DNA of 57,146 nt from NCBI GenBank assembly GCA_017694495.1, contig JADIMU010000026.1:1-57146 (forward strand). Reading direction: 5' to 3'. Origin of the DNA: Candidatus Aphodenecus pullistercoris (lineage in GTDB: Bacteria; Spirochaetota; Spirochaetia; Sphaerochaetales; Sphaerochaetaceae). The notes beneath the pieces are model-generated. The model made no database searches. It was not told the origin of the DNA and was given only the letters and a program-made list of their open reading frames with translations. How positions within the stretch are numbered: position 1 is the stretch's first letter; every line of letters starts with the position of its first letter. This document shows positions 1 through 57,146 of this stretch, one piece after another. The position numbers were made by a program, and so were the translations under genes.

Positions 1-787
1 ATCCGCCGTACTCGCAGCTGTCGTGGAAGGCTGCGAACTCGGGGAAGCTGGCCTCGAGGACGGACTTGTCCTCGTAGGGCACAAGAAGCTCCCTGACGCC
101 CGGAGTGTCAATGAGGACGATGTCGTCCCTCTCCAGCCAGAGGGAGTGGTTCGTCGTGTGCCTTCCCCTCTGGTACTTGTCGCTGATCGCGTTCGTCGCC
201 TGCTTCTTCTCAGGCTGGATGATGAGGTTGACGAGGCTCGACTTGCCGACCCCGCTCTGGCCGACCAGGGCGGTCACATGGCCCCGGAGGCGGCGCTTGA
301 GCTCATCGATCCCCTCGCCTGTGGCCGCGCTGACGGCGAGGATGTCGTAGCCAAGCCGGTGGTAGAGGGCCCAGCGGTCGAACTCATCCTCGCTCAGGTC
401 GAAGTCGCACTTGTTCATGACGATCATGACGTGGGCGTCGCCTTGCACGCAGCTGAGGGCCCGGTCGAGGAAGCGTGGGCGGAAGGGCGGCTCGTAGGCG
501 CTCGTCACGATGGCGACCTGGTCCATGTTGGCGGCGATCGTCTGGTTCTTCTCCAGCTTTATGTTCCAGCGGCAGAAGGCGCTCCTCCTGTCCAGGCGCG
601 CAGTGATCAGCCCCTCCGTTGGGCTGTATGGCGTGAACTCGACCTCGTCTCCGACGGCCAGGGGATTGTACTCCCACTCGCCGAGCCTGAGCACGCGTCC
701 CTTTATGCGGAGCCGGTAGAGCCTGCCCTCCTCCTCGCACCAGCCTTCGTAGAGGCTGCTTATCGCCGATCTGACCACTGCTTTCAT
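1..787 (-). CDS. rsgA: Ribosome small-subunit-dependent GTPase RsgA (3' end outside window)
   Basis: RsgA is a circularly permuted GTPase that acts late in 30S subunit maturation. The reverse complement from 787 reads through an N-terminal OB-fold-like region (MKAVVRSAIS start, then GDEVEF near residue 47). It continues through the permuted G motifs: MNKCD (G4), SAATG (G5), then GQSGVGKSSL (P-loop) and DTPGVR (G3). The frame is still open at base 1 after about 262 residues, so the C-terminal zinc-binding part is missing. The ATG at 787 was chosen because a TTGTCA/TATGCT promoter ends 8 nt before it; there is no Shine-Dalgarno (SD), so the mRNA is probably leaderless. It is divergent from the pentapeptide gene. 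Confidence 0.93.
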   Translation of the reverse strand, partial: MKAVVRSAISSLYEGWCEEEGRLYRLRIKGRVLRLGEWEYNPLAVGDEVEFTPYSPTEGLITARLDRRSAFCRWNIKLEKNQTIAANMDQVAIVTSAYEPPFRPRFLDRALSCVQGDAHVMIVMNKCDFDLSEDEFDRWALYHRLGYDILAVSAATGEGIDELKRRLRGHVTALVGQSGVGKSSLVNLIIQPEKKQATNAISDKYQRGRHTTNHSLWLERDDIVLIDTPGVRELLVPYEDKSVLEASFPEFAAFHDSCEYGG

Positions 788-795
788 CACAAGGG

Positions 796-825
796 AGCAT
801 AGCACAGAGAGCGCGTCGTTGACAA
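796..825 (-). promoter_or_regulatory. rsgA promoter (predicted leaderless)
   Basis: On the minus strand TTGTCA (825-820) is followed after 18 nt by TATGCT (801-796), preceded by TGC as in an extended -10. Only 8 nt separate the -10 box from the ATG at 787, so transcription should begin at or next to the start codon. Confidence 0.65.
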
Positions 826-854
826 AGCTCTCCCGCCGGTGCAAAGCTTTGGCC

Positions 855-1460
855 ATGTTCGCAGGCACGATCTGTTCCCATCCCCAATGCAGGAGCGTCG
901 CATGCACGCCCTTCGACAAGTGCTTCCACCACTCCTCTGCCCAGGAAAGGGAGCTCATCCTCTCACATCTGCGCTCCTGCCTCGAGGCGGGAGGAATCAT
1001 AAAGGACCTGTCGATCGTCGGCGGAGACTTCGAAGGCCTGGACATAAAGTCGAGCCACGTCAGGGCATCGAACTTCTCCTTCTCGACCTTCCGGGGATGC
1101 GACTTCACGGGCAGCCGCCTCTCCTCATGCTTCTTCGACATGTGCATATTCACAGACTGCCGCTTCGACGAGGTCCACGCCCGCTATTGCGTCTTCTCCG
1201 GCAGCGCCTTCATCCGCTGCACCCTGACGGGCAGCACGATGGTCGAGTGCAACTTCATGGGCATAGACTCGCTGTCGAACGACTTCTCGTCCAGTGACCT
1301 CTACTTCTCGAACTTCTCCATGGCACGCCTTCTGGACACGAAGATGGAGGACTGCAACCTCAAGCGCGTCAACTTCCGCGCCAGCGCCATCGAGCGCGTC
1401 TCCTTCCTCTGGTCCAATCCGGAGGAGGCCTTCTTCCGCAAGGAGGATGAGGAGTCATGA
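855..1460 (+). CDS. Pentapeptide-repeat protein with Cys-rich N-terminus
   Basis: The 201-residue product has a cysteine-containing head (CSHPQC, then C-x7-C) and a central run of A(D/N)LXX-like pentapeptides. In these, F, C, S and T fill the middle position (NFSFS, TFRGC, DFTGS, RLSSC and so on). Such repeats form a right-handed quadrilateral beta helix. The function is unknown, and cytoplasmic binding is the usual guess for this class. The reading frame extends upstream to 819, but the ATG at 855 gives the compact Cys motif right at the N-terminus and was preferred. The stop overlaps the start of the MBL gene by 4 nt (ATGA), so the two are translationally coupled. Confidence 0.7.
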   Translation: MFAGTICSHPQCRSVACTPFDKCFHHSSAQERELILSHLRSCLEAGGIIKDLSIVGGDFEGLDIKSSHVRASNFSFSTFRGCDFTGSRLSSCFFDMCIFTDCRFDEVHARYCVFSGSAFIRCTLTGSTMVECNFMGIDSLSNDFSSSDLYFSNFSMARLLDTKMEDCNLKRVNFRASAIERVSFLWSNPEEAFFRKEDEES

Positions 1461-2041
1461 GGGTCTACAGCCACTTCTGCGACAACGGGCAGGTCAACAG
1501 CTACCTCGTCACCCTGGGCGAGGAGGGATGCAAGGCCCTGGTCATAGACCCTGCCGACCTGGACGAGACGCTGATCCGGATCATAGAGGGCCACCGCTAC
1601 GAGATCGCAGGCATACTGGTGACCCACGACCACGAGAACCACGTCCGGGGTCTGGGCAAGTACCAGAAGATCTACCCCTGCCCCGTCTACGCCTACAGGT
1701 CCAGCATCATGGGCCTTGAGACGAGGAGGCTGGACGAGGAGCAGGATCTGGACATCGAGGGCATGAGGGTCGGAGTCATGCGTGTGGTCGGCCACAGCGA
1801 CGACAGCCTCGTCTACGTCATCGGCAACGCAATCTTCACAGGCGACACCCTGGCCGCCGGCCGCGTCTCCTCGACGACCTCGATGAGCCGAAAGGCCACC
1901 CTGATCGCAGGCATAAGAAGCCGCCTCATGTGCCTGGACGACAACATGCTGGTCTTCCCGGGCCATGGCTGCCCGACAAAGATAAGGATCGAGAAGATGT
2001 TCAACCACGACCTTCTGGAGAACGAGGTAGTCCTCTCATGA
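1457..2041 (+). CDS. MBL-fold metallohydrolase, glyoxalase II-like
   Basis: This is a 194-residue single-domain metallo-beta-lactamase fold protein. The metal motif is THDHENH near residue 56, where the family norm is HxHxDH. Later metal ligands are GHSDDS (about 115), FTGDTL (about 131) and FPGHGCPT (about 163). Enzymes of this layout hydrolyse thioesters or related substrates; which one is not visible here. The Asp to Asn change in the first motif is unusual and may alter the second metal site. It is coupled to the pentapeptide gene by a 4-nt overlap, and its last 41 nt overlap the convergent rluD-like gene. Confidence 0.82.
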   Translation: MRVYSHFCDNGQVNSYLVTLGEEGCKALVIDPADLDETLIRIIEGHRYEIAGILVTHDHENHVRGLGKYQKIYPCPVYAYRSSIMGLETRRLDEEQDLDIEGMRVGVMRVVGHSDDSLVYVIGNAIFTGDTLAAGRVSSTTSMSRKATLIAGIRSRLMCLDDNMLVFPGHGCPTKIRIEKMFNHDLLENEVVLS

Positions 2042-2948
2042 GCCTGACGACCTCGCGGATCCGCTGGGGAAGGGGCGCCGTGAAGCTCATCCGCACTCCG
2101 CTGACAGGATGGTCGAAGGATAGTTTGAGCGCGTGGAGGCAAAGCCCGACATCGGGCCAGGAGGAATCGGGGCGGCTGTAGATCGGGTCGCCGAGGATCG
2201 GGTGTCCAAGGCTCTTCATATGTACCCTGATCTGGTGCGTCCTGCCCGTCTCTATCCTTATCCTCAGGAAGGCCAGGTCGTCCGTCTGGTGGAGGACCGT
2301 ATAATGGGTCACGGCGCTCTTGCCCTTCTTCGGGTCGTCAGTGACGGTGAAGCGCTTGCGGTCCTTCGGGTCGCGCATGATGTTCTTCTCCACCGTCCCC
2401 CTCCTCTTCGTGAAGCGTCCCTTGGCCACCGCGATGTAGACCTTCTCGTTCGTGTGCTCGGCGAACTGGCGGCACAGCTCCCTGTGGGCCTGTCCGGTAC
2501 GCGCTATGACCATGACGCCGGAAGTGTCCTTGTCCAGGCGGTGGACGATGCCGGGCCTCTGGAGGTCGCCCTCCTCGTCCTCGTCACTTGTGGAGAAGTC
2601 GTCGCCGTAGCGGTACAGCAGCGCATTGACCAATGTGCCCGACCAGTTGCCCGCCCCCGGATGGACGACCATGCCGGCAGGCTTGTCGACGACGAGGATG
2701 GCCTCGTCCTCGTAGAGCACGTCCAGCTTGATGTCCTCACCCTCGAGCGAGTCCATGACCTCCTCACTCCAGCTGACGGAGACCTCGTCGCCCACCTTGA
2801 CCTTATGGCTCTTCTTGACGGCGCACCCGCCCACGAGGATCTCGACGCCCTCCTGGCTGAAGACGGAGCGCGGCATGTGGCTTGATGCGATGCGGTCGAC
2901 GCGGCCCGCCTCCTCAGCCGTGAAGGTCTCTTTGCGCGCTCGCCTCAT
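2001..2948 (-). CDS. RluA-family 23S rRNA pseudouridine synthase (RluD-like)
   Basis: The protein has 315 residues. An S4-type RNA-binding N-terminus (about 1-70, RVDRIASSHMPRSV) is followed by the pseudouridine synthase domain, with the catalytic-Asp motif HRLDKDTSG (about residue 138) and the TGRTHQIRVH motif (about 236). RluD-type enzymes convert uridines in helix 69 of 23S rRNA; the exact target is inferred from the architecture. Its ATG overlaps the stop codon of the upstream membrane gene (ATGA), placing it last in a minus-strand operon with the CmpB-like gene and yggS. Confidence 0.9.
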   Translation of the reverse strand: MRRARKETFTAEEAGRVDRIASSHMPRSVFSQEGVEILVGGCAVKKSHKVKVGDEVSVSWSEEVMDSLEGEDIKLDVLYEDEAILVVDKPAGMVVHPGAGNWSGTLVNALLYRYGDDFSTSDEDEEGDLQRPGIVHRLDKDTSGVMVIARTGQAHRELCRQFAEHTNEKVYIAVAKGRFTKRRGTVEKNIMRDPKDRKRFTVTDDPKKGKSAVTHYTVLHQTDDLAFLRIRIETGRTHQIRVHMKSLGHPILGDPIYSRPDSSWPDVGLCLHALKLSFDHPVSGVRMSFTAPLPQRIREVVRLMRGLPRSPEGRG

Positions 2949-3274
2949 CCTTCCTGCACCTCGCCTATGATCCAGTCGGCCGTGGCGATGCCCGCCGACA
3001 GGCCGCCTGCGATCAGCATCTGCCAGCCGAAGGATGCGATTGGGCTCTGCTCAGGGATCCAGCCTGCCGCGTCCATCAGCGTCCAGCCGAGCATGGCAAT
3101 CGGGACAGTGAGGACCATGGAGCCGAAGAAGAGGCTCTCGGCACGGCGGAGCTTCATCGTCCAGATCGGGAACTCGTCCTCGCCGTAGTGCTCGTAGCTC
3201 AGCTGTGCCTCGGCGAAGATGGGAGAGGCGACGAGGAGGGATGCGAGGATGAGCGCGAGTATGCGTCTAGGCAT
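2945..3274 (-). CDS. Small secreted or membrane protein of unknown function
   Basis: About 109 residues. An N-terminal signal sequence (MPRRILALILASLLVASPIFA) is followed by a polar stretch and two hydrophobic segments (about residues 47-66 and 79-97). I do not recognise a family. The ATG at 3274 was chosen because AGGA lies 7 nt upstream, inside the end of yggS; an in-frame start five codons earlier has no such site. The gene overlaps yggS at its 5' end and the rluD-like gene at its 3' end, so it is probably cotranscribed. Confidence 0.6.
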   Translation of the reverse strand: MPRRILALILASLLVASPIFAEAQLSYEHYGEDEFPIWTMKLRRAESLFFGSMVLTVPIAMLGWTLMDAAGWIPEQSPIASFGWQMLIAGGLSAGIATADWIIGEVQEG

Positions 3275-3938
3275 TGTAGTTCCTCGCACCGAAGATGGCG
3301 GTGCCTATCCTGACCTCATTCGAGCCTTCCTCGATGGCCAGCGTCCAGTCTCCGCTCATGCCCATGCTGAGGACGGAAAGCTCCAGACCCTGTGCGATGA
3401 GCCTGTCGTAGAGCGCCTTCGTGCGCCTGAAGGCCATCCTCGTCCCTTCCCCTCCTCCGTCAAGGGGACCGACGGTCATAAGGCCGCGAAGGATGAGGTG
3501 GGGACAGGCCTCGAGATGGGCGACCGCCTCCATGAGGGCCCCCTCGTCGGCGAAGCCCGTCTTCTGCTCCTCACCGGACGAGCGCAGCTCGAAGAGTATG
3601 GGAAAGGTCCTCTCCAGCTGGGCAAGGCGCTTCTCGAGCTCGTCCATCAGGGCGAGCGAGTCGACGCTGTCGATGCGGTCGAAGACCTCCAGCGCCCTTT
3701 TCGCCTTGTTGCGCTGCAGGTGGCCGATCAGGCAGAGCTTCATGCCCTCGGGCCGCCGTGAGGGCTCGGGGAACTTGGACGCGGCCTCCTGGACACGGTT
3801 CTCTCCAAAGAGGCGGGCGCCCTGTCCATAGGCCTCCAGAACCGCCTCGTAGGGATGTGTCTTGCTCACAGCCATGAGGCTGACAGACGGCGAGAGCGAT
3901 GCGACCTGGTCATGCACTTTCCTGTAGTCCACGCTCAC
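3267..3938 (-). CDS. yggS: YggS-family PLP-binding protein (PLPBP)
   Basis: At 223 residues it has the expected size. The lysine in MAVSKTHP (about residue 25) is the Schiff-base lysine for pyridoxal phosphate. Other family motifs are FGENRVQE (about 44), IGHLQRNKAK (about 71), TGFADEG and LSMGMSGDW near the C-terminus. The family buffers free PLP and affects amino-acid homeostasis, with no proven catalytic activity. The start codon overlaps the stop of the CmpB-like gene (ATGA). Confidence 0.93.
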   Translation of the reverse strand: MSVDYRKVHDQVASLSPSVSLMAVSKTHPYEAVLEAYGQGARLFGENRVQEAASKFPEPSRRPEGMKLCLIGHLQRNKAKRALEVFDRIDSVDSLALMDELEKRLAQLERTFPILFELRSSGEEQKTGFADEGALMEAVAHLEACPHLILRGLMTVGPLDGGGEGTRMAFRRTKALYDRLIAQGLELSVLSMGMSGDWTLAIEEGSNEVRIGTAIFGARNYNA

Positions 3939-4738
3939 TTGTCCTTCCTCCTCGCCTTGCGCTCGCTGCGGCGCCGGGCCACGATCTCGTCATAGCTGGC
4001 CTTGGCAAGCTCCCACTGCTTCCTGAGGTCGTCGCGGCGGACGGTGAGCGAGGGGTTGGATGCGATGAAGTGCTTCGCGCTGCGGTACCAGCGCTCCTTG
4101 CGCTCCTCTATCTCATGGGCCAGCCTGCCCTTGACAAGCTCGAGGGCAGAGGGTGAGAGCTGGTCCAGCACAAGGTGGAGCCTCGCTTCAGCCTCCTCTT
4201 TGGCGAGGGAGAGGTCCTTCATGGCCTTCTGGAAGGCCGTCATGCGCACGACCGTCACTGCCGCATCGGCGCTCATGATGGCCACGACGAGGAGGGAGAG
4301 GATGTCGACCATGGTCTCGTCAAGGCCGAAGAGGAAGCGCTGGATGGGAGTGTTGACGATGTAGACGATGAAGAGCGACAGGAGGCCGAAGAGCGTGGAG
4401 TTCAGGGCGCACACACGGCCGTTGATGTTCAGCGGATAGCTGCTGTAGTCCCACAGCTTGACGTGGAAGAGCTTCTCCAGGAGGAAGGATGTGATGTACT
4501 CCAGGGCGCTGGTGAGAAGCAGCGAGAGGATGAAGACCAGTGGCCAGCTGCCGATGACGGGCTGCATCAGGACGACGACGAGCGTCGCGCCTGTACCGTA
4601 AATCGGAAGGTAGGGGCCATAGAGGAAGCCGCGGTTCACGAAGCGGCGCTTGGGGATGGAGCAGTAGACGACCTCGCACACCCAGCCGAGCAGCGAATAG
4701 ATGAAGAAGGACAGGACAATGGTGTCGACACTGTACAT
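3935..4738 (-). CDS. CmpB-like (putative ABC transporter type IV) membrane protein
   Basis: The 267-residue protein begins with five or so hydrophobic segments (about 6-27, 46-66, 70-90, 108-130, 140-160). It carries the conserved loops WVCEVVY, NRGFLYGPYLPIYG and EYITSFLLE of the ABC_trans_CmpB family. The C-terminal third is charged and coiled-coil-like. The family is poorly characterised. GGAGG lies 5 nt before the ATG. It is the first protein gene downstream of tRNA-Val and is coupled to yggS. Confidence 0.8.
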   Translation of the reverse strand: MYSVDTIVLSFFIYSLLGWVCEVVYCSIPKRRFVNRGFLYGPYLPIYGTGATLVVVLMQPVIGSWPLVFILSLLLTSALEYITSFLLEKLFHVKLWDYSSYPLNINGRVCALNSTLFGLLSLFIVYIVNTPIQRFLFGLDETMVDILSLLVVAIMSADAAVTVVRMTAFQKAMKDLSLAKEEAEARLHLVLDQLSPSALELVKGRLAHEIEERKERWYRSAKHFIASNPSLTVRRDDLRKQWELAKASYDEIVARRRSERKARRKDK

Positions 4739-4758
4739 CGCGGCCTCCAGAAAGCGGA

Positions 4759-4778
4759 AGCCAGGCTGTCACCTGGCT
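4759..4778 (-). terminator. Hairpin between tRNA-Val and CmpB-like gene
   Basis: A 7-bp stem (AGCCAGG/CCTGGCT) follows the tRNA 3' end on the minus strand. The T-tract after it is broken, so it may be only a partial terminator, or a processing signal that leaves the downstream operon readable. Confidence 0.35.
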
Positions 4779-4791
4779 CCCTGAAGATGGA

Positions 4792-4863
4792 TGGAGGATA
4801 CAAGGATTGAACTTGTGACATCTTGCTTGTAAGGCAAGCGCTCTCCCGCTGAGCTAATCCTCC
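4792..4863 (-). tRNA. tRNA-Val (anticodon TAC)
   Basis: The minus strand folds as a 72-nt cloverleaf: acceptor GGAGGAT/ATCCTCC with discriminator A, D-arm TAGCTCAGCGGGAGAGC, anticodon stem CTTGC/GCAAG around loop CTTACAA, and a TTCAATC T-loop. The TAC anticodon identifies it as valine. The 3' CCA is not encoded and must be added after transcription. Confidence 0.95.
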
Positions 4864-4875
4864 GGACACCAGCCC

Positions 4876-4905
4876 AAGTTAACAGGAAGATGACTGGCAG
4901 GTCAA
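4876..4905 (-). promoter_or_regulatory. tRNA-Val promoter
   Basis: TTGACC (4905-4900) and TAACTT (4881-4876) on the minus strand are 18 nt apart. The -10 box lies 12 nt upstream of the tRNA 5' end, inside the last codons of the CarD-like gene. Confidence 0.6.
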
Positions 4906-5385
4906 GTGCGACAGGCGCTGTGCGATGAAGGAAGGCACTTCGATGGCCGGGCAGCCGAGCGCATGTCCGAGCTCGAGGTGCAGCAACTCCTCAGCCTTGC
5001 GGAAGCTCTCACCCTCCCCGATCCGGGATATTCCCCTCCCCGCCTCGATCGCCTTGCGGTTGTGGCGGTAGATGCCTACGATCGTCGTCAGGAGGGCCCT
5101 GCGGTCGGAGGCGTCGACCTCGTGCCTCCTCAGGCCCTCCCCCTGCGTCCTTCCAACTGGAACAGGCTCCAGTGAGGGTATGCTGTCTATGAGCTCAAGG
5201 GCGCCTTCCCTGTCCAGCGCCCTTTCAAGCCGGCTCGTCGCCGGAACGTTGACGGTGACCTTGTCGGCAAGGGGCGAGAGGCGGTAGTAGAGGCGTCCAG
5301 CATGAGTCGTGATGGCGCTCACCTCGCTGATGCCATAGAGGTGGTGGACGACGAAGTCGCCAGGCTTGAATTCAGTTTCCGTCAT
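4879..5385 (-). CDS. CarD-like transcription factor
   Basis: The product has 168 residues and opens with FKPGDFVVHHLYGISEV, the Tudor-like RNA-polymerase-interacting domain shared by CarD/CdnL and TRCF. A helical C-terminal half follows (residues 75-150), which in the family contacts promoter DNA near the -10 box. CarD proteins stabilise open complexes at many promoters. The ATG at 5385 was preferred over an in-frame TTG at 5421, because a TTGAAA-17-TATCAT promoter ends 7 nt before it. Confidence 0.85.
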   Translation of the reverse strand: MTETEFKPGDFVVHHLYGISEVSAITTHAGRLYYRLSPLADKVTVNVPATSRLERALDREGALELIDSIPSLEPVPVGRTQGEGLRRHEVDASDRRALLTTIVGIYRHNRKAIEAGRGISRIGEGESFRKAEELLHLELGHALGCPAIEVPSFIAQRLSHLTCQSSSC

Positions 5386-5392
5386 ATTGGAT

Positions 5393-5421
5393 ATGATAGC
5401 CGGTCGGCCTGGATTTTTCAA
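5393..5421 (-). promoter_or_regulatory. carD promoter (predicted leaderless)
   Basis: TTGAAA (5421-5416) and TATCAT (5398-5393, preceded by GGC) have the ideal 17-nt spacing on the minus strand. The -10 box ends 7 nt before the ATG at 5385, with no room for a Shine-Dalgarno. Confidence 0.7.
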
Positions 5422-5530
5422 GCAAGCCTATTGCATGGAAGACTATAGGCCCATGCACAAAACAGATGGAAGTGTGGACGGACCCGTCCATTCTTGCCTT
5501 GTCAGGCATGAAAATGCTAATACAGACGCC

Positions 5531-6898
5531 ATGACAAGCGAACGCCTGGCGCTTTTCGAGAGTGAGCGCATACCCACAGCAATATTGAAGCTGGCCATTC
5601 CGACGGTCCTCTCATCCCTCGTGATGACGATCTACTCGCTGGCCGACACCTTCTTCGTCGGCATGCTGAACGACAGCGTGCAGAACGCGGCCGTCACGCT
5701 CTCTGCCCCCGTCCTCCTGGCCTTCAACGCCGTCAACAACCTCTTCGGCGTCGGCGGCTCCTCCATGATGAGCCGCGCCCTGGGACGCAAGGACTACGCG
5801 ACGGCATGCAAGAGCTCGGCCTTCAGCTTCTATTGCAGCATCGTCGCAGGCATCGCCTTCTCCGCCCTGGCCTTTTTCTTCAACGACGCCCTGCTGGGCT
5901 TGGTTGGGGCCGACAGCATCACGCTGGCCTCGACAAGGGCCTACCTGAAGTGGACCGTCGTCTGGGGCGCCGTCCCCTCCATCCTCAACGTCGTCATGGC
6001 CTACCTCGTGCGCGCCGAGGGCAGCGCCATGCACGCCTCGATAGGCACGATGACAGGATGCATACTGAACATCATCCTCGATCCGATCTTCGTCCTGCCC
6101 CAGTTCATCGGGATGGGAGCCGAGGGCGCCGGACTGGCGACCTTCATCTCCAACTGCGTCGCCGTCGCCTACTTTCTCGTCCTCCTGGCCGCCAAAAGGG
6201 GAAACACCTACGTGTCGGTCAATCCACGCCACGTCAGCCTCCAGCGCTTCATCGTCCTGGGCGTGTGCGCAGTCGGCATCCCCGCCTCGATCCAGAACCT
6301 GCTCAACGTCACGGGAATGACGCTGCTGAACAACTTCACCTCGGCCTACGGCGCCGACGCCGTCGCCGCCATGGGAATCGCCCAGAGGCTGAACAACGTC
6401 CCCTTCAGCATAGCCAACGGCTTCTCGCAGGGCATGATGCCCCTCGTGAGCTACAACTTCGCAAGCGGCAACTACAAGAGGATGAAGGACGGCATCATCT
6501 TCTCGGCCAAGGTCGTCGTGAGCATGCTCGTCGCCATAGCACTCGCCTACTTCCTCTTCTCGGACTTCTTCATCGCGATCTTCATGAAGAAGCAGAGCGT
6601 CATGGACTACGGTTCGGCCTTCCTCCACGGCTTCTGTCTTGGCATCCCCTTCCTCGGCATCGACTTTCTGGCCGTCGCAGTCTTCCAGGCCGTCGGCAAA
6701 GGCCTCTACTCCTTCGCCTTCGCCATCGCTAGGAAGATCGTCCTTGAGATTCCGGCGATCATAGTGCTCAACCTCATCTTCCCGCTCTACGGCCTGGCCT
6801 ACTCCCAGTTCTGCGCCGAGATTGTGATGTCGGTCCTGGCCGTCCTCACCCTGGTCCATCTGGTGCGCAAGCTCACCGCGAAGAGCCTTTCCGCCTAG
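5531..6898 (+). CDS. MATE-family multidrug/organic cation exporter
   Basis: This 455-residue polytopic protein has about 12 hydrophobic segments. The MATE hallmarks are RIPTAILKLAIPTVLSSL at the N-terminus, ADTFFVG, GGSSMMSRALG (about residue 82) and the half-repeat around QRLNNVPFSIANGFSQGMMPLV. These antiporters export drugs or metabolites with Na+ or H+. The ATG at 5531 fits the family start; the frame is open back to 5366 but would add non-family sequence. The 3' end overlaps the convergent pdxA by 26 nt. A second, distinct MATE gene lies at 53548-54897. Confidence 0.9.
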   Translation: MTSERLALFESERIPTAILKLAIPTVLSSLVMTIYSLADTFFVGMLNDSVQNAAVTLSAPVLLAFNAVNNLFGVGGSSMMSRALGRKDYATACKSSAFSFYCSIVAGIAFSALAFFFNDALLGLVGADSITLASTRAYLKWTVVWGAVPSILNVVMAYLVRAEGSAMHASIGTMTGCILNIILDPIFVLPQFIGMGAEGAGLATFISNCVAVAYFLVLLAAKRGNTYVSVNPRHVSLQRFIVLGVCAVGIPASIQNLLNVTGMTLLNNFTSAYGADAVAAMGIAQRLNNVPFSIANGFSQGMMPLVSYNFASGNYKRMKDGIIFSAKVVVSMLVAIALAYFLFSDFFIAIFMKKQSVMDYGSAFLHGFCLGIPFLGIDFLAVAVFQAVGKGLYSFAFAIARKIVLEIPAIIVLNLIFPLYGLAYSQFCAEIVMSVLAVLTLVHLVRKLTAKSLSA

Positions 6899-7853
6899 CC
6901 TCCACATCGAGGGCGAGGCGGAGGACCTCCTCCATGCCACGGCTGTCGGCCACGCCTCTGCCCGCGATGTCAAAGGCCGTCCCATGGTCGACTGAGATGC
7001 GCAGGACTGGCATGCCCAGCGTCAGGCTGACAGTACGCTCGAAGTCGTAGGTCTTGGCCGCGATGTGGCCCTGGTCGTGGTAGAGGCTGAGGACGGCCGC
7101 ATAGCGTCCCTTCAGACACTGGGCGAAGACGCTGTCCGCGCCCACAGGCCCCACGACATCGAGGCCGCGGCTGCAGCACGAAGCGACAGCCTCACCGACG
7201 ACTCTATCCTCACTGCCGAAGAGTCCACCGTCCCCGCAATGGGGATTGAGGCCGGCCACGGCCAGCGTCCCTTCCACTCCCAGCTTCTCCAGCTCCCTGA
7301 TGCACCGCGGGATGTAGTCAATGAGCCTGTCATAGGTCACAAGGGCGATCGCCTGTGAAAGGGAGACGTGGCGCGAGAGGAAGAAGATTCGCAATCTGTC
7401 GACTGCGAACATCGTAAGCGGATCCGAAGCGCCTGTCAGCTGTGCGAAGATCTCCGTGTGGCCTATGTATGGCACCTTTGCAAGATGGAGCGAGCGCTTG
7501 TTGATCGGCGCCGTGCACACCGAGGAAAGCGCACCTGAAAGCGCGTCCTCGACAGCCGCCTCGATTGCGAGGAAGGAAGCGCGGCCACATTCGGCGCTCT
7601 CGCATCCCATCCTGTAGCCTCCCCTCTCCAGCGTGGCCGTGTCGTGGAGCCTTATACATCCTTCCCTTTTCTCTTCTGGTGAGCATATGCCCATTTTGAG
7701 CTTGCACAGTGAAAGCGCATCCTCAAGGGCGGCCCGCTCGCCATAGACGACGAAGCGGCCCAGGTCCTTCTGTGAGGCGAGGGCCTTGACGACGATCTCA
7801 GGGCCGATTCCGGCCGGGTCTCCAAGCGTGATTCCAATCATGAAGTCAATCAT
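6873..7853 (-). CDS. pdxA: 4-hydroxythreonine-4-phosphate dehydrogenase family (PdxA)
   Basis: A 326-residue protein with the diagnostic start GITLGDPAGIGPEI and metal-site residues in PYIGHTE, LYHDQGH and SVDHGTAFD. PdxA oxidises 4-phosphohydroxy-threonine in pyridoxal phosphate synthesis. PdxA2-type relatives act in sugar-acid catabolism, and no other pdx gene is nearby, so the pathway is not certain. The ATG at 7853 is given; the ATG at 7841 (MIGITLGDPAG) is equally possible. It is divergent from the small membrane gene at 7899. Confidence 0.88.
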   Translation of the reverse strand: MIDFMIGITLGDPAGIGPEIVVKALASQKDLGRFVVYGERAALEDALSLCKLKMGICSPEEKREGCIRLHDTATLERGGYRMGCESAECGRASFLAIEAAVEDALSGALSSVCTAPINKRSLHLAKVPYIGHTEIFAQLTGASDPLTMFAVDRLRIFFLSRHVSLSQAIALVTYDRLIDYIPRCIRELEKLGVEGTLAVAGLNPHCGDGGLFGSEDRVVGEAVASCCSRGLDVVGPVGADSVFAQCLKGRYAAVLSLYHDQGHIAAKTYDFERTVSLTLGMPVLRISVDHGTAFDIAGRGVADSRGMEEVLRLALDVEARRKGSSR

Positions 7854-7898
7854 ATCCGCCGAAGGATTCTGTTCACAAGCCGGGAAAGGAGGATTAGA

Positions 7899-8222
7899 AT
7901 GTTCCCTGGAGGACAGTCCATGGCAGAATTCGACGACAGACAGACGAAGAAGCTCGAGACGGCAAGCCTCACACTCGGCATCCTCTCGCTCATCTTCTAC
8001 TTCATATCCTCGACAGGACTCGTCGCCCTGACGCTGGGAATCGTCGCCACGGTGCTCGGCAACCGCTCGCGCAAGCTGGGTGGCTCCGTCGCCGGCTTCG
8101 TGTGTGGCATCGTAGGACTTTCGATGGGCGCGCTGAGCATGCTCGAGGCCCTCCTCATCCTCGTCGGTCTCAGACCCTTCATCAACACGGTCTACGACCT
8201 CTTCCCCCGCCACATCCTGTGA
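7899..8222 (+). CDS. Small DUF4190-like membrane protein
   Basis: 107 residues with two or three hydrophobic segments (about 24-50 and 61-95) and a GNRSRKLGG loop, as in small DUF4190-type proteins of unknown role. Two start codons have good Shine-Dalgarno sites: the ATG at 7899 (AGGAGG 6 nt upstream) and the ATG at 7920 (GGAGG 7 nt upstream). The first is given. The stop codon shares bases with the GTG start of the following carboxypeptidase (GTGA), so they are coupled. Confidence 0.6.
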   Translation: MFPGGQSMAEFDDRQTKKLETASLTLGILSLIFYFISSTGLVALTLGIVATVLGNRSRKLGGSVAGFVCGIVGLSMGALSMLEALLILVGLRPFINTVYDLFPRHIL

Positions 8223-9031
8223 AGGCCTTCATCTGTGCCCTCTCCGATGTGAGGAAGGAAGGAGAGAGGGGAGAAATCGACGGCCTTTCCTCAATCCTCC
8301 TTCGCCACAATGTCAGCGTCGTGCACTCACGCTTCATCTACACACGTGGCACTGGCAAACAGAAGGCGGCGGAGCTCAACAGCGCCATCGCACAGGCTTG
8401 CTCCCTCGTCCTCGACGTCTCTGGCGGCGACTCGGCGCATGAGGTCCTGCCCTACCTCGACGCTTCCCTCTTCAAGTCATCGCATGCGCTCTTCTGCGGC
8501 TACAGCGACCTGAGCTGCGTCGTCGACACCATTGCCCAGGAGGCAGGTGTGCCCGCCCTCCTCTTCCAGGCGAGGAACATCACGCGCTCACCCACTCTCG
8601 AGTCGGCCTTCTTCGACTTCATCACAGGCAAGGATGGCCGCCTCACAGCCTTCCCGACCACTCCTGTAAGGGCTGGAGCAGCCAGTGGTGTCCTGATCGG
8701 TGGCAATACGAGGTGCACGCTGAAGTGTACCCACCTCGACTTCAAGGGCAGGATCCTCCTCCTTGAAGCCTACAGCGGAGACGCTGCCAGGATCGCGGGA
8801 CTCTTCCACAGCTATGCCGAAACAGGCGCCTTCGAGGAGATCAGCGGCCTCATCCTTGGCACCTTCACCCAAGCCGACAGACTTGGCCAGAGGCAGGATG
8901 TCATAAAGAGCGCCCTCGCCCTCCTCCCCCCTTCCACTCCAGTCTATGAGACAGCCGCCATAGGCCATGGGGTCGACTCGATGGCGGCCCTCATCGGCAC
9001 AGCCTTCCATCTCGGCCAAGAAAAAGCTTGA
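8219..9031 (+). CDS. LD-carboxypeptidase (peptidase family S66)
   Basis: The 270-residue protein carries the S66 triad elements. The nucleophile Ser is in GYSDLS (about residue 103). The Glu is in LLLEAYSGD (about residue 180), and the His is in IGHGVDSMAALIG at the C-terminus. S66 enzymes remove the terminal D-Ala from tetrapeptides during murein recycling; related MccF proteins hydrolyse microcin. The start is a GTG overlapping the preceding TGA; no SD is needed if translation is coupled. The length is slightly below the family norm of about 300. Confidence 0.85.
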   Translation: MKAFICALSDVRKEGERGEIDGLSSILLRHNVSVVHSRFIYTRGTGKQKAAELNSAIAQACSLVLDVSGGDSAHEVLPYLDASLFKSSHALFCGYSDLSCVVDTIAQEAGVPALLFQARNITRSPTLESAFFDFITGKDGRLTAFPTTPVRAGAASGVLIGGNTRCTLKCTHLDFKGRILLLEAYSGDAARIAGLFHSYAETGAFEEISGLILGTFTQADRLGQRQDVIKSALALLPPSTPVYETAAIGHGVDSMAALIGTAFHLGQEKA

Positions 9032-9302
9032 CGAGCTGGAAAAGCCGTGCGAGAGTGGAATTGCAAAGAGGCCGTCCGACCACAGCCCCTAGCAGCCCAG
9101 AAGACGGCGCCATTGCCAGGAGAGGCCAGTAAGCCCACCTTGGAGCAAGACGCAGCGAGACTGGAAAAGGGCAGCCGGAATGGGACAGGGAAGGAACGTG
9201 AGCCTCAAGTACAGATGAGGGCCCGCAGAGGCAGGAAGAAGTTCTTCCGACCTGCGGGCCTTGAATTTGCCCAAAGCCGCTTACACATCCGCCTCTTGGT
9301 GC
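9032..9302. other. Gene-poor spacer with a large inverted repeat
   Basis: No convincing reading frame is present. A hairpin at 9220-9260 has a perfect 9-bp stem (GGCCCGCAG/CTGCGGGCC). Nested in it is a second near-palindrome (GGAAGAAGTTCTTCC). No long T-run follows on either strand, so a simple terminator is doubtful, although TTGAATTT follows on the plus strand. The remaining 190 nt are purine-rich and show nothing I recognise. Confidence 0.5.
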
Positions 9303-9308
9303 TAGAAT
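9303..9308 (+). promoter_or_regulatory. -10 box of GNAT gene (predicted leaderless)
   Basis: TGC-TAGAAT ends 7 nt before the ATG at 9316. A candidate CTTACA lies 17 nt upstream. The alternative ATG at 9307 overlaps the -10 box itself, which argues for the later start. Confidence 0.5.
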
Positions 9309-9315
9309 GTCTGCC

Positions 9316-9861
9316 ATGGAAATCAGATTCGCGACAGAGGACGACGCCCAGGCCCTCCTGGACATCTACGCCCAGTACATAGACAGCTTCATCACTTTCG
9401 AGACGAGTCTGCCCAGCCTCGAGGACTTCAAGCGCCGCATCAGGGAATTCAGCGCCTTCTACCCCTACCTCGTCAGCGTCGAGGACGGGAGGATCACAGG
9501 CTACGCCTACGCCCACAGGGCCTTCACGCGGGACGCCTACCGCTTCGACGCCGAGACGACGATCTACCTTGACAGGGCAAGCCAGCACACAGGAACGGGA
9601 GAGGCCCTCTACACGAGGCTCCTCGACTACCTCAGGAGGATGAACATAGTCAACGCCTACGCCCTCGTCACGGAGCCCAACCGCCAGTCGGTCTACTTCC
9701 ATCAGAAGCTCGGCTTCCGCTCCTTCGCGACCTTCGAGGACACGGGATACAAGAACGGCCAGTGGATCAGCGTCGTCTGGCTTGTAAAGGTGCTTGGAGA
9801 CAAGGACGGCGCTCCACGCGAGATCCGCCCGCTGAGCGCCGTCCTTGCCGAGGAGGAATAG
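9316..9861 (+). CDS. GNAT acetyltransferase, phosphinothricin-acetyltransferase-like
   Basis: A 181-residue GNAT protein. The N-terminal MEIRFATEDDAQALLDIYAQYI and ITFET match the PAT/YncA group. The acetyl-CoA loop is Q-x-T-G-T-G-E-A around residue 96, and the C-terminal EPNRQSVYFHQKLGF is motif B. It acetylates a small amine, such as an amino-acid analogue; the substrate is unknown. The ends of this gene and the convergent guaB are 3 nt apart. Confidence 0.85.
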   Translation: MEIRFATEDDAQALLDIYAQYIDSFITFETSLPSLEDFKRRIREFSAFYPYLVSVEDGRITGYAYAHRAFTRDAYRFDAETTIYLDRASQHTGTGEALYTRLLDYLRRMNIVNAYALVTEPNRQSVYFHQKLGFRSFATFEDTGYKNGQWISVVWLVKVLGDKDGAPREIRPLSAVLAEEE

Positions 9862-9864
9862 TCC

Positions 9865-11376
9865 TCACTTCACTTCGAACTTCTGGTGGTCCTTCAGGAT
9901 GACGTCGTGGGCTCCGCCCTCGACGATCGAGGTCGGGCTGACGATCGTCAGCTTGGCCTTGTCCTTGAACTCGTCCAGAGTCAGTGCGCCGCAGTTGCAC
10001 ATCGTGCTCTTGATCTTCAGGACCGTCAGCGCGACATTGTCCTTCAGCGCTCCCGCATAGGGGACGTAGGAGTCGACGCCTTCGACGAAGCTCAGCTTCT
10101 TCTCCCCTCCCAGGTCGTAGCGTTGCCAGTTGCGGGCCCTGGCGCTGCCCTCGCCCCAGTACTCCTTCATGTAGTTTCCGTTGATCGTGACGAGGTTGGA
10201 AGGCGACTCGTCGAAGCGGGCGAAGTAGCGGCCCAGCATGAGGAAGTCGGCTCCCATGGCCAGGGCGAGCGTCATGTGGTAGTCGTAGACGATGCCGCCG
10301 TCAGAGCACACAGGCACGTATACGCCAGTCTCCTTGAAATACCTGTCCCTCTCGCGCACGACGTCGATCAGGGCGCTGGCCTGGCCGCGCCCGATGCCCT
10401 TCGTCTCGCGCGTGATGCATATCGAGCCGCCGCCGATGCCGACCTTGACGAAGTCGGCGCCGCACTCGGCGAGGAAGCGGAAGCCCTCGGCGTCGACGAC
10501 GTTGCCCGCGCCGACCTTCACGCTGTCGCCACACTTGGAGCGGATCCAGGAAAGTGTGCGCTTCTGCCACTCGCTGAAGCCCTCCGAGGAGTCGATGCAA
10601 AGGACGTCGACACCCGCCTCGACGAGGGCGGGGACGCGCTCCTCGTAGTCGCGTGTGTTGATTCCCGCACCGACGATGTAGCGCTTGCGGCTGTCAAGAA
10701 GCTCGTTGGGATTCTCCTTGTGGACGGAATAGTCCTTGCGGAAGACGAAGCTGACGAGGTGCCTGTCCGCCGTGATGATCGGAAGCTGGTTGATCTTGTG
10801 CTCCCAGATGATATCGTTCGCCTCGCTCAGCGTGATGCCGTCAAGGCCGTAGACGATCTTGTCGAAGGGCGTCATGAAGGAGCTGACAGGCTCCTTGCCC
10901 GTCATGCGGCTGATCCTGTAGTCGCGGCTCGTGACGACACCAAGAAGTACGCCGTCGCACTTGCCGTTGTCGGTGACTGCGACGGTCGAGTGTCCCGTCC
11001 TCTTCGTCAGCGCGAGCACATCCTCAAGCGTTGCATCCGGCTTGATGTTCGAGTCGGAGACGACGAAGCCGGCCTTGCAGCTCTTGACGCGGGAAACCAT
11101 TGCGGCCTCGTCGGCGACGGACTGCGAGCCATAGATGAAGGCCACACCGCCCTCCCTGGCGAGGGCCTGGCCCATCTTCTCGCCCGAGACGGATTGCATG
11201 ATCGCGCTGACCATCGGGATGTTCAGTGTGAGGGGGCAGTCCTCCTCCCCCTTCCTGTATTTCACCAGAGGCGTCCTGAGGCAGACGTTTTGGGGAACGC
11301 ACTCGGCGGATGAATAGCCGGGAATGAGCAGGTACTCGGAGAATGTCCTGCTGAGCTCTTCGTAGTAATAAGCCAT
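9865..11376 (-). CDS. guaB: IMP dehydrogenase
   Basis: The 503-residue enzyme oxidises IMP to XMP in guanine nucleotide synthesis. The barrel is interrupted by a CBS pair (about residues 105-220). The active-site loop is [20 protein letters not shown] with catalytic Cys320, followed by [20 protein letters not shown] and the mobile flap. The ATG at 11376 has AAGGAG 10 nt upstream; the frame is open 18 codons further but lacks family sequence there. It is preceded by a TTGAAC/TATATT promoter. Confidence 0.93.
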
Positions 11377-11396
11377 GAGAATGAAACTCCTTGAGC

Positions 11397-11427
11397 AATA
11401 TAACCAGAGAATCGGGCCTTTGTTCAA
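11397..11427 (-). promoter_or_regulatory. guaB promoter
   Basis: TTGAAC (11427-11422) and TATATT (11402-11397) on the minus strand, 19 nt apart (18 if read as TTATAT). The leader is about 20 nt and holds the AAGGAG site. AT-rich sequence upstream (11430-11515) could act as an UP element. Confidence 0.5.
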
Positions 11428-11517
11428 CACGCTTGAGGATTTCGACTGGACAGCATTTTCATCAGGATATCTGTTCTAATTTAAGAAATAATTCTTGTAT
11501 TTTAATCTTCAAAGCGT

Positions 11518-11542
11518 AAAAAAGGCCGCCAGATTGGCGGCC
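11518..11542 (-). terminator. Intrinsic terminator of the GH13 gene
   Basis: Perfect 7-bp GC stem (GGCCGCC/GGCGGCC) with a 5-nt loop followed by six T residues on the minus strand, just beyond the GH13 stop codon. Confidence 0.92.
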
Positions 11543-11548
11543 AACACT

Positions 11549-13381
11549 TCAGCGCTTCAGGATGGCGAGTATGCTCTCGTCCTCCTCCAGATGGATTGAA
11601 TCGAGGCTGTCCAGGGCGCCGTAGAGGCAGTGCGCGACTGAAAAGCCCTTTAGAGGGAGCGCGTCGAGATGGACGGTGCGACGCCCACCCTTGTTCAGGA
11701 TGAGGAGCCAGGCTCTGTCACCCGTCATCCTGACGATGGCCAAAGCCTCGGCGTCAATCGGGAAGAAGCAGGTCGAAGCGAAGGCGAGGGATGCGTCCTT
11801 CCTCACCTGTCCCATCAGCTGGTGGACACGCAGCGTGGCCCTGTTCCACTTCCCCTCGTCCCATTGCATAGGATAGCGGGAAGCTTCGACGGAGCCCATG
11901 CGCCCATCGAGGCCGATCTCATCGCCGTAGTAGATGTTGGGCATGCCAGGCAGGAGGCAAAGGGCCATGACGACACCTTCGTAGCGCTTCTGCCTGTAGA
12001 CCTTGAGGTCGTTGTGGAGGCGCGGCGTGTCGTGGGAGTCGAAGAGGTTCATCCTGAAGAAGCGCATCTGGTCCCTCGAGGCGTCCATGCTGCTCTGCAA
12101 GGCCTCGGCGAGGGTGTATGCGTCGTACTCGTTGTCGGCCTGGGGGTCGTGGCCCCAGCCGCCCGTGAGGAAGCGGTCACGCTCGCCCATCCAGCTTCTG
12201 AGAGGACGGCCGCTGCCGTAGTAGTCCATCGTGGCGTCCCACATGTCACCCTCGAGGTACTCGCTCGCATCGTTCCAGTCCTCACCTACGAGGTAGATGT
12301 CGTTCTTGACTGCCTTGAGGTGGCGTCGCACTTCCCTCCAGACTTCCTTGCACAGCTGGTCGCTGCCATGTCGGCCGAGCTCGGGTGCGACATCGAGCCT
12401 CCAGCCGTCCTGGTCGAAGGGCGGGCGGAGGAACTTCTGCATCACTGAGTCGGGACTGCGGTAGAGCTCGTCGCGCAAAGCCTGGCTGTTGAAGTTCAGC
12501 TGGGGCATCGTCGCGATTCCGGCCCACTTCGCATAGTCTCCATCCTCTGTGATGTAGTAGTAGCCCCTCTCCTTCGAGCCGGGGTCGGCCATGGCCTTGA
12601 CGAACCAGGCGTTCTGAGGGGATGTGTGGTTGATCGAGATGTCGACGACGACGCGGATTCCCCGCTCATGGCATGCGGCGATCAGCGAGATGAGGGCCTC
12701 GTCGCCACCCAGCTTACCGTCGACGTGGAAGTAGTCCTCAGCGTCGAAGCGGTGCATCGTCCGGCTGCATCCGATCGGGTTGAGGTAGATGCAGTCGACA
12801 CCCAGGCTCTGGAGGTGGTCCAGGTGGTCCTTCACGCCCTTGAGGTCACCGTTGAAGAAGTCGAGGCAGTGCGCCTGCTCGTAGGGCAGAGGAACCTCGT
12901 CGAAGCTGTGGGCCGTGACCGGGTGTCCATCGTAGACGTAGTCGCCGTCATGGACGTCATTCGTCACATCGCCGTTGGCAAAGCGGTCAGGGAAGATCTG
13001 GTAGCATGTCGAGGAGGCGATCCACTGCGGAGAGTCGAGGCCGGGGATGAGAATGAAGTGGTTCTTCGCCTGGGGCGGATAGAGCTTCAGGCCTTCCTTC
13101 GAATAGTAGTGGTAGCGTCCAGAGAGCCTCAGGACGAAGTAGTAGCGCAGCACTTCCGGCTTCCAGGCACCCTTGACTGTGAAATGGATGCATCCCTCGC
13201 CGTCACGCCCTGTCGGGCTGAAGCGCCACTGTGTCCCGTTGAAGTTCGTCACGCAGAAGCTTTCCTCGACCTCGATGGCGGGATCGACAAGCACCGAGAT
13301 GGAGACATCCTCGCCGCATGCGGGAAAGAGCGGAAAGACGAACTGTGATGATACCTGGCTGAAGACCTTTCCTTCGAACAT
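11549..13381 (-). CDS. GH13 glycosidase, neopullulanase/cyclomaltodextrinase-like
   Basis: 610 residues. A beta-sandwich N-terminal domain (about 1-115) precedes the catalytic barrel starting at YQIFPDRFANGD. The GH13 motifs are DISINHTS (region I), DGWRLDVAPE (nucleophile Asp), GEDWNDA (acid/base Glu) and DSHDTPR (third Asp). A small C-terminal beta domain follows. Such enzymes hydrolyse alpha-1,4 and alpha-1,6 links in maltodextrins. No export signal is seen, so it is probably cytoplasmic. AGGAGG lies 6 nt before the ATG at 13381. Confidence 0.88.
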   Translation of the reverse strand: MFEGKVFSQVSSQFVFPLFPACGEDVSISVLVDPAIEVEESFCVTNFNGTQWRFSPTGRDGEGCIHFTVKGAWKPEVLRYYFVLRLSGRYHYYSKEGLKLYPPQAKNHFILIPGLDSPQWIASSTCYQIFPDRFANGDVTNDVHDGDYVYDGHPVTAHSFDEVPLPYEQAHCLDFFNGDLKGVKDHLDHLQSLGVDCIYLNPIGCSRTMHRFDAEDYFHVDGKLGGDEALISLIAACHERGIRVVVDISINHTSPQNAWFVKAMADPGSKERGYYYITEDGDYAKWAGIATMPQLNFNSQALRDELYRSPDSVMQKFLRPPFDQDGWRLDVAPELGRHGSDQLCKEVWREVRRHLKAVKNDIYLVGEDWNDASEYLEGDMWDATMDYYGSGRPLRSWMGERDRFLTGGWGHDPQADNEYDAYTLAEALQSSMDASRDQMRFFRMNLFDSHDTPRLHNDLKVYRQKRYEGVVMALCLLPGMPNIYYGDEIGLDGRMGSVEASRYPMQWDEGKWNRATLRVHQLMGQVRKDASLAFASTCFFPIDAEALAIVRMTGDRAWLLILNKGGRRTVHLDALPLKGFSVAHCLYGALDSLDSIHLEEDESILAILKR

Positions 13382-13426
13382 GGCTGACCTCCTGTCCTCA
13401 GGAAAGACTCTAACAGAAAAGATGGG

Positions 13427-13465
13427 GGAAGTGGCAGGCATTGTTGCCAATTGCTTGCCACTTCC
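13427..13465 (-). terminator. Probable adk terminator
   Basis: A 10-bp stem (GGAAGTGGCA/TGCCACTTCC on the plus strand) lies just past the adk stop codon. On the minus strand CCCATCTTTT follows, an imperfect T-tract, so this is likely but not certain. Confidence 0.5.
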
Positions 13466-13473
13466 TGCCAGGA

Positions 13474-14100
13474 TCAGACCAGGGCCTCGACCATCGAGGA
13501 CAGGACCTCGTCGGGACTCTTCGAAGCGTCGATGTCGACCAGCAGTCCCTTGTCGCGGTAGTAGGCGATCAGGGGAGCCGTGCTGGCCTCGTAGACCTCG
13601 AGGCGGTTGCGGATGGCCTCCTCCTTGTCGTCGTCCCTCTGGATCAAGGCCTCGCCGGTCTCGTCGTCGATGCCCTCGACCTTGGGAGGATTGTAGAGGA
13701 TGTGGTAGGTGCGTCCAGTGGACTTGCACACGCGCCTTCCAGAGAGCCTCTTGACGATGTCCTCCTTGTCGAGGACGAAGTTGACGACCCTGTCCAGGTC
13801 AGTCATGGCGCCAAGGGCGTCGGCCTGGGCGATAGTGCGCGGGAAGCCGTCGAGGATGAAGCCCTTGAGGGCATCCTCCTCCTTCAGCCTTTCGCGGACC
13901 ATGTCGATGGTGACCTCATCGGGCACGAGGTCGCCGGCGGCCAGGATGGCCTGGACACGGCGTCCCAGCTCAGTGCCGTTCTTGATGTTCGCCCTGAACA
14001 GGTCGCCTGTGGAAATGTGCGGAATCGAATAGACGAGCTTGGCCTTGGCCGCGATCGTCCCCTTGCCTGCCCCCGGGGGGCCCAGGAATACTAGTCTCAT
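13474..14100 (-). CDS. adk: Adenylate kinase
   Basis: 208 residues with P-loop GPPGAGKGT (about 7-15), the NMP-binding STGDLFR, DGFPRT (about 85) and a long LID domain. Adk interconverts ATP+AMP and 2 ADP. The LID has VCKSTGRTYH and GIDDETG, where zinc-type enzymes have paired cysteines; only one Cys remains, so zinc binding is not expected. AGGAG lies 8 nt before the ATG. TGC-TATGAT about 18 nt upstream of the start is a plausible extended -10. Confidence 0.95.
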   Translation of the reverse strand: MRLVFLGPPGAGKGTIAAKAKLVYSIPHISTGDLFRANIKNGTELGRRVQAILAAGDLVPDEVTIDMVRERLKEEDALKGFILDGFPRTIAQADALGAMTDLDRVVNFVLDKEDIVKRLSGRRVCKSTGRTYHILYNPPKVEGIDDETGEALIQRDDDKEEAIRNRLEVYEASTAPLIAYYRDKGLLVDIDASKSPDEVLSSMVEALV

Positions 14101-14169
14101 TTGAAAACTCCTGGCCGCATCATAGCAGGAATGATGCTTCTTGTGGTAGAGAATCTTCCTTCTTTGGGC

Positions 14170-14175
14170 TATCCT
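14170..14175 (+). promoter_or_regulatory. -10 box of UPRTase-like gene (predicted leaderless)
   Basis: GGC-TATCCT ends 6 nt before the ATG at 14182. There is no Shine-Dalgarno and no clear -35 box. Confidence 0.4.
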
Positions 14176-14181
14176 GTGGCC

Positions 14182-15225
14182 ATGAGAGAAAAGATCACAC
14201 TCCAGTCGCACGACCTGGACGGCTATCTTACAGCCAAGGACGAGGCGGCCCTGGCCGAAATCGGCAAGCTTTACGACGTCTACCTCGACGAATGCAGGAA
14301 GTACGATCCATGCACAGGCGATGGCCAGGCCCTCACGAGGCTGTCGGCTGAGATCTCGAGCCAGCTCGAGAGGATCGTCGCCGCCGAGGACAGGATCCAC
14401 GTCTACTCCTTCGAGACGCCGCGCCAGCAGCACAGCGAGGGCAGCCGCCTCATCGCCCGCCTGAGGGACCCCAAGACGGGACACGAAGAGTTCCTCTACT
14501 ATATACAGAGGGCCTACGAGCTCCTCTTCACCCACGTCTTCGCAGACCAGGCGATCGACTCGAAGCGCTCGATCATCCAGCCCACTCCCGTCACCGATCC
14601 GGCGCCGAACTACGCCGTACACCGCATCCCCGACATCGACCCGCTGATCCACGACTGCGTCATGTGCGTCATGCTGCGCGGCGCCCTCCTGCCCTCCATG
14701 ATCGTCTCCAAGGAGATCCAGGACTATTCGAGCGACGGCTACATCACACCCTTCGCCCTCTTCCGCATCAAGCGCGACGAGAGCTGCACGGAGAAGGACA
14801 TGCGCTACGTCCTCGACCTGGACAAGAGCTTCTTCTCCCTTGAGGAGCTTGATGGCAAGGACCTGGTCTTCGCCGACCCGATGAACGCGACGGGAGGCAG
14901 CCTCGTCACGATCGTGAAATACCTCGAGAAGGAGGGAGTGAGGCCGAAGAGCATAAGGTTCATCAATGTGATCAGCGCCCTCAAGGGCTCGCTGAGGGTG
15001 GTGCGCGCCCTTCCCCAGGCCGAAGTCTACACCCTCTGGATGGACCCCGTGCTGAATTCAAGGGCCTACATCATGCCTGGTCTGGGGGACGCCGGCGACA
15101 GGCTCAACGGAGAGGATGGGGACAGGCCACGGAACATCATCCAGCTCGTCGCAGACTATGGCCAGGCCATTGTGAACCTCTACAGGGACCAGGTGAGGAA
15201 GATTGAAGAGACTGTTCTTGGCTAG
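14182..15225 (+). CDS. Uracil phosphoribosyltransferase-like protein with N-terminal extension
   Basis: 347 residues, where classical UPRTases have about 210. The C-terminal part carries the PRPP loop FADPMNATGGS (about residue 235) and the uracil-binding YIMPGLGDAGDRL (about 308), both family signatures, plus MLRGALLPS. The first ~125 residues are mostly helical and unrecognised. UPRTase converts uracil and PRPP to UMP. Whether this long form is a true UPRTase or a regulatory relative is open. A TTG-started lipoprotein gene overlaps its 3' end. Confidence 0.78.
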   Translation: MREKITLQSHDLDGYLTAKDEAALAEIGKLYDVYLDECRKYDPCTGDGQALTRLSAEISSQLERIVAAEDRIHVYSFETPRQQHSEGSRLIARLRDPKTGHEEFLYYIQRAYELLFTHVFADQAIDSKRSIIQPTPVTDPAPNYAVHRIPDIDPLIHDCVMCVMLRGALLPSMIVSKEIQDYSSDGYITPFALFRIKRDESCTEKDMRYVLDLDKSFFSLEELDGKDLVFADPMNATGGSLVTIVKYLEKEGVRPKSIRFINVISALKGSLRVVRALPQAEVYTLWMDPVLNSRAYIMPGLGDAGDRLNGEDGDRPRNIIQLVADYGQAIVNLYRDQVRKIEETVLG

Positions 15226-15832
15226 CCTTATGCTGTGCCTCCTCGCCTCCTGCTCCTCGACGCAGGACGAGGGACGGCTGGACAGCCTCCTCGCCGTCCA
15301 GGAGAGCGCCGAGGCGACGCTTGCGAGCACGAGGATGGCCTATGAGGAGGCTCCCACAGACAAGAGGGTCCTCTACAACTACGCCTACCTCCTCCTTCAT
15401 GAAGGACAGGAGGAACAGGCCCTCGAGGTCATCCGGGAGGCCCAGGCGCTGTATGCGCCCAGCCTGCGCTTCAGCTATCTCGAGGCGGCCGCCTACTATA
15501 GTCTGGGGCGCCACCAGTCATACCTTGCGACATATGGGGACATACTGTCCTGGGATCCGGCGAATGTCGATGTGCTTGCCACACTGGCCGAGTACGAGCA
15601 CTTCCACTTCCATGAGGAGGCGGCGAGGTCCTATGCCGAGAGGGCCCTGGACTACGCATCTACGGACAGCCGCGCCCTTTCCGTCATGGCGCTCTACGAG
15701 TCCTACTTCGCCTCGCTCGCCACGCCCCTATCCGACAGGCAGGCACCAGAGCGGAGGATGGCGCCCTCACTGCCTTCCACCCACTTCCCGATCGACGTCG
15801 AGGCCCTCAGCGCAGAGCTTTCCACTCGCTGA
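15203..15832 (+). CDS. TPR-containing lipoprotein
   Basis: 209 residues beginning with a lipoprotein signal peptide ([19 protein letters not shown], lipobox LLASC, lipidated Cys17). A helical region with TPR-like pairs follows ([39 protein letters not shown]). Such lipoproteins are scaffolds at the cell envelope. The start is a TTG with AGGTGAGGAAGA just upstream; the next Met would leave too short a signal. It overlaps the UPRTase gene by 23 nt and the convergent rnhA by 26 nt. Confidence 0.75.
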
Positions 15833-16241
15833 CGGCAAGCTCGTCGCAGCGGTTGTTGTATGGATTGGAGGCGTGGCCCTTGACCCAGACGAAGGTGACG
15901 CTGTGGACCTCGAGCAGGGCCAGCAGGCGGAGCCAGAGGTCGGTGTTGGGCACCTTCTTGCCCTGGCGGACGAAGTTCTTCGCCCTCCAGGAGTGGACCC
16001 AGCCCTTCGTGATGGAGTCGACAAGGTAGCGGCTGTCCGAGTAGAGGGTGACGACGCATGGAGATTTGAGGGCGCCCAGCCCCTCGATGGCGGCCATCAG
16101 CTCCATTCGGTTGTTCGTCGTATGCCTCTCGCCGCCGTGGATCTCCTTCTCCACATCCCCCTTCTTCAGGATGGCGGCCCAGCCGCCCGGTCCGGGATTG
16201 CCGGAGCATGCTCCGTCCGTGTAGATCTCGACCTCGGTCAT
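15807..16241 (-). CDS. rnhA: Ribonuclease HI
   Basis: 144 residues with the DEDD active site: Asp9 ([14 protein letters not shown]), Glu47 (NRMELMA), Asp69 (YSDSRY) and the C-terminal Asp in NRCDELA, plus the handle region around [15 protein letters not shown]. It degrades RNA in RNA:DNA hybrids. The ATG overlaps the ppiC stop codon (ATGA), so the two are coupled. Confidence 0.95.
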
Positions 16242-16513
16242 TTGGCACCTGTCTTCTTGATGATGTGCCAGCCGAACTGCGTGTGCACCGGCCGGCTTAT
16301 GGCGCCGTAGGAGAGGCGGAAGGCCTCACGCTCGAACTCCTTGACCATCTGTCCTTCGCCGAAGAAGCCGAGGTCTCCGCCCTTGCTCTTCGAAGGGCAT
16401 GTCGAATAGCGGCGCGCGAGCTCGTCGAAACGCGCTCCGTGCCTGAGCTCATCGTAGATCCTGTCGGCCAAGGCCTTGTCCTTGACCAGAATGTGGCTGC
16501 ATCTCACCTGCAT
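16238..16513 (-). CDS. ppiC: Single-domain parvulin peptidyl-prolyl isomerase (PpiC-like)
   Basis: 91 residues, nearly the size of E. coli PpiC (93). Parvulin motifs are [42 protein letters not shown] and [10 protein letters not shown]. It catalyses cis-trans isomerisation of prolyl bonds in the cytoplasm, as no signal peptide is present. The ATG at 16513 was chosen because TGC-TATAGT ends 7 nt upstream of it; the open frame continues upstream without family sequence. Confidence 0.9.
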
Positions 16514-16520
16514 ATGATGG

Positions 16521-16526
16521 ACTATA
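16521..16526 (-). promoter_or_regulatory. -10 box of ppiC-rnhA (predicted leaderless)
   Basis: TGC-TATAGT on the minus strand ends 7 nt before the ATG at 16513. There is no Shine-Dalgarno. The divergent plsC -10 box lies 23 nt away. Confidence 0.5.
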
Positions 16527-16548
16527 GCAGGAAAGGGCCCAGAGATGC

Positions 16549-16554
16549 TACATT
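16549..16554 (+). promoter_or_regulatory. -10 box of plsC (predicted leaderless)
   Basis: TGC-TACATT ends 8 nt before the ATG at 16563. The earlier in-frame ATG at 16545 overlaps this box and is therefore less likely. Confidence 0.4.
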
Positions 16555-16562
16555 TGCTTGAT

Positions 16563-17234
16563 ATGAGAGCCCTGCCCCGCTTCCTCCACTCCATCTACCG
16601 CACCTGGGTGCGCATCATGCTCTCAGTGGGCTACGACTTCAAGGTCTGGAGGCAGGAGGAGCTTCCGCCGGGGCCGAAGATCTACGTCTCGAACCACTTC
16701 TCCTCATCCGACGCCCACTTCGTCACGACGCTGATGGCCGAACCGATCCACATGGTCGTGGGACCCGGCTTCAACATTCCCATCGTCAGGACCTTCCTGA
16801 AGCTGTGCGACCAGATTCCGGCCAACACGAAGGAGGCCAGGGGCAAGGTCGTCGAGACGGCGGTGGGCTACCTCAGGCAGGGAGACAGCATCTACATCTT
16901 CCCGGAGGGAAAGCTCTACCGTGTCGACGAGCTTGGACGCTTCCACATGGGTGCGGCCCGCATGGCCCTCGCCACCGGCTGCCCCATAGTCCCGATCGGC
17001 CTTGTAGCCCCACAGCGCCGGGTGAGGAAGGTCGACAGCGCTCTGGCGGGACGGAAGATGACTGTCGTGTCGAAGAACTATTATGCGAACATAGGTCAAG
17101 CGATGTACTTTCCCCAGGAGATCCTCCTGGCGAAGGAGGACCCCAAGGAGGCGGAGGAAGCCGTCACGGCCAAGGTCAAGGCCGAGGTCGCCCGCCTGAT
17201 CGAAGACATAAAGACGGACAAGTTCTGGAGTTGA
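16563..17234 (+). CDS. plsC: 1-acyl-sn-glycerol-3-phosphate acyltransferase family
   Basis: 223 residues with the PlsC acyltransferase blocks: block I NHFSSSD (His45, Asp50, the HX4D catalytic pair), block III YIFPEGK and block IV VPIGLVAP. The family transfers an acyl chain to lysophosphatidic acid at the membrane, making phosphatidic acid. The next gene begins 2 nt after the stop, suggesting cotranscription. Confidence 0.88.
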   Translation: MRALPRFLHSIYRTWVRIMLSVGYDFKVWRQEELPPGPKIYVSNHFSSSDAHFVTTLMAEPIHMVVGPGFNIPIVRTFLKLCDQIPANTKEARGKVVETAVGYLRQGDSIYIFPEGKLYRVDELGRFHMGAARMALATGCPIVPIGLVAPQRRVRKVDSALAGRKMTVVSKNYYANIGQAMYFPQEILLAKEDPKEAEEAVTAKVKAEVARLIEDIKTDKFWS

Positions 17235-17236
17235 AT

Positions 17237-18001
17237 ATGGAAAAGAAGGAAATGTTCGAAGAGTTCAAAGGTCGTGTGGACGAGATCCTGGACCACTATG
17301 AGGAGCTGGAGAGGCTGAGCTTCACGGCGAGGCTGAGGAATGGCACGCGCTTCGCCTTCGACTTCGACATCGACAGCTTCAACAGGAGTGGGGAGCGAGG
17401 GAGGACGAGGACGCCGTCCCGGCCGGTGAGCGTCTTCAACGCAGTCATCGACATCATCGCTTGCGTGATGGCGATCTGCCTGCTCATCGTCCACGTCGCA
17501 AACAGCGATGCAGGGGCCGCAACCGTCCTCGCCTTCACATCGGCCATAGTCCTTTTCGCAGTGAGCGCAGTCTACCACCTCTTCGACGAGAGGATGGCCC
17601 GGACTGTGAAGGTGCTCTTTCTGGTGAGGATGGGCCTGCTGTCGCTGACCTTCGCCCTGGTATCGGGTGCCGTCGTGTCGCTGAGTGGAGGAAGCGCCCT
17701 CCTGGCCTTCCCCATCACACTGCTCTTCGCCTCGCTCGCCCTCTTCCTGACCTCGCTTGGCACCAGCGGAGGCTTCAGGGCGGCCAGCGCCGTCCTGGCA
17801 TTGATGAGCCTTGCCGCCATACTCTTTTCAGGCAGCCGCACAGGACTCGTCATCCTGACACAGGCGCTCATGTGCCTCAGCGCCCTTGTTCCTGCCTCAC
17901 TTCCCGCGCAGAAGTCCAGGATGCTGGACGGATGCAGGACGAACGGCATCTTCCTCGCCGTGGCCCTCGCCGCCTTCTTCCTCCTGACGCTTACGCTCTA
18001 G
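17237..18001 (+). CDS. Unknown multi-pass membrane protein
   Basis: 254 residues. A charged N-terminal region (1-65, EEFKGRVDEILDHYEELERL) may form a short coiled coil. Six or seven hydrophobic helices follow (starting near residues 70, 93, 120, 145, 175, 205, 235). I do not recognise a family. The ATG at 17237 follows plsC by 2 nt with TGGAG 6 nt upstream. The frame is open further upstream inside plsC, but only as a shadow. The 3' end overlaps the convergent CYTH gene by 4 nt. Confidence 0.7.
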   Translation: MEKKEMFEEFKGRVDEILDHYEELERLSFTARLRNGTRFAFDFDIDSFNRSGERGRTRTPSRPVSVFNAVIDIIACVMAICLLIVHVANSDAGAATVLAFTSAIVLFAVSAVYHLFDERMARTVKVLFLVRMGLLSLTFALVSGAVVSLSGGSALLAFPITLLFASLALFLTSLGTSGGFRAASAVLALMSLAAILFSGSRTGLVILTQALMCLSALVPASLPAQKSRMLDGCRTNGIFLAVALAAFFLLTLTL

Positions 18002-18537
18002 CACGGCTCGTAGGGACGGAGCATCTCCTGGTAGCTGCGCTCCTCCACCGCCCCATCGCCAAGGCCCAGGTCGTGGAGGACGGAGAAGAGCCTGTCGTAG
18101 CTGGCCCTGTTGGCCTCGAAGCCGTCCTTTGCGCTGAGGATCTCCATCTCGAGGAAGGCGCCCAGATGTCTGACGTCCAGAAGCTCGATGTGGACATCAT
18201 CCAGATGCCATGACCAGCCCTTCTTGTACTTGTGGATGAAGACGCGGTAGCCCAGCATCTGGGCCATGGCGGCCATCGTGTCGTAGTCCGACACGTCCTT
18301 GTGGACGAACTCGAGCTCCTCGTTGCACTCAAGACCCGCTTCCCTGCGGTTGCGCTTCGCGCTCACGAGGATGTGGCCATTCTCCAGGCGGAGGCGGAAG
18401 CGTGGAGCCTCGTCGTCAGGGAATGCGTAGTAGGTGTCGCTCTTGACGACCTCCTCCCCTTTCTGGCCCACATAGTCGTCGATCCGCTCTTTGAGCGACA
18501 TGTCGGCATGGGCCTTGATCTCTATCTCGTATGCCAT
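17998..18537 (-). CDS. CYTH-domain protein (class IV adenylate cyclase / triphosphatase-like)
   Basis: 179 residues. The EIEIKAH motif (Glu4, Glu6, Lys8) is the ExExK signature of the CYTH tunnel. RFRLRLENG, SAKRN and the later ELEFVHKD and FLEMEILS supply the basic and acidic rings. The family acts on triphosphates such as ATP, thiamine triphosphate or tripolyphosphate; the substrate cannot be told from sequence alone. The ATG lies 5 nt past the stop of the upstream membrane gene, with GGAAG 8 nt before it. Confidence 0.85.
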   Translation of the reverse strand: MAYEIEIKAHADMSLKERIDDYVGQKGEEVVKSDTYYAFPDDEAPRFRLRLENGHILVSAKRNRREAGLECNEELEFVHKDVSDYDTMAAMAQMLGYRVFIHKYKKGWSWHLDDVHIELLDVRHLGAFLEMEILSAKDGFEANRASYDRLFSVLHDLGLGDGAVEERSYQEMLRPYEPC

Positions 18538-18542
18538 GACGT

Positions 18543-19316
18543 CTACTTCCAGGGGAAGATCATGTTCTTGAAGGAGCGCGGTCCGACCTTGTCCTCCTCG
18601 TCGTAGAGGATGTCGGCCCAGGGGAGGTGGCGCCTGTCGGCCTCGGGATGCTCCTCGAGGTAGTCGTACTTGAGCATGATCAGGCGCACGGCATCGTGGC
18701 TTGCGAGGTTCATGCCGCACACTCCAGGAACGAGGCCGACGGTGAAGACCGTCAGCGCCACGCATACGATGTTGTACAGCAGGAAGAAGATGCTGAAGCC
18801 CATGTTGTCGCCCATGACGATGAAGCACTTCTTGAGCGTCTTGAGGGGCCTGTCGCCCGGCAGATGGCTCGAGAGGGCCCAGTAGTATGGCATCGCGATG
18901 AGGGAGAAGATCTCGAGCCAGATCAGGATGACGGAGATGATCGTGCCCGCAAGGCCGAAGTTCCTCATGTAGAAGGGGATCACGAAAAGGGCGAGGACGA
19001 TCTGGAAGATGTAGACGGCAAAGCGCAGCAATGCGTGGCGGAAGTAGCGGCTGAAGCCGGCCTTCAGGTCGCTCCAGGTGTCCCTCCGGTAGTCCGAATA
19101 GGCGTAGGCGACGTTGCTCACAGCCCCGCTGAAGACGCTGTATACGAACAGCAGCGCCACCATGCCGGCGACGAAGGGCAGGACGCCGAAGCTTGTCAGG
19201 GAGAAGGAGTAGAGCGCCAGGAAGAAGAGCGCGAGGTAGACGAGGTTCAGCAGGACCATTCCGATAAGGTTGTCCCAGCCGTCGAAGAATGCCTTTTTGA
19301 TGAAGAAGCCTTTCAT
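18543..19316 (-). CDS. Multi-pass membrane protein, possibly DUF624/YesL-like
   Basis: 257 residues with about six hydrophobic segments (about 18-38, 46-68, 98-118, 122-142, 172-198) and a charged C-terminal tail. The order DNLIGMVLLNLVYL ... FRHALLRFAVYIFQ recalls DUF624/YesL proteins, but the resemblance is weak. TATCCT ends 8 nt before the ATG with no Shine-Dalgarno, like the leaderless set elsewhere. It probably heads the operon with the CYTH gene. Confidence 0.65.
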   Translation of the reverse strand: MKGFFIKKAFFDGWDNLIGMVLLNLVYLALFFLALYSFSLTSFGVLPFVAGMVALLFVYSVFSGAVSNVAYAYSDYRRDTWSDLKAGFSRYFRHALLRFAVYIFQIVLALFVIPFYMRNFGLAGTIISVILIWLEIFSLIAMPYYWALSSHLPGDRPLKTLKKCFIVMGDNMGFSIFFLLYNIVCVALTVFTVGLVPGVCGMNLASHDAVRLIMLKYDYLEEHPEADRRHLPWADILYDEEDKVGPRSFKNMIFPWK

Positions 19317-19397
19317 GGAATCTAAGGATAGACAAAAGACGGGCGAAGGTGAAGGCTGGAGGAAAAAGAATATTGATGCATGCTTGATTCAAAATTT

Positions 19398-19490
19398 TTG
19401 CATAAATATTTAAAAACCACTTGAACAAGCCCATGTTTTGTGCATAATCAGGGCATAAACTGAATAAAGACCCAGGGAGGGTGCATAAAT
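19398..19490 (+). promoter_or_regulatory. argG promoter region with repeated GCATAA motifs
   Basis: TTGAAC (19421-19426) and CATAAT (19443-19448) are 16 nt apart and form a good promoter. The motif GCATAA occurs four times (19400, 19442, 19453, 19482), twice as TGCATAAATAT. One copy overlaps the -10 box and another lies between the Shine-Dalgarno and ATG. ArgR boxes are AT-rich imperfect palindromes of similar flavour, so repression by an arginine regulator is plausible. No arginine regulator gene is in view. Confidence 0.5.
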
Positions 19491-20729
19491 ATGGCAAAAG
19501 AAAAGATCATTCTCGCCTATTCCGGCGGACTCGACACCTCAGTCATCCTGAAGTGGCTCAGCAACAAGGGCTTCGACGTCATCGCCTACGTCGCCAACGT
19601 CGGCCAGAACGAGGACTTCAAGGCCATCGAGGAGAAGGCCTATGCGACGGGAGCCTCGAAGGTCTACATCGAGGACCTGAGGAAGGAGCTGGTGACGGAC
19701 TACATCTATCCTGCGCTCAAGGCCAATACGATCTATGAGGGCACCTACATGCTCGGCACCTCCCTCGCCCGCCCCATCATCGCGAAGAGGCACATCGAGA
19801 TCGCGAAGAAGGAAGGCACGAAGTATGTCGCCCACGGCGCCACAGGCAAGGGCAACGACCAGGTCCGCTTCGAGTTCGGCTACTACATGAACATGAGCGA
19901 TGTGAAGATCATCTCGCCCTGGAAGGACAGCGAGTGGCTGAGCCAGTTCGAGGGACGCAGCGACATGCTCGCCTACGCCGAGAAGTACGGCATCCCCGTC
20001 AAGGCCAGCCTGAAGAAGCCCTACAGCGAGGACGAGAACCTGATCCACATCTCCCACGAGGCGGGAATCCTGGAGGACCCCTCGAAGCGCTGCCCCGAGG
20101 ACGTCTACTCCCTGACGCTCTCCCCTGCCCAGGCGGCCGACAAGGAGACCGTCCTGACGATCGACTTCGAGGCGGGCGTTCCCGTGTGCGTCACCAACCT
20201 CACGACCGGAGAGAGCCTCACCGACCCGCTGGAGATGGTCCTCTACCTCAACAAGATGGGCCATGACAACGCGATCGGCCGTGTCGACATGGTCGAGAAC
20301 CGCTTCATCGGCATCAAGTCTCGCGGCGTCTACGAGACTCCGGGCTGCGAGATCCTCTGGAAGGCCCACCACAACCTCGAGGGTCTGACGATGGACAAGG
20401 AGGCCATGCACCTGCGCGACATGCTCAGCCCGAAGTACGCCGAGCTGATCTACAACGGCTACTGGGGAGCCCCCGAGTTCAACATGCTCACCAAGCTCTT
20501 CGACGAGAGCCAGAAGTACGTCACCGGCAAGGCGACAGTCGCCCTCTACAAGGGTTCGGTCATCAACGCGGGCATCGAGTCCCCCCTCTCCCTCTACAAC
20601 GAGGATCTGGGCAGCATGGACAAGGCCGGCGGCTACCACCCGCTGGACTGCAAGGGCTTCATCAACATCAACGCGATCAGGCTCATGGCCAACGCCGAGC
20701 GGGAAGCGAAGGCGGAAAAGCTTTCCTGA
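19491..20729 (+). CDS. argG: Argininosuccinate synthase
   Basis: 412 residues, the normal length for the class with P-loop-type AYSGGLDTS at residues 9-17. Citrulline/aspartate-binding sequences are [35 protein letters not shown] and [14 protein letters not shown]. It joins citrulline and aspartate using ATP in arginine synthesis. No argH or other arg gene is in the window. It stands alone behind its own promoter and is followed by a terminator. Confidence 0.97.
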
Positions 20730-20754
20730 GGCGGCCACAGCCATCAGTTTCCGA

Positions 20755-20791
20755 GGGCGGCAGGGAGACCTGTCGCCCTTCCTCTGTCCTT
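20755..20791 (+). terminator. argG terminator
   Basis: A 10-bp stem (GGGCGGCAGG/CCTGTCGCCC, one G-U pair) with GAGA tetraloop is followed by a T-rich tract (TTCCTCTGTCCTTT), 25 nt past the argG stop. Confidence 0.7.
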
Positions 20792-20796
20792 TGTGC

Positions 20797-20802
20797 TATG
20801 CT
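20797..20802 (+). promoter_or_regulatory. -10 box of GNAT/GyrI-like operon (predicted leaderless)
   Basis: GTGC-TATGCT ends 7 nt before the ATG at 20810. It lies directly after the argG terminator, so it starts a new unit. Confidence 0.5.
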
Positions 20803-20809
20803 GGGGACC

Positions 20810-21349
20810 ATGAAGGCATTCGGGGAAGCGATCATCACACAGCGGCTCATCCTCCGCCGCCTGGGACGGGAGGACTGGAAGAACCTGGCCACCATCCTCC
20901 AGGACGAGGATGCGATGTATGCCTACGAGCACGCATTCAGCGACGACGAGGTCTCCGCCTGGCTCGACAGGCAGCTGCTGCGCTACGAGAAGGACAACGG
21001 CTTCGGCCTTCTGGGTGTCGTGAGGAGGGAGGACGGGCAGTTCGTCGGCCAGTGCGGCCTGACGCTCCAGAATGTGCGCGGCCAGGCTGTGCCCGAGATC
21101 GGCTACCTGCTTGTCAGGAAGCACTGGCACCAGGGCTACGCCACCGAGGCTGCCATGGCCGTCAGGGACTACGCCTTCTCCACACTGGGCCTCAGTGAGG
21201 TCTGGTCGATAATAAGGGAGAACAACTTCGCCAGCCAGGCCGTGGCCCGCAGGCTCGGCATGGAGCCTGTCGACGAGATCGTCAAGCACTACTACGGCAT
21301 GGACATGAGGCACATATGCTTCCGCGTCCGCCGTCCGGAGGGCGCCTGA
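20810..21349 (+). CDS. GNAT acetyltransferase, RimJ/RimL-like
   Basis: 179 residues beginning ITQRLILRRLGREDW, the typical opening of RimJ/RimL and ribosomal-protein-type GNATs. The fold continues through GQCGLTLQ, PEIGYLLVRKHWHQGYATEA (acetyl-CoA loop, about residue 107) and NNFASQAVARRLGM. It acetylates a protein N-terminus or a small molecule; the substrate is unknown. The next start codon follows its stop after one base. Confidence 0.85.
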   Translation: MKAFGEAIITQRLILRRLGREDWKNLATILQDEDAMYAYEHAFSDDEVSAWLDRQLLRYEKDNGFGLLGVVRREDGQFVGQCGLTLQNVRGQAVPEIGYLLVRKHWHQGYATEAAMAVRDYAFSTLGLSEVWSIIRENNFASQAVARRLGMEPVDEIVKHYYGMDMRHICFRVRRPEGA

Positions 21350-21350
21350 G

Positions 21351-21920
21351 ATGTCATACGACGTCAAGAAGGAGGAGAAGGAATACTACCAGCCCAAGGC
21401 GAGGCCCCAGATCCTCTACCTGCCCCAGATGCGCTTCATAAGCCTCGACGTGGAGGATGAGGAAGGCATTGCGGAAGGCCATCAGAGGCTCGTTGGCGCG
21501 ATGAAGGAGATCCGCAGCTGGGACCTTGCCGGCTCATACGACTTCGTCATGCCTCCTCTTGAGCTGCTGTGGAGGAACGGCAAGGACCCTTCGAAGCTTC
21601 CCCTCGCCAGCCGCAGGAGCTTCTCTGTCACCCTCGCGCTGCGCCTGCCCTCCTTCGTGCCCGCCTTCGAGGTCGGATCCAGACTCGAGGGCATCACATG
21701 CCTGACGCTTGAGGAGCTCGAATGCGTCCAGTTCCTGCACACAGGATCGCTGGCCCGCCTCAAGGAGGGCGTCGCGGAGGCAGACACCTACGTGAAGGAC
21801 TTCGGACTCGGAATCGACACATCGCTGCGGCGCTACCACGAGATCCGGCTCAACGACCATCTGAAGACGCCGACGGCAAAGTGGAGGACAGTCGTACGCA
21901 TCCCGCTCTCGCCCTCTTGA
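21351..21920 (+). CDS. GyrI-like small-molecule-binding domain protein
   Basis: 189 residues. The opening YDVKKEEKEYYQPKARPQILYLPQMRFISL matches stand-alone GyrI-like proteins of Gram-positive type. The conserved DFVMPPLELLW, ECVQFLHTGSL and RYHEIRLND stretches follow. The domain binds small hydrophobic ligands; some members hydrolyse cyclopropanoids. It is coupled to the GNAT gene by one-base spacing, hinting at a shared detoxification role (inference). Confidence 0.8.
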   Translation: MSYDVKKEEKEYYQPKARPQILYLPQMRFISLDVEDEEGIAEGHQRLVGAMKEIRSWDLAGSYDFVMPPLELLWRNGKDPSKLPLASRRSFSVTLALRLPSFVPAFEVGSRLEGITCLTLEELECVQFLHTGSLARLKEGVAEADTYVKDFGLGIDTSLRRYHEIRLNDHLKTPTAKWRTVVRIPLSPS

Positions 21921-22046
21921 GCAAAGAGGGAAGACTGTGCAATAATCGGCATCAACCGCGTCCGTTGGACGGGGAATTTCCGCTGGGCGACCAGTGAGAC
22001 ATAACGTAAGGGGCCTCCATGTGGAGGCGAAGACTGGAGGATTACT
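21917..22046 (+). promoter_or_regulatory. rpsB operon promoter and structured leader
   Basis: TTGAGC (21917-21922) and AATAAT (21941-21946) form a likely promoter overlapping the end of the previous gene. The leader of about 90 nt holds a CGTCC/GGACG hairpin and a GCCTCC/GGAGGC hairpin just before the ribosome-binding site (CTGGAGG). The second hairpin could mask or mimic the binding site. S2 autoregulation through an rpsB leader is known in other bacteria; this leader is a candidate only. Confidence 0.5.
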
Positions 22047-22847
22047 ATGGCAGTAGTAACCATGAAGAGCCTGCTCGAGTCAGGCGTACATTTCGGCCAT
22101 CAGACAAAGAGATGGAATCCCAAGATGGCCCGTTTCATCTTCACCGAGAGGAACGGAATCCACATCATCGACCTGCAGAAGACCAGCGCTTGCATCGTCG
22201 AGGCCTATGAGGCTGTCAGGGCCCAGGTCAAGAACGGCAAGCAGATCCTCTTCGTAGGCACCAAGAAGCAGGCACAGCAGGCCATCGAGATGGAGGCCAA
22301 GCGCTGTGGCATGCCCTATGTCAACAACCGCTGGCTGGGCGGCATGCTCACCAACTTCGCGACGATCAAGAAGAGCATCGCGAAACTCAAGAAGATCGAG
22401 AAGATGGAGGCTGACGGAACCTTCGCCTCCCTCACCAAGAAGGAAGTCGCCCTCCTGACAAAGGAGAAGGCCAAGCTCGAGAAGAACCTCGGCGGCATCA
22501 AGGACATGAAGGAGCTTCCCGGCGCCCTCTTCATCATCGACACGAAGAAGGAGGCCATCGCCGTCGCAGAGGCCAAGAGGCTCGGCATTCCCGTCATCGC
22601 CGTCGTCGATACGAACTGCGACCCCAGCGACATCACCTACCCCATTCCCGGCAACGACGACGCCATCAGGGCCATCGCCCTCTTCGTCGAGATCTTCGCC
22701 AACGCCGTCATCGACGCCGACAGCGAGGCCGGAATCCAGATCATCGAGTCCCTTGACGAGGACGAGACCGCGGCTCCCGAGCCCGCCGTCGAGCAGGCCG
22801 AGGTGGCCGAAGAGGCTGGCGAGGAAGAGGAACTCTACACAAAGTAA
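22047..22847 (+). CDS. rpsB: 30S ribosomal protein S2
   Basis: 266 residues starting [27 protein letters not shown], with [29 protein letters not shown] and [15 protein letters not shown], all conserved in bS2/uS2. The C-terminal 35 residues form an acidic Glu/Ala tail. It binds the 30S head-body junction and recruits S1. It leads a translation and envelope operon; tsf follows after 10 nt. Confidence 0.98.
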
Positions 22848-22857
22848 GGAGAACACC

Positions 22858-23700
22858 ATGGCTATCACAGCAGCAGATGTCAAGAAGCTCCGCGACATCA
22901 CCGGAGCCGGCATGATGGATTGCAAGAAGGCCCTGACCGACGCCGACGGCGACATGGCTCAGGCCGAGAAGATCCTCAAGGAGATGGGCCTGGCGGCCGT
23001 CGCCAAGGGGCAGGACAGGGCCACCGAGAACGGCCGTGTCTTCACCAAGGTCGCCGGAGGCAAGGCTGTCCTGCTCGAGCTGGGCTGCGAGACCGACTTC
23101 GTCGCCAGCAACGAGAAGTTCAAGGCCCTGGGAGAGGAGCTGTGCGACACGATCCTCGCCAAGGGATACACCGAGCCCAACGATGAGCTCAAGGGAATGG
23201 TCGACGCCCTGATCGCCACGATCAAGGAGAACATGAACCTCAAGAGGTTCACCCTCGTCGACATCCCCGAGGGCGGCTATGCCTCCACCTACATCCATGG
23301 TGAGGGAGCCGTCGCCGTCGTCGTCGTCTTCACCGCCGACAAGGCCGAGCTCTTCGCCAACCCCTCCGTCCAGGAGTTCACCCACGACTGCGCCCTGCAC
23401 GTCGCGGCCTACAAGCCCCAGTTCCTCAACACTTCCTCCGTCAGCAAGGACTACGAGGAGGAGCAGCTGTCGATCTTCCGCGCCCAGGTCGAGTCCATGG
23501 ACAAGCCCGAGAAGGTCAAGGAGGGCATCGTCCGCGGCAAGCTGAGCAAGCTGTACAGCGAGGTCTGCTTCCTCAACCAGCTCTTCGTCAAGGACGACAG
23601 CATGTCGGTCGAGAAGAAGATGAACGAGGTCGCGAAGGCCGCCGGCGGCAAGCTCCAGATCGTCGACTTCAAGTTCTACCAGGCCGGCGTAGAGGCCTGA
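22858..23700 (+). CDS. tsf: Elongation factor Ts
   Basis: 280 residues with the UBA-like N-terminus ITAADVKKLRDITGAGMMDCKKAL, the TDFVA contact motif (ELGCETDFVASNE, about residue 78) that displaces Mg2+ in EF-Tu, and the coiled-coil and core repeats. It recycles EF-Tu from GDP to GTP. AAGGAG lies 6 nt before the ATG. Confidence 0.98.
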   Translation: MAITAADVKKLRDITGAGMMDCKKALTDADGDMAQAEKILKEMGLAAVAKGQDRATENGRVFTKVAGGKAVLLELGCETDFVASNEKFKALGEELCDTILAKGYTEPNDELKGMVDALIATIKENMNLKRFTLVDIPEGGYASTYIHGEGAVAVVVVFTADKAELFANPSVQEFTHDCALHVAAYKPQFLNTSSVSKDYEEEQLSIFRAQVESMDKPEKVKEGIVRGKLSKLYSEVCFLNQLFVKDDSMSVEKKMNEVAKAAGGKLQIVDFKFYQAGVEA

Positions 23701-23710
23701 GGAGGCTCTT

Positions 23711-24268
23711 ATGGTCAAGGAAGTCCTGGACAACTGCGAGAGCAGGATGGCCAAGTGCGTCAGCGCCCTCGAGGGCGAGTATCTCACGATGAGGACGGGC
23801 CGCGCGTCGGCCGCCCTCTTCGACAAGATCAAGGTCGACTACTACGGAACTGAGACGCCGCTCAACCAGGTGGCATCCATCTCCAGCCCCGAGGCCAGGC
23901 TCATCGTGATCCAGCCCTGGGACAAGTCGGTCCTTGGCGCCATCGAGAAGGCCATCCAGAAGAGCGAGCTCGGCCTCAATCCGAGCAACGACGGCAAGCT
24001 CATCCGCTGCTCCTTCCCTCCCCTCACCGAGGAGAGGAGGAAGGAGCTGGCCAAGAGCGCCAAAGCCCTGGCCGAGAACGCCCGCGTCGCAGTGCGCAAC
24101 GTCAGGCGCGACGCCATGGAGGAGCTGAAGAAGCTCCAGAAGGCCGGCGACATCAGCGAGGACGAGCAGAAGGATGGCGAGGGCCGCATCCAGAAGATGA
24201 CGGACTCGAACATCGACAGGATCGCCAAGGCCGCCGAGGCCAAGGAAAAGGAGATCATGGAGATCTGA
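23711..24268 (+). CDS. frr: Ribosome recycling factor
   Basis: 185 residues, the canonical length, with the long three-helix domain I (residues 1-30 and 105-185) and domain II between. Motifs are LTMRTGRASAALFDKI, YYGTETPLNQVA, LTEERRKELAK and VRNVRRDAMEELKK. It splits post-termination ribosomes with EF-G. A GGAGG site precedes the ATG, and a strong hairpin follows the stop. Confidence 0.98.
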   Translation: MVKEVLDNCESRMAKCVSALEGEYLTMRTGRASAALFDKIKVDYYGTETPLNQVASISSPEARLIVIQPWDKSVLGAIEKAIQKSELGLNPSNDGKLIRCSFPPLTEERRKELAKSAKALAENARVAVRNVRRDAMEELKKLQKAGDISEDEQKDGEGRIQKMTDSNIDRIAKAAEAKEKEIMEI

Positions 24269-24288
24269 GTCTCCATGGAGCCAGAGAC

Positions 24289-24318
24289 AGGCAGGGGTGC
24301 TCCCCTGCCTGATTTTCT
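24289..24318 (+). terminator. Hairpin terminator between frr and uppS
   Basis: A perfect 9-bp stem (AGGCAGGGG/CCCCTGCCT) with a 4-nt loop is followed by GATTTTCT. It looks like an intrinsic terminator inside an otherwise continuous operon, so it may lower uppS-rseP expression relative to the translation factors. Confidence 0.7.
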
Positions 24319-24334
24319 GTAAGAGGGGTGGTGA

Positions 24335-25018
24335 ATGGTTCCCGAACACATCGGCTTCATCATGGACGGCAACGGCCGCTGGGCCAAGGCGAGGCTGCTT
24401 CCGCGTACCGCCGGCCATCTGGCTGGCCTCAAGGCCCTCAAGAGGGTCATCCTCGCATGCATCGACGAAGGCGTGCGCTACGTCACGCTCTACTGCTTCT
24501 CGACCGAGAACTGGAAGAGGCCTGCGGACGAGGTCAACTACCTCATGGGACTCTTCAGCGAGAAGATCATGGGCGAGAAGCCCTTCTACGACGCCAACGG
24601 AGTCAGGCTGCTGACGCTTGGAGACGTCGGTGTCCTGCCTGCAGATGCCAGGGACAGTCTCCTCGAGGCCGTCGAGGCGACAAAGGGCAACGACAGGATC
24701 CTCGTCCAGCTCGCGATCAACTACGGCGGCCAGGACGAGATATGTACGGCCGTCAACCGCGCCCTCGCCGAAGGGATCGGCACGATCACGCCTGAAGTCA
24801 TCAGGGCCCATTTCGACAATCCCTTCATCCCTCCGGTGGACCTCATAGTCCGCTCAGCTGGAGAAAAACGCCTTTCCAACTTCCTCCTCTTCGACAGCGC
24901 CTATGCCGAACTCGTCTTTTGTGATAGACTGTGGCCTGACTGGGGCAAGGACGAGGTCAGGTCCGCAATCGCCGAGTACGAGTCCCGGGACAGACGTTTT
25001 GGAGGCTTGAAGAAGTGA
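24335..25018 (+). CDS. uppS: Undecaprenyl (isoprenyl) diphosphate synthase
   Basis: 227 residues with HIGFIMDGNGRWAK (catalytic Asp about residue 11), GHLAG, YCFSTENWKRP and the C-terminal RSAGEKRLSNFLLF. It condenses isopentenyl diphosphate units to the lipid carrier for peptidoglycan. The usual RTSGE/RTGGE motif here reads RSAGE, a mild variation. A GGGG-containing purine stretch precedes the ATG. The stop overlaps the GTG start of cdsA. Confidence 0.96.
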   Translation: MVPEHIGFIMDGNGRWAKARLLPRTAGHLAGLKALKRVILACIDEGVRYVTLYCFSTENWKRPADEVNYLMGLFSEKIMGEKPFYDANGVRLLTLGDVGVLPADARDSLLEAVEATKGNDRILVQLAINYGGQDEICTAVNRALAEGIGTITPEVIRAHFDNPFIPPVDLIVRSAGEKRLSNFLLFDSAYAELVFCDRLWPDWGKDEVRSAIAEYESRDRRFGGLKK

Positions 25019-25866
25019 CATCTAATGGACAGCGTATACTGACCGGAGTGGTCGCCATACCCCTCCTGATCGTCATTGTGCTCTTCCTGCCACAGTACCA
25101 CCATCTGGTCTTCTGCCTTCTGGTGCTTGCCGTGTGCGGCGTCGCCTCCGGCGAGATGCACCAGATCCTCGTCCACGACAAGGACGGCATGAAGCTCCCG
25201 ATGCACCACCTTGCCGGACTCATACTGCCGATCACCGCCTACATCCAGTACTCTCTGGACAACGAGTTCGACATCATCCTCTACTCGGCCATCTTCGTCA
25301 TCTCGCTGATCTTCCTCATCGAGACGATGACGGGCCACAAGGACAACTTCACACACACGAGGGACCGCATCAGCTACACGCTCGTCCAGTTCCTCTACCC
25401 CAACCTCTTCGCAATCTTCCTGATTCGTCTCTGCTTCCTCGACCAGGCCTACATGTGGCTTCTGAGCTTCTTCCTCCTCGTCTTCGGAAGCGATACCTTC
25501 GCCTATTTCGCCGGCCGCCTCTTCGGAAAGAACAACAAGGGCATCGTAGCCGTCAGTCCGAACAAGAGCCTGGCAGGCTTCGCCGCCGGACTCTTCGTGC
25601 CGGCCATAATGATGTCCCTGCTGACGGCCTTCATCGACGCTTATGGCCTCAGCTGGTGGCAGGGCCTGATCATCGGCCTTGGCACCGCCTTCGCAGCCAT
25701 CTGCGGAGACCTGATCGAGAGCGCCTTCAAGCGCTCCAGCGAGCTCAAGGATTCCGGCCATGCCATCCCCGGACGTGGCGGCATGCTCGACTCCATCGAC
25801 TCGATCTGTGTGGCGGCCCCCATCTACATGAGTCTGCTGCACATCTTCCTGGCGAGCACGCTGTGA
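25015..25866 (+). CDS. cdsA: Phosphatidate cytidylyltransferase
   Basis: 283 residues with about eight hydrophobic segments. The C-terminal CDP-DAG synthase signature is present: ICGDLIESAFKRSSELKDSG, then IPGRGGMLDSIDS. It converts phosphatidic acid and CTP to CDP-diacylglycerol at the membrane. The start is a GTG overlapping the uppS stop (GTGA); the stop in turn overlaps the GTG of dxr, so three genes are coupled. Confidence 0.95.
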   Translation: MTSNGQRILTGVVAIPLLIVIVLFLPQYHHLVFCLLVLAVCGVASGEMHQILVHDKDGMKLPMHHLAGLILPITAYIQYSLDNEFDIILYSAIFVISLIFLIETMTGHKDNFTHTRDRISYTLVQFLYPNLFAIFLIRLCFLDQAYMWLLSFFLLVFGSDTFAYFAGRLFGKNNKGIVAVSPNKSLAGFAAGLFVPAIMMSLLTAFIDAYGLSWWQGLIIGLGTAFAAICGDLIESAFKRSSELKDSGHAIPGRGGMLDSIDSICVAAPIYMSLLHIFLASTL

Positions 25867-26936
25867 GCCGCAGCCTCCTCATCCTGGGTGCGACAGGTTC
25901 GATCGGGACGACAGCCCTGAATGCGGTCAGGGAAGGAAAGCTCAACGTATCTCTCACCGGCCTTGTTGGAGGCCATGATGCATCTTCGCTCAGCCGCCTT
26001 GGCCAGGAGTTCGGCTGTCCTTGCACGCTCAACAGCTCCAGCGAGGTACTCAAAGCCTTCCTCGAGGCGAACAGGGCCGACATCGCATTGAACGCGATCG
26101 CTGGAGCCGCAGGACTCGAGGCCTCCCTGCTCTGCCTCCAGGCAGGCATGGACCTGGCCCTGGCCAACAAGGAGTCCATCGTCATGGGAGGAGACTTCCT
26201 CTTCAGCGAGGCGGAGCGCCTTGGCAGGAGAATCATCCCGGTCGACAGCGAGCACAGCGCGATCTACCACCTCATCCAGGGACACAGCGAGGTCGACAGC
26301 CTTGTGATAACAGCCTCTGGAGGCCCCTTCCTCCATAGAGAGGACCTTGCCTCCGTCACAGCCGATGAGGCCGCCGCCCACCCGACCTGGAAGATGGGGC
26401 GCAAGATCTCGATCGATTCGAGCACGCTCGCGAACAAGGGCCTCGAAGTCATCGAGGCGGGCTTCCTCTTCAACATGCCGGCAGAGAGGATCGAAGTCAC
26501 GATACACAGACAGTCCGTCGTACATTCGATGATCAGGATGCGTGACGGCTCAGTCTATGCCCAGCTCTCACCGCCAGACATGACGCTTCCCATCGTCGCC
26601 GCCGTCGCCGACGGCAGGCAGGCCCTGGTCGATGTCGTGCGTCCGCTCTCCTTCAAAGGCCTCACGCTGACCTTCGAGGACTGGGACAGGGAGCGCTTCC
26701 CCCTCCTCCAGCTCGCCTACGAGGTCCTTGGCAAGAAGGCGGGCTACCCCATAGCCTACAACGCGGCCGACGAGGTCGCCGTCCAGGCCTTCGTCGATGG
26801 ACAGATCGGCTACCTCGACATCGCACGCGTCGTCGGCTCCACGCTGGATGCCGACTGGAGCGCTGTGGCCGACAGCTACGAGGCCATCATGGAAGTCGAC
26901 GGTGCGGCACGCCGCCTCGCCTCCAGCCTCCTATGA
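25863..26936 (+). CDS. dxr: 1-deoxy-D-xylulose-5-phosphate reductoisomerase
   Basis: 357 residues from a GTG overlapping the cdsA stop. The NADPH-binding GATGSIG is at residues 9-15. Others are ALANKESIVMGG, the metal site VDSEHSAIYHLIQG, ASGGPF, TWKMGRKISIDSSTLANKGLEVIEA split over two motifs, and HRQSVVHSMI. It commits carbon to the MEP isoprenoid pathway, feeding uppS encoded just upstream. rseP overlaps its stop by 4 nt. Confidence 0.96.
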   Translation: MSRSLLILGATGSIGTTALNAVREGKLNVSLTGLVGGHDASSLSRLGQEFGCPCTLNSSSEVLKAFLEANRADIALNAIAGAAGLEASLLCLQAGMDLALANKESIVMGGDFLFSEAERLGRRIIPVDSEHSAIYHLIQGHSEVDSLVITASGGPFLHREDLASVTADEAAAHPTWKMGRKISIDSSTLANKGLEVIEAGFLFNMPAERIEVTIHRQSVVHSMIRMRDGSVYAQLSPPDMTLPIVAAVADGRQALVDVVRPLSFKGLTLTFEDWDRERFPLLQLAYEVLGKKAGYPIAYNAADEVAVQAFVDGQIGYLDIARVVGSTLDADWSAVADSYEAIMEVDGAARRLASSLL

Positions 26937-28258
26937 TCGTCTGGATCCTCCAGTTCCTGATCGGCTTCATCGGAATCGGACTCGTCGTCCTCGTCCATGA
27001 GAGCGGCCACTTCCTCGCAGCCCGTGCCCTTGGTGTCCGCGTAGAGACCTTCGGCATCGGCATGGGTCCGAAGATCTTCTCCTACCAGGGCAAGAACACT
27101 GAGTATTGCATCTCACTCATCCCCTTCGGCGGCTACTGCCGCATGGACGGCTCGATCGACCTTGTCAAGGCGCTGAGGGACGAGCAGAAGAGCTTCGCAA
27201 AAGGCGAGTACGGCTCCTACTTCACGACGACTCCCCTCGTCCGCCTCCTGATCTTCCTGGCCGGTCCGCTGGCGAACTTCCTCCTATCCGTAATCCTCTT
27301 CCTCATCGTCGCCATGATCCCCGTCCTCGAGGCCGTCCACGAGCCCCGTGTCGTCGTCGCAGGCGACTACAGCCAGGTCTTCGGCACCACGCTGGGCCAG
27401 GCTGAAGTGGAGAGCGGCGACCTCATACTCTCTGTGGACGGACGCGCTGTCGACAGCTATGAGGACGTCGAGGACATCCTCGCTTCAGCCGACAGGCCCA
27501 GCATTCCTGTGCGTGTCCTTCGTGAGGGCCAGATTCTGGACCTCACCCTCTATGGCCAGCAGCTCGATGGACACTGGCGCTATGGAATCGCGCTGTGGCA
27601 GGATGCCATCGTCGGACGGAGTGAGGGCTCATCACCCTTCCAGGAAGGGGACCGCATCCTCACGGTCAACGGCAGCGATGTCGGCAACGTCTACGACATC
27701 TACCTCCACACAGATGAGGAGATGGACTTCAGCCTCCTCAGGGGAGATGAGGTCCTGACTGTCAGCCTGCCATCCACGACAAGCTTCCCCTTCGCCTGGG
27801 CCGCTGAGCTCAGGCCGATGGAGAGGCCCAGCCTGGTCGAGGCCGTCGTACAGGGCTTCAGCCGGACGGGTGAGACCATAGCGGAGACCTTCTCCTCACT
27901 TGTGGGCATCTTCGGGCAGGACACAGAGGAGGTGCGCAACGAGATCACGGGACCTACAAGGGCCGCACAGACGATAGGAACGATCACGACGCTGGGCTTC
28001 GAGAGCGACGCGGCAAGTGGAGTCAGGGCCTTCCTCTACCTCCTGTCCGTCGTCTCGGTCTCCCTCCTCGTCGCAAACCTCCTGCCCATCCCGACCTTCG
28101 ACGGAGGACAGATCTGCCTCAACATCTACCAGATGGTCAGAGGCAGGGAACTCGGGCCACGGGGCTACGTGGTCTTCCAGATCCTTGGAATCGTATGCAC
28201 AATCGTCATCATCGTGGCCCTCTACAGCCTCGACGTAATCCACTACTTCTTCCGCTAG
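26933..28258 (+). CDS. rseP: Site-2 protease RseP family
   Basis: 441 residues. The zinc motif HESGH (His22, Glu23, His26) is in the first membrane helix. Two PDZ-like domains follow (about 130-205 and 210-285), then the second metal-ligand motif NLLPIPTFDGGQ in the third helix (about 385). The enzyme cuts membrane-embedded anti-sigma factors or signal peptide remnants. The 3' end overlaps the convergent dnaB stop by 4 nt. Confidence 0.94.
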   Translation: MIVWILQFLIGFIGIGLVVLVHESGHFLAARALGVRVETFGIGMGPKIFSYQGKNTEYCISLIPFGGYCRMDGSIDLVKALRDEQKSFAKGEYGSYFTTTPLVRLLIFLAGPLANFLLSVILFLIVAMIPVLEAVHEPRVVVAGDYSQVFGTTLGQAEVESGDLILSVDGRAVDSYEDVEDILASADRPSIPVRVLREGQILDLTLYGQQLDGHWRYGIALWQDAIVGRSEGSSPFQEGDRILTVNGSDVGNVYDIYLHTDEEMDFSLLRGDEVLTVSLPSTTSFPFAWAAELRPMERPSLVEAVVQGFSRTGETIAETFSSLVGIFGQDTEEVRNEITGPTRAAQTIGTITTLGFESDAASGVRAFLYLLSVVSVSLLVANLLPIPTFDGGQICLNIYQMVRGRELGPRGYVVFQILGIVCTIVIIVALYSLDVIHYFFR

Positions 28259-29643
28259 CCGCGCTGATAGTCGTCCGCGAGCATCTCGAAGCTCGCCGTC
28301 GAAGGCTTGAAGCCGACGAAGAACTCTCCCGTCTCGCCGTTGCGCTGTTTTGCCACGATGACCTTCGTGCGCTGGAGCGTCATGTCTCCGTTGCGGTCCT
28401 TCTCGAGAGCGTCGCTTGACCACTTCCTCGCACGGTGGAGGAACATGACCATGTCGGCGTCCTGCTCGATGGCTCCCGAGTCGCGCAGGTTGTTCAGCTG
28501 AGGCTCGTTCTTGTCGCCCTCGGCATCACGCGTCACCTGGCACAGGACGACGATGGGAATCTCAAGCTCACGGGCCAGGCTCTTGAGCGCCTTCGAGATC
28601 TCGGTGACCTGCTCGAACTTCTTGCTCGTCGCAGGCATCTCGGCATCGATCAGGCCGATGTAGTCGATGAAGATGATCTGGACGTGCTGCTCCCTGCGCA
28701 GGCGCCGGCTCGTCGCACGGATCTCGCTGAGCTTCATGTTGGGCTTGTCCAGAATGAAGAGGTTGGTATCATAGAGCTTCTGGGCAGCCATGAGGACATG
28801 ATTGAAGTTGCGGTCCTTCTGGTCGGAGAAGCTTGCGTTCCTGATCGTCTTCAGGGGGACCTTGGAGACGCATGAGATCAGGCGCTGTGAGACCTGGATG
28901 CCGCTCATCTCGAGGGAGAAGAAGGCGACGCGGTAGCTGCGCGGTGCGACGATCATGTTCTGGATGATGCTCGTCGCGAAGGCCGTCTTACCGATAGAGG
29001 GACGGGCCGCTATGATGATGAAGTCCGTCGGATGGAAGCCGCCGTCCGTCAGCTGGTCAAGGCGGTCGAATCCGGTCTCGAGGTTGCCCGAGTCCTTGCC
29101 GTCCATGCGGTCGCGCAAGGTCTCAAGGGCCTTCATGACATAGCCGCCGACGGACACGTCCTTGTTGGCCTCTCCCGTCCCCTGGGCCAGGCTGCTGAGC
29201 CTCGCCTCACTGTCGTCGATCAGCTTGACGATCTCCTGGCTCTGGTCGAAGCCCGCGATGGAGAACTCGTTCGCCATCTGGATGAACTGGCGGCGCAGCG
29301 AGAGGGCGTGGATGATCTGGGCATGGACGCCGACCGAAGCCGAGGTCGAGACGCTCTCGGTCAGCGAGGAGATGTAGGCGACGCCGCCACACTGCTCCAG
29401 CTGACCACGCTCGCGCAGAAACTCGATCACGGAGACGAGGTCGAGCGTCTTCAGCGGCTGGCTCTCCGAGTAGGCGATGAAGGCGGAGAAGAGGGCGCGA
29501 TGCCCAGTGTGGTAGAAGTCGGATGGCACGCAGGACTCCATCGCAGTCTGGAGCGCGTTCGCATTGAGAAGGATGGCGCCAAGCACCGCCTTCTCGGCAT
29601 CCTCATTGTGGGGCATCGTCCGTCCCTGTCCGTATTCGTCCAT
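28255..29643 (-). CDS. dnaB: Replicative DNA helicase
   Basis: 462 residues: N-terminal helical domain (1-110, MPHNEDAEKAVLGAILLN), linker, and RecA-type motor with Walker A ARPSIGKTAF, Walker B IIFIDYIGLI, VVLCQVTRDAE and DSGAIEQDADMVMFLHR. It unwinds DNA as a hexamer ahead of the replisome. The ATG at 29643 has GGAGG 7 nt upstream. TGC-TATCAT lies 28 nt before the start and is the likely promoter -10 box. No in-frame intein is seen. Confidence 0.96.
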   Translation of the reverse strand: MDEYGQGRTMPHNEDAEKAVLGAILLNANALQTAMESCVPSDFYHTGHRALFSAFIAYSESQPLKTLDLVSVIEFLRERGQLEQCGGVAYISSLTESVSTSASVGVHAQIIHALSLRRQFIQMANEFSIAGFDQSQEIVKLIDDSEARLSSLAQGTGEANKDVSVGGYVMKALETLRDRMDGKDSGNLETGFDRLDQLTDGGFHPTDFIIIAARPSIGKTAFATSIIQNMIVAPRSYRVAFFSLEMSGIQVSQRLISCVSKVPLKTIRNASFSDQKDRNFNHVLMAAQKLYDTNLFILDKPNMKLSEIRATSRRLRREQHVQIIFIDYIGLIDAEMPATSKKFEQVTEISKALKSLARELEIPIVVLCQVTRDAEGDKNEPQLNNLRDSGAIEQDADMVMFLHRARKWSSDALEKDRNGDMTLQRTKVIVAKQRNGETGEFFVGFKPSTASFEMLADDYQRG

Positions 29644-29734
29644 CAGCAGCCTCCGAATAAGCAGCCATAATGATAGCACTCAGCGCAAGAGGCGGGAAAG
29701 CCGCCAGTAAAGGACTTGCAAGAAATGTGCATGG

Positions 29735-29756
29735 AAGTGCCACAAAAGCGGCACTT
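29735..29756 (-). terminator. Possible terminator after the fructokinase gene
   Basis: AAGTGCC/GGCACTT forms a 7-bp stem with an 8-nt loop, 35 nt beyond the fructokinase stop on the minus strand. There is no T-run, so factor-independent action is doubtful. Confidence 0.35.
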
Positions 29757-29790
29757 TCCGGGCAAGTCGTTACAAATCAGAAAGATGCCT

Positions 29791-30663
29791 TCAGATGCCC
29801 AGCTTGCGCCTCAGCTCATCGTCGTAGTCAGGTATGGCTCCGGCATGGCCAACGACATAGTCGGCGAGCATGCTCGCCCTCTCCAGGGCCTCCTGGCAAG
29901 GACAGCCCTTGGACAGGAAGTGGAGGAAGGCGGCCGAGAGGCTGTCTCCCGCACCCACAGTGTCGACGACCCTCACCTTGGCGCAGTCGGCATGGCAACA
30001 TCCTTCAGCGCTGTAGCAGTCCGATCCACGCTTTCCGCTTGTGACAAGGACTTTGGAAACTCCCCGCTCCTCGATCAGCCAGCTTATGAGCGAATCAGGC
30101 CTCTGGCCGTAGAGCGAAGCGATGACTGGCACTTCCTCATCGTTCATCTTCACGATCGTCGCCTTCTTCAAGCCACGCTCAACCGCTTCCAGGCCGTAGT
30201 AGTCGAGGCGCAGGTTGACGTCGAAGAAGAACTCTGTCGCCTTCACGCATGAGAGCAGCCGCTCCAGAGTCGCTGCGCTCTGGCCGTCCCTCTGGGCGAG
30301 CGTGCCATAGATGAGGACATCCCAATCCTGGGCAAAGAGCCTGTCGTACTGGTCTTCTGTGAGGCGGATCCTGTCCCATGCTGCCGGAGTGCAGAAGCTG
30401 TAGCCCGGCACGCCGTCGACCAGCTGGATGCGGGCATAGCCCGTCGGACAGTCCGAGGTGGCCAGATAGTCCATCCCTATCCCCAGATCTTCCAGGCGGA
30501 ATCGTGTCAGGGCGCCAAGCTCATCATCGCCAAGGGCGCTCACGATGCTCCCCTCTCCGCCCAGCTTCCTGATGTGTCCAAGCACGTTCAGCGGAGCGCC
30601 GCCAAGCGTGCGGCCTCCATCGAATACATCCCAAAGGATCTCGCCGAATGCAAGCGCCTTCAT
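29791..30663 (-). CDS. scrK: PfkB-family fructokinase
   Basis: 290 residues of the ribokinase fold. An N-terminal GEILWDVFDGGRTLGGAPLNVLGHI matches fructokinases. The C-terminal DTVGAGDSLSAAFLHFL holds the anion hole and catalytic Asp. It phosphorylates fructose, which the amylosucrase-like enzyme encoded divergently would release from sucrose. Its ATG overlaps the stop codon of the alpha-galactosidase gene, and it is the last gene of the lacI-aga-scrK operon. Confidence 0.87.
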   Translation of the reverse strand: MKALAFGEILWDVFDGGRTLGGAPLNVLGHIRKLGGEGSIVSALGDDELGALTRFRLEDLGIGMDYLATSDCPTGYARIQLVDGVPGYSFCTPAAWDRIRLTEDQYDRLFAQDWDVLIYGTLAQRDGQSAATLERLLSCVKATEFFFDVNLRLDYYGLEAVERGLKKATIVKMNDEEVPVIASLYGQRPDSLISWLIEERGVSKVLVTSGKRGSDCYSAEGCCHADCAKVRVVDTVGAGDSLSAAFLHFLSKGCPCQEALERASMLADYVVGHAGAIPDYDDELRRKLGI

Positions 30664-32879
30664 CTTTCCTCCTCCTTCTCGATGATGTAGAGCCTTGAGC
30701 CGAAGTCACCAAGGAGCCTCACGCCCTCATAGATTCCGTTTCCAGTGAACTGCGGTCCAAGAGGCAAGCCGCATGTGGAGAGGATGTCCCCGCTGACGAG
30801 TGCATGGAAGTCCTCGCTCAGCGTCCCGTCCTCATGCCTTTCCCTGCGTGCCCTCACGCTGTAGAGCACCCCCTTCTCGGCCCAGGGAAGGACGAGGCGG
30901 TCCCGTCTGCCCGTATGCACTTCGTTGAGGCACTGGATCTCCAGGGCGAGCGTCACGTCCTGCTTCGTCACATACCACCATCTCTGGTTTGGCGAGACGA
31001 CGCGCTTGTGGAAGGTGCCGAACTGGAAGACTTCCCTGTAGCGCTTGTAGAAGGCGATCTGCCTTCTTACCGCTTCCTGCTCATCCAGAGTCAGGGAATT
31101 CAGATCAAGCTCATAGCCAAGAAGGCCGAATGCGGCAATGTTGAAGCGGCTGTCTATCCGGCTCACCCTCCTCGTCTGATGCGCAGGAGAAGCCGAGACG
31201 TGGGCGCCCATCGTCGAAGCCGGGTAGCCCATCAGCGTACCCTCCTGGATCAGGACACGGTCATGGAGGTCCGTGTTGTCGCTCGTCCAGTTCTGGTCGA
31301 CGAAGCACAGCATGCCCAGATCATATCGGTTGCCACCTGAGGCGCAGCCCTCGATGAGAAGCTCTGGAAAGCGCTTTCTGATCCGCCCAAGCAGGCTGTA
31401 GAGGCCAAGCACATAGCGGTGTGCATAGCCTCCTCCACAGCGCTGTCCCACCTCTGTGAGCGTCCGGTTCATGTCCCACTTCACATAGTCGATCGGCCAG
31501 GAGGAGAAGAGCTTTGACAAGACTGCAAAGAGGTGGTCCTGGACGGCCTTGTCTGCAAGGTCGAGGAGGGCCTGGTGGCGGCATGGCAAGGTCTTGTGGC
31601 CTTCTTCCACGAGCACCCATTCAGGGTGGAGCCTGGCAAGCCGGCTGTCCGGGCTGACGCACTCTGGCTCGACCCAGAGGCCGAACATGAGGCCCCTGTG
31701 AGAGAGCGCCTTCGCCAGGCTGGTGAAGCCTTGGGGAAACTTGCGCTCGTTGAAGATGTCCCAGTCACCCAGACTGGAGTGGTCGTCGTCCCTGTGTCCG
31801 AACCAGCCGTCGTCCAGGACGAAGAGCTCCACGCCAAGATCCGCCGCCTTGTCGGCAAGTGCGATCAGCCCCTCCTCGTCGAAGTCGAAGTAGGAGGCTT
31901 CCCAAGTGTTGACGAGCACAGGACGCGGCCTGTCGCGCCACGGGCCGCGACAGATGTACTTCCTCGTGAAGCGCCTGAAGGAGGAGGCTGCCTCCTGTCT
32001 GCCGGAAGCCCACGTCATTATCGCCTCGGGGCTCTCGAAGCACTCTCCCGGCCCAAGCGTCCAGCTGAAGAGCTCACTGGACAGCCCGCTCACGACTCGC
32101 GTCTTGCCGAATGGCGAGACCTCTATCGTCTCCTCGTGGTCCGAGCTGTAGATGAGGTTGAAGCCGTAGCACTGACCCTCCTTCTCGAGGAAGAAGAGCG
32201 GATTGTGCTCATTTCCTGAAAGTCCAAGCCTGCTGCCGAGGACGATCCGACCCGGCCCTGTCATCCTCTCCGTCTCGATCCTCTCGCGGGCCCAGGCGCC
32301 GTCGTAGCTGTAGAGGAGGAAGCCGTCCTCAGGTAGATCCATGAGGAGGGAGGAGGCCTTCCTCAGCTCCACTTCCTCGTTAGAGCAGTTCTCGACACGC
32401 ATCGAGCGCAGGATGACATCCTCCTCTTCGTATACTGTGTAGCGCAGTGTGAGGCCTATACCCTCCACTTCATCCTTGAGATGGATGTACAGCGTCTCTG
32501 TCCCCTCGCCTTCCAATGCCGAGGCAGGAAAGCTGTGGTCCTTGCCGCCCTTCAGCTCCACGAAAGCGATGCGAAGGTCAAGAAGGATGGGACGGCCACC
32601 CCTCCAGACTTCAAGGGATGGAGTGCGGCAGTCGCCGCGCGAGGGGGTCGAGATCTGCATGAGCATGTTGTCAGGAAAGAGCCTCTGGTGCTCCTCGTCC
32701 AGGTAGGGCATCGTACCGATGGCCACATCCTGGTCCCAGATTGGACTGTCCATCCCCCTCAGATCGTCGATGCGCTGTCCATAATGGATGAGCGTCGGGA
32801 TGCCTCCCTCCTCGAGCGAGAGGACAAGGCTCGCACCTGAGCTCTCCAGATTCCAGATCCGTCCTGTATTCGTGACCAT
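30660..32879 (-). CDS. GH36 alpha-galactosidase
   Basis: 739 residues, full length for the bacterial GH36 type that works on raffinose-family sugars. The N-terminal beta-supersandwich (about 1-320) is followed by the barrel with LDDGWFGHRDDD, WVEPECVSPDS, DYVKWDMNR (nucleophile Asp) and SDNTDLHDR (acid/base Asp). No signal peptide is seen, so the substrate is imported. AGGAGG lies 4 nt before the ATG at 32879. A second LacI-type operator lies just upstream, overlapping the lacI stop codon. Confidence 0.93.
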   Translation of the reverse strand: MVTNTGRIWNLESSGASLVLSLEEGGIPTLIHYGQRIDDLRGMDSPIWDQDVAIGTMPYLDEEHQRLFPDNMLMQISTPSRGDCRTPSLEVWRGGRPILLDLRIAFVELKGGKDHSFPASALEGEGTETLYIHLKDEVEGIGLTLRYTVYEEEDVILRSMRVENCSNEEVELRKASSLLMDLPEDGFLLYSYDGAWARERIETERMTGPGRIVLGSRLGLSGNEHNPLFFLEKEGQCYGFNLIYSSDHEETIEVSPFGKTRVVSGLSSELFSWTLGPGECFESPEAIMTWASGRQEAASSFRRFTRKYICRGPWRDRPRPVLVNTWEASYFDFDEEGLIALADKAADLGVELFVLDDGWFGHRDDDHSSLGDWDIFNERKFPQGFTSLAKALSHRGLMFGLWVEPECVSPDSRLARLHPEWVLVEEGHKTLPCRHQALLDLADKAVQDHLFAVLSKLFSSWPIDYVKWDMNRTLTEVGQRCGGGYAHRYVLGLYSLLGRIRKRFPELLIEGCASGGNRYDLGMLCFVDQNWTSDNTDLHDRVLIQEGTLMGYPASTMGAHVSASPAHQTRRVSRIDSRFNIAAFGLLGYELDLNSLTLDEQEAVRRQIAFYKRYREVFQFGTFHKRVVSPNQRWWYVTKQDVTLALEIQCLNEVHTGRRDRLVLPWAEKGVLYSVRARRERHEDGTLSEDFHALVSGDILSTCGLPLGPQFTGNGIYEGVRLLGDFGSRLYIIEKEEER

Positions 32880-32893
32880 TACGCCTCCTCGCA

Positions 32894-32909
32894 AGTCAAA
32901 CGCTTGCCA
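32894..32909. promoter_or_regulatory. Second LacI-type operator, within the operon
   Basis: AGTCAAACGCTTGCCA matches the perfect operator at 33940 in 13 of 16 positions, including the central CG. It overlaps the lacI stop codon, 15 nt before the alpha-galactosidase start, where a bound repressor could block readthrough or an internal promoter. Confidence 0.5.
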
Positions 32910-33885
32910 TGGTCGAATCGCCTTCGACAAGCCTCACTTCCACTGTCATGTCCACCCTCACCGACGAGGGTTTGGCCGCCTCGATGACACTCTCCACAGC
33001 CAGCCTCGCCATCTGGCCAGTCGGCTGGGCGACAGTCGTCAGCGAGGGTCTGAGAGTCCGGGCAAGCTTCGTCCCGTCGAAGCCGACGACCTTGAGGTCC
33101 TCGGGGATCCGACGAGCGAGCTTGCATGCGACACCCATCGCCTGGAGCGCCAGGATGTCGCTCGTGCAGAAGAGGCCGTCACGGTCCTTGTGGCGGGAGA
33201 GCACTTCCTCAAGGCTGGCTGTATAGTCCTGGCTGTGGAAGAGGCCCGGCTCGAGGACTTCACCAATGCATTCCACACCTGCCTGGCGGCAGGTCTCGAT
33301 GAAGGCTTCCAGCCTCTCGTCTCCCGGCATCGGACGTCCCTGTGGGGCGGAGAGTGCGAGCAACCTAACACAGCCCCTGGCGATCAGATGCTCAGCCGCA
33401 AGCCGGCCTCCCAATCTGTTGTCACACTTGATCCTCGATGCGTTCTTCAGACTTCCACGCTCCAGCGTCACGACAGGAATAGCAAGCTCGCCCAGATCGG
33501 CTGAGGTGAGGGCGCCTGAGCACAGTATGATGCCCGCCACACGGTTGCGCATGCACTCCCTTATGAAGAGCGAGACATTGCCTTCAGGGCTGTCACATAC
33601 GAAAAGGAGGCTCTGGTAGCCCCGCTGGGAAAGCTCTCCTGTGAGCGCCATGAGGAGCTCGGAGAAGAAGGGGTTGTCGAGCATAGGCATTATGATGGCG
33701 ACGATGCGGCTTGTAGACTTGCTCAGAGAGCGCGCGAGGGCGTTGGGCTCGTAGCCGAGCCTGTGCATGGCCGCTTGGACGCGGTCCTTCGCCTCCTGGC
33801 TGAGATAGCCCCGGCCATTCAATACACGTGACACTGTGCCGACGCTGAGGCCGGACTCCCTTGCGACATCCTTGATCGTGCTCAT
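32896..33885 (-). CDS. LacI-family transcriptional repressor
   Basis: 329 residues. The helix-turn-helix and hinge are classical: TIKDVARESGLSVGTVSRVLNG (residues 3-24), then LGYEPNALARSL. The periplasmic-binding-protein-like effector domain includes IPVVTLERG, GRLAAEHLI, CTSDILALQAMG and VVGFDG. It should sense a sugar and control this locus. The second of two adjacent ATGs (33885) was chosen because TGC-TAGAAT ends 7 nt before it. The gene leads the alpha-galactosidase and fructokinase operon. Confidence 0.9.
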   Translation of the reverse strand: MSTIKDVARESGLSVGTVSRVLNGRGYLSQEAKDRVQAAMHRLGYEPNALARSLSKSTSRIVAIIMPMLDNPFFSELLMALTGELSQRGYQSLLFVCDSPEGNVSLFIRECMRNRVAGIILCSGALTSADLGELAIPVVTLERGSLKNASRIKCDNRLGGRLAAEHLIARGCVRLLALSAPQGRPMPGDERLEAFIETCRQAGVECIGEVLEPGLFHSQDYTASLEEVLSRHKDRDGLFCTSDILALQAMGVACKLARRIPEDLKVVGFDGTKLARTLRPSLTTVAQPTGQMARLAVESVIEAAKPSSVRVDMTVEVRLVEGDSTMASV

Positions 33886-33892
33886 CATGGGA

Positions 33893-33898
33893 ATTCTA
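33893..33898 (-). promoter_or_regulatory. -10 box of lacI-aga-scrK (predicted leaderless)
   Basis: TGC-TAGAAT on the minus strand ends 4 and 7 nt before two tandem ATG codons; the second matches the spacing seen for other leaderless genes. A weak TTTCAT lies 17 nt upstream. Confidence 0.45.
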
Positions 33899-33939
33899 GC
33901 AGAGCGGGCTTGAAGATGAAAGGGAAAAATGCAAGAATC

Positions 33940-33957
33940 ATGTCAAGCGCTTGACAT
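33940..33957. promoter_or_regulatory. Perfect 18-bp LacI-type operator
   Basis: ATGTCAAGCGCTTGACAT is a perfect palindrome with the central CG typical of LacI/GalR-family operators. It lies between the divergent lacI and amylosucrase-like genes, immediately before the ribosome-binding site of the latter, so it can control both directions. Confidence 0.85.
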
Positions 33958-33970
33958 ACCGGAGGACAGG

Positions 33971-35800
33971 ATGGACGACTACAGGAGGAGACTTGGCGAT
34001 GGACTTGATGAGCTGAGGAGGCTCCACTCCTCGCTCTACCATGACAAGGAGGCCTTCGACAGGCTTCTCGACATGATGGAAGTCTTCGCATCCTGCCGCA
34101 GCGACGAGCTCAGGGCCCTGGACAGGAAGCGGGAGGGCGACAGCTTCTGGTTCATGGGTCAGGGCGCCGTCGGCATGACGCTGTATACAGAACTCTACGG
34201 AGGTGACCTCAAGGGTGTGGCCAGCCACATCGACCACCTGAAGGACCTGGGCGTCACATACCTCCACCTCATGCCCTTCACAACCACACCCTTGCACGAC
34301 AACGATGGTGGCTTCGCAGTCAGCGACTACGAGAACGTCGACATCAAACTTGGGACGAACGAGGACCTCGAGGAGCTTGCACGCCTTTTGAGGAAGGATG
34401 GCATCAGCCTGTGCATGGACTTCGTCATGAACCACAGCAGCGACGAGCACGAGTGGGCCATGAGGGCCAAGGCCGGCGAGAAGGAATACCAGGACTACTA
34501 CCTGTGCTTCGACGACAGGACGATTCCCGACGAGTACGAGAAGACGGTTCCTGAAGTCTTTCCAGAGACGGCGCCAGGCAACTTCATCTGGAGCCGCGAG
34601 ATGGGCAAGTGGGTCTTCTCCTCCTTCTACCCGAAGCAGTGGGACCTGAACTACGCGAATCCTGCCCTCTTCGCCGCCATGGTCAAGGCCATGCTGCTTT
34701 GGGCCAACAGAGGTGTGGAGGCCTTCCGCCTTGACGCAGTGCCCTACATCTGGAAGCGCCTCGGGACAAGCTGCCGCAATCTGGAGGAAGTCCATGTCAT
34801 CGTACGCATGATCCGCATCATCCTCTCCGTCGTCGCACCTGCGGTCATACTCAAGGGCGAGGTCGTCATGGCGCCCAGGGAGCTGGCGGCCTACTTCGGC
34901 ACACCTGACAGGCCCGAGTGCCACCTCCTCTATGGCGCGAGCGGCATGGTGAACATCTGGGGCGCCCTCTCGAGCATGGACACGAGGCTGCTCTACAGCC
35001 AGAGTGAGGACTTTCTGGCCCTTCCAGCCAACGCAGTCTTCCTGAACTACCTGCGCTGCCACGACGACATCGGCTGGGGTTTCGACGAGGACAGGGAGAG
35101 GCAGCTGGGCATCGATCCACTCCTCCACAAGATCTACCAGTACGAGTTCTACAGCGGCCGTTTCCCGCTCTCGTATGCGCGCGGCGAGCTGTACAACTAC
35201 GACCCGAAGACGAAGGATGCCAGGAGCTGTGGGACGACAGCCTCCCTCGTCGGCATCGAGGCGGCATTGGAAAGCGGTGATGGAAAGGCGCTTGAGATGG
35301 CGCTGCGCCGCTTTGAGCTCCTGTACACCCTCGTCTACAGCCTGCGTGGCTTTCCTCTTGTCAACAGCGGAGACGAGGTCGGCATGCTCAACGACTACAG
35401 CTACAGGGATGATCCGGACAGGAAGGACGACTCGCGCTATGTCCACAGGATGAAGCTCGACTGGAACAAGGTCGCGCTCTCGCATGTGGAAGGAACGGTG
35501 GAGAAGCGCCTCAGCGACTGCCTCAGGAGGCTCAAGGCACTACGTTCGGCCTCCCCCTTCTTCGACCCTCAGGCCGAAGTGCTCACCTGGCACGCCCACA
35601 ACGACAGGGTCTTCGCGCTGCGCCGCCGCATTGGAGACGATCTCATGCTCCTCGTCTTCTCCTTCTCCCCAAATGAAGAGGAGGCCCGTTTCGACTTTTT
35701 CACAGGCCTGTACAAGGATGCCTTCACGGGACGCATCGTCGAGCCTGGACGTGGAGTGAGGCTGTCGCCCTACGAAAGGCTCTGGCTCACAAGGGTCTAA
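33971..35800 (+). CDS. Amylosucrase / sucrose hydrolase-like GH13 enzyme
   Basis: 609 residues. A helical N-terminal domain (1-75) and catalytic barrel carry GH13 motifs DFVMNHSS, EAFRLDAVPYIWK (nucleophile Asp), LKGEVVMAP (Glu) and LRCHDDIGW, the last a hallmark of the amylosucrase subfamily. Such enzymes split sucrose, either hydrolysing it or building glucan from the glucosyl part. The ATG at 33971 was chosen because GGAGG lies 5 nt upstream; the frame upstream contains the operator. Confidence 0.85.
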   Translation: MDDYRRRLGDGLDELRRLHSSLYHDKEAFDRLLDMMEVFASCRSDELRALDRKREGDSFWFMGQGAVGMTLYTELYGGDLKGVASHIDHLKDLGVTYLHLMPFTTTPLHDNDGGFAVSDYENVDIKLGTNEDLEELARLLRKDGISLCMDFVMNHSSDEHEWAMRAKAGEKEYQDYYLCFDDRTIPDEYEKTVPEVFPETAPGNFIWSREMGKWVFSSFYPKQWDLNYANPALFAAMVKAMLLWANRGVEAFRLDAVPYIWKRLGTSCRNLEEVHVIVRMIRIILSVVAPAVILKGEVVMAPRELAAYFGTPDRPECHLLYGASGMVNIWGALSSMDTRLLYSQSEDFLALPANAVFLNYLRCHDDIGWGFDEDRERQLGIDPLLHKIYQYEFYSGRFPLSYARGELYNYDPKTKDARSCGTTASLVGIEAALESGDGKALEMALRRFELLYTLVYSLRGFPLVNSGDEVGMLNDYSYRDDPDRKDDSRYVHRMKLDWNKVALSHVEGTVEKRLSDCLRRLKALRSASPFFDPQAEVLTWHAHNDRVFALRRRIGDDLMLLVFSFSPNEEEARFDFFTGLYKDAFTGRIVEPGRGVRLSPYERLWLTRV

Positions 35801-35826
35801 AAAAGGCGCCCCATCTCTGGAGCGCC
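35799..35826 (-). terminator. Terminator of the rpsF-rplI operon
   Basis: GGCGCTCC/GGGGCGCC stem (8 bp, one G-U pair) followed by six T residues on the minus strand. It overlaps the stop codon of the amylosucrase-like gene on the plus strand. Confidence 0.88.
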
Positions 35827-35848
35827 CATGCGTTATCGCACGTTCCGA

Positions 35849-36463
35849 TCAGTTGGCATCCTCGCTGGAGGCAGTCTCCTCGACAGCGCTCTCCTCGGCA
35901 GGGGCCTCTGTCTCAGCCTCAGCCTCGGCGACTGCCGCTGCGGCGGCCTCTGCCTCTGCCTTCGCCTTGGCGTCAGCCTCAGCCTTGGCCTCGGCGGCCT
36001 TCCTCTCGCGGACCATCTCCTCGCTCTCGACGACGAGCTTCACTGTGGAGAACTCGTTCTCGTAGAGGTGGACGATGACGGAATAGGTGCCGACCATCTT
36101 GATCGCGTGTGTGGCGACCTCGATCCTCTTCCTCTCGACCTCGAGACCGAGCTTGGAGAGGGCCTCCTGGACCATCGTGCTCGTGACGGAGCCGAAGAGC
36201 TTTCCGGACTCGCCGGCGGGAACGACGAGGTTGAGGACGGTGGCGTCGAGCTTCTCCTTCATGGAAGCGCTCTGGGCCCTCTTCTCAGCCTTCCTCTTCT
36301 CGATCTGGGCGGCGCGGGAAGCGAAGATCGCGGCATTGGTCTTGTTGTAGAGGACTGCAGCTCCTGTGGGAAGGAGGTAGTTGCGGGCATACCCGTCCTT
36401 GACCACTACGACGTCTCCCTCTTCTCCGAGGTTGACTACATCCTGGTTAAGAATGATCTTCAT
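35849..36463 (-). CDS. rplI: 50S ribosomal protein L9 with long Ala/Glu tail
   Basis: 204 residues versus about 150 normally. The N-terminal domain [34 protein letters not shown] (split motif), long helix and C-terminal domain end near residue 150. Then comes a low-complexity Ala/Glu/Lys segment of about 50 residues (KAEADAKAKAEAEAAAA). L9 anchors the L1 stalk base and limits frameshifting. The start overlaps the YybS-like gene by 17 nt. Confidence 0.95.
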   Translation of the reverse strand: MKIILNQDVVNLGEEGDVVVVKDGYARNYLLPTGAAVLYNKTNAAIFASRAAQIEKRKAEKRAQSASMKEKLDATVLNLVVPAGESGKLFGSVTSTMVQEALSKLGLEVERKRIEVATHAIKMVGTYSVIVHLYENEFSTVKLVVESEEMVRERKAAEAKAEADAKAKAEAEAAAAAVAEAEAETEAPAEESAVEETASSEDAN

Positions 36464-37424
36464 GTGAAAACTCCTTGGGTTTTCTGAAATCTATCCAGTT
36501 CTCCAACACGCCCAGAAGGGCGATGATGAGGAAGAGGACGGCGTTCACGACCTGAACAAGCAGCAGGATCAGGAAGAGCATGACGGCCAGCTTTCCGGAC
36601 GACATCCTTCCTCCCCTCGCATGCAGCCTCCAGCTTATGACCGCGAAGCCCTGGACGAAGTACAGGACCAGCGAGCACATGGCGAGCGACAGGACGGGCA
36701 CGACGAGCCAGAAGCTCAACGTGACCAGACAGCTCAGCAGGACGAGCGCCCAAAGTGCGAGGAAAAGGTGGAGGAACCAGCCGGGAAGCCGGAAGCTGTC
36801 CACCTTCATCTCGAAGATGGGGTCCTGCGGGTGCGTGGCCGCCTCGTACATGAATGTCGCCACAAGGTGGGCGGCAAGGATGAGAGGCAGGACCAGCGTC
36901 GCCATCGCGAAGACTATGACGGTCGCCATCATGTCTACGGTCGACTCCGCCATCCCCACCATGAAGAGGTTCAGGACGAAGCGGGCCGAATCCATGTAGG
37001 CGCCGACCACAGCGTCCAGCATGCCTGGCACGAAGGCCAGGGCAGCAAGCAGGAGCGCTGCGAGGATGAGGGTCGGGACGAAGCCCTTCAGAAGACGCGT
37101 CGATACGCTGCCTTCACCCCCCTTGCCCACCCATGCCATGGCGCATAGCACGAGCGAGAGCGGCATGAACATGTTCACCCCTATGAAGGCCCACGTTAGA
37201 ACCTGTCCGAGCGAGTCCCTGTAGAGGAAGACGTATCGGGCAAGTATCAGCACCAGAGCTGCAACGCAGGCGGTGTCCGTGGTCGCCTTCGGGTGGCGCC
37301 TGTCAATGAGCAGGAGCGGCAATGTGAACAGCAGCGATCCTATGGCGGTCATCTGCAGCACGGCGGCGGCAGTGGCCGACAGGAGCACCAGGCCCACCTG
37401 CCTCCCCTTCTCAGTACGACTCAT
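36447..37424 (-). CDS. YybS-like (DUF2232) membrane protein
   Basis: 325 residues with about eight hydrophobic helices. Position between rpsR and rplI and overall layout fit the YybS/DUF2232 family, which sits next to rplI in many bacteria; sequence identity is too weak to be certain by eye. Its ATG overlaps the rpsR stop (ATGA). Its role is unknown. Confidence 0.65.
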
Positions 37425-37705
37425 TTCTTCTCGAAGGGCAGATAGGCAAGCACGCGGGCCTTCTTGATCTCGGCGTTGAGGGCCCTCTGGTGCTTGGCGC
37501 AGGTTCCCGTGATCCTGGCGGGCAGGATCTTGCCGCGCTCAGTGATGTACCTGCGCAGCATGTCGGGGTTCTTGTAGTCGGCGGCGGGGGCGCCGGGCTG
37601 GCAGAACTTGCAGATCTTCTTCTTGAAACCGGGCTTCCTCATGCCCATCTTCCTGACAGATCCGTCATTGTCCTTGTTGAAAGTCTCGTTTGTCTCTTCA
37701 CGCAT
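37421..37705 (-). CDS. rpsR: 30S ribosomal protein S18
   Basis: 94 residues. A 25-residue N-terminal leader rich in Lys and Asn precedes the S18 core [35 protein letters not shown] (split) and [16 protein letters not shown]. The two cysteines plus a later Cys resemble the zinc-binding form of S18. It pairs with S6 on the platform. GGAGATG precedes the ATG. Confidence 0.97.
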
Positions 37706-37725
37706 TTTTTCTCATCTCCTAAAAA

Positions 37726-38292
37726 TCAGAATGGGACGTCGTCGTCGCCATAGCTCTCCGGTCCGCCGACGGAGAAGTCGTCTCCCGAAGGTGCGGGAGC
37801 GTCTGCCTGCGGGCGGCTGAAATTGCCTGAGAAGCGGTTCTGGCTCGACTGGGCATAGGGCTGGGAGGGAGCGCTCTGGCGTCCGGCAGCCGTCTGCTGT
37901 CCATAAGCGGGGCGCTGGAAGGATCCAGCTCCACTGTTCGCGGGGGCGGCGGCGTCCGGCCTGCCTCCACACAGGGTGAGGTTGATGACTGCGATCTCGA
38001 CCTTGCTGCGGGCCTGTCCGTCCTGCTCCCACTTGTTCTGGCGGAGCTCTCCGGAGATCGCGACCTGCCTGCCCTGCGTCAAGTACTGGTTGACGGCCTC
38101 TGCGGCCCTCCCGAAGTAGACGCAGTCGAAGAAGTTGGCCTCGTCCTCCCATCCCTGTCCATCAGCAGTCCTCTTTCTCCTGTTGACGGCGAGCGAGAAG
38201 CGGACGATGGCGCCGCCACCCGACTGGGAGTAGCGGATCTCCGCCTGGCGTGTCAGCCTTCCTGTGAGGCATACAGTGTTGATGTCTGCCAC
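37726..38292 (-). CDS. ssb: Single-stranded DNA-binding protein
   Basis: 188 residues: OB fold (1-110, INTVCLTGRLTRQAEIRYS ... NFFDCVYFGRAAEAVNQYL), a Gly/Gln/Ser-rich linker, and the acidic tip DDDVPF that binds partner proteins. The start is a GTG with GGAGG 6 nt upstream. It lies between rpsF and rpsR, the common bacterial order. Confidence 0.96.
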   Translation of the reverse strand: MADINTVCLTGRLTRQAEIRYSQSGGGAIVRFSLAVNRRKRTADGQGWEDEANFFDCVYFGRAAEAVNQYLTQGRQVAISGELRQNKWEQDGQARSKVEIAVINLTLCGGRPDAAAPANSGAGSFQRPAYGQQTAAGRQSAPSQPYAQSSQNRFSGNFSRPQADAPAPSGDDFSVGGPESYGDDDVPF

Positions 38293-38309
38293 CTGTATCC
38301 TCCCCTTCC

Positions 38310-38591
38310 TTATTTCTCGGGGTTGACGAACAGGAACTTGAGCACGAGTGTGCTGAGCTGGAAGACATGGCTCATCGACGCGATCGTCGTCGGATCGGCG
38401 CTGAGCTCGAAGTAGACGTAATGTCCCTTGTCCTGCTTCTGGATCTGGTAGGCCAGCGTCTTCACGCCGAGGTCTTCCTGTTTCGTGATCGTCGCCTTTG
38501 CCTTCTCGAGGGTCTCTGTAACGAAGGCCAGGCCCTGCTTCATCTTCTCGTCGTCTGCGTCGAAGATGACGGTGAACTCATAATTTCTCAT
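38310..38591 (-). CDS. rpsF: 30S ribosomal protein S6
   Basis: 93 residues with the ferredoxin-like bS6 fold: MRNYEFTVIFDADDEK, LGVKTLAYQIQKQDKGHYVYFEL (split) and STLVLKFLFV at the end. It binds S18 on the 30S platform. AAGGAGG lies 4-5 nt before the ATG. It opens the rpsF-ssb-rpsR-yybS-rplI unit. Confidence 0.96.
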   Translation of the reverse strand: MRNYEFTVIFDADDEKMKQGLAFVTETLEKAKATITKQEDLGVKTLAYQIQKQDKGHYVYFELSADPTTIASMSHVFQLSTLVLKFLFVNPEK

Positions 38592-38617
38592 GGTTCCTCC
38601 TTGTGGTCTATAGTCTG

Positions 38618-38638
38618 AACAGCCCCGACGGAGCTGTT
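38618..38638 (-). promoter_or_regulatory. Hairpin in the rpsF leader
   Basis: AACAGC/GCTGTT forms a 6-bp stem around a loop containing CCG on the minus strand, 27 nt upstream of the rpsF start. Leaders of rpsF operons in many bacteria carry an S6:S18-binding hairpin with a CCG element, so autoregulation is a reasonable but unproven reading. Confidence 0.4.
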
Positions 38639-38651
38639 AAAGAGGTGACAA

Positions 38652-38693
38652 GAAAATAGCATTCCCGGCCGACACTTGTCAATCGGCCGGGAA
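38652..38693 (-). terminator. pyk terminator
   Basis: Eleven-base-pair stem (TTCCCGGCCGA/TCGGCCGGGAA) followed by ATGCTATTTTCT on the minus strand, 5 nt past the pyk stop. Confidence 0.82.
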
Positions 38694-38698
38694 GGTGG

Positions 38699-40129
38699 TC
38701 AGTCGACCTTGGCGAGGGTGCACAGCTGGAGACAGTCCGAACTGTAGGAGCCGCCCGTAGTGCTTCCGGTGATCAGGGCGACGAGGTCACCCTCCTTCAC
38801 GATGTCGGTCGACAGTGCCAGGCGGATCGCCATGGCCTTCATGAAGTCCATGTCCTCGATCAGCTTCGCCATGACGGGATGCACGCCGTAGCTCAGGTTG
38901 AGCTGGCGGGCGCTCTTCTCGCTCGTGACGCATGCGATGATCGGGCAGGAGGGCCTGTAGTAGCTCGTGACCTGGGCCGTCCTGCCGCTGACGGTCATGC
39001 ACACGATGGCCTTGAGGTCCAGGAAGAAGCTCGCGTCCACGGCCGCACTGGCGATCGTGTTCATGATGTCGGCGTTCAGCTTGAGCTGGTTCTTGAAGAA
39101 GCGGTTCTTGTAGTCGATCTGCTCCTCGGTGTACAGAGCGATGTCGGCCATGGTCTTCACAGCCTGGATCGGGTACTTTCCGGCCGCGGTCTCACCGGAG
39201 AGCATCAGGCAGCTCGTTCCATCGTAGATCGCGTTGGCGACGTCGGAGACCTCGGCCCTCGTCGGCCTCGGGTGCTCGCTCATCGACTCGAGCATCTGGG
39301 TGGCCGTGACGACGATCTTGCCCTTCTGGTAGCACTTGCGGATGATCTCCTTCTGGATCGAGGGCAGCTTGCGGAAGGGGATCTCGACACCCATGTCGCC
39401 GCGGGCGACCATGACGCCGTCGACGATGTCGATGATCGCGTCCAGGTTCTCGACGCCCGAAGCGTTCTCGATCTTCGCGATGATCTGGATCTTTTCGCCG
39501 CCGTTGACGTTCAGCAGCTTGCGCAGCTTCCTGGCATCGTCCGCGTTCCTCATGAAGGAGGCGGCGATGAAGTCGACGTCGTTCTCTATGCCGAAGAGGA
39601 TGTCGTCCCTGTCCTTGTCACAGATGTAGGGCTGGTCGATGTTGACGCCGGGCACGTTGAGCGACTTGTGGTTGGACACGCGGCCAGGGTTGTCGACGCG
39701 GCACACGATGTCGGGTCCGTCGATGGAGGTCACGGTCAGGCAGACCAGTCCGTCGTCGATCAGGATGACGTTGCCCTTCTCCACATCCTCTGCAAGGTAG
39801 GGATAGGTCACACCGACGCCATCCTTGTCACCCACATGGCTGCTGTCGCTGTACAGCGTGAAGCTCTGTCCCTCCTCCAGAACGACGGCGCCCTCGGCGA
39901 AGTCGCACACACGGATCTCCGGTCCCTTGGTGTCGAGGACGAGGGCGACATGGCGGCCCAGACGAGCAGAGACGCGCTTGACGCGGTCCATGCGCTCCTT
40001 GTGCTCCTCATGGCTGCCGTGCGAGAAGTTGAAGCGCGCGGCGTCCATTCCGTTGAGGATGAGCTTCTCGACCATCTCGTCGCTGTCGACGGCGGGTCCT
40101 TGGGTACAGATGATTTTAGTCTTTCTCAT
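38699..40129 (-). CDS. pyk: Pyruvate kinase
   Basis: 476 residues. Signatures are FNFSHGSHEEH, LDTKGPEIR, IIAKIEN (catalytic Lys), VMVARGDMGVEIPF and ATQMLESM, then the C-terminal allosteric domain with SGRTAQVTSYYRP. It makes pyruvate and ATP from phosphoenolpyruvate. A GAAGGA-rich leader of about 20 nt and a TATAAT box (40155-40160 on the minus strand) precede the ATG. A strong terminator separates it from rpsF. Confidence 0.96.
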   Translation of the reverse strand: MRKTKIICTQGPAVDSDEMVEKLILNGMDAARFNFSHGSHEEHKERMDRVKRVSARLGRHVALVLDTKGPEIRVCDFAEGAVVLEEGQSFTLYSDSSHVGDKDGVGVTYPYLAEDVEKGNVILIDDGLVCLTVTSIDGPDIVCRVDNPGRVSNHKSLNVPGVNIDQPYICDKDRDDILFGIENDVDFIAASFMRNADDARKLRKLLNVNGGEKIQIIAKIENASGVENLDAIIDIVDGVMVARGDMGVEIPFRKLPSIQKEIIRKCYQKGKIVVTATQMLESMSEHPRPTRAEVSDVANAIYDGTSCLMLSGETAAGKYPIQAVKTMADIALYTEEQIDYKNRFFKNQLKLNADIMNTIASAAVDASFFLDLKAIVCMTVSGRTAQVTSYYRPSCPIIACVTSEKSARQLNLSYGVHPVMAKLIEDMDFMKAMAIRLALSTDIVKEGDLVALITGSTTGGSYSSDCLQLCTLAKVD

Positions 40130-40192
40130 TTCTTTCTCTTCCTTCAGTCACAGGGGATTATAGAGGAAAAGGCGCCAGGCTTGGAAGCGGTC

Positions 40193-42163
40193 CTAGCGCG
40201 CATTCTCCTCGAGGAAGGAAATGAATGAATCCTGGTCCATCGGCGAAGCGCAGCGGTAGCCCTGTATGAGCACGCCTTCAGGGAAGGATGAGGCGTAGCT
40301 GAAGCAGTCCTCGTCCTCCACCCCCTCGAGGACGACAAGCATGCCAAGGCTGGTGAAGCAGGAGGCAAGGGAGCGCAGCAGGACGTCGTTCCGGCCGCTC
40401 GACATCGCCGCCTCGAGGAGGCTGCGGTCGATCTTCACGCAGTCGAAGGAGAGGGCCATGTAGCGTGACAGCCCGGCATAGCCCGAGCCGAAGTCGTCCA
40501 GGGCGAAGCCGATGCCCTTGGCCGACAGCCGGGCCATGACTTCCTTGGCCGTCTGGAAGTCCTCGATCAGGCTGCCCTCCGTCAGTTCGATGCGCAGCTT
40601 GTGGGGCTCTATGCCGCTGGACAGGAGGCGCTCCTCGAGGCTCGGGTTGTAGAACTGGCGGCTCGAGAGGTTTATGCTCAGCACCGGCGGCTCGATGTTC
40701 CGGCTGCGGCAAAGGGCCGTCAGGGCCGCGCCGCGGCCCAGGACGGCGTCCGTGATCTCGTCAATGAAGCCCTCCGTCTCGGCGACGGGGATGAACTCGT
40801 CCGGCTGGACGTAGCGCCCATGGCGCCTGTCGTAGAGTCTGACGAGGCCTTCGGCGAAGCTTGCAAAGCGGCCGTCACGGTCGAAGACGGGCTGCCAGTC
40901 GAGCTCGAAGAGCCCCTGGGCCGAAGCCTCCTTGAGCAGATTGACGATGTGCCTCTTGCGGTTCATCGCATCCTTGAGCTTCAGGTCGCACACGACCAGC
41001 GAGAAGCTGCCGTTGTGCGTCGAGTACCAGGCGTGGGACTCGAGGGCGAAGTCGAACTTGGCCGCAGAGAAGAAGGAGAGCATGGCATGGACCTCCCCTA
41101 CGCTGCCGGCGACGACAGGGCACGGCAGGAGCATGGCCTGGATGTATACCTGCCCTCCCGGCTCCCCGGCATGGAAGCCCTCTGCGAGACGGGCCAGGGC
41201 TATGCACAGCTGGCGGCATGCCGGGCTGGCGACGTCCGGGCCGATCAGGGCGAAGCGGTTGTATGCCATGCGGAAGACCTGGAGCACGTCATCGAGGTCC
41301 TTCATGCGGTTTGCCAGAGCGCACATGGCCTCCTCGAGCACGGCGATGTCAGTGTCGCGCACCAGGCGCGGCCAGTCGGTGACCTCGACCGAGATGACGG
41401 AGAACCTGGCATCCGTGGAGAAGTGGTAGCCCAGCGAGCTCGTGAGCATGTTGACATTGCCGCAGCCGCAACGGCTGTCGACGAGGAAGCTCATCGAGGT
41501 CAGCTCCATGAAGCTGAAGAAGAGGCAGACCATGATCAGGGGAGCCATGAGCTGCAGCAGCGGGAAGAAGGACTGCAGCAGGATGTCCAGGAGCATGAAG
41601 GGGACGAGGTAGCTCAGGGTGCGGCGGAACTGTGGCATCAGGCCGCGTCGCTGGCGCTGCAGGATGAGGACCAGCGTCAGCGCCGTCGCCAGGATGATCA
41701 GGAACCAGAGGATGAAGGCCGGAGAGAAGGAGATGTGCCTCCCCTCGTCCTCGCAGGTGAACATGAAGCCGGTGAAGGCGTTGACGGCAAGCAGGAAGGC
41801 CGACAGGACGATGTATGCGGCAGCCAGGCGCCGGGTGACGCGAGGAGCCTGGCTGTGGGGCTCGGCGAGGCTGCCGTCACGGACCATGTAGACCATGTAT
41901 ATGCATGCCAGGACCTGGGTCGACAGATAGTGGAGGCTGTACAGCCCTATGGCCGCAGGACGGGGCAGGCTGTAGAAGCCGAGGATGAGGAGGTCGACGG
42001 CCATGCACAGGGCCAGCGTCAGGAAGCTCGAGGCCAGAAGGACGGCGAAGGAGAAGGCCCGGGGGCCCTCATAAAGCTCCCTCTCGCCTTTCAGATAGAC
42101 CGCCATGGCGACGATGATGGCCATGACGGTGACATCGCTCAGCACTATGTTGAAGTCAACCAT
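40193..42163 (-). CDS. Membrane c-di-GMP phosphodiesterase (EAL) with degenerate GGDEF
   Basis: 656 residues. Six or seven membrane helices (1-235) are followed by a diverged GGDEF-like region (about 237-390) with no GGDEF motif. The C-terminal EAL domain has EGL in place of EAL, INLSSRQF, ELTEGS, LDDFGSGY, KIDRS, EGVE and QGYRCASP, so all catalytic acidic residues look intact and it should hydrolyse c-di-GMP. The ATG at 42163 is preceded 7 nt upstream by TGC-TATAAT. Confidence 0.9.
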   Translation of the reverse strand: MVDFNIVLSDVTVMAIIVAMAVYLKGERELYEGPRAFSFAVLLASSFLTLALCMAVDLLILGFYSLPRPAAIGLYSLHYLSTQVLACIYMVYMVRDGSLAEPHSQAPRVTRRLAAAYIVLSAFLLAVNAFTGFMFTCEDEGRHISFSPAFILWFLIILATALTLVLILQRQRRGLMPQFRRTLSYLVPFMLLDILLQSFFPLLQLMAPLIMVCLFFSFMELTSMSFLVDSRCGCGNVNMLTSSLGYHFSTDARFSVISVEVTDWPRLVRDTDIAVLEEAMCALANRMKDLDDVLQVFRMAYNRFALIGPDVASPACRQLCIALARLAEGFHAGEPGGQVYIQAMLLPCPVVAGSVGEVHAMLSFFSAAKFDFALESHAWYSTHNGSFSLVVCDLKLKDAMNRKRHIVNLLKEASAQGLFELDWQPVFDRDGRFASFAEGLVRLYDRRHGRYVQPDEFIPVAETEGFIDEITDAVLGRGAALTALCRSRNIEPPVLSINLSSRQFYNPSLEERLLSSGIEPHKLRIELTEGSLIEDFQTAKEVMARLSAKGIGFALDDFGSGYAGLSRYMALSFDCVKIDRSLLEAAMSSGRNDVLLRSLASCFTSLGMLVVLEGVEDEDCFSYASSFPEGVLIQGYRCASPMDQDSFISFLEENAR

Positions 42164-42170
42164 TGCCAGG

Positions 42171-42176
42171 ATTATA
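42171..42176 (-). promoter_or_regulatory. -10 box of EAL gene (predicted leaderless)
   Basis: A consensus extended -10, TGC-TATAAT, ends 7 nt before the ATG at 42163. No Shine-Dalgarno fits between them. Confidence 0.6.
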
Positions 42177-42222
42177 GCAGAAAAGCTGGTACAAACCCTA
42201 CCGTATTGTGTAATTTTCACCT

Positions 42223-42843
42223 ATGAGCTTCGACTTCCACTGCCACATCGGCACACTGGACCAGGGTGGACTCGTATGTACGAGCCGCGCTGACGAGTGG
42301 CCTCTTGTGTCCGACATGCCACAGCATGCCATCGGACTGCTCGAGGCCGGCGAGGACGACCTCGACGCCCTGTGCGCCGCACTTGAGGCCGACAGCAGGG
42401 CCCAGCTGGGAGAGGTCGGCCTGGATGCGCGCTCTTTCCGGCAGTCGACCGCCTTCCTTGAAGGGGCCCTCGAGTGCGCCTCCTCGCTCGGCCGGATGGC
42501 CAGCCTCCATGTCGTGAGGCGGCACGAGGAGGTCATCGCCACCCTCACCCGTGTGCGCTTCACTCAGCCCTTCATCGTCCACGGCTTCACCTCCTCGCCA
42601 CAGGTCGCCAGACGCTACCTGGACCTGGGTGGGATCATCTCGCTCTCCCCAAGGGCACGGATGAGCCGCCACTACCGCCAGCTCATCACCCTGCCCTTCG
42701 TCGTGGAGAGCGACATGCCGCTGTCGCCTGAAAGCCGACGGGTCCTGGACGGCTGGGTGGCCCAGCTGGCCCAGGACATGGGAATCGGAGTCGAAGAGCT
42801 CGAGAGGAGACTTGAGGATGAGAGAAGAGTTCTTGCGCCTTGA
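42223..42843 (+). CDS. TatD-family metal-dependent hydrolase
   Basis: 206 residues, short for TatD (about 260). The metal ligands are present: FDFHCHIG, GEVGLD, LHVVRRHEE, FIVHGFTSS and VVESDMP (for ETDxP). TatD proteins are Mg2+ nucleases or related hydrolases. The missing length is spread over loops. No clear Shine-Dalgarno precedes the ATG; TAATTT lies 6 nt upstream. The gene overlaps the next by 26 nt. Confidence 0.82.
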   Translation: MSFDFHCHIGTLDQGGLVCTSRADEWPLVSDMPQHAIGLLEAGEDDLDALCAALEADSRAQLGEVGLDARSFRQSTAFLEGALECASSLGRMASLHVVRRHEEVIATLTRVRFTQPFIVHGFTSSPQVARRYLDLGGIISLSPRARMSRHYRQLITLPFVVESDMPLSPESRRVLDGWVAQLAQDMGIGVEELERRLEDERRVLAP

Positions 42844-43558
42844 GAGGCTGCTGGGAGAAGAGTGCATGGCCAGACTGGAGGGCGCGCATGTCCTCATCGC
42901 AGGAGTGGGCGCCGTCGGCGGCTGGGCCCTCGAGGCCCTGGTGCGCAGCGGCCTTGGCCATGTGCGCATCGTCGACTTCGACGTCGTCATGCCAAGCAAC
43001 ATCAACCGTCAGGTCGTCGCTGTCCATTCCTCGATCGGCATGAGGAAGGTCGAGGCGGCCTCAAGGCGGGCCCTGGACATCAACCCGATGCTCGACATCG
43101 AGGCCGTCGAGTGCTACATCGACGATGACAATGTGGATGAGCTCGTGTGCGGCATGGACCTCGTCCTGGATTGCATAGACTCCGTGAAGTCAAAGGTGGC
43201 CCTTGTCCGCTCATGCCAGAAGAGCGGCACCACGCTCATGTCCAGCATGGGCGCGGCCCTCCGCCGCGACCTGGGCGCGGTGCGCGTCGCACCACTGTCG
43301 AAGACCTCGGGCTGTCCCCTGGCGCGCAGCGTGCGCCGCCTGGTGCGCAAGGAGGGTCTGAGGGACGACTACCTCACCGTCTACTCCCCCGAGCCCGTCG
43401 TCTTCGACTACAGCCGGGAGAACGAGGAGAGGGAGGATGAGCGCGTCAAGCCGACACTCGGCTCCATGATGACCGTCACCGCCCTCTTCGGCCTGAGCCT
43501 CGCCCACGAGGCCATAAGGCACATCGTAGGGCCTGAGGACTTCCTGGCCTTGCACTGA
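42818..43558 (+). CDS. tcdA: tRNA threonylcarbamoyladenosine dehydratase (TcdA/CsdL)
   Basis: 246 residues of the ThiF/MoeB/E1 fold. The ATP-binding HVLIAGVGAVGGWALEALVRSG (split), DFDVVMPSNINRQ and DCIDSVKSKVAL are diagnostic of TcdA, which cyclises t6A to ct6A at position 37 of tRNAs. The ATG at 42818 was preferred over a TTG two codons earlier. It is cotranscribed with the TatD gene, which it overlaps. Confidence 0.9.
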   Translation: MREEFLRLERLLGEECMARLEGAHVLIAGVGAVGGWALEALVRSGLGHVRIVDFDVVMPSNINRQVVAVHSSIGMRKVEAASRRALDINPMLDIEAVECYIDDDNVDELVCGMDLVLDCIDSVKSKVALVRSCQKSGTTLMSSMGAALRRDLGAVRVAPLSKTSGCPLARSVRRLVRKEGLRDDYLTVYSPEPVVFDYSRENEEREDERVKPTLGSMMTVTALFGLSLAHEAIRHIVGPEDFLALH

Positions 43559-43561
43559 GCG

Positions 43562-44119
43562 TCACACCAGATTGACGCTCTGGAAGAATTCCGGCCGGTG
43601 GAAGTCCGGCTCCGGGACGTCAATCGGGAAGAGGGAGAGGAAGTGGGGCTTCCTCAGGCCGTCGCCACACTTGTAGGCGTTCAGGCGTACCGTGCATGGA
43701 ACCGAGTCGATGATCTTCAAAGCGATGAGGTCTAGCCTCGCCTCGAGACGCCAGCGGCTGAGATGGTTGTTGTTCTCGAGTATCGTGACGCTGTCATGCA
43801 CATGGCGCCTCGCCTCCTCGTCGTAGAACACGCGTCCCGCCCTTCCCCTTCCATGGGCGGCGAGGAAGGCGCCGGAGGCGCTGAACTCGAAGTTGGAGTA
43901 CTCCTCCCCCCTTCCCTGTATGAAGAGCTCGACGCAGCTGTCCGTCCACACTGGTCCGTTGGCATGAGTCACCATGCGCCTGAGCTCAAGCTCGGCGACT
44001 TCGTAGACCAGAGTCAGGATGCCGTCCTCATGGCCAAGCGTGAGGACGACATCGACACCATCACCTGTATTCCACAGCCTCTTCAGAGCCAGGCTGTGTC
44101 CTTCCTTTCCGATATCCAT
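43562..44119 (-). CDS. CBM9-like carbohydrate-binding protein
   Basis: 185 residues. GPVWTDSCVELFIQGRGEEYSNFEF (split) and FSASGAFLAAHG resemble the core strands of CBM9-like domains, and the C-terminal LRKPHFLSLFPID is also typical of stand-alone members. It probably binds a sugar or is a related unstudied fold; no signal peptide is visible. TGC-TATCCT ends 6 nt before the ATG at 44119, suggesting a leaderless mRNA. Confidence 0.7.
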   Translation of the reverse strand: MDIGKEGHSLALKRLWNTGDGVDVVLTLGHEDGILTLVYEVAELELRRMVTHANGPVWTDSCVELFIQGRGEEYSNFEFSASGAFLAAHGRGRAGRVFYDEEARRHVHDSVTILENNNHLSRWRLEARLDLIALKIIDSVPCTVRLNAYKCGDGLRKPHFLSLFPIDVPEPDFHRPEFFQSVNLV

Positions 44120-44125
44120 GGCAGG

Positions 44126-44131
44126 AGGATA
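44126..44131 (-). promoter_or_regulatory. -10 box of CBM9-like gene (predicted leaderless)
   Basis: TGC-TATCCT ends 6 nt before the ATG at 44119, only a few bases past the terminator of the upstream small gene. Confidence 0.5.
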
Positions 44132-44143
44132 GCACCTGGGGAC

Positions 44144-44174
44144 AAAAAAATACAGGAACCTGGCAGGTTCCTGT
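44144..44174 (-). terminator. Terminator of the COX24-like gene
   Basis: Perfect 10-bp stem (ACAGGAACCT/AGGTTCCTGT) with a 3-nt loop followed by ATTTTTTT on the minus strand. Confidence 0.95.
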
Positions 44175-44195
44175 ACAGCACATCGACCGAAGAGC

Positions 44196-44285
44196 TTACT
44201 TCTTCTTGTGTCTGTTCGCTCTGAGTCTCTTCTTCCTCTTGTGGGTCGCGATCTTGTGCTTCTTTCTCTTTCTACCGCAAGGCAC
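44196..44285 (-). CDS. 29-residue COX24/AURKAIP1-type basic protein
   Basis: A tiny gene too short for routine ORF calling. From a GTG the product is MPCGRKRKKHKIATHKRKK plus RLRANRHKKK, about two-thirds Lys, Arg and His. It matches the KRKRHKxxTHKRKKR pattern of COX24/AURKAIP1-domain mini-proteins in Bacteroidetes and spirochaetes, thought to be ribosome-associated. AAGGAG lies 8 nt upstream. A TTGACG/CATAAT promoter and a strong terminator flank it, so it is a complete single-gene unit. Confidence 0.85.
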   Translation of the reverse strand: MPCGRKRKKHKIATHKRKKRLRANRHKKK

Positions 44286-44333
44286 GATATTTTCTCCTTA
44301 TCCAATTGGAATGAATTGTAATTACAGTCAGCC

Positions 44334-44363
44334 ATTATGCCGCCGATGGCCGACTTTCGTCAA
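44334..44363 (-). promoter_or_regulatory. Promoter of the COX24-like gene
   Basis: TTGACG (44363-44358) and CATAAT (44339-44334) are 18 nt apart on the minus strand, between the guaD stop codon and the small gene. The leader is about 40 nt. Confidence 0.7.
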
Positions 44364-44371
44364 TACACTTC

Positions 44372-45640
44372 CTAGAAGAGCCATCGGCCACAGACCGCCT
44401 TGTGCATGACAGCCCCCTCGCTCTTGAGGTTGACCACGCGTTCCAGGCGCGCCGAAAGGCTCAGGTCCTCGAGGGTCGTCGCGATTCCAGACTCGTCCAG
44501 GACGACGATGTCGGCCTCCCAGCCCGGCTCGAAAAGGCCTACCTTGCCGAAGAATGAGCCGCCAATGACGCTTGCCATGTGGAAGGCCTCGGCCAGCGTC
44601 AGGGCCTTCAGTGAGGGGTCGACGCATGAGGCGCGCAGCTTCGACACCCTCACCGCGTCGCCCATGGCACGCAGCATCGACAGCGAGCAGCCACCGGCCA
44701 CGTCTGTGCCAAGGCCTATGCGGCAGCCGGCGTCCAGGTAGCGTCTTGCGTCCATGATGCCGCTGGAGAGGTTCGCGTTGGAGTCGGGACAATGTGCTAT
44801 GAATATGCCATCCATGGCCAGGAGGTCCTCCTCTCGGCCCGTAGAGTGGACGCAATGCGCCATGATCGTCGGCGTGGCTCCCCACAGTCCCCTCCTCCGG
44901 TAGGCGTCGGCGTAGGATGTCGAGTCGGGACACAGTTCCTTCACCCACTCGATCTCGCTGCGGTTCTCGGACAGGTGGCTCTGGACGGGCAGGCCCCTGT
45001 CGACGGCGAGGCGGGCGAGCGCCTTCATGAGGCCATCTGTGCAGCTGGGGATGAAGCGTGGCGTTATGATCGGCCTCACGTTGGTCCAGCCCTCCGTCCG
45101 TTCGATGAAGCTCTGTGTATCCTCCAGGGACTGGGCGCTGTCCTCACTCAGGCCGGCGGTGCTGTTGCGGTCCATGTTGACCTTGCCCACATAGGCCTTG
45201 ATGCCTGAGTCCTCCAGGTAGCTTGCCAGGACCAGCGTCGAGTCCAGATGTATCGTCGCGAAGATCGAGGCGCGCGTCGTCGGGCTCCTGACGAGGTCGT
45301 CGACGAAGATGCGGTAGGCGCGCTCGGCGTAGTCCCTGTCCCTGTACTTCTCCTCCTCGGGGAAGGTGTGGCGGTTCAGCCAGTCGATCAGCTCCTCGTC
45401 CATCCACATGCCACGGAACTGGTACTGGCTCGCGTGGACGTGGAGGTCGCTGAGGCCGGGCATGACGATGTGGCCGCGGCAGTCGACGAGGCGGTAGTGG
45501 GAGAAGCGGCTTGGGATGGAGCTGAAGATGCCCTCGACAAGGCCGTCCGTGACGACGAGGTAGGAGTCGCCATGCTCCTCGATCCTCTCCTTTTCAGGGG
45601 CCTGTATGATATCTCCCCTGACGATGAAAGTCCTTTCCAT
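44372..45640 (-). CDS. guaD: Guanine deaminase
   Basis: 422 residues of the amidohydrolase superfamily. Metal and substrate motifs are GLSDLHVHASQY, RPIITPRFIPSC, QSHLSENRSEIEWV, IMAHCVHS, HCPDSNANLSSG and GLGTDVAGG. It converts guanine to xanthine. AGGAGG lies 6 nt before the ATG at 45640. The leader holds a guanine-class riboswitch, so expression should answer to guanine, which supports the functional call. Confidence 0.93.
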   Translation of the reverse strand: MERTFIVRGDIIQAPEKERIEEHGDSYLVVTDGLVEGIFSSIPSRFSHYRLVDCRGHIVMPGLSDLHVHASQYQFRGMWMDEELIDWLNRHTFPEEEKYRDRDYAERAYRIFVDDLVRSPTTRASIFATIHLDSTLVLASYLEDSGIKAYVGKVNMDRNSTAGLSEDSAQSLEDTQSFIERTEGWTNVRPIITPRFIPSCTDGLMKALARLAVDRGLPVQSHLSENRSEIEWVKELCPDSTSYADAYRRRGLWGATPTIMAHCVHSTGREEDLLAMDGIFIAHCPDSNANLSSGIMDARRYLDAGCRIGLGTDVAGGCSLSMLRAMGDAVRVSKLRASCVDPSLKALTLAEAFHMASVIGGSFFGKVGLFEPGWEADIVVLDESGIATTLEDLSLSARLERVVNLKSEGAVMHKAVCGRWLF

Positions 45641-45659
45641 AGAAAGCCTCCTGAAGTCA

Positions 45660-45721
45660 GGGTAGCGGGCAGGTTGAGGCCTGCCGTAGAGACGCCCGCC
45701 CAGAATCGCGGGCCTATACCC
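45660..45721 (-). promoter_or_regulatory. Guanine-class purine riboswitch in guaD leader
   Basis: On the minus strand P1 is GGG/CCC with J1/2 TATAG. P2 is GCCCGC/GCGGGC with L2 GATTCTGG. J2/3 is GTCTCTAC, P3 GGCAGG/CCTGCC with L3 CCTCAA, and J3/1 CGCTA. J2/3 and the C-T-A of J3/1 match the purine aptamer, and the C predicts guanine rather than adenine. GG in L2 can pair with CC in L3. J1/2 is shorter than usual. The 3' side of P1 (CCCTG) is near the Shine-Dalgarno. Confidence 0.8.
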
Positions 45722-45727
45722 GGCTCC

Positions 45728-45733
45728 ATTCTA
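45728..45733 (-). promoter_or_regulatory. -10 box of guaD riboswitch transcript
   Basis: TGTGC-TAGAAT on the minus strand places the predicted transcript start at about 45721, exactly at the first base of riboswitch P1. Confidence 0.55.
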
Positions 45734-45818
45734 GCACAGTTTTGAGAATTGGAGGAAAAAGACGCGAATGCATCTGTCCAACCGTATGCAAATGCATTAA
45801 CCTTCTTGAGAGGGAAAG

Positions 45819-47177
45819 ATGAAGGTACTCGTACTGGGACTAGGAAACAACGGTGGCGGACGCTCCGCCGCCCTCTACTTCGCACGCCGCACCGGCTATG
45901 AGGTCAGAGTGTCGGACACGGCTCCGCGCTCGGCCTTCTCCCATGTCCCGCAGGAGCTCGAGGACCTGGGCGTGCAATGCTTCTTCGACGACCTCGACCC
46001 GAGGGCGAACATCCGCTGGGCGGACGTCGTCATCAAGAACCCGGCAGTGCCCGCATCCCTGCCCCAGCTCTCCCTCGCCCGCCGTCTGGCGACCGACTTC
46101 TCCTTCCTCTTCGCCAGTCCCCTCGTCGAGAAGATCCGCCTGGTCGCGGTCACGGGGACCAAGGGCAAGACGACGACGGTCGCCGCCATCACCCACGCCC
46201 TGAACGAGCTCAGGCACGAAGCCATGATGTGCGGCAACATGGGCATCTCGGCCTTCACCGTCCTGGACGAGCTCGAGAAGAGGCAGAGCGAGGGCCGCAA
46301 GCTGCCGCAATATATAGTCATGGAGCTCTCCAGCTGGCAGATCCACGACACCTACATCGCGCTCAACGGCCACATGCCCCATCTGCGCCTTGCGATCTTC
46401 ACCAGCCGCTACGCCGACCACCAGAACCGCTACAGGGACCTCAAGGAGTACTACGACGACAAGCTCAAGCTCTTCGGTCCCAACTGCACGCAGATCCTGG
46501 CCGGCTCGGCCAACAAGCGCTTCATCCTGGAGCACAGCCTCTCGCGGCGTGGGAGCGTCCACACCTTCCCTGGCTACGGCAACCCCTTCCGCGGCGGGAA
46601 GATGGAGCTGCAATGCGCCTACAGCGCCCTGCGCCTTCTAGCCTTCAGCCGGAAAAGCGCGCTCAAGGCGCTGGAGAGCTACAAGGGCATGCCGCACCGC
46701 ATCGAGCAGGTCGCGCTGTTCGAGGACATAATGTTCATCAACGACTCTGCGGCGACGATCGCCGAAGCGGTCAGCTTCTCGATGAGGAACATCTCGCCCC
46801 TGTCGACGCATCTGATCTGCGGCGGCACGGACAAGAACCTCAAGGCCTCAGGCATGCTTGGCGCCCTGAAGGCGGCCAGCTCGATCACCCTGCTGGACGG
46901 CTCCTTCACAAGGGGACGCCTAATCCCCCTCCTCGATGAGAACGGCCTGGCCTACAGCGGGCCATTCCAGAACATGAAGGAGGCCTTCAACGAAGCCGTC
47001 GCCAAGGCCGAGGCGAAGAGGGACGAGTTCTCTCAGGTGCAATGCGTACTCCTCTCACCCGGTGCGGCCAGCTTCGAGCTCTTCAAGAACGAGTTCGACA
47101 GGGGCACCCAGTTCAAGGCCCTGGTCAAAGTGTACATCGCGAGGAAGACGGGACAGCAGAGCTTCCCGCTGGACTGA
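45819..47177 (+). CDS. murD: UDP-N-acetylmuramoyl-L-alanine--D-glutamate ligase family (MurD)
   Basis: 452 residues. An N-terminal Rossmann domain (MKVLVLGLGNNGGGRSAALYF) is followed by the ATP loop VTGTKGKTTT (about 112-121), MELSSWQI, the C-terminal NDSAATIAEA, ICGGTDKN and LLSPGAASFELF. It adds D-Glu to the murein precursor. GAGAGGGAAAG precedes the ATG. The gene ends back-to-back with the convergent FemX-like gene. Confidence 0.92.
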   Translation: MKVLVLGLGNNGGGRSAALYFARRTGYEVRVSDTAPRSAFSHVPQELEDLGVQCFFDDLDPRANIRWADVVIKNPAVPASLPQLSLARRLATDFSFLFASPLVEKIRLVAVTGTKGKTTTVAAITHALNELRHEAMMCGNMGISAFTVLDELEKRQSEGRKLPQYIVMELSSWQIHDTYIALNGHMPHLRLAIFTSRYADHQNRYRDLKEYYDDKLKLFGPNCTQILAGSANKRFILEHSLSRRGSVHTFPGYGNPFRGGKMELQCAYSALRLLAFSRKSALKALESYKGMPHRIEQVALFEDIMFINDSAATIAEAVSFSMRNISPLSTHLICGGTDKNLKASGMLGALKAASSITLLDGSFTRGRLIPLLDENGLAYSGPFQNMKEAFNEAVAKAEAKRDEFSQVQCVLLSPGAASFELFKNEFDRGTQFKALVKVYIARKTGQQSFPLD

Positions 47178-48140
47178 TCAGATCCTGCTGCGCCTGGCCT
47201 GGCGGAAGCGCAAGCTGTCCACGAAGCGGAAGAGGCGGCCCATCACAGGTCTGTAGACATAGTCCATGGTACCCGTCCTGTAGACCCTCTGGCCGCCGAA
47301 GGCAGTCTTGAATGTCGTAAGGCTTGCAAGGTGGCTTCCGCTCTCGTCGGCGCCTTCTATGCCGAAGAGGTCGTAGGTCGCGACGCCGGCCGCCTTGGCA
47401 CAGAGGATGGCATGGGTCTGGAGCGCGTAGCCGCATGAGACTCCCGAAGTGTGCTTGACGGATGAGCCGAAGAGGTAGACCTCCTCCCTGTCCGTCCTCA
47501 GGTTGAGTATTCCTCCGCTGACCTCGCCATCGCTGTATGCAAGATACAGGAGGGGGCGCACATTCCCGTCCGCAATGTCGAAGATGGCCCTCAGATAGTC
47601 CTCGCCGCGCGTCGAGAAGTGGTCCCTCAGCGCTGTGTGGACGTAGGTCTCGTACCACTTGTGGAAGGTCTCCCCGTCACCGTCCCACAATCGGATGACG
47701 ATGCCCTCCTCCTTGCGCAGGTTGCGCCGGGCGCGGTCCTTGAAGTCGAGCTCTCCTGTGAGGTCGATCCTCACTGTGCCCGTAGGCTGGACGGAGGCAG
47801 AGCATGGCTTGAGGATGTGGGGAGTGGTCATGTGGCCCCAGTCGAGGTCGACACGCAGCAGCAGGCAGCCGCCGGGCAGGAGGGGACGGATGGCGCGCGA
47901 GAAGGCGGCGACCTCATCCTCCCCTTTCAGAAAGCCGAGACCCAGCGGGATGTAGGCCAGAGTGAAGACTCTGGCGATGCGGCGCACAAGGACGAGGCAG
48001 GTGCCCCGTCCCTCGACTTCGACAGGCAGGGCCTGCCAGCCGTTGAGCGCCTTGAGGCGGGCCCAGAAGGGACTCTGGAAGACTCCACCGTCCCCAAGCT
48101 GGGCCAGGTCGATCCTCCTAACCGACAGGTCCATCGACAT
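47178..48140 (-). CDS. FemX/FemAB-family aminoacyltransferase
   Basis: 320 residues of two GNAT-like halves. RRNLRKEEGIVIRL, YETYVHTALRDHF and LFGSSVKHTSGVSCGYALQTHAI with YDLFGIEG are typical of Fem proteins that attach amino acids from aminoacyl-tRNA to lipid II. The cross-bridge residue is unknown. The start at 48140 (or ATG 48134) overlaps the end of metG, so it is probably cotranscribed with it. Confidence 0.82.
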   Translation of the reverse strand: MSMDLSVRRIDLAQLGDGGVFQSPFWARLKALNGWQALPVEVEGRGTCLVLVRRIARVFTLAYIPLGLGFLKGEDEVAAFSRAIRPLLPGGCLLLRVDLDWGHMTTPHILKPCSASVQPTGTVRIDLTGELDFKDRARRNLRKEEGIVIRLWDGDGETFHKWYETYVHTALRDHFSTRGEDYLRAIFDIADGNVRPLLYLAYSDGEVSGGILNLRTDREEVYLFGSSVKHTSGVSCGYALQTHAILCAKAAGVATYDLFGIEGADESGSHLASLTTFKTAFGGQRVYRTGTMDYVYRPVMGRLFRFVDSLRFRQARRSRI

Positions 48141-50340
48141 ACTTGTGGCTGTGGACCACCTTGCCCTCGGCGCCGATCGTCTTGCCGTCCACCATCAGGA
48201 CGCCATCCTTCATGTAGAGGGGCATGGCGAAGAAGTGGTCGGGCTTGATGTAGGTCGTCACCTTCTCGACCTCGCCCTGGTCGGCGACGGAAAGGACGGT
48301 GCCGGCCGGAATGTCGTCGGCGAAGAGGACCTCGCATGTCGTATGCTCAGGAGCGTCCGGGTCGCTGGCGGCGAGCAGCATGCCGCAGCTCTTCACGCCA
48401 CGGAAGTTTGCAGGCTTCAGGTTGGCCACGACGACGATGTTGCGTCCCTCGAGCTCCTCGGCCTTGTAGTAGGGCACGATGGAGGAGACGATCGTCCTGC
48501 CCTCCTCGCTGCCGTCATCGAGGTGGAGGATGTACAGCAGGTCGCCGTTGGGATGCTTCTCGACCTGGCTGATGCGGGCGACGCGCAGCGTGACGCGGCG
48601 CTCGAACTGATGTGCTATGCTCTCGTTCTCGGGAGCCTGGTTCGTATTGTTCATCTTCTTTTCCTTATCCTTTTCCTTCTTCTCTTCCCGCTCCTCCTGG
48701 CGGCCGGCATAGCGGGCCTTGAGTTCACCCACGCGGTCCTTGTCCAGTTTGGTGAAGAGCAGACTGACCTCGCCCACGCGCACGATGTCGTCGTACCTGC
48801 CCAGATCCTGCCAGGTCCACTTCCTGCCCTCCTCGAAGAAGGAGAAGATCTTTTCGGCGGTGGTGGGCATGTAGGGCTCGATCATGACGGCGATGTCGCG
48901 GATCATGTAGCACAGCGTCCTCAGGAGGCTGGCGGCCTTCTGTGGATCCTCGTTGCGCGCCTTCCACGGCTCGCCTGCCTGGAAGGCCCTGTTGCCCTCG
49001 TCACAGAGGGCGAAGATGGCGCGTATGGCGTCACGCTCCTCGGCATGGTCGAGCAGCTCGGCGATCTCGTCCTCTCTTCTCCTCATTTCGGCCATGAGGG
49101 CCTCGTCGACAGGGGCCTCAGGCACCTTGCCGTCGTAGAAGCGCTTGACGAAGGTCAGCGTCCTGTTGACGAGGTTGGACAGGTTTCCGATGAGCTCGCC
49201 GTTGACCTTGTCCTGGAAGTCATCCCAGGAGAAGTTGAAGTCGCTCTTCTCAGGTCTGTTGTAGAACATGTAGAAGCGCCAGACGTCGGCCGGGATGCCC
49301 GTCTCCTGGACGTCGTTGCCGAAGACGCCGACCCCGAGGCTCTTGGAGAACTTGCCTCCCTCATAGGTCAGGTACTCGGTGCTTGACATGTGGTGGAGCA
49401 TGGTCCACTTCTCCCCGCTTGCCAGGAGGCTTGAGGGGAAGATGACAGTATGGAAGGGGATGTTGTCCTTGCCGATGAACTGGAAGAGCTCGGTGTTCTC
49501 GGGATCCTGCCACCAGTACTTCCAGTCCTCGACCGCGTTGGCCGTGATCGAGATGTAGCCGATCGGGGCGTCGAACCAGACATAGAAGACCTTGTCCTCG
49601 AAGCCGGGACGGGGGACGGGGATGCCCCACTTCAGGTCGCGGGTGATGCACCTCTCCTTGAGGCCGTCACGGATCCAGCTCGTCGTGACCTGGACGGCGT
49701 TCCGGCTCCAGAAGCCATCCACACTCGCCTTCTCCATCCAGCTCTTGAGCAGCGGAAGGGCCTTGGGCAGGTCGATGTACAGATGGCGCGTCGACTTGAG
49801 GACGGGCGTCGTTCCACAGACGCTGCAATGGGGCTCGATCAGCTCGGTCGGATCGAGCAGGCTCTGGCATGCGTCGCACTGGTCACCGCGGGCTCCCTGG
49901 CTGCCGCACTTCGGGCAGGTGCCCTGGACATAGCGGTCGGCGAGGAAGCGGCCGCACTTGGGACAGTAGAGCTGCTGGATCTCGCGCTCGGTGATGTAGC
50001 CGTTGCGGTCGATCTCGTTGAAGATGTGCTGGACGATCTCAGTCTGCTTGGGCGTGCTTGTGCGGCCGAAGTAGTCGAAGGATATGTTGAACCACTTGTA
50101 GATGTCGCGGTGGATCTTGTGGTAGTGGTCGCACAGCTCGCGCGGCGTGACGCCTTCCTGCAAGGCCCTCGTCTCGCTGGCCGTACCGTATTCGTCCGTA
50201 CCGCAGATGTAGAGGGTCTCGATGCCGCGGGAGCGGCAGAAGCGGGCGAAGACGTCGGCCGAGAGCACCTGGGTCAGGTTGCCCAGGTGTGGGATGTTGT
50301 TCACATATGGTAGCGCTGATGTGACTAGTCTCTTCTTCAT
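48118..50340 (-). CDS. metG: Methionyl-tRNA synthetase with C-terminal tRNA-binding domain
   Basis: 740 residues. The HIGH-type motif is PYVNNIPHLGNL. A CPKCGR/CPKCGS/CDAC/CSVCG insert has four Cys pairs that bind zinc, and KFSKS stands for KMSKS. After a Lys/Glu-rich linker (about residues 600-630) an EMAPII/Trbp111-like domain follows (FERRVTLRVARISQVEKHPNGD split). The ATG at 50340 was chosen because TGGAAA-17-TATGAT ends 7 nt upstream; longer in-frame starts overlap the -10 box. Confidence 0.95.
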   Translation of the reverse strand: MKKRLVTSALPYVNNIPHLGNLTQVLSADVFARFCRSRGIETLYICGTDEYGTASETRALQEGVTPRELCDHYHKIHRDIYKWFNISFDYFGRTSTPKQTEIVQHIFNEIDRNGYITEREIQQLYCPKCGRFLADRYVQGTCPKCGSQGARGDQCDACQSLLDPTELIEPHCSVCGTTPVLKSTRHLYIDLPKALPLLKSWMEKASVDGFWSRNAVQVTTSWIRDGLKERCITRDLKWGIPVPRPGFEDKVFYVWFDAPIGYISITANAVEDWKYWWQDPENTELFQFIGKDNIPFHTVIFPSSLLASGEKWTMLHHMSSTEYLTYEGGKFSKSLGVGVFGNDVQETGIPADVWRFYMFYNRPEKSDFNFSWDDFQDKVNGELIGNLSNLVNRTLTFVKRFYDGKVPEAPVDEALMAEMRRREDEIAELLDHAEERDAIRAIFALCDEGNRAFQAGEPWKARNEDPQKAASLLRTLCYMIRDIAVMIEPYMPTTAEKIFSFFEEGRKWTWQDLGRYDDIVRVGEVSLLFTKLDKDRVGELKARYAGRQEEREEKKEKDKEKKMNNTNQAPENESIAHQFERRVTLRVARISQVEKHPNGDLLYILHLDDGSEEGRTIVSSIVPYYKAEELEGRNIVVVANLKPANFRGVKSCGMLLAASDPDAPEHTTCEVLFADDIPAGTVLSVADQGEVEKVTTYIKPDHFFAMPLYMKDGVLMVDGKTIGAEGKVVHSHKYVDGPVG

Positions 50341-50347
50341 GGCCGTC

Positions 50348-50376
50348 ATCATAGCCAATTGGCGATTCTTTTTCCA
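50348..50376 (-). promoter_or_regulatory. metG promoter (predicted leaderless)
   Basis: TGGAAA (50376-50371) and TATGAT (50353-50348, preceded by GGC) are 17 nt apart on the minus strand. The -10 box ends 7 nt before the ATG at 50340. Confidence 0.6.
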
Positions 50377-50406
50377 TTGCCCCCCTGCCCCATCTGGGAA
50401 TATATT
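50377..50406 (+). promoter_or_regulatory. hflK promoter
   Basis: TTGCCC (50377-50382) and TATATT (50401-50406) are 18 nt apart. The leader of about 20 nt contains AAAGGA before the ATG at 50435. Confidence 0.5.
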
Positions 50407-50434
50407 TGACACACTGACTTCAAAGGAAAAAAGA

Positions 50435-51427
50435 ATGAGCGACGAAGAGAAAGTCTACAAACCGGTACGGCGTGCAAGGATTCCATTCACGCCGAAGATC
50501 GTCATCGTCGTCCTCGTCATCCTCTTCCTCGTAGCCGCAGCCGCCTCCAGCTTCTTCGTCGTGGACCAGAGGGAGCAGGCAGTCGTGCTGAGGTTCGGAA
50601 AGTATGACAGGACTGTCGGACCTGGCCTCCATGCCCGCCTGCCCTTCGGCCTCGAGCGCAGCCACACTGTCGCCACGCAGCTGGTGCAGACGCTGACCTT
50701 CGGCTACAGGTCGACCGACACTACAGGAACGGGACTGGCCGGAGCCAGGAGCTACGACGACGAGTCCGTCATGCTGACGGGCGACCTGAACATCGTCGAT
50801 GTCGAATGGATAGTCCAGTACAGGATAAACGATCCCTACAAGTGGCTCTTCAGCGTCGAGGAGAAGGAGAAGACGATCCGCGACATCTCGCAGTCCGTCA
50901 TGAACGCGCTGGTCGGCGACCTGCCCATCCTCTCCGTTATGACCGACCTGAGGACCCAGATCGAGGTCGAGGCGCAGCAGCAGATGCAAGCCATCTTCGA
51001 CGGCTACGACTTCGGCATCGAGGTCGTCACAGTCAAGCTGCAGAACATCGTCCCGCCTGAGGGCGCCGTCCAGGACGCCTTCGAGGATGTCAACAAGGCC
51101 ATCCAGGACATGAACAAGTCGATCAACGAGGGCAAGGAGTACTACAACACTGCCATACCTGAGGCCCAGGGCGAGGCGACGCGCATCGTACTCGAGGCCG
51201 AGGGCTATGCGGCCCAGCGCGTCAACCAGGCCAAGGGAGACGTCGCGGTCTTCGACTCCATGAGGGCAAGCTACGAGGCTTCCCCCGAGGTGACGGCGAC
51301 ACGCCTCCACCTCGAGGCCATGGAGGAGGTCCTCTCCAGCGAGGGAGGATCGATCACCCTCGTCGACCCGGCGCTCGACAACTTCCTGCCTGTCAGGAAT
51401 CTGGGAGGTGCGAAGTCAAGAACCTGA
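50435..51427 (+). CDS. hflK: HflK-like prohibitin/SPFH membrane protein
   Basis: 330 residues. A cytoplasmic N-terminus (1-22), one membrane helix (about 23-45) and the SPFH domain starting VDQREQAVVLRFGKYDRTVGPGLHARLPF (split) match HflK. The helical tail contains EAQGEATRIVLEAEGYAAQRVNQAKGD (split). With HflC it forms a cage around the FtsH protease. AAAGGA lies 8 nt before the ATG. It is separated from hflC by an unusually long 342-nt structured spacer. Confidence 0.92.
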   Translation: MSDEEKVYKPVRRARIPFTPKIVIVVLVILFLVAAAASSFFVVDQREQAVVLRFGKYDRTVGPGLHARLPFGLERSHTVATQLVQTLTFGYRSTDTTGTGLAGARSYDDESVMLTGDLNIVDVEWIVQYRINDPYKWLFSVEEKEKTIRDISQSVMNALVGDLPILSVMTDLRTQIEVEAQQQMQAIFDGYDFGIEVVTVKLQNIVPPEGAVQDAFEDVNKAIQDMNKSINEGKEYYNTAIPEAQGEATRIVLEAEGYAAQRVNQAKGDVAVFDSMRASYEASPEVTATRLHLEAMEEVLSSEGGSITLVDPALDNFLPVRNLGGAKSRT

Positions 51428-51769
51428 CGGGATAAACCCGTAGGCATGAAAGTGCCTTGCTTGACTAGCCTAAGGTCGTAGAGACCTACGTTACCGGCGA
51501 ATGCATAGGCACCGGCGGATGTTGTCCTAGTCCGCCGCTCTGCGGTGCATGGCTAAACAGTCCTGACAGGTAGGGACAGTGCTGTGCACAAGAAAAAACC
51601 GCCGGATAACATTGGCGAAGGGCGACGGGGAGCAAGACCCCGTGACTCCCGCACGAGGAGGCTTAAAAAGCATCATCCGTGCACTGGCAGGGCGGAGGAT
51701 TACCGAAGCCCTTGCCTTTCATCATTCCTCTCACAGCACCAGGCTGTGAGTTTCCTGATGGAGAATTTT
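51428..51769 (+). ncRNA. Unassigned, densely structured RNA region between hflK and hflC
   Basis: This 342-nt spacer has no coding signal. Stems along it on the plus strand are CGGG/CCCG (51428-51440), CGTAGG/CCTACG (51439-51490, an alternative to the first), GGCGGA/TCCGCC (51514-51536) and GTGCA/TGCAC (51545-51589). Further on are ACGGGG/CCCCGT (51625-51643), GCACG/CGTGC enclosing GCTT/AAGC (51651-51682), GGCAGGGC/GCCCTTGCC (51686-51716) and TCACAGC/GCTGTGA (51731-51749). It lacks the landmarks I know for tmRNA, RNase P, SRP RNA, 6S, group II domain V or cobalamin riboswitches. It could be a leader for hflC, an independent RNA, or a small mobile element. Confidence 0.45.
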
Positions 51770-52735
51770 ATGAAGAAGCTTGTGACAGTGCTCGTCGTCC
51801 TTGCCGTGCTGCTCGTCGTCTTCCTGCTGCTCGGCCCCTTCTACATCCTCTCTGAGGGTGAGCAGAGCGTCGTGACCCGCTTTGGACGCATCGTCGACAC
51901 CCAGACGGAGGCGGGACTGAAGTTCAAGATGCCCCTGGTGGACCAGGTGACGAAGTACTCGTCAAGGCTGCAGAGCTGGGATGGAGAGGCCCAGAGGATC
52001 CCGACGGCGGAGAACCAGTTCATCTGGGTCGACGCGACTGCCCGCTGGTACATCAGCGAGCCCGCCCTCTTCTACGAGACGGTCGGCACGATGGAGTCTG
52101 GTCTAGGAAGGCTCAACGACATCATCGACTCGACGATCAGGACGGTCATCTCGCAGTACAGCCTCAACGAGGCCGTGCGCTCGACGAACCAGATCAACGA
52201 GATCAACGTCGTGGAGAGCTTCCAGGATGTGGAGAGCGCCGAGGACGCCGAGACGCTGAAGACGCTGACCAACACGACCGTCAGCCAGCAGAGGATCGAG
52301 GTCGGCCGCGAGGGACTGTCCAACATCATCCTGGAGGAGGCCTCGGAGTATACCGACACCTATGGCATCACGCTGGAGGACGTCATCATCCGCCAGATCC
52401 GCTACTCTGACGACCTGACCGAGAGCGTCTACGAGAGGATGATCAAGGAGCGAAACCAGATCGCCGAGACCTACCGCTCCTACGGACGTGGACAGCTTGC
52501 CGAGTGGAGGGGCCAGACGGAGAGGGACAGGCAGACGATCCTTAGCCAGGCTGAGGCTGAAGCCGCCCGCATCCGTGGCGAGGCCGACGCACAGGCGGCC
52601 TCCATCTACGCCGAGAGCTACTCGGCCAACCCCGACTTCTTCGAGCTCTACAACAGCCTCGAATCGTACAAGGTGACGCTGCCTGCGACGGACAAGGTCC
52701 TCTCGACGGACGGCGAGTATTTCAAGTATCTGTAG
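51770..52735 (+). CDS. hflC: HflC-like prohibitin/SPFH membrane protein
   Basis: 321 residues with an N-terminal membrane anchor (MKKLVTVLVVLAVLLVVFLL), the SPFH domain (SEGEQSVVTRFGRIVDTQTEAGLKFKMP split), and a helical end containing RGQLAEWRGQTERDRQTILSQAEAEAARIRGEADAQ (split). It is the partner of HflK in the FtsH-regulating complex. The ATG at 51770 has TGGAG 6 nt upstream; the frame is open back to 51584 through the structured spacer but is not coding-like there. Confidence 0.92.
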   Translation: MKKLVTVLVVLAVLLVVFLLLGPFYILSEGEQSVVTRFGRIVDTQTEAGLKFKMPLVDQVTKYSSRLQSWDGEAQRIPTAENQFIWVDATARWYISEPALFYETVGTMESGLGRLNDIIDSTIRTVISQYSLNEAVRSTNQINEINVVESFQDVESAEDAETLKTLTNTTVSQQRIEVGREGLSNIILEEASEYTDTYGITLEDVIIRQIRYSDDLTESVYERMIKERNQIAETYRSYGRGQLAEWRGQTERDRQTILSQAEAEAARIRGEADAQAASIYAESYSANPDFFELYNSLESYKVTLPATDKVLSTDGEYFKYL

Positions 52736-52786
52736 GAATCGACGGCCCTGCCCCACGGCGGGGCCGCTTGATGAAGGAGGAGAGAG

Positions 52787-53551
52787 ATGAAGATTGTCGC
52801 CTTTCTGACACATAGCGACGACGAGATCCACTTCGGCCACCTGGCGGGAGAGCGGGTCATAGGGCTGGCCGACCCCTTCGCCGAGGGGGAGATCCGAGAG
52901 GATGGGAAGGTCTATGACAGGGCCGACTGCATCCTGACAAGTCCCTGCTTCCCGACCAAGGCGCTGTGCATAGGACTGAACTACGCCGACCATGCGAAGG
53001 AGTTCGGCCTGAGCGTCCCCGACAGGCCCGTCGTCTTCATGAAGCCGGCCTCTGCCCTGTGCGGACCAGGCGACTACATCATCAAGCCGTCAATGTGCCG
53101 CCAGCTCGACGAGGAGGCGGAGCTTGCCATCGTCATAGGCAAGGAGTGCCACGAAGTGGACGAGGCTGAGGCCGACTCCTACATCCTGGGCTACTGCTGC
53201 GCCAACGACGTGACCGCCCGCGACCTCCAGCCCAAGCAGGGCCAGTGGACACTCGCCAAAGGCTTCGACACCTTCATGCCGCTGGGCCCATACATCGAGA
53301 CGGAGGTCGATCCGGACCACCTTGCGATCGAGTGCCGCATCAACGGGAAGCTTGTACAGAAGTCGAATACTGAGAACCTGATCTTCAAGCCGCGCTGGCT
53401 GGTGTCCTACCTGTCCCAGGTCATGACCCTGCTTCCCGGCGACGTCATCCTGACGGGCACGCCTTCGGGCACGAGCCGCATGGAGGTCGGTGACGAGGTG
53501 AGCGTAACCATAGAGGGACTTGGCAGCCTGACGAACACCGTCGACGCCTAG
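52787..53551 (+). CDS. Fumarylacetoacetate hydrolase-family protein
   Basis: 254 residues. The FAH fold motifs are IGLNYADHAKEFG, KPASALCGPGDYI, the metal-binding EEEAELAIVIGKE-like DEEAELAIVIG, YCCANDVTARDLQ and LTGTPSGTSRMEVGDEV. Members hydrolyse or decarboxylate acyl-pyruvates and related diones; the substrate is unknown. GGAGG lies 6 nt before the ATG. The 3' end overlaps the convergent MATE gene by 4 nt. Confidence 0.88.
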   Translation: MKIVAFLTHSDDEIHFGHLAGERVIGLADPFAEGEIREDGKVYDRADCILTSPCFPTKALCIGLNYADHAKEFGLSVPDRPVVFMKPASALCGPGDYIIKPSMCRQLDEEAELAIVIGKECHEVDEAEADSYILGYCCANDVTARDLQPKQGQWTLAKGFDTFMPLGPYIETEVDPDHLAIECRINGKLVQKSNTENLIFKPRWLVSYLSQVMTLLPGDVILTGTPSGTSRMEVGDEVSVTIEGLGSLTNTVDA

Positions 53552-54897
53552 GCCTTCTTCTCAAGGCCGTGGATCCAGTCCGCCTTCGCCATGTAGATGA
53601 TGAAGGCGATGGAGCTTATCGTCCAGGTCAGCGGATAGGCGCTGTAGACGATGCGTATGTCGTGGAAGAAGCTGAGCACCACGGTCAGGTAGCTCACGCG
53701 CAGGACGCACCAGCTGCCGAACATGATCAGCATCGGGATGCTCGCCTTCCCCGCTCCGCGCAGGATGCCAGCCATGCAATGGCTCAATGCCAGGAAGCAG
53801 TAGAAGAAGGCCTCCATGTGGGCCTGGCGGACGCCGTAGGCGACCACCTCGGCGTCGCTGTTGAAGGCCGCCACGAGCTGGGGGGCCAGGATGAAGACGG
53901 CCAGACCGATCAGCTCCGCCATGATGACAGAGCACAGGAGGCCGAAGAGGGCCCCCTTCTTCGCCCTGTCATACTTCTTCGCACCCAGGTTCTGTCCGAT
54001 GCATGTCGTCAGGGCGAGCGAGAAGCAGGTGACGGGCAGGAAGGCGAAGCCCTCTATCTTGCTGTAGGCTCCACTGCCTGCGACGGCCGCCGAGGCGAAG
54101 GAGTTGATGTTCGTCTGGACGACGATGTTGGCAAAGCCGATGACGGAGTTCTGTACACCTGAAGGCAGGCCGAAGCGGAGGATCTGCCTGAGCATGCCCT
54201 TGTGGAAGCGGATGCGAGCGATCGAGACCTTGTAGACGCCCTCCTGTCCCCTGAAGAGCCTCTTGAGCGAGAGGATGACGGAGACGGCCTGGCTGATGAT
54301 CGTCGCCAGCGCGGCCGAGCCGACACCGTAGCCCAGGACGCCTACGAAGAAGAGGTCCAGGACTATGTTCACCAGCGAGGAGACGATCAGATAGTACAGA
54401 GGGTGTCGGCTGTCGCCCACAGCGTTCATGATGCCCATGCACGTGTTGTACATGAGCGAGAAGATGATGCCCAGGCAGTAGACGCGGAAGTAGGAGACGC
54501 TGTTGGGCATGATGTCGGCCGGAGTCTGCATCCACTCAAGGATCAGCGGAGTGAAGATGCTTCCCAGAACCGTCATACCCGCCCCGGCCGCCAGCGAGAA
54601 GGCAAGGTCCGTATGTATGGCCTTGTCCAGGGCTTCACTGTCGCGGGCACCGAAGGCACGGCTTATGATGACGCCGGCGCCGATCGCCATTCCATTGAAG
54701 AAGCCCACCATCATGTTGATCAGAGGGGACGAGGAGGAGACGGCCGCCAGAGCCTGGGAGCCCAGGAAGTTGCCTACGATCAGGGAGTCGGCAGTGTTGT
54801 ACAGCTGCTGGAAGAGATTGCCCAGAAAGAGCGGAAAGGCGAAGGCTATCAGGTTCTTCTGTATCGAGCCCTGGGTGAAATCGATGGCTTTACTCAC
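53548..54897 (-). CDS. MATE-family exporter (second copy type)
   Basis: 449 residues with about 12 membrane segments. DFTQGSIQKNLIAFAFPLFLGNLFQQLYNTADSLIVGNFLG (split) is the opening of the NorM/DinF-like MATE group common in gut bacteria, different from the gene at 5531. The start is a GTG at 54897 with AGGAGG 6 nt upstream; no family-like Met exists further up. TGC-TACACC about 20 nt upstream of the start is a possible -10 box. Confidence 0.9.
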   Translation of the reverse strand: MSKAIDFTQGSIQKNLIAFAFPLFLGNLFQQLYNTADSLIVGNFLGSQALAAVSSSSPLINMMVGFFNGMAIGAGVIISRAFGARDSEALDKAIHTDLAFSLAAGAGMTVLGSIFTPLILEWMQTPADIMPNSVSYFRVYCLGIIFSLMYNTCMGIMNAVGDSRHPLYYLIVSSLVNIVLDLFFVGVLGYGVGSAALATIISQAVSVILSLKRLFRGQEGVYKVSIARIRFHKGMLRQILRFGLPSGVQNSVIGFANIVVQTNINSFASAAVAGSGAYSKIEGFAFLPVTCFSLALTTCIGQNLGAKKYDRAKKGALFGLLCSVIMAELIGLAVFILAPQLVAAFNSDAEVVAYGVRQAHMEAFFYCFLALSHCMAGILRGAGKASIPMLIMFGSWCVLRVSYLTVVLSFFHDIRIVYSAYPLTWTISSIAFIIYMAKADWIHGLEKKA

Positions 54898-55032
54898 GGC
54901 ATGCCTCCTGGTGATGGGGTGTAGCACAGGTGGCTGAGGAAATGCAATCGGCACCAGTCGGATGCCATAGTGCCAAGGCTGGCGCCATATGCCCCAAATC
55001 CTCTATACTCTGCAATACAAAGGAATGAGACG

Positions 55033-56280
55033 ATGAAGAGGTACCTGCTCAAGCACAAAGACGACATTGCGGCAGAGATCCTGTTCTGCGAAGAGGACGG
55101 ATCCTTGCATCAGGTACTCTCGAGTGCATGTGAAAAATACCTTCCAGTATGCGCCCGACATGGCCACGAAGAGAATCTTGCCTTCTGGTGGCGCAACAGG
55201 GCTGTTCCAAAGTCCAGGAGCGATGTAAGAGAGCTTCTGGACAAGGAAGGCGTCAGGACGACCCAAAGTCTCCTACTCAACAATCTGGGCCTGAGCATGA
55301 CGGATTCATTCTGGGTCTGCCCTGCGGACAGCCAGCTACGCTGGCAGGATGTGTCATTCCATCTCAATGCGCGAGGAAGGAAGGAGATCGAAATCTCGAC
55401 AGGAGAATGGTCGCCCAATCGGAATCTGACACCAATCGCATCGACAGGTGGAGAGCTGAAGAAGGTCTGGTCAATGGTAGATGGTCAGATTCTTCTGGTG
55501 AAGGGAAACGTCTCTGGCTACTATTTCCAGCAATCCCTGAACGAAGTGCTTGCAACGATGGTCCACAGGAGACAGGGCTATACGAACCATGTGCCCTATC
55601 ATCTCATACAGCTCAATGATGGCTCGACAGCCTGTGCATGCCCATGCTTCACGGACGAGCATACTGAGCTGATTCCAGCCTGGGAGGTCTTCGCAGAACA
55701 TGCCGGCGAAGCTTTCGAAGGCTCCCTTCTCGACGCATTCGCGCAATATGCATCGGAGGATGGCTTCGACAGGAATCAGGTCAGGAGACATCTCGACTAC
55801 ATGTTCACAGTCGACTACATCCTGTCCAACACGGACAGGCATTCAAACAACTTCGGCTTGTTGAGGAACAGCGACACGCTCGAGCCGATTGGGCCTGCAC
55901 CCATCTATGACACAGGCAACAGCATGTTCCATCTTGGAGGAGGAATAGGCAGCTTCCACGACCTTTTCCATCTGAGCGTGTCCAGTCTGTATGATACAGA
56001 CGGAGAGCTGATGGACAAGGTCGAAGATCCTTCGCTTGTGGACACTTCCAGACTTCCGTGCCAGGACGATGTCGTCTCTCTCCTCAGCAAGGATCCTGTC
56101 GTCGCTCCATCCGCGCAGAGGCTCTGGTCCTACATGGCTTTCAAGGCCAATGTCGTCAAAGCCCGCCAGAAGGGTCTCGACATGCGGCACATTGAAGACG
56201 GTATTTCCCTGTATCTGGACGAAGACGAGAAGAAGGAAATCAACAAGGGCTGGGCTCAGTTCTGGCAATCGCTTGCCTGA
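55033..56280 (+). CDS. HipA-like Ser/Thr kinase-fold protein
   Basis: 415 residues. The C-terminal DYMFTVDYILSNTDRHSNNFG (split) and PIYDTGNS carry the HipA catalytic-loop and metal-binding pattern (N-x-D-R-H-x-x-N, then YD). The N-terminal AFWWRNRAVPKSRS and the downstream TQSLLLNNLGLSMTDSFWVCP recall a HipA-like family common in Firmicutes. No hipB-like antitoxin is adjacent. AAAGGA lies 8 nt before the ATG, with TATACT about 25 nt upstream. Base composition is visibly less GC-rich than the neighbours, suggesting transfer. Confidence 0.8.
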   Translation: MKRYLLKHKDDIAAEILFCEEDGSLHQVLSSACEKYLPVCARHGHEENLAFWWRNRAVPKSRSDVRELLDKEGVRTTQSLLLNNLGLSMTDSFWVCPADSQLRWQDVSFHLNARGRKEIEISTGEWSPNRNLTPIASTGGELKKVWSMVDGQILLVKGNVSGYYFQQSLNEVLATMVHRRQGYTNHVPYHLIQLNDGSTACACPCFTDEHTELIPAWEVFAEHAGEAFEGSLLDAFAQYASEDGFDRNQVRRHLDYMFTVDYILSNTDRHSNNFGLLRNSDTLEPIGPAPIYDTGNSMFHLGGGIGSFHDLFHLSVSSLYDTDGELMDKVEDPSLVDTSRLPCQDDVVSLLSKDPVVAPSAQRLWSYMAFKANVVKARQKGLDMRHIEDGISLYLDEDEKKEINKGWAQFWQSLA

Positions 56281-56330
56281 CTCTGACCACGCCCTCCCCC
56301 ATTCCATGGCTGATGCGGGCAAACTGTCAC

Positions 56331-56369
56331 AAAAAAAGAGAGACCCCATCGGAATCTCCGACGGGGTCT
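56331..56369 (-). terminator. tRNA-Leu terminator
   Basis: Ten-base-pair stem (AGACCCCGTC/GATGGGGTCT, one G-U pair) then CTCTTTTTTT on the minus strand, directly after the tRNA. Confidence 0.92.
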
Positions 56370-56371
56370 TG

Positions 56372-56455
56372 TGCGGTCGACTGGACTTGAACCAGCATAG
56401 CCTTTCGACCACTAGCACCTCAAGCTAGCGTGTCTACCAATTCCACCACGACCGC
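56372..56455 (-). tRNA. tRNA-Leu (anticodon GAG)
   Basis: An 84-nt class II tRNA on the minus strand: acceptor GCGGTCG/CGACCGC with discriminator A, D-arm GTGGAATTGGTAGACAC, anticodon stem CTAGC/GCTAG around loop TTGAGGT, a long variable arm, and GTTCAAG in the T-loop. CCA is not encoded. Confidence 0.95.
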
Positions 56456-56488
56456 ATTTTTTCGTCGTGCCGACTGGCATCATCAGGG

Positions 56489-56518
56489 AATTTACCCCAA
56501 GTGGGTGAGCTTAGTCAA
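56489..56518 (-). promoter_or_regulatory. tRNA-Leu promoter
   Basis: TTGACT (56518-56513) and TAAATT (56494-56489) on the minus strand with 18-nt spacing, about 33 nt upstream of the mature tRNA 5' end. Confidence 0.6.
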
Positions 56519-56608
56519 TAAGGAGAGTGGAAAAAAACGCACCTTTCTTCCAGTTCCATCACACTCAAGGAATTGCATCTCGTCCTTCCTTTGAGGATAA
56601 TCCCAGGC

Positions 56609-56941
56609 ATGAGTCCAGACGAGATGTTCTTCGCATACAGGATGCTCAATCCATCGGTATCCGACTACGGCCACTGCCTCTTCAGCAGCCTCGCATCTTC
56701 CATACTCTGGGGCACTGCCAGCTCTGCCGCGGTTGCAGAGGAGACCTTCACGCTCACTGGTGACGAGCCGCCATCTGTCGGCGACATCCAGTGCGTTACG
56801 GGTGAGGATGGAAGCGCGCTTGCCCTGGTCAGGCTGACTGCTCCCACAGGCAAGCCTGTGGGGTTCTGGTGGATAGGCTTGCACCATGTCCGTGCACCAT
56901 TCTCAGGCTTTGGGACCAGAGCTGCCGCCCAGAGCACCTGA
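56609..56941 (+). pseudogene. ASCH-domain-like gene, probably 3'-truncated
   Basis: The first ~75 residues (MSPDEMFFAYRMLNP at the start, WGTASSAAVAEE, PPSVGDIQCVTGEDGSALALVRLT) follow the plan of ASCH-domain proteins: a TxxEMWxxY opening, the G-K-T-A-T-S-like loop and a strand ending in I/V-R-T. Homology then stops; the remaining 30 residues do not continue the fold, and the product is only about 110 residues versus about 150. A perfect hairpin (56843-56862) sits at the break. ASCH proteins bind or hydrolyse modified nucleosides or RNA. GAGG lies upstream of the ATG but is distant. Confidence 0.45.
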
Positions 56942-57062
56942 ACTGCCGGCCAAGCACCCCGCTGGGCACATTAGCGACCGGCTTCTGCCTTTCGGCATGG
57001 AGAGACAGTCAGCTCCCCCATATATTATATCATCTTCTTCCTGGCTCTTCTGTTCCTCCTCC
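56942..57062. other. Non-coding stretch
   Basis: No supported gene. The sequence becomes less GC-rich and pyrimidine-rich, with an AT-rich patch (ATATATTATATCAT at 57020-57033). Nothing recognisable. Confidence 0.5.
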
Positions 57063-57146
57063 TTAAACTCTTATACCACTGTTGAGCACTTTCTTCCCTG
57101 AAAGCCTTATCCTTTCCATTTCCTCTTCATGCATCCTGTTTATGGA
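57063..57146 (-). CDS. Possible C-terminal end of an unknown gene
   Basis: A minus-strand frame enters from the right edge and stops with TAA at 57063. It covers 27 codons ending MERIRLSGKKVLNSGIRV. The other two minus frames are blocked, and the codons are protein-like, but the fragment is too short to be sure. Confidence 0.3.
   Translation of the reverse strand, partial: SINRMHEEEMERIRLSGKKVLNSGIRV

Follow-up and report, generated by a model that had tools for sequence, protein, structure and literature searches.

The window that we analysed, a stretch of 57,146 nt from a Sphaerochaetaceae-like spirochaete, holds hflK and hflC with a gap of 342 nt between the hflK stop (51427) and the hflC start (51770), which raises the question of what separates two genes that normally lie close together. 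A first-pass annotation of the sequence had described the gap as a highly structured spacer without an ORF and had offered three readings, an undescribed cis-regulatory RNA, an independent sRNA or a compact mobile RNA element. The last was upheld and the other two were not, on the basis of an Rfam match and of recognizable element ends. We conclude that the locus very probably carries a 355-bp non-autonomous solo OMEGA/HEARO mobile element, lodged between the coding end of hflK and an ATGA.

An interrupted hflK/hflC junction

Among relatives with a readable junction, hflK and hflC nearly always lie close together, as had been assumed, with an overlap of 1-4 nt or a gap of 1 nt; because of this, a gap of 342 nt is unusual. 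The uninterrupted junction, in which the hflK stop overlaps the hflC start, was found in about 50 related Spirochaetales/Sphaerochaetaceae genomes. The overlap typically runs through ATGA, preceded by a ggaggtgcgaa-like sequence (for example, gggaggtgcgaa followed by ATGAAAAAG in L053, and agaatctgggaggtgcaaa followed by ATGAAAAAGCTC in L034). For two relatives (L054 and L105) the gap value given by the ORF heuristic was wrong, the junction sequences themselves being uninterrupted. The description of a structured, non-coding spacer was confirmed: the gap contains no credible ORF and folds at −141.3 kcal/mol compared with a mean of −113.8 kcal/mol for 100 dinucleotide shuffles (z = −5.3, with 0 of 100 as good).

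The sequence shared with the left side of the relatives' junctions stops at 51414 in the window and ATGA resumes at 51770, with no duplicated bases; 355 bp have therefore been inserted without duplication, and we hold the insertion and its boundaries (Table 1) with high confidence. The feature thus ends where the gap ends, as annotated, and its right end lies exactly 5′ of the ATGA at the hflC start, whereas its left end lies 13 nt upstream of the gap, inside the present hflK frame. The C-terminal end of HflK now reads ..GGAKSRT; the uninterrupted gene ended in ..GGAK, with its stop supplied by the ATGA now at 51770. The element was absent from the hflK/hflC site in all relatives whose junction was read. 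Within the same genome the hflK-ATGA sequence is present solely as the interrupted site, and no element-free match to the target was found.

Table 1. Features of the hflK/hflC locus and tRNA genes of the window
Feature	Position	Strand	Basis or remark
hflK as now read	50435..51427	+	TIGR01933, 307 bits
Last hflK codons (SRT) and stop TGA	TGA 51425-51427	+	Inside the element
Putative guide segment of the omega RNA	51391..51414	+	Directly 5′ of the HEARO scaffold; rule from the IscB literature
Whole element	51415-51769	+	355 bp
HEARO/omega RNA scaffold, complete	51415..51626	+	RF02033; GTCA at 51415 doubles as the element's left end
Right part of the element	51627..51769	+	End-to-end match to full-length solos and to a 139-bp ends-only derivative
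Right-end hairpin	CTCACAGC 51730-51737 / GCTGTGAG 51743-51750	+	Compensatory changes in both right-end stems
Right terminus GGAGAATTTT	51760-51769	+	GGAG 51760-51763, six nt upstream of the hflC ATG
ATGA, putative transposon-adjacent/target motif and hflC start codon	51770..51773	+	Right ends of other copies abut ATGA/ATGG
hflC	51770..52735	+	TIGR01932, 298 bits; residue 8 aligned to model position 5
tRNA gene	4792-4863	−	Rfam
tRNA gene	56372-56455	−	Rfam

A complete HEARO/omega RNA without iscB

The scaffold matches RF02033 (HEARO) over the whole model (1-211 of 211) and scores 136.1 bits (gathering score 83; E = 3.5e-28), which leaves hardly any doubt that the structured RNA belongs to the HEARO/omega RNA family. 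No other Rfam family was significant in the spacer, SorX, mir-15 and speF being sub-threshold chance matches. With this gathering-level match the proposal of an undescribed RNA was abandoned, as was that of a switch made from overlapping stems: these stems are part of the HEARO fold, and no positive evidence for switching was found. The stem reported just before the hflC ribosome-binding site does exist as a hairpin, but its identity is that of the right-end hairpin of a mobile element.

HEARO is the omega RNA that guides IscB, a Cas9-like, RNA-guided nuclease. HEARO ORFs and IscB form one family, and the spacer 5′ of the HEARO RNA has been reprogrammed, with 24-nt spacers favoured by MG35-1 (PMC9755519). 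In the window the putative guide would comprise about 16-24 nt of the left flank, that is, the end of hflK, and would include the former Shine-Dalgarno sequence of hflC (ggagg). No iscB was found within the element; IscB is encoded elsewhere in the genome. Because an HNH/IscB ORF beside a HEARO RNA is common but not universal, its absence marks a solo form and does not exclude membership of the family. In a broad search across the phylum, HEARO was seen in this bacterial family alone, among 393 genomes drawn.

The genome contains six HEARO matches including the window copy, four of them above the gathering score, and its copies have a common right terminus, GAATTT(T) followed by ATGA. A DNA search of the genome with the right end of the window element alone found no second copy of that end. 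One contig (C28) encodes an intact IscB of 451 aa (NF040563, 420.7 bits), whose PDB relatives include OgeuIscB (7xht/7utn), and three partial IscBs are cut by contig ends (C2, C42 and C6). The omega RNAs adjoining the resident IscBs share from about 46% (C28) to 75% (C42) identity with the window RNA, which weighs against its use by these IscBs. Four matches to IS200/IS605-type TnpA (Y1 transposase) lie on contigs other than that of the element, and none adjoined a HEARO copy among the copies examined in this genome. Because the same genome encodes IscB and TnpA elsewhere, the element may be served in trans by the proteins that it lacks.

The intact iscB element at C28 (L019) lies within a yczE-like gene, interrupting it in frame, and the TGA that ends its iscB is supplied by the flanking ATGA target motif.

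A lineage of solo elements

Full-length solo elements of 355-360 bp were found in two genera at several unrelated loci. Two of them, on contigs C27 and C65 of genome G063, match the window element end to end (bases 1-355) at 77% identity, and a 139-bp derivative in G075 (L221, G075:C1:23111-23249), which, judged from its sequence, directly precedes a pspA-like start codon, keeps bases 1-53 and 269-355 at 91-92%. Because these solos and the derivative have the same ends, they independently confirm the termini of the window element; among full-length and ends-only relatives, copies at different loci begin with GTCAAG.. and end with ..GGAGAATTTT. In a tree built from the RNAs of this bacterial family, the window copy groups with L182, L166, L167, L164, L179 and L172, all without iscB, some of these members being cut by contig ends or truncated (L172, L179 and L182 truncated). 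A further solo, L134, branches beside the iscB elements of G008, L168 and L173. The window copy belongs to a lineage of solo elements, 355-360 bp long and lacking iscB. Searches of phage and plasmid DNA with the element gave partial matches only, at 68-70% identity.

The principal alternative is a dead remnant that lost iscB by deletion and whose RNA is neither produced nor used any more. Deletion derivatives are indeed known, namely the truncated solos named above and C36, the second solo of the genome, where a deletion between similar sequences, at a short repeat, fused the two ends of iscB; a recently inserted, stranded remnant would also look like the window copy. On the other hand, the window RNA appears unbroken, is complete and outscores the iscB-linked copies in its own genome, and several unrelated loci in two genera carry solos whose ends match, which requires movement as solos. 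The fold, too, is kept in an alignment of three solos, where 16 of 111 pairs show compensatory changes, both right-end stems included; because this alignment has three sequences only, the changes support preservation of the fold, short of proof. We therefore regard a dead remnant as possible and distinctly less probable than a non-autonomous solo element.

Placement at start codons

In this bacterial family most IscB/HEARO elements adjoin the start codon of the following gene, their right ends abutting ATGA or ATGG depending on the subfamily (for example, L132, L133, L135, L165, L166 and L141). Within this bacterial family, 28 of 34 right junctions lead into an ORF of 100 aa or longer, the interrupted gene at C28 not counted, although ORF length by itself is no proof of a start codon and the element copies are not independent. 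About 14 of the junction ORFs align to a protein family from near the first residue; the profile-aligned genes include recR, ligA, recG, rsfS, xerC/D, PNP and valine-pyruvate transaminase. Eight right ends, that of the window included, carry a Shine-Dalgarno-like sequence at most 15 nt from the ATG. In plasmid and phage IscB elements of other phyla, about 10 of 27 abut an annotated start.

Genes of DNA repair and recombination recur 3′ of the elements (recR, ligA, recG, mutS2-like and xerC/D). On plasmids from two phyla, of the cyanobacterium Trichormus (L189) and of Deinococcus (L190), separate iscB elements follow one pattern: each is flanked by parA and parB and adjoins the start codon of parB. 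In the Nodularia phage vB_NspS-kac68v162 (L210), the gene immediately after an iscB-like gene is annotated as a transposase, and its start codon adjoins the ATTTT end.

Compared with any ATG(A/G) site, at most 4.5% of which are starts, the placement is far beyond chance. Against a null of noncoding sites (at most 43% starts; 93% coding sequence), the count of 28 of 34 gives a p-value of about 3e-6, with non-independent copies, whereas a profile-supported count of 18 gives 0.16 and the stricter count of 14 would be weaker still. Because the p-values under this null are weak at the stricter counts and the copies are not independent, most of the pattern may be explained by the target motif together with the purging of gene-breaking insertions. 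We propose only tentatively that the family is specialised to enter directly 5′ of the start codons of host genes, with the motif ATG(A/G) serving as start codon, the guide often including the gene's own Shine-Dalgarno sequence and, in several subfamilies, the right end replacing it, and that an omega-RNA-only lineage spreads in this manner through IscB and TnpA acting in trans. A literature search on start-codon placement and on stand-alone or non-autonomous copies, with Weinberg 2009 and Altae-Tran 2021 outside its scope, returned nothing relevant.

Proposed mechanism

The element inserted, without target duplication, just before the ATGA that served as both hflK stop and hflC start. A transcript running out of hflK would then yield an omega RNA with the hflK end as guide and ATGA as target motif, and the putative target of an IscB in trans would be AATCTGGGAGGTGCGAA-ATGA. 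Where the element is lost, or missing from a sister chromosome, IscB with the omega RNA would cut the uninterrupted hflK-ATGA junction, and repair would restore the element and favour its retention. Because the target exists in the genome only as the interrupted site, the occupied chromosome would be spared. For TnpB, likewise, the guide keeps a record of where the element inserted, and copies without the element are cut by the nuclease (PMC11870625). By this analogy we lean slightly towards guiding of a trans-encoded IscB by the window RNA; expression and cutting are here entirely what we infer. TnpA in trans would move the element, and for transposition by the resident TnpA we see an about even chance. 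We propose that hflC is still translated, because the right end of the element brings a new ribosome-binding site.

That same replacement, by which the element forms the hflC leader and supplies its GGAG, would also suit a domesticated regulator, a structured leader that tunes hflC translation or guides for a host purpose. Guide-programmed repressors derived from TnpB exist and offer a general precedent. However, the same RNA type precedes many unrelated genes, and because the relatives read lack the element at hflK/hflC nothing points to its being conserved for a host function, which makes domestication improbable. A previously undescribed RNA particular to hflKC, whether a riboswitch or a housekeeping RNA, to which the strong folding might have pointed, is refuted by the gathering-level match to the full HEARO model, the mobile-element ends and the element-free hflKC of relatives, and we give it practically no weight.

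With the solo mobile element as the preferred reading, a supposed new riboswitch is replaced by a known guide RNA of the Cas9 ancestor in mobile form. Should the solo lineage be active, it would show guide RNAs spreading in nature without their nuclease, and placement at a start codon would explain how a large insertion is tolerated at an operon junction.

Comparison with known systems

The RNA family is familiar and its location unusual; the solo HEARO is new as a member and represents a modestly novel lineage. With HEARO (RF02033), the IscB omega RNA, the window copy shares a full-length match in sequence and structure and a 3′ flank that opens with ATGA, but no HNH/IscB reading frame follows its RNA. 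Weinberg et al. 2009 reportedly placed HEARO insertions 5′ of ATGA or GTGA. Stand-alone omega RNAs, for instance in Ktedonobacter racemifer, are said to have been described by Altae-Tran et al. 2021; as in the window, they have no adjacent iscB while IscB is encoded elsewhere in the genome. The solos reported here form a lineage with a defined right end, a uniform length and uninterrupted sites in relatives. Non-autonomous (MITE-like) derivatives of IS200/IS605 are likewise short, with conserved ends, a subterminal hairpin, no target duplication and a transposase present only elsewhere; here, in contrast, a complete guide RNA makes up the main content of the element, except in the 139-bp ends-only copy.
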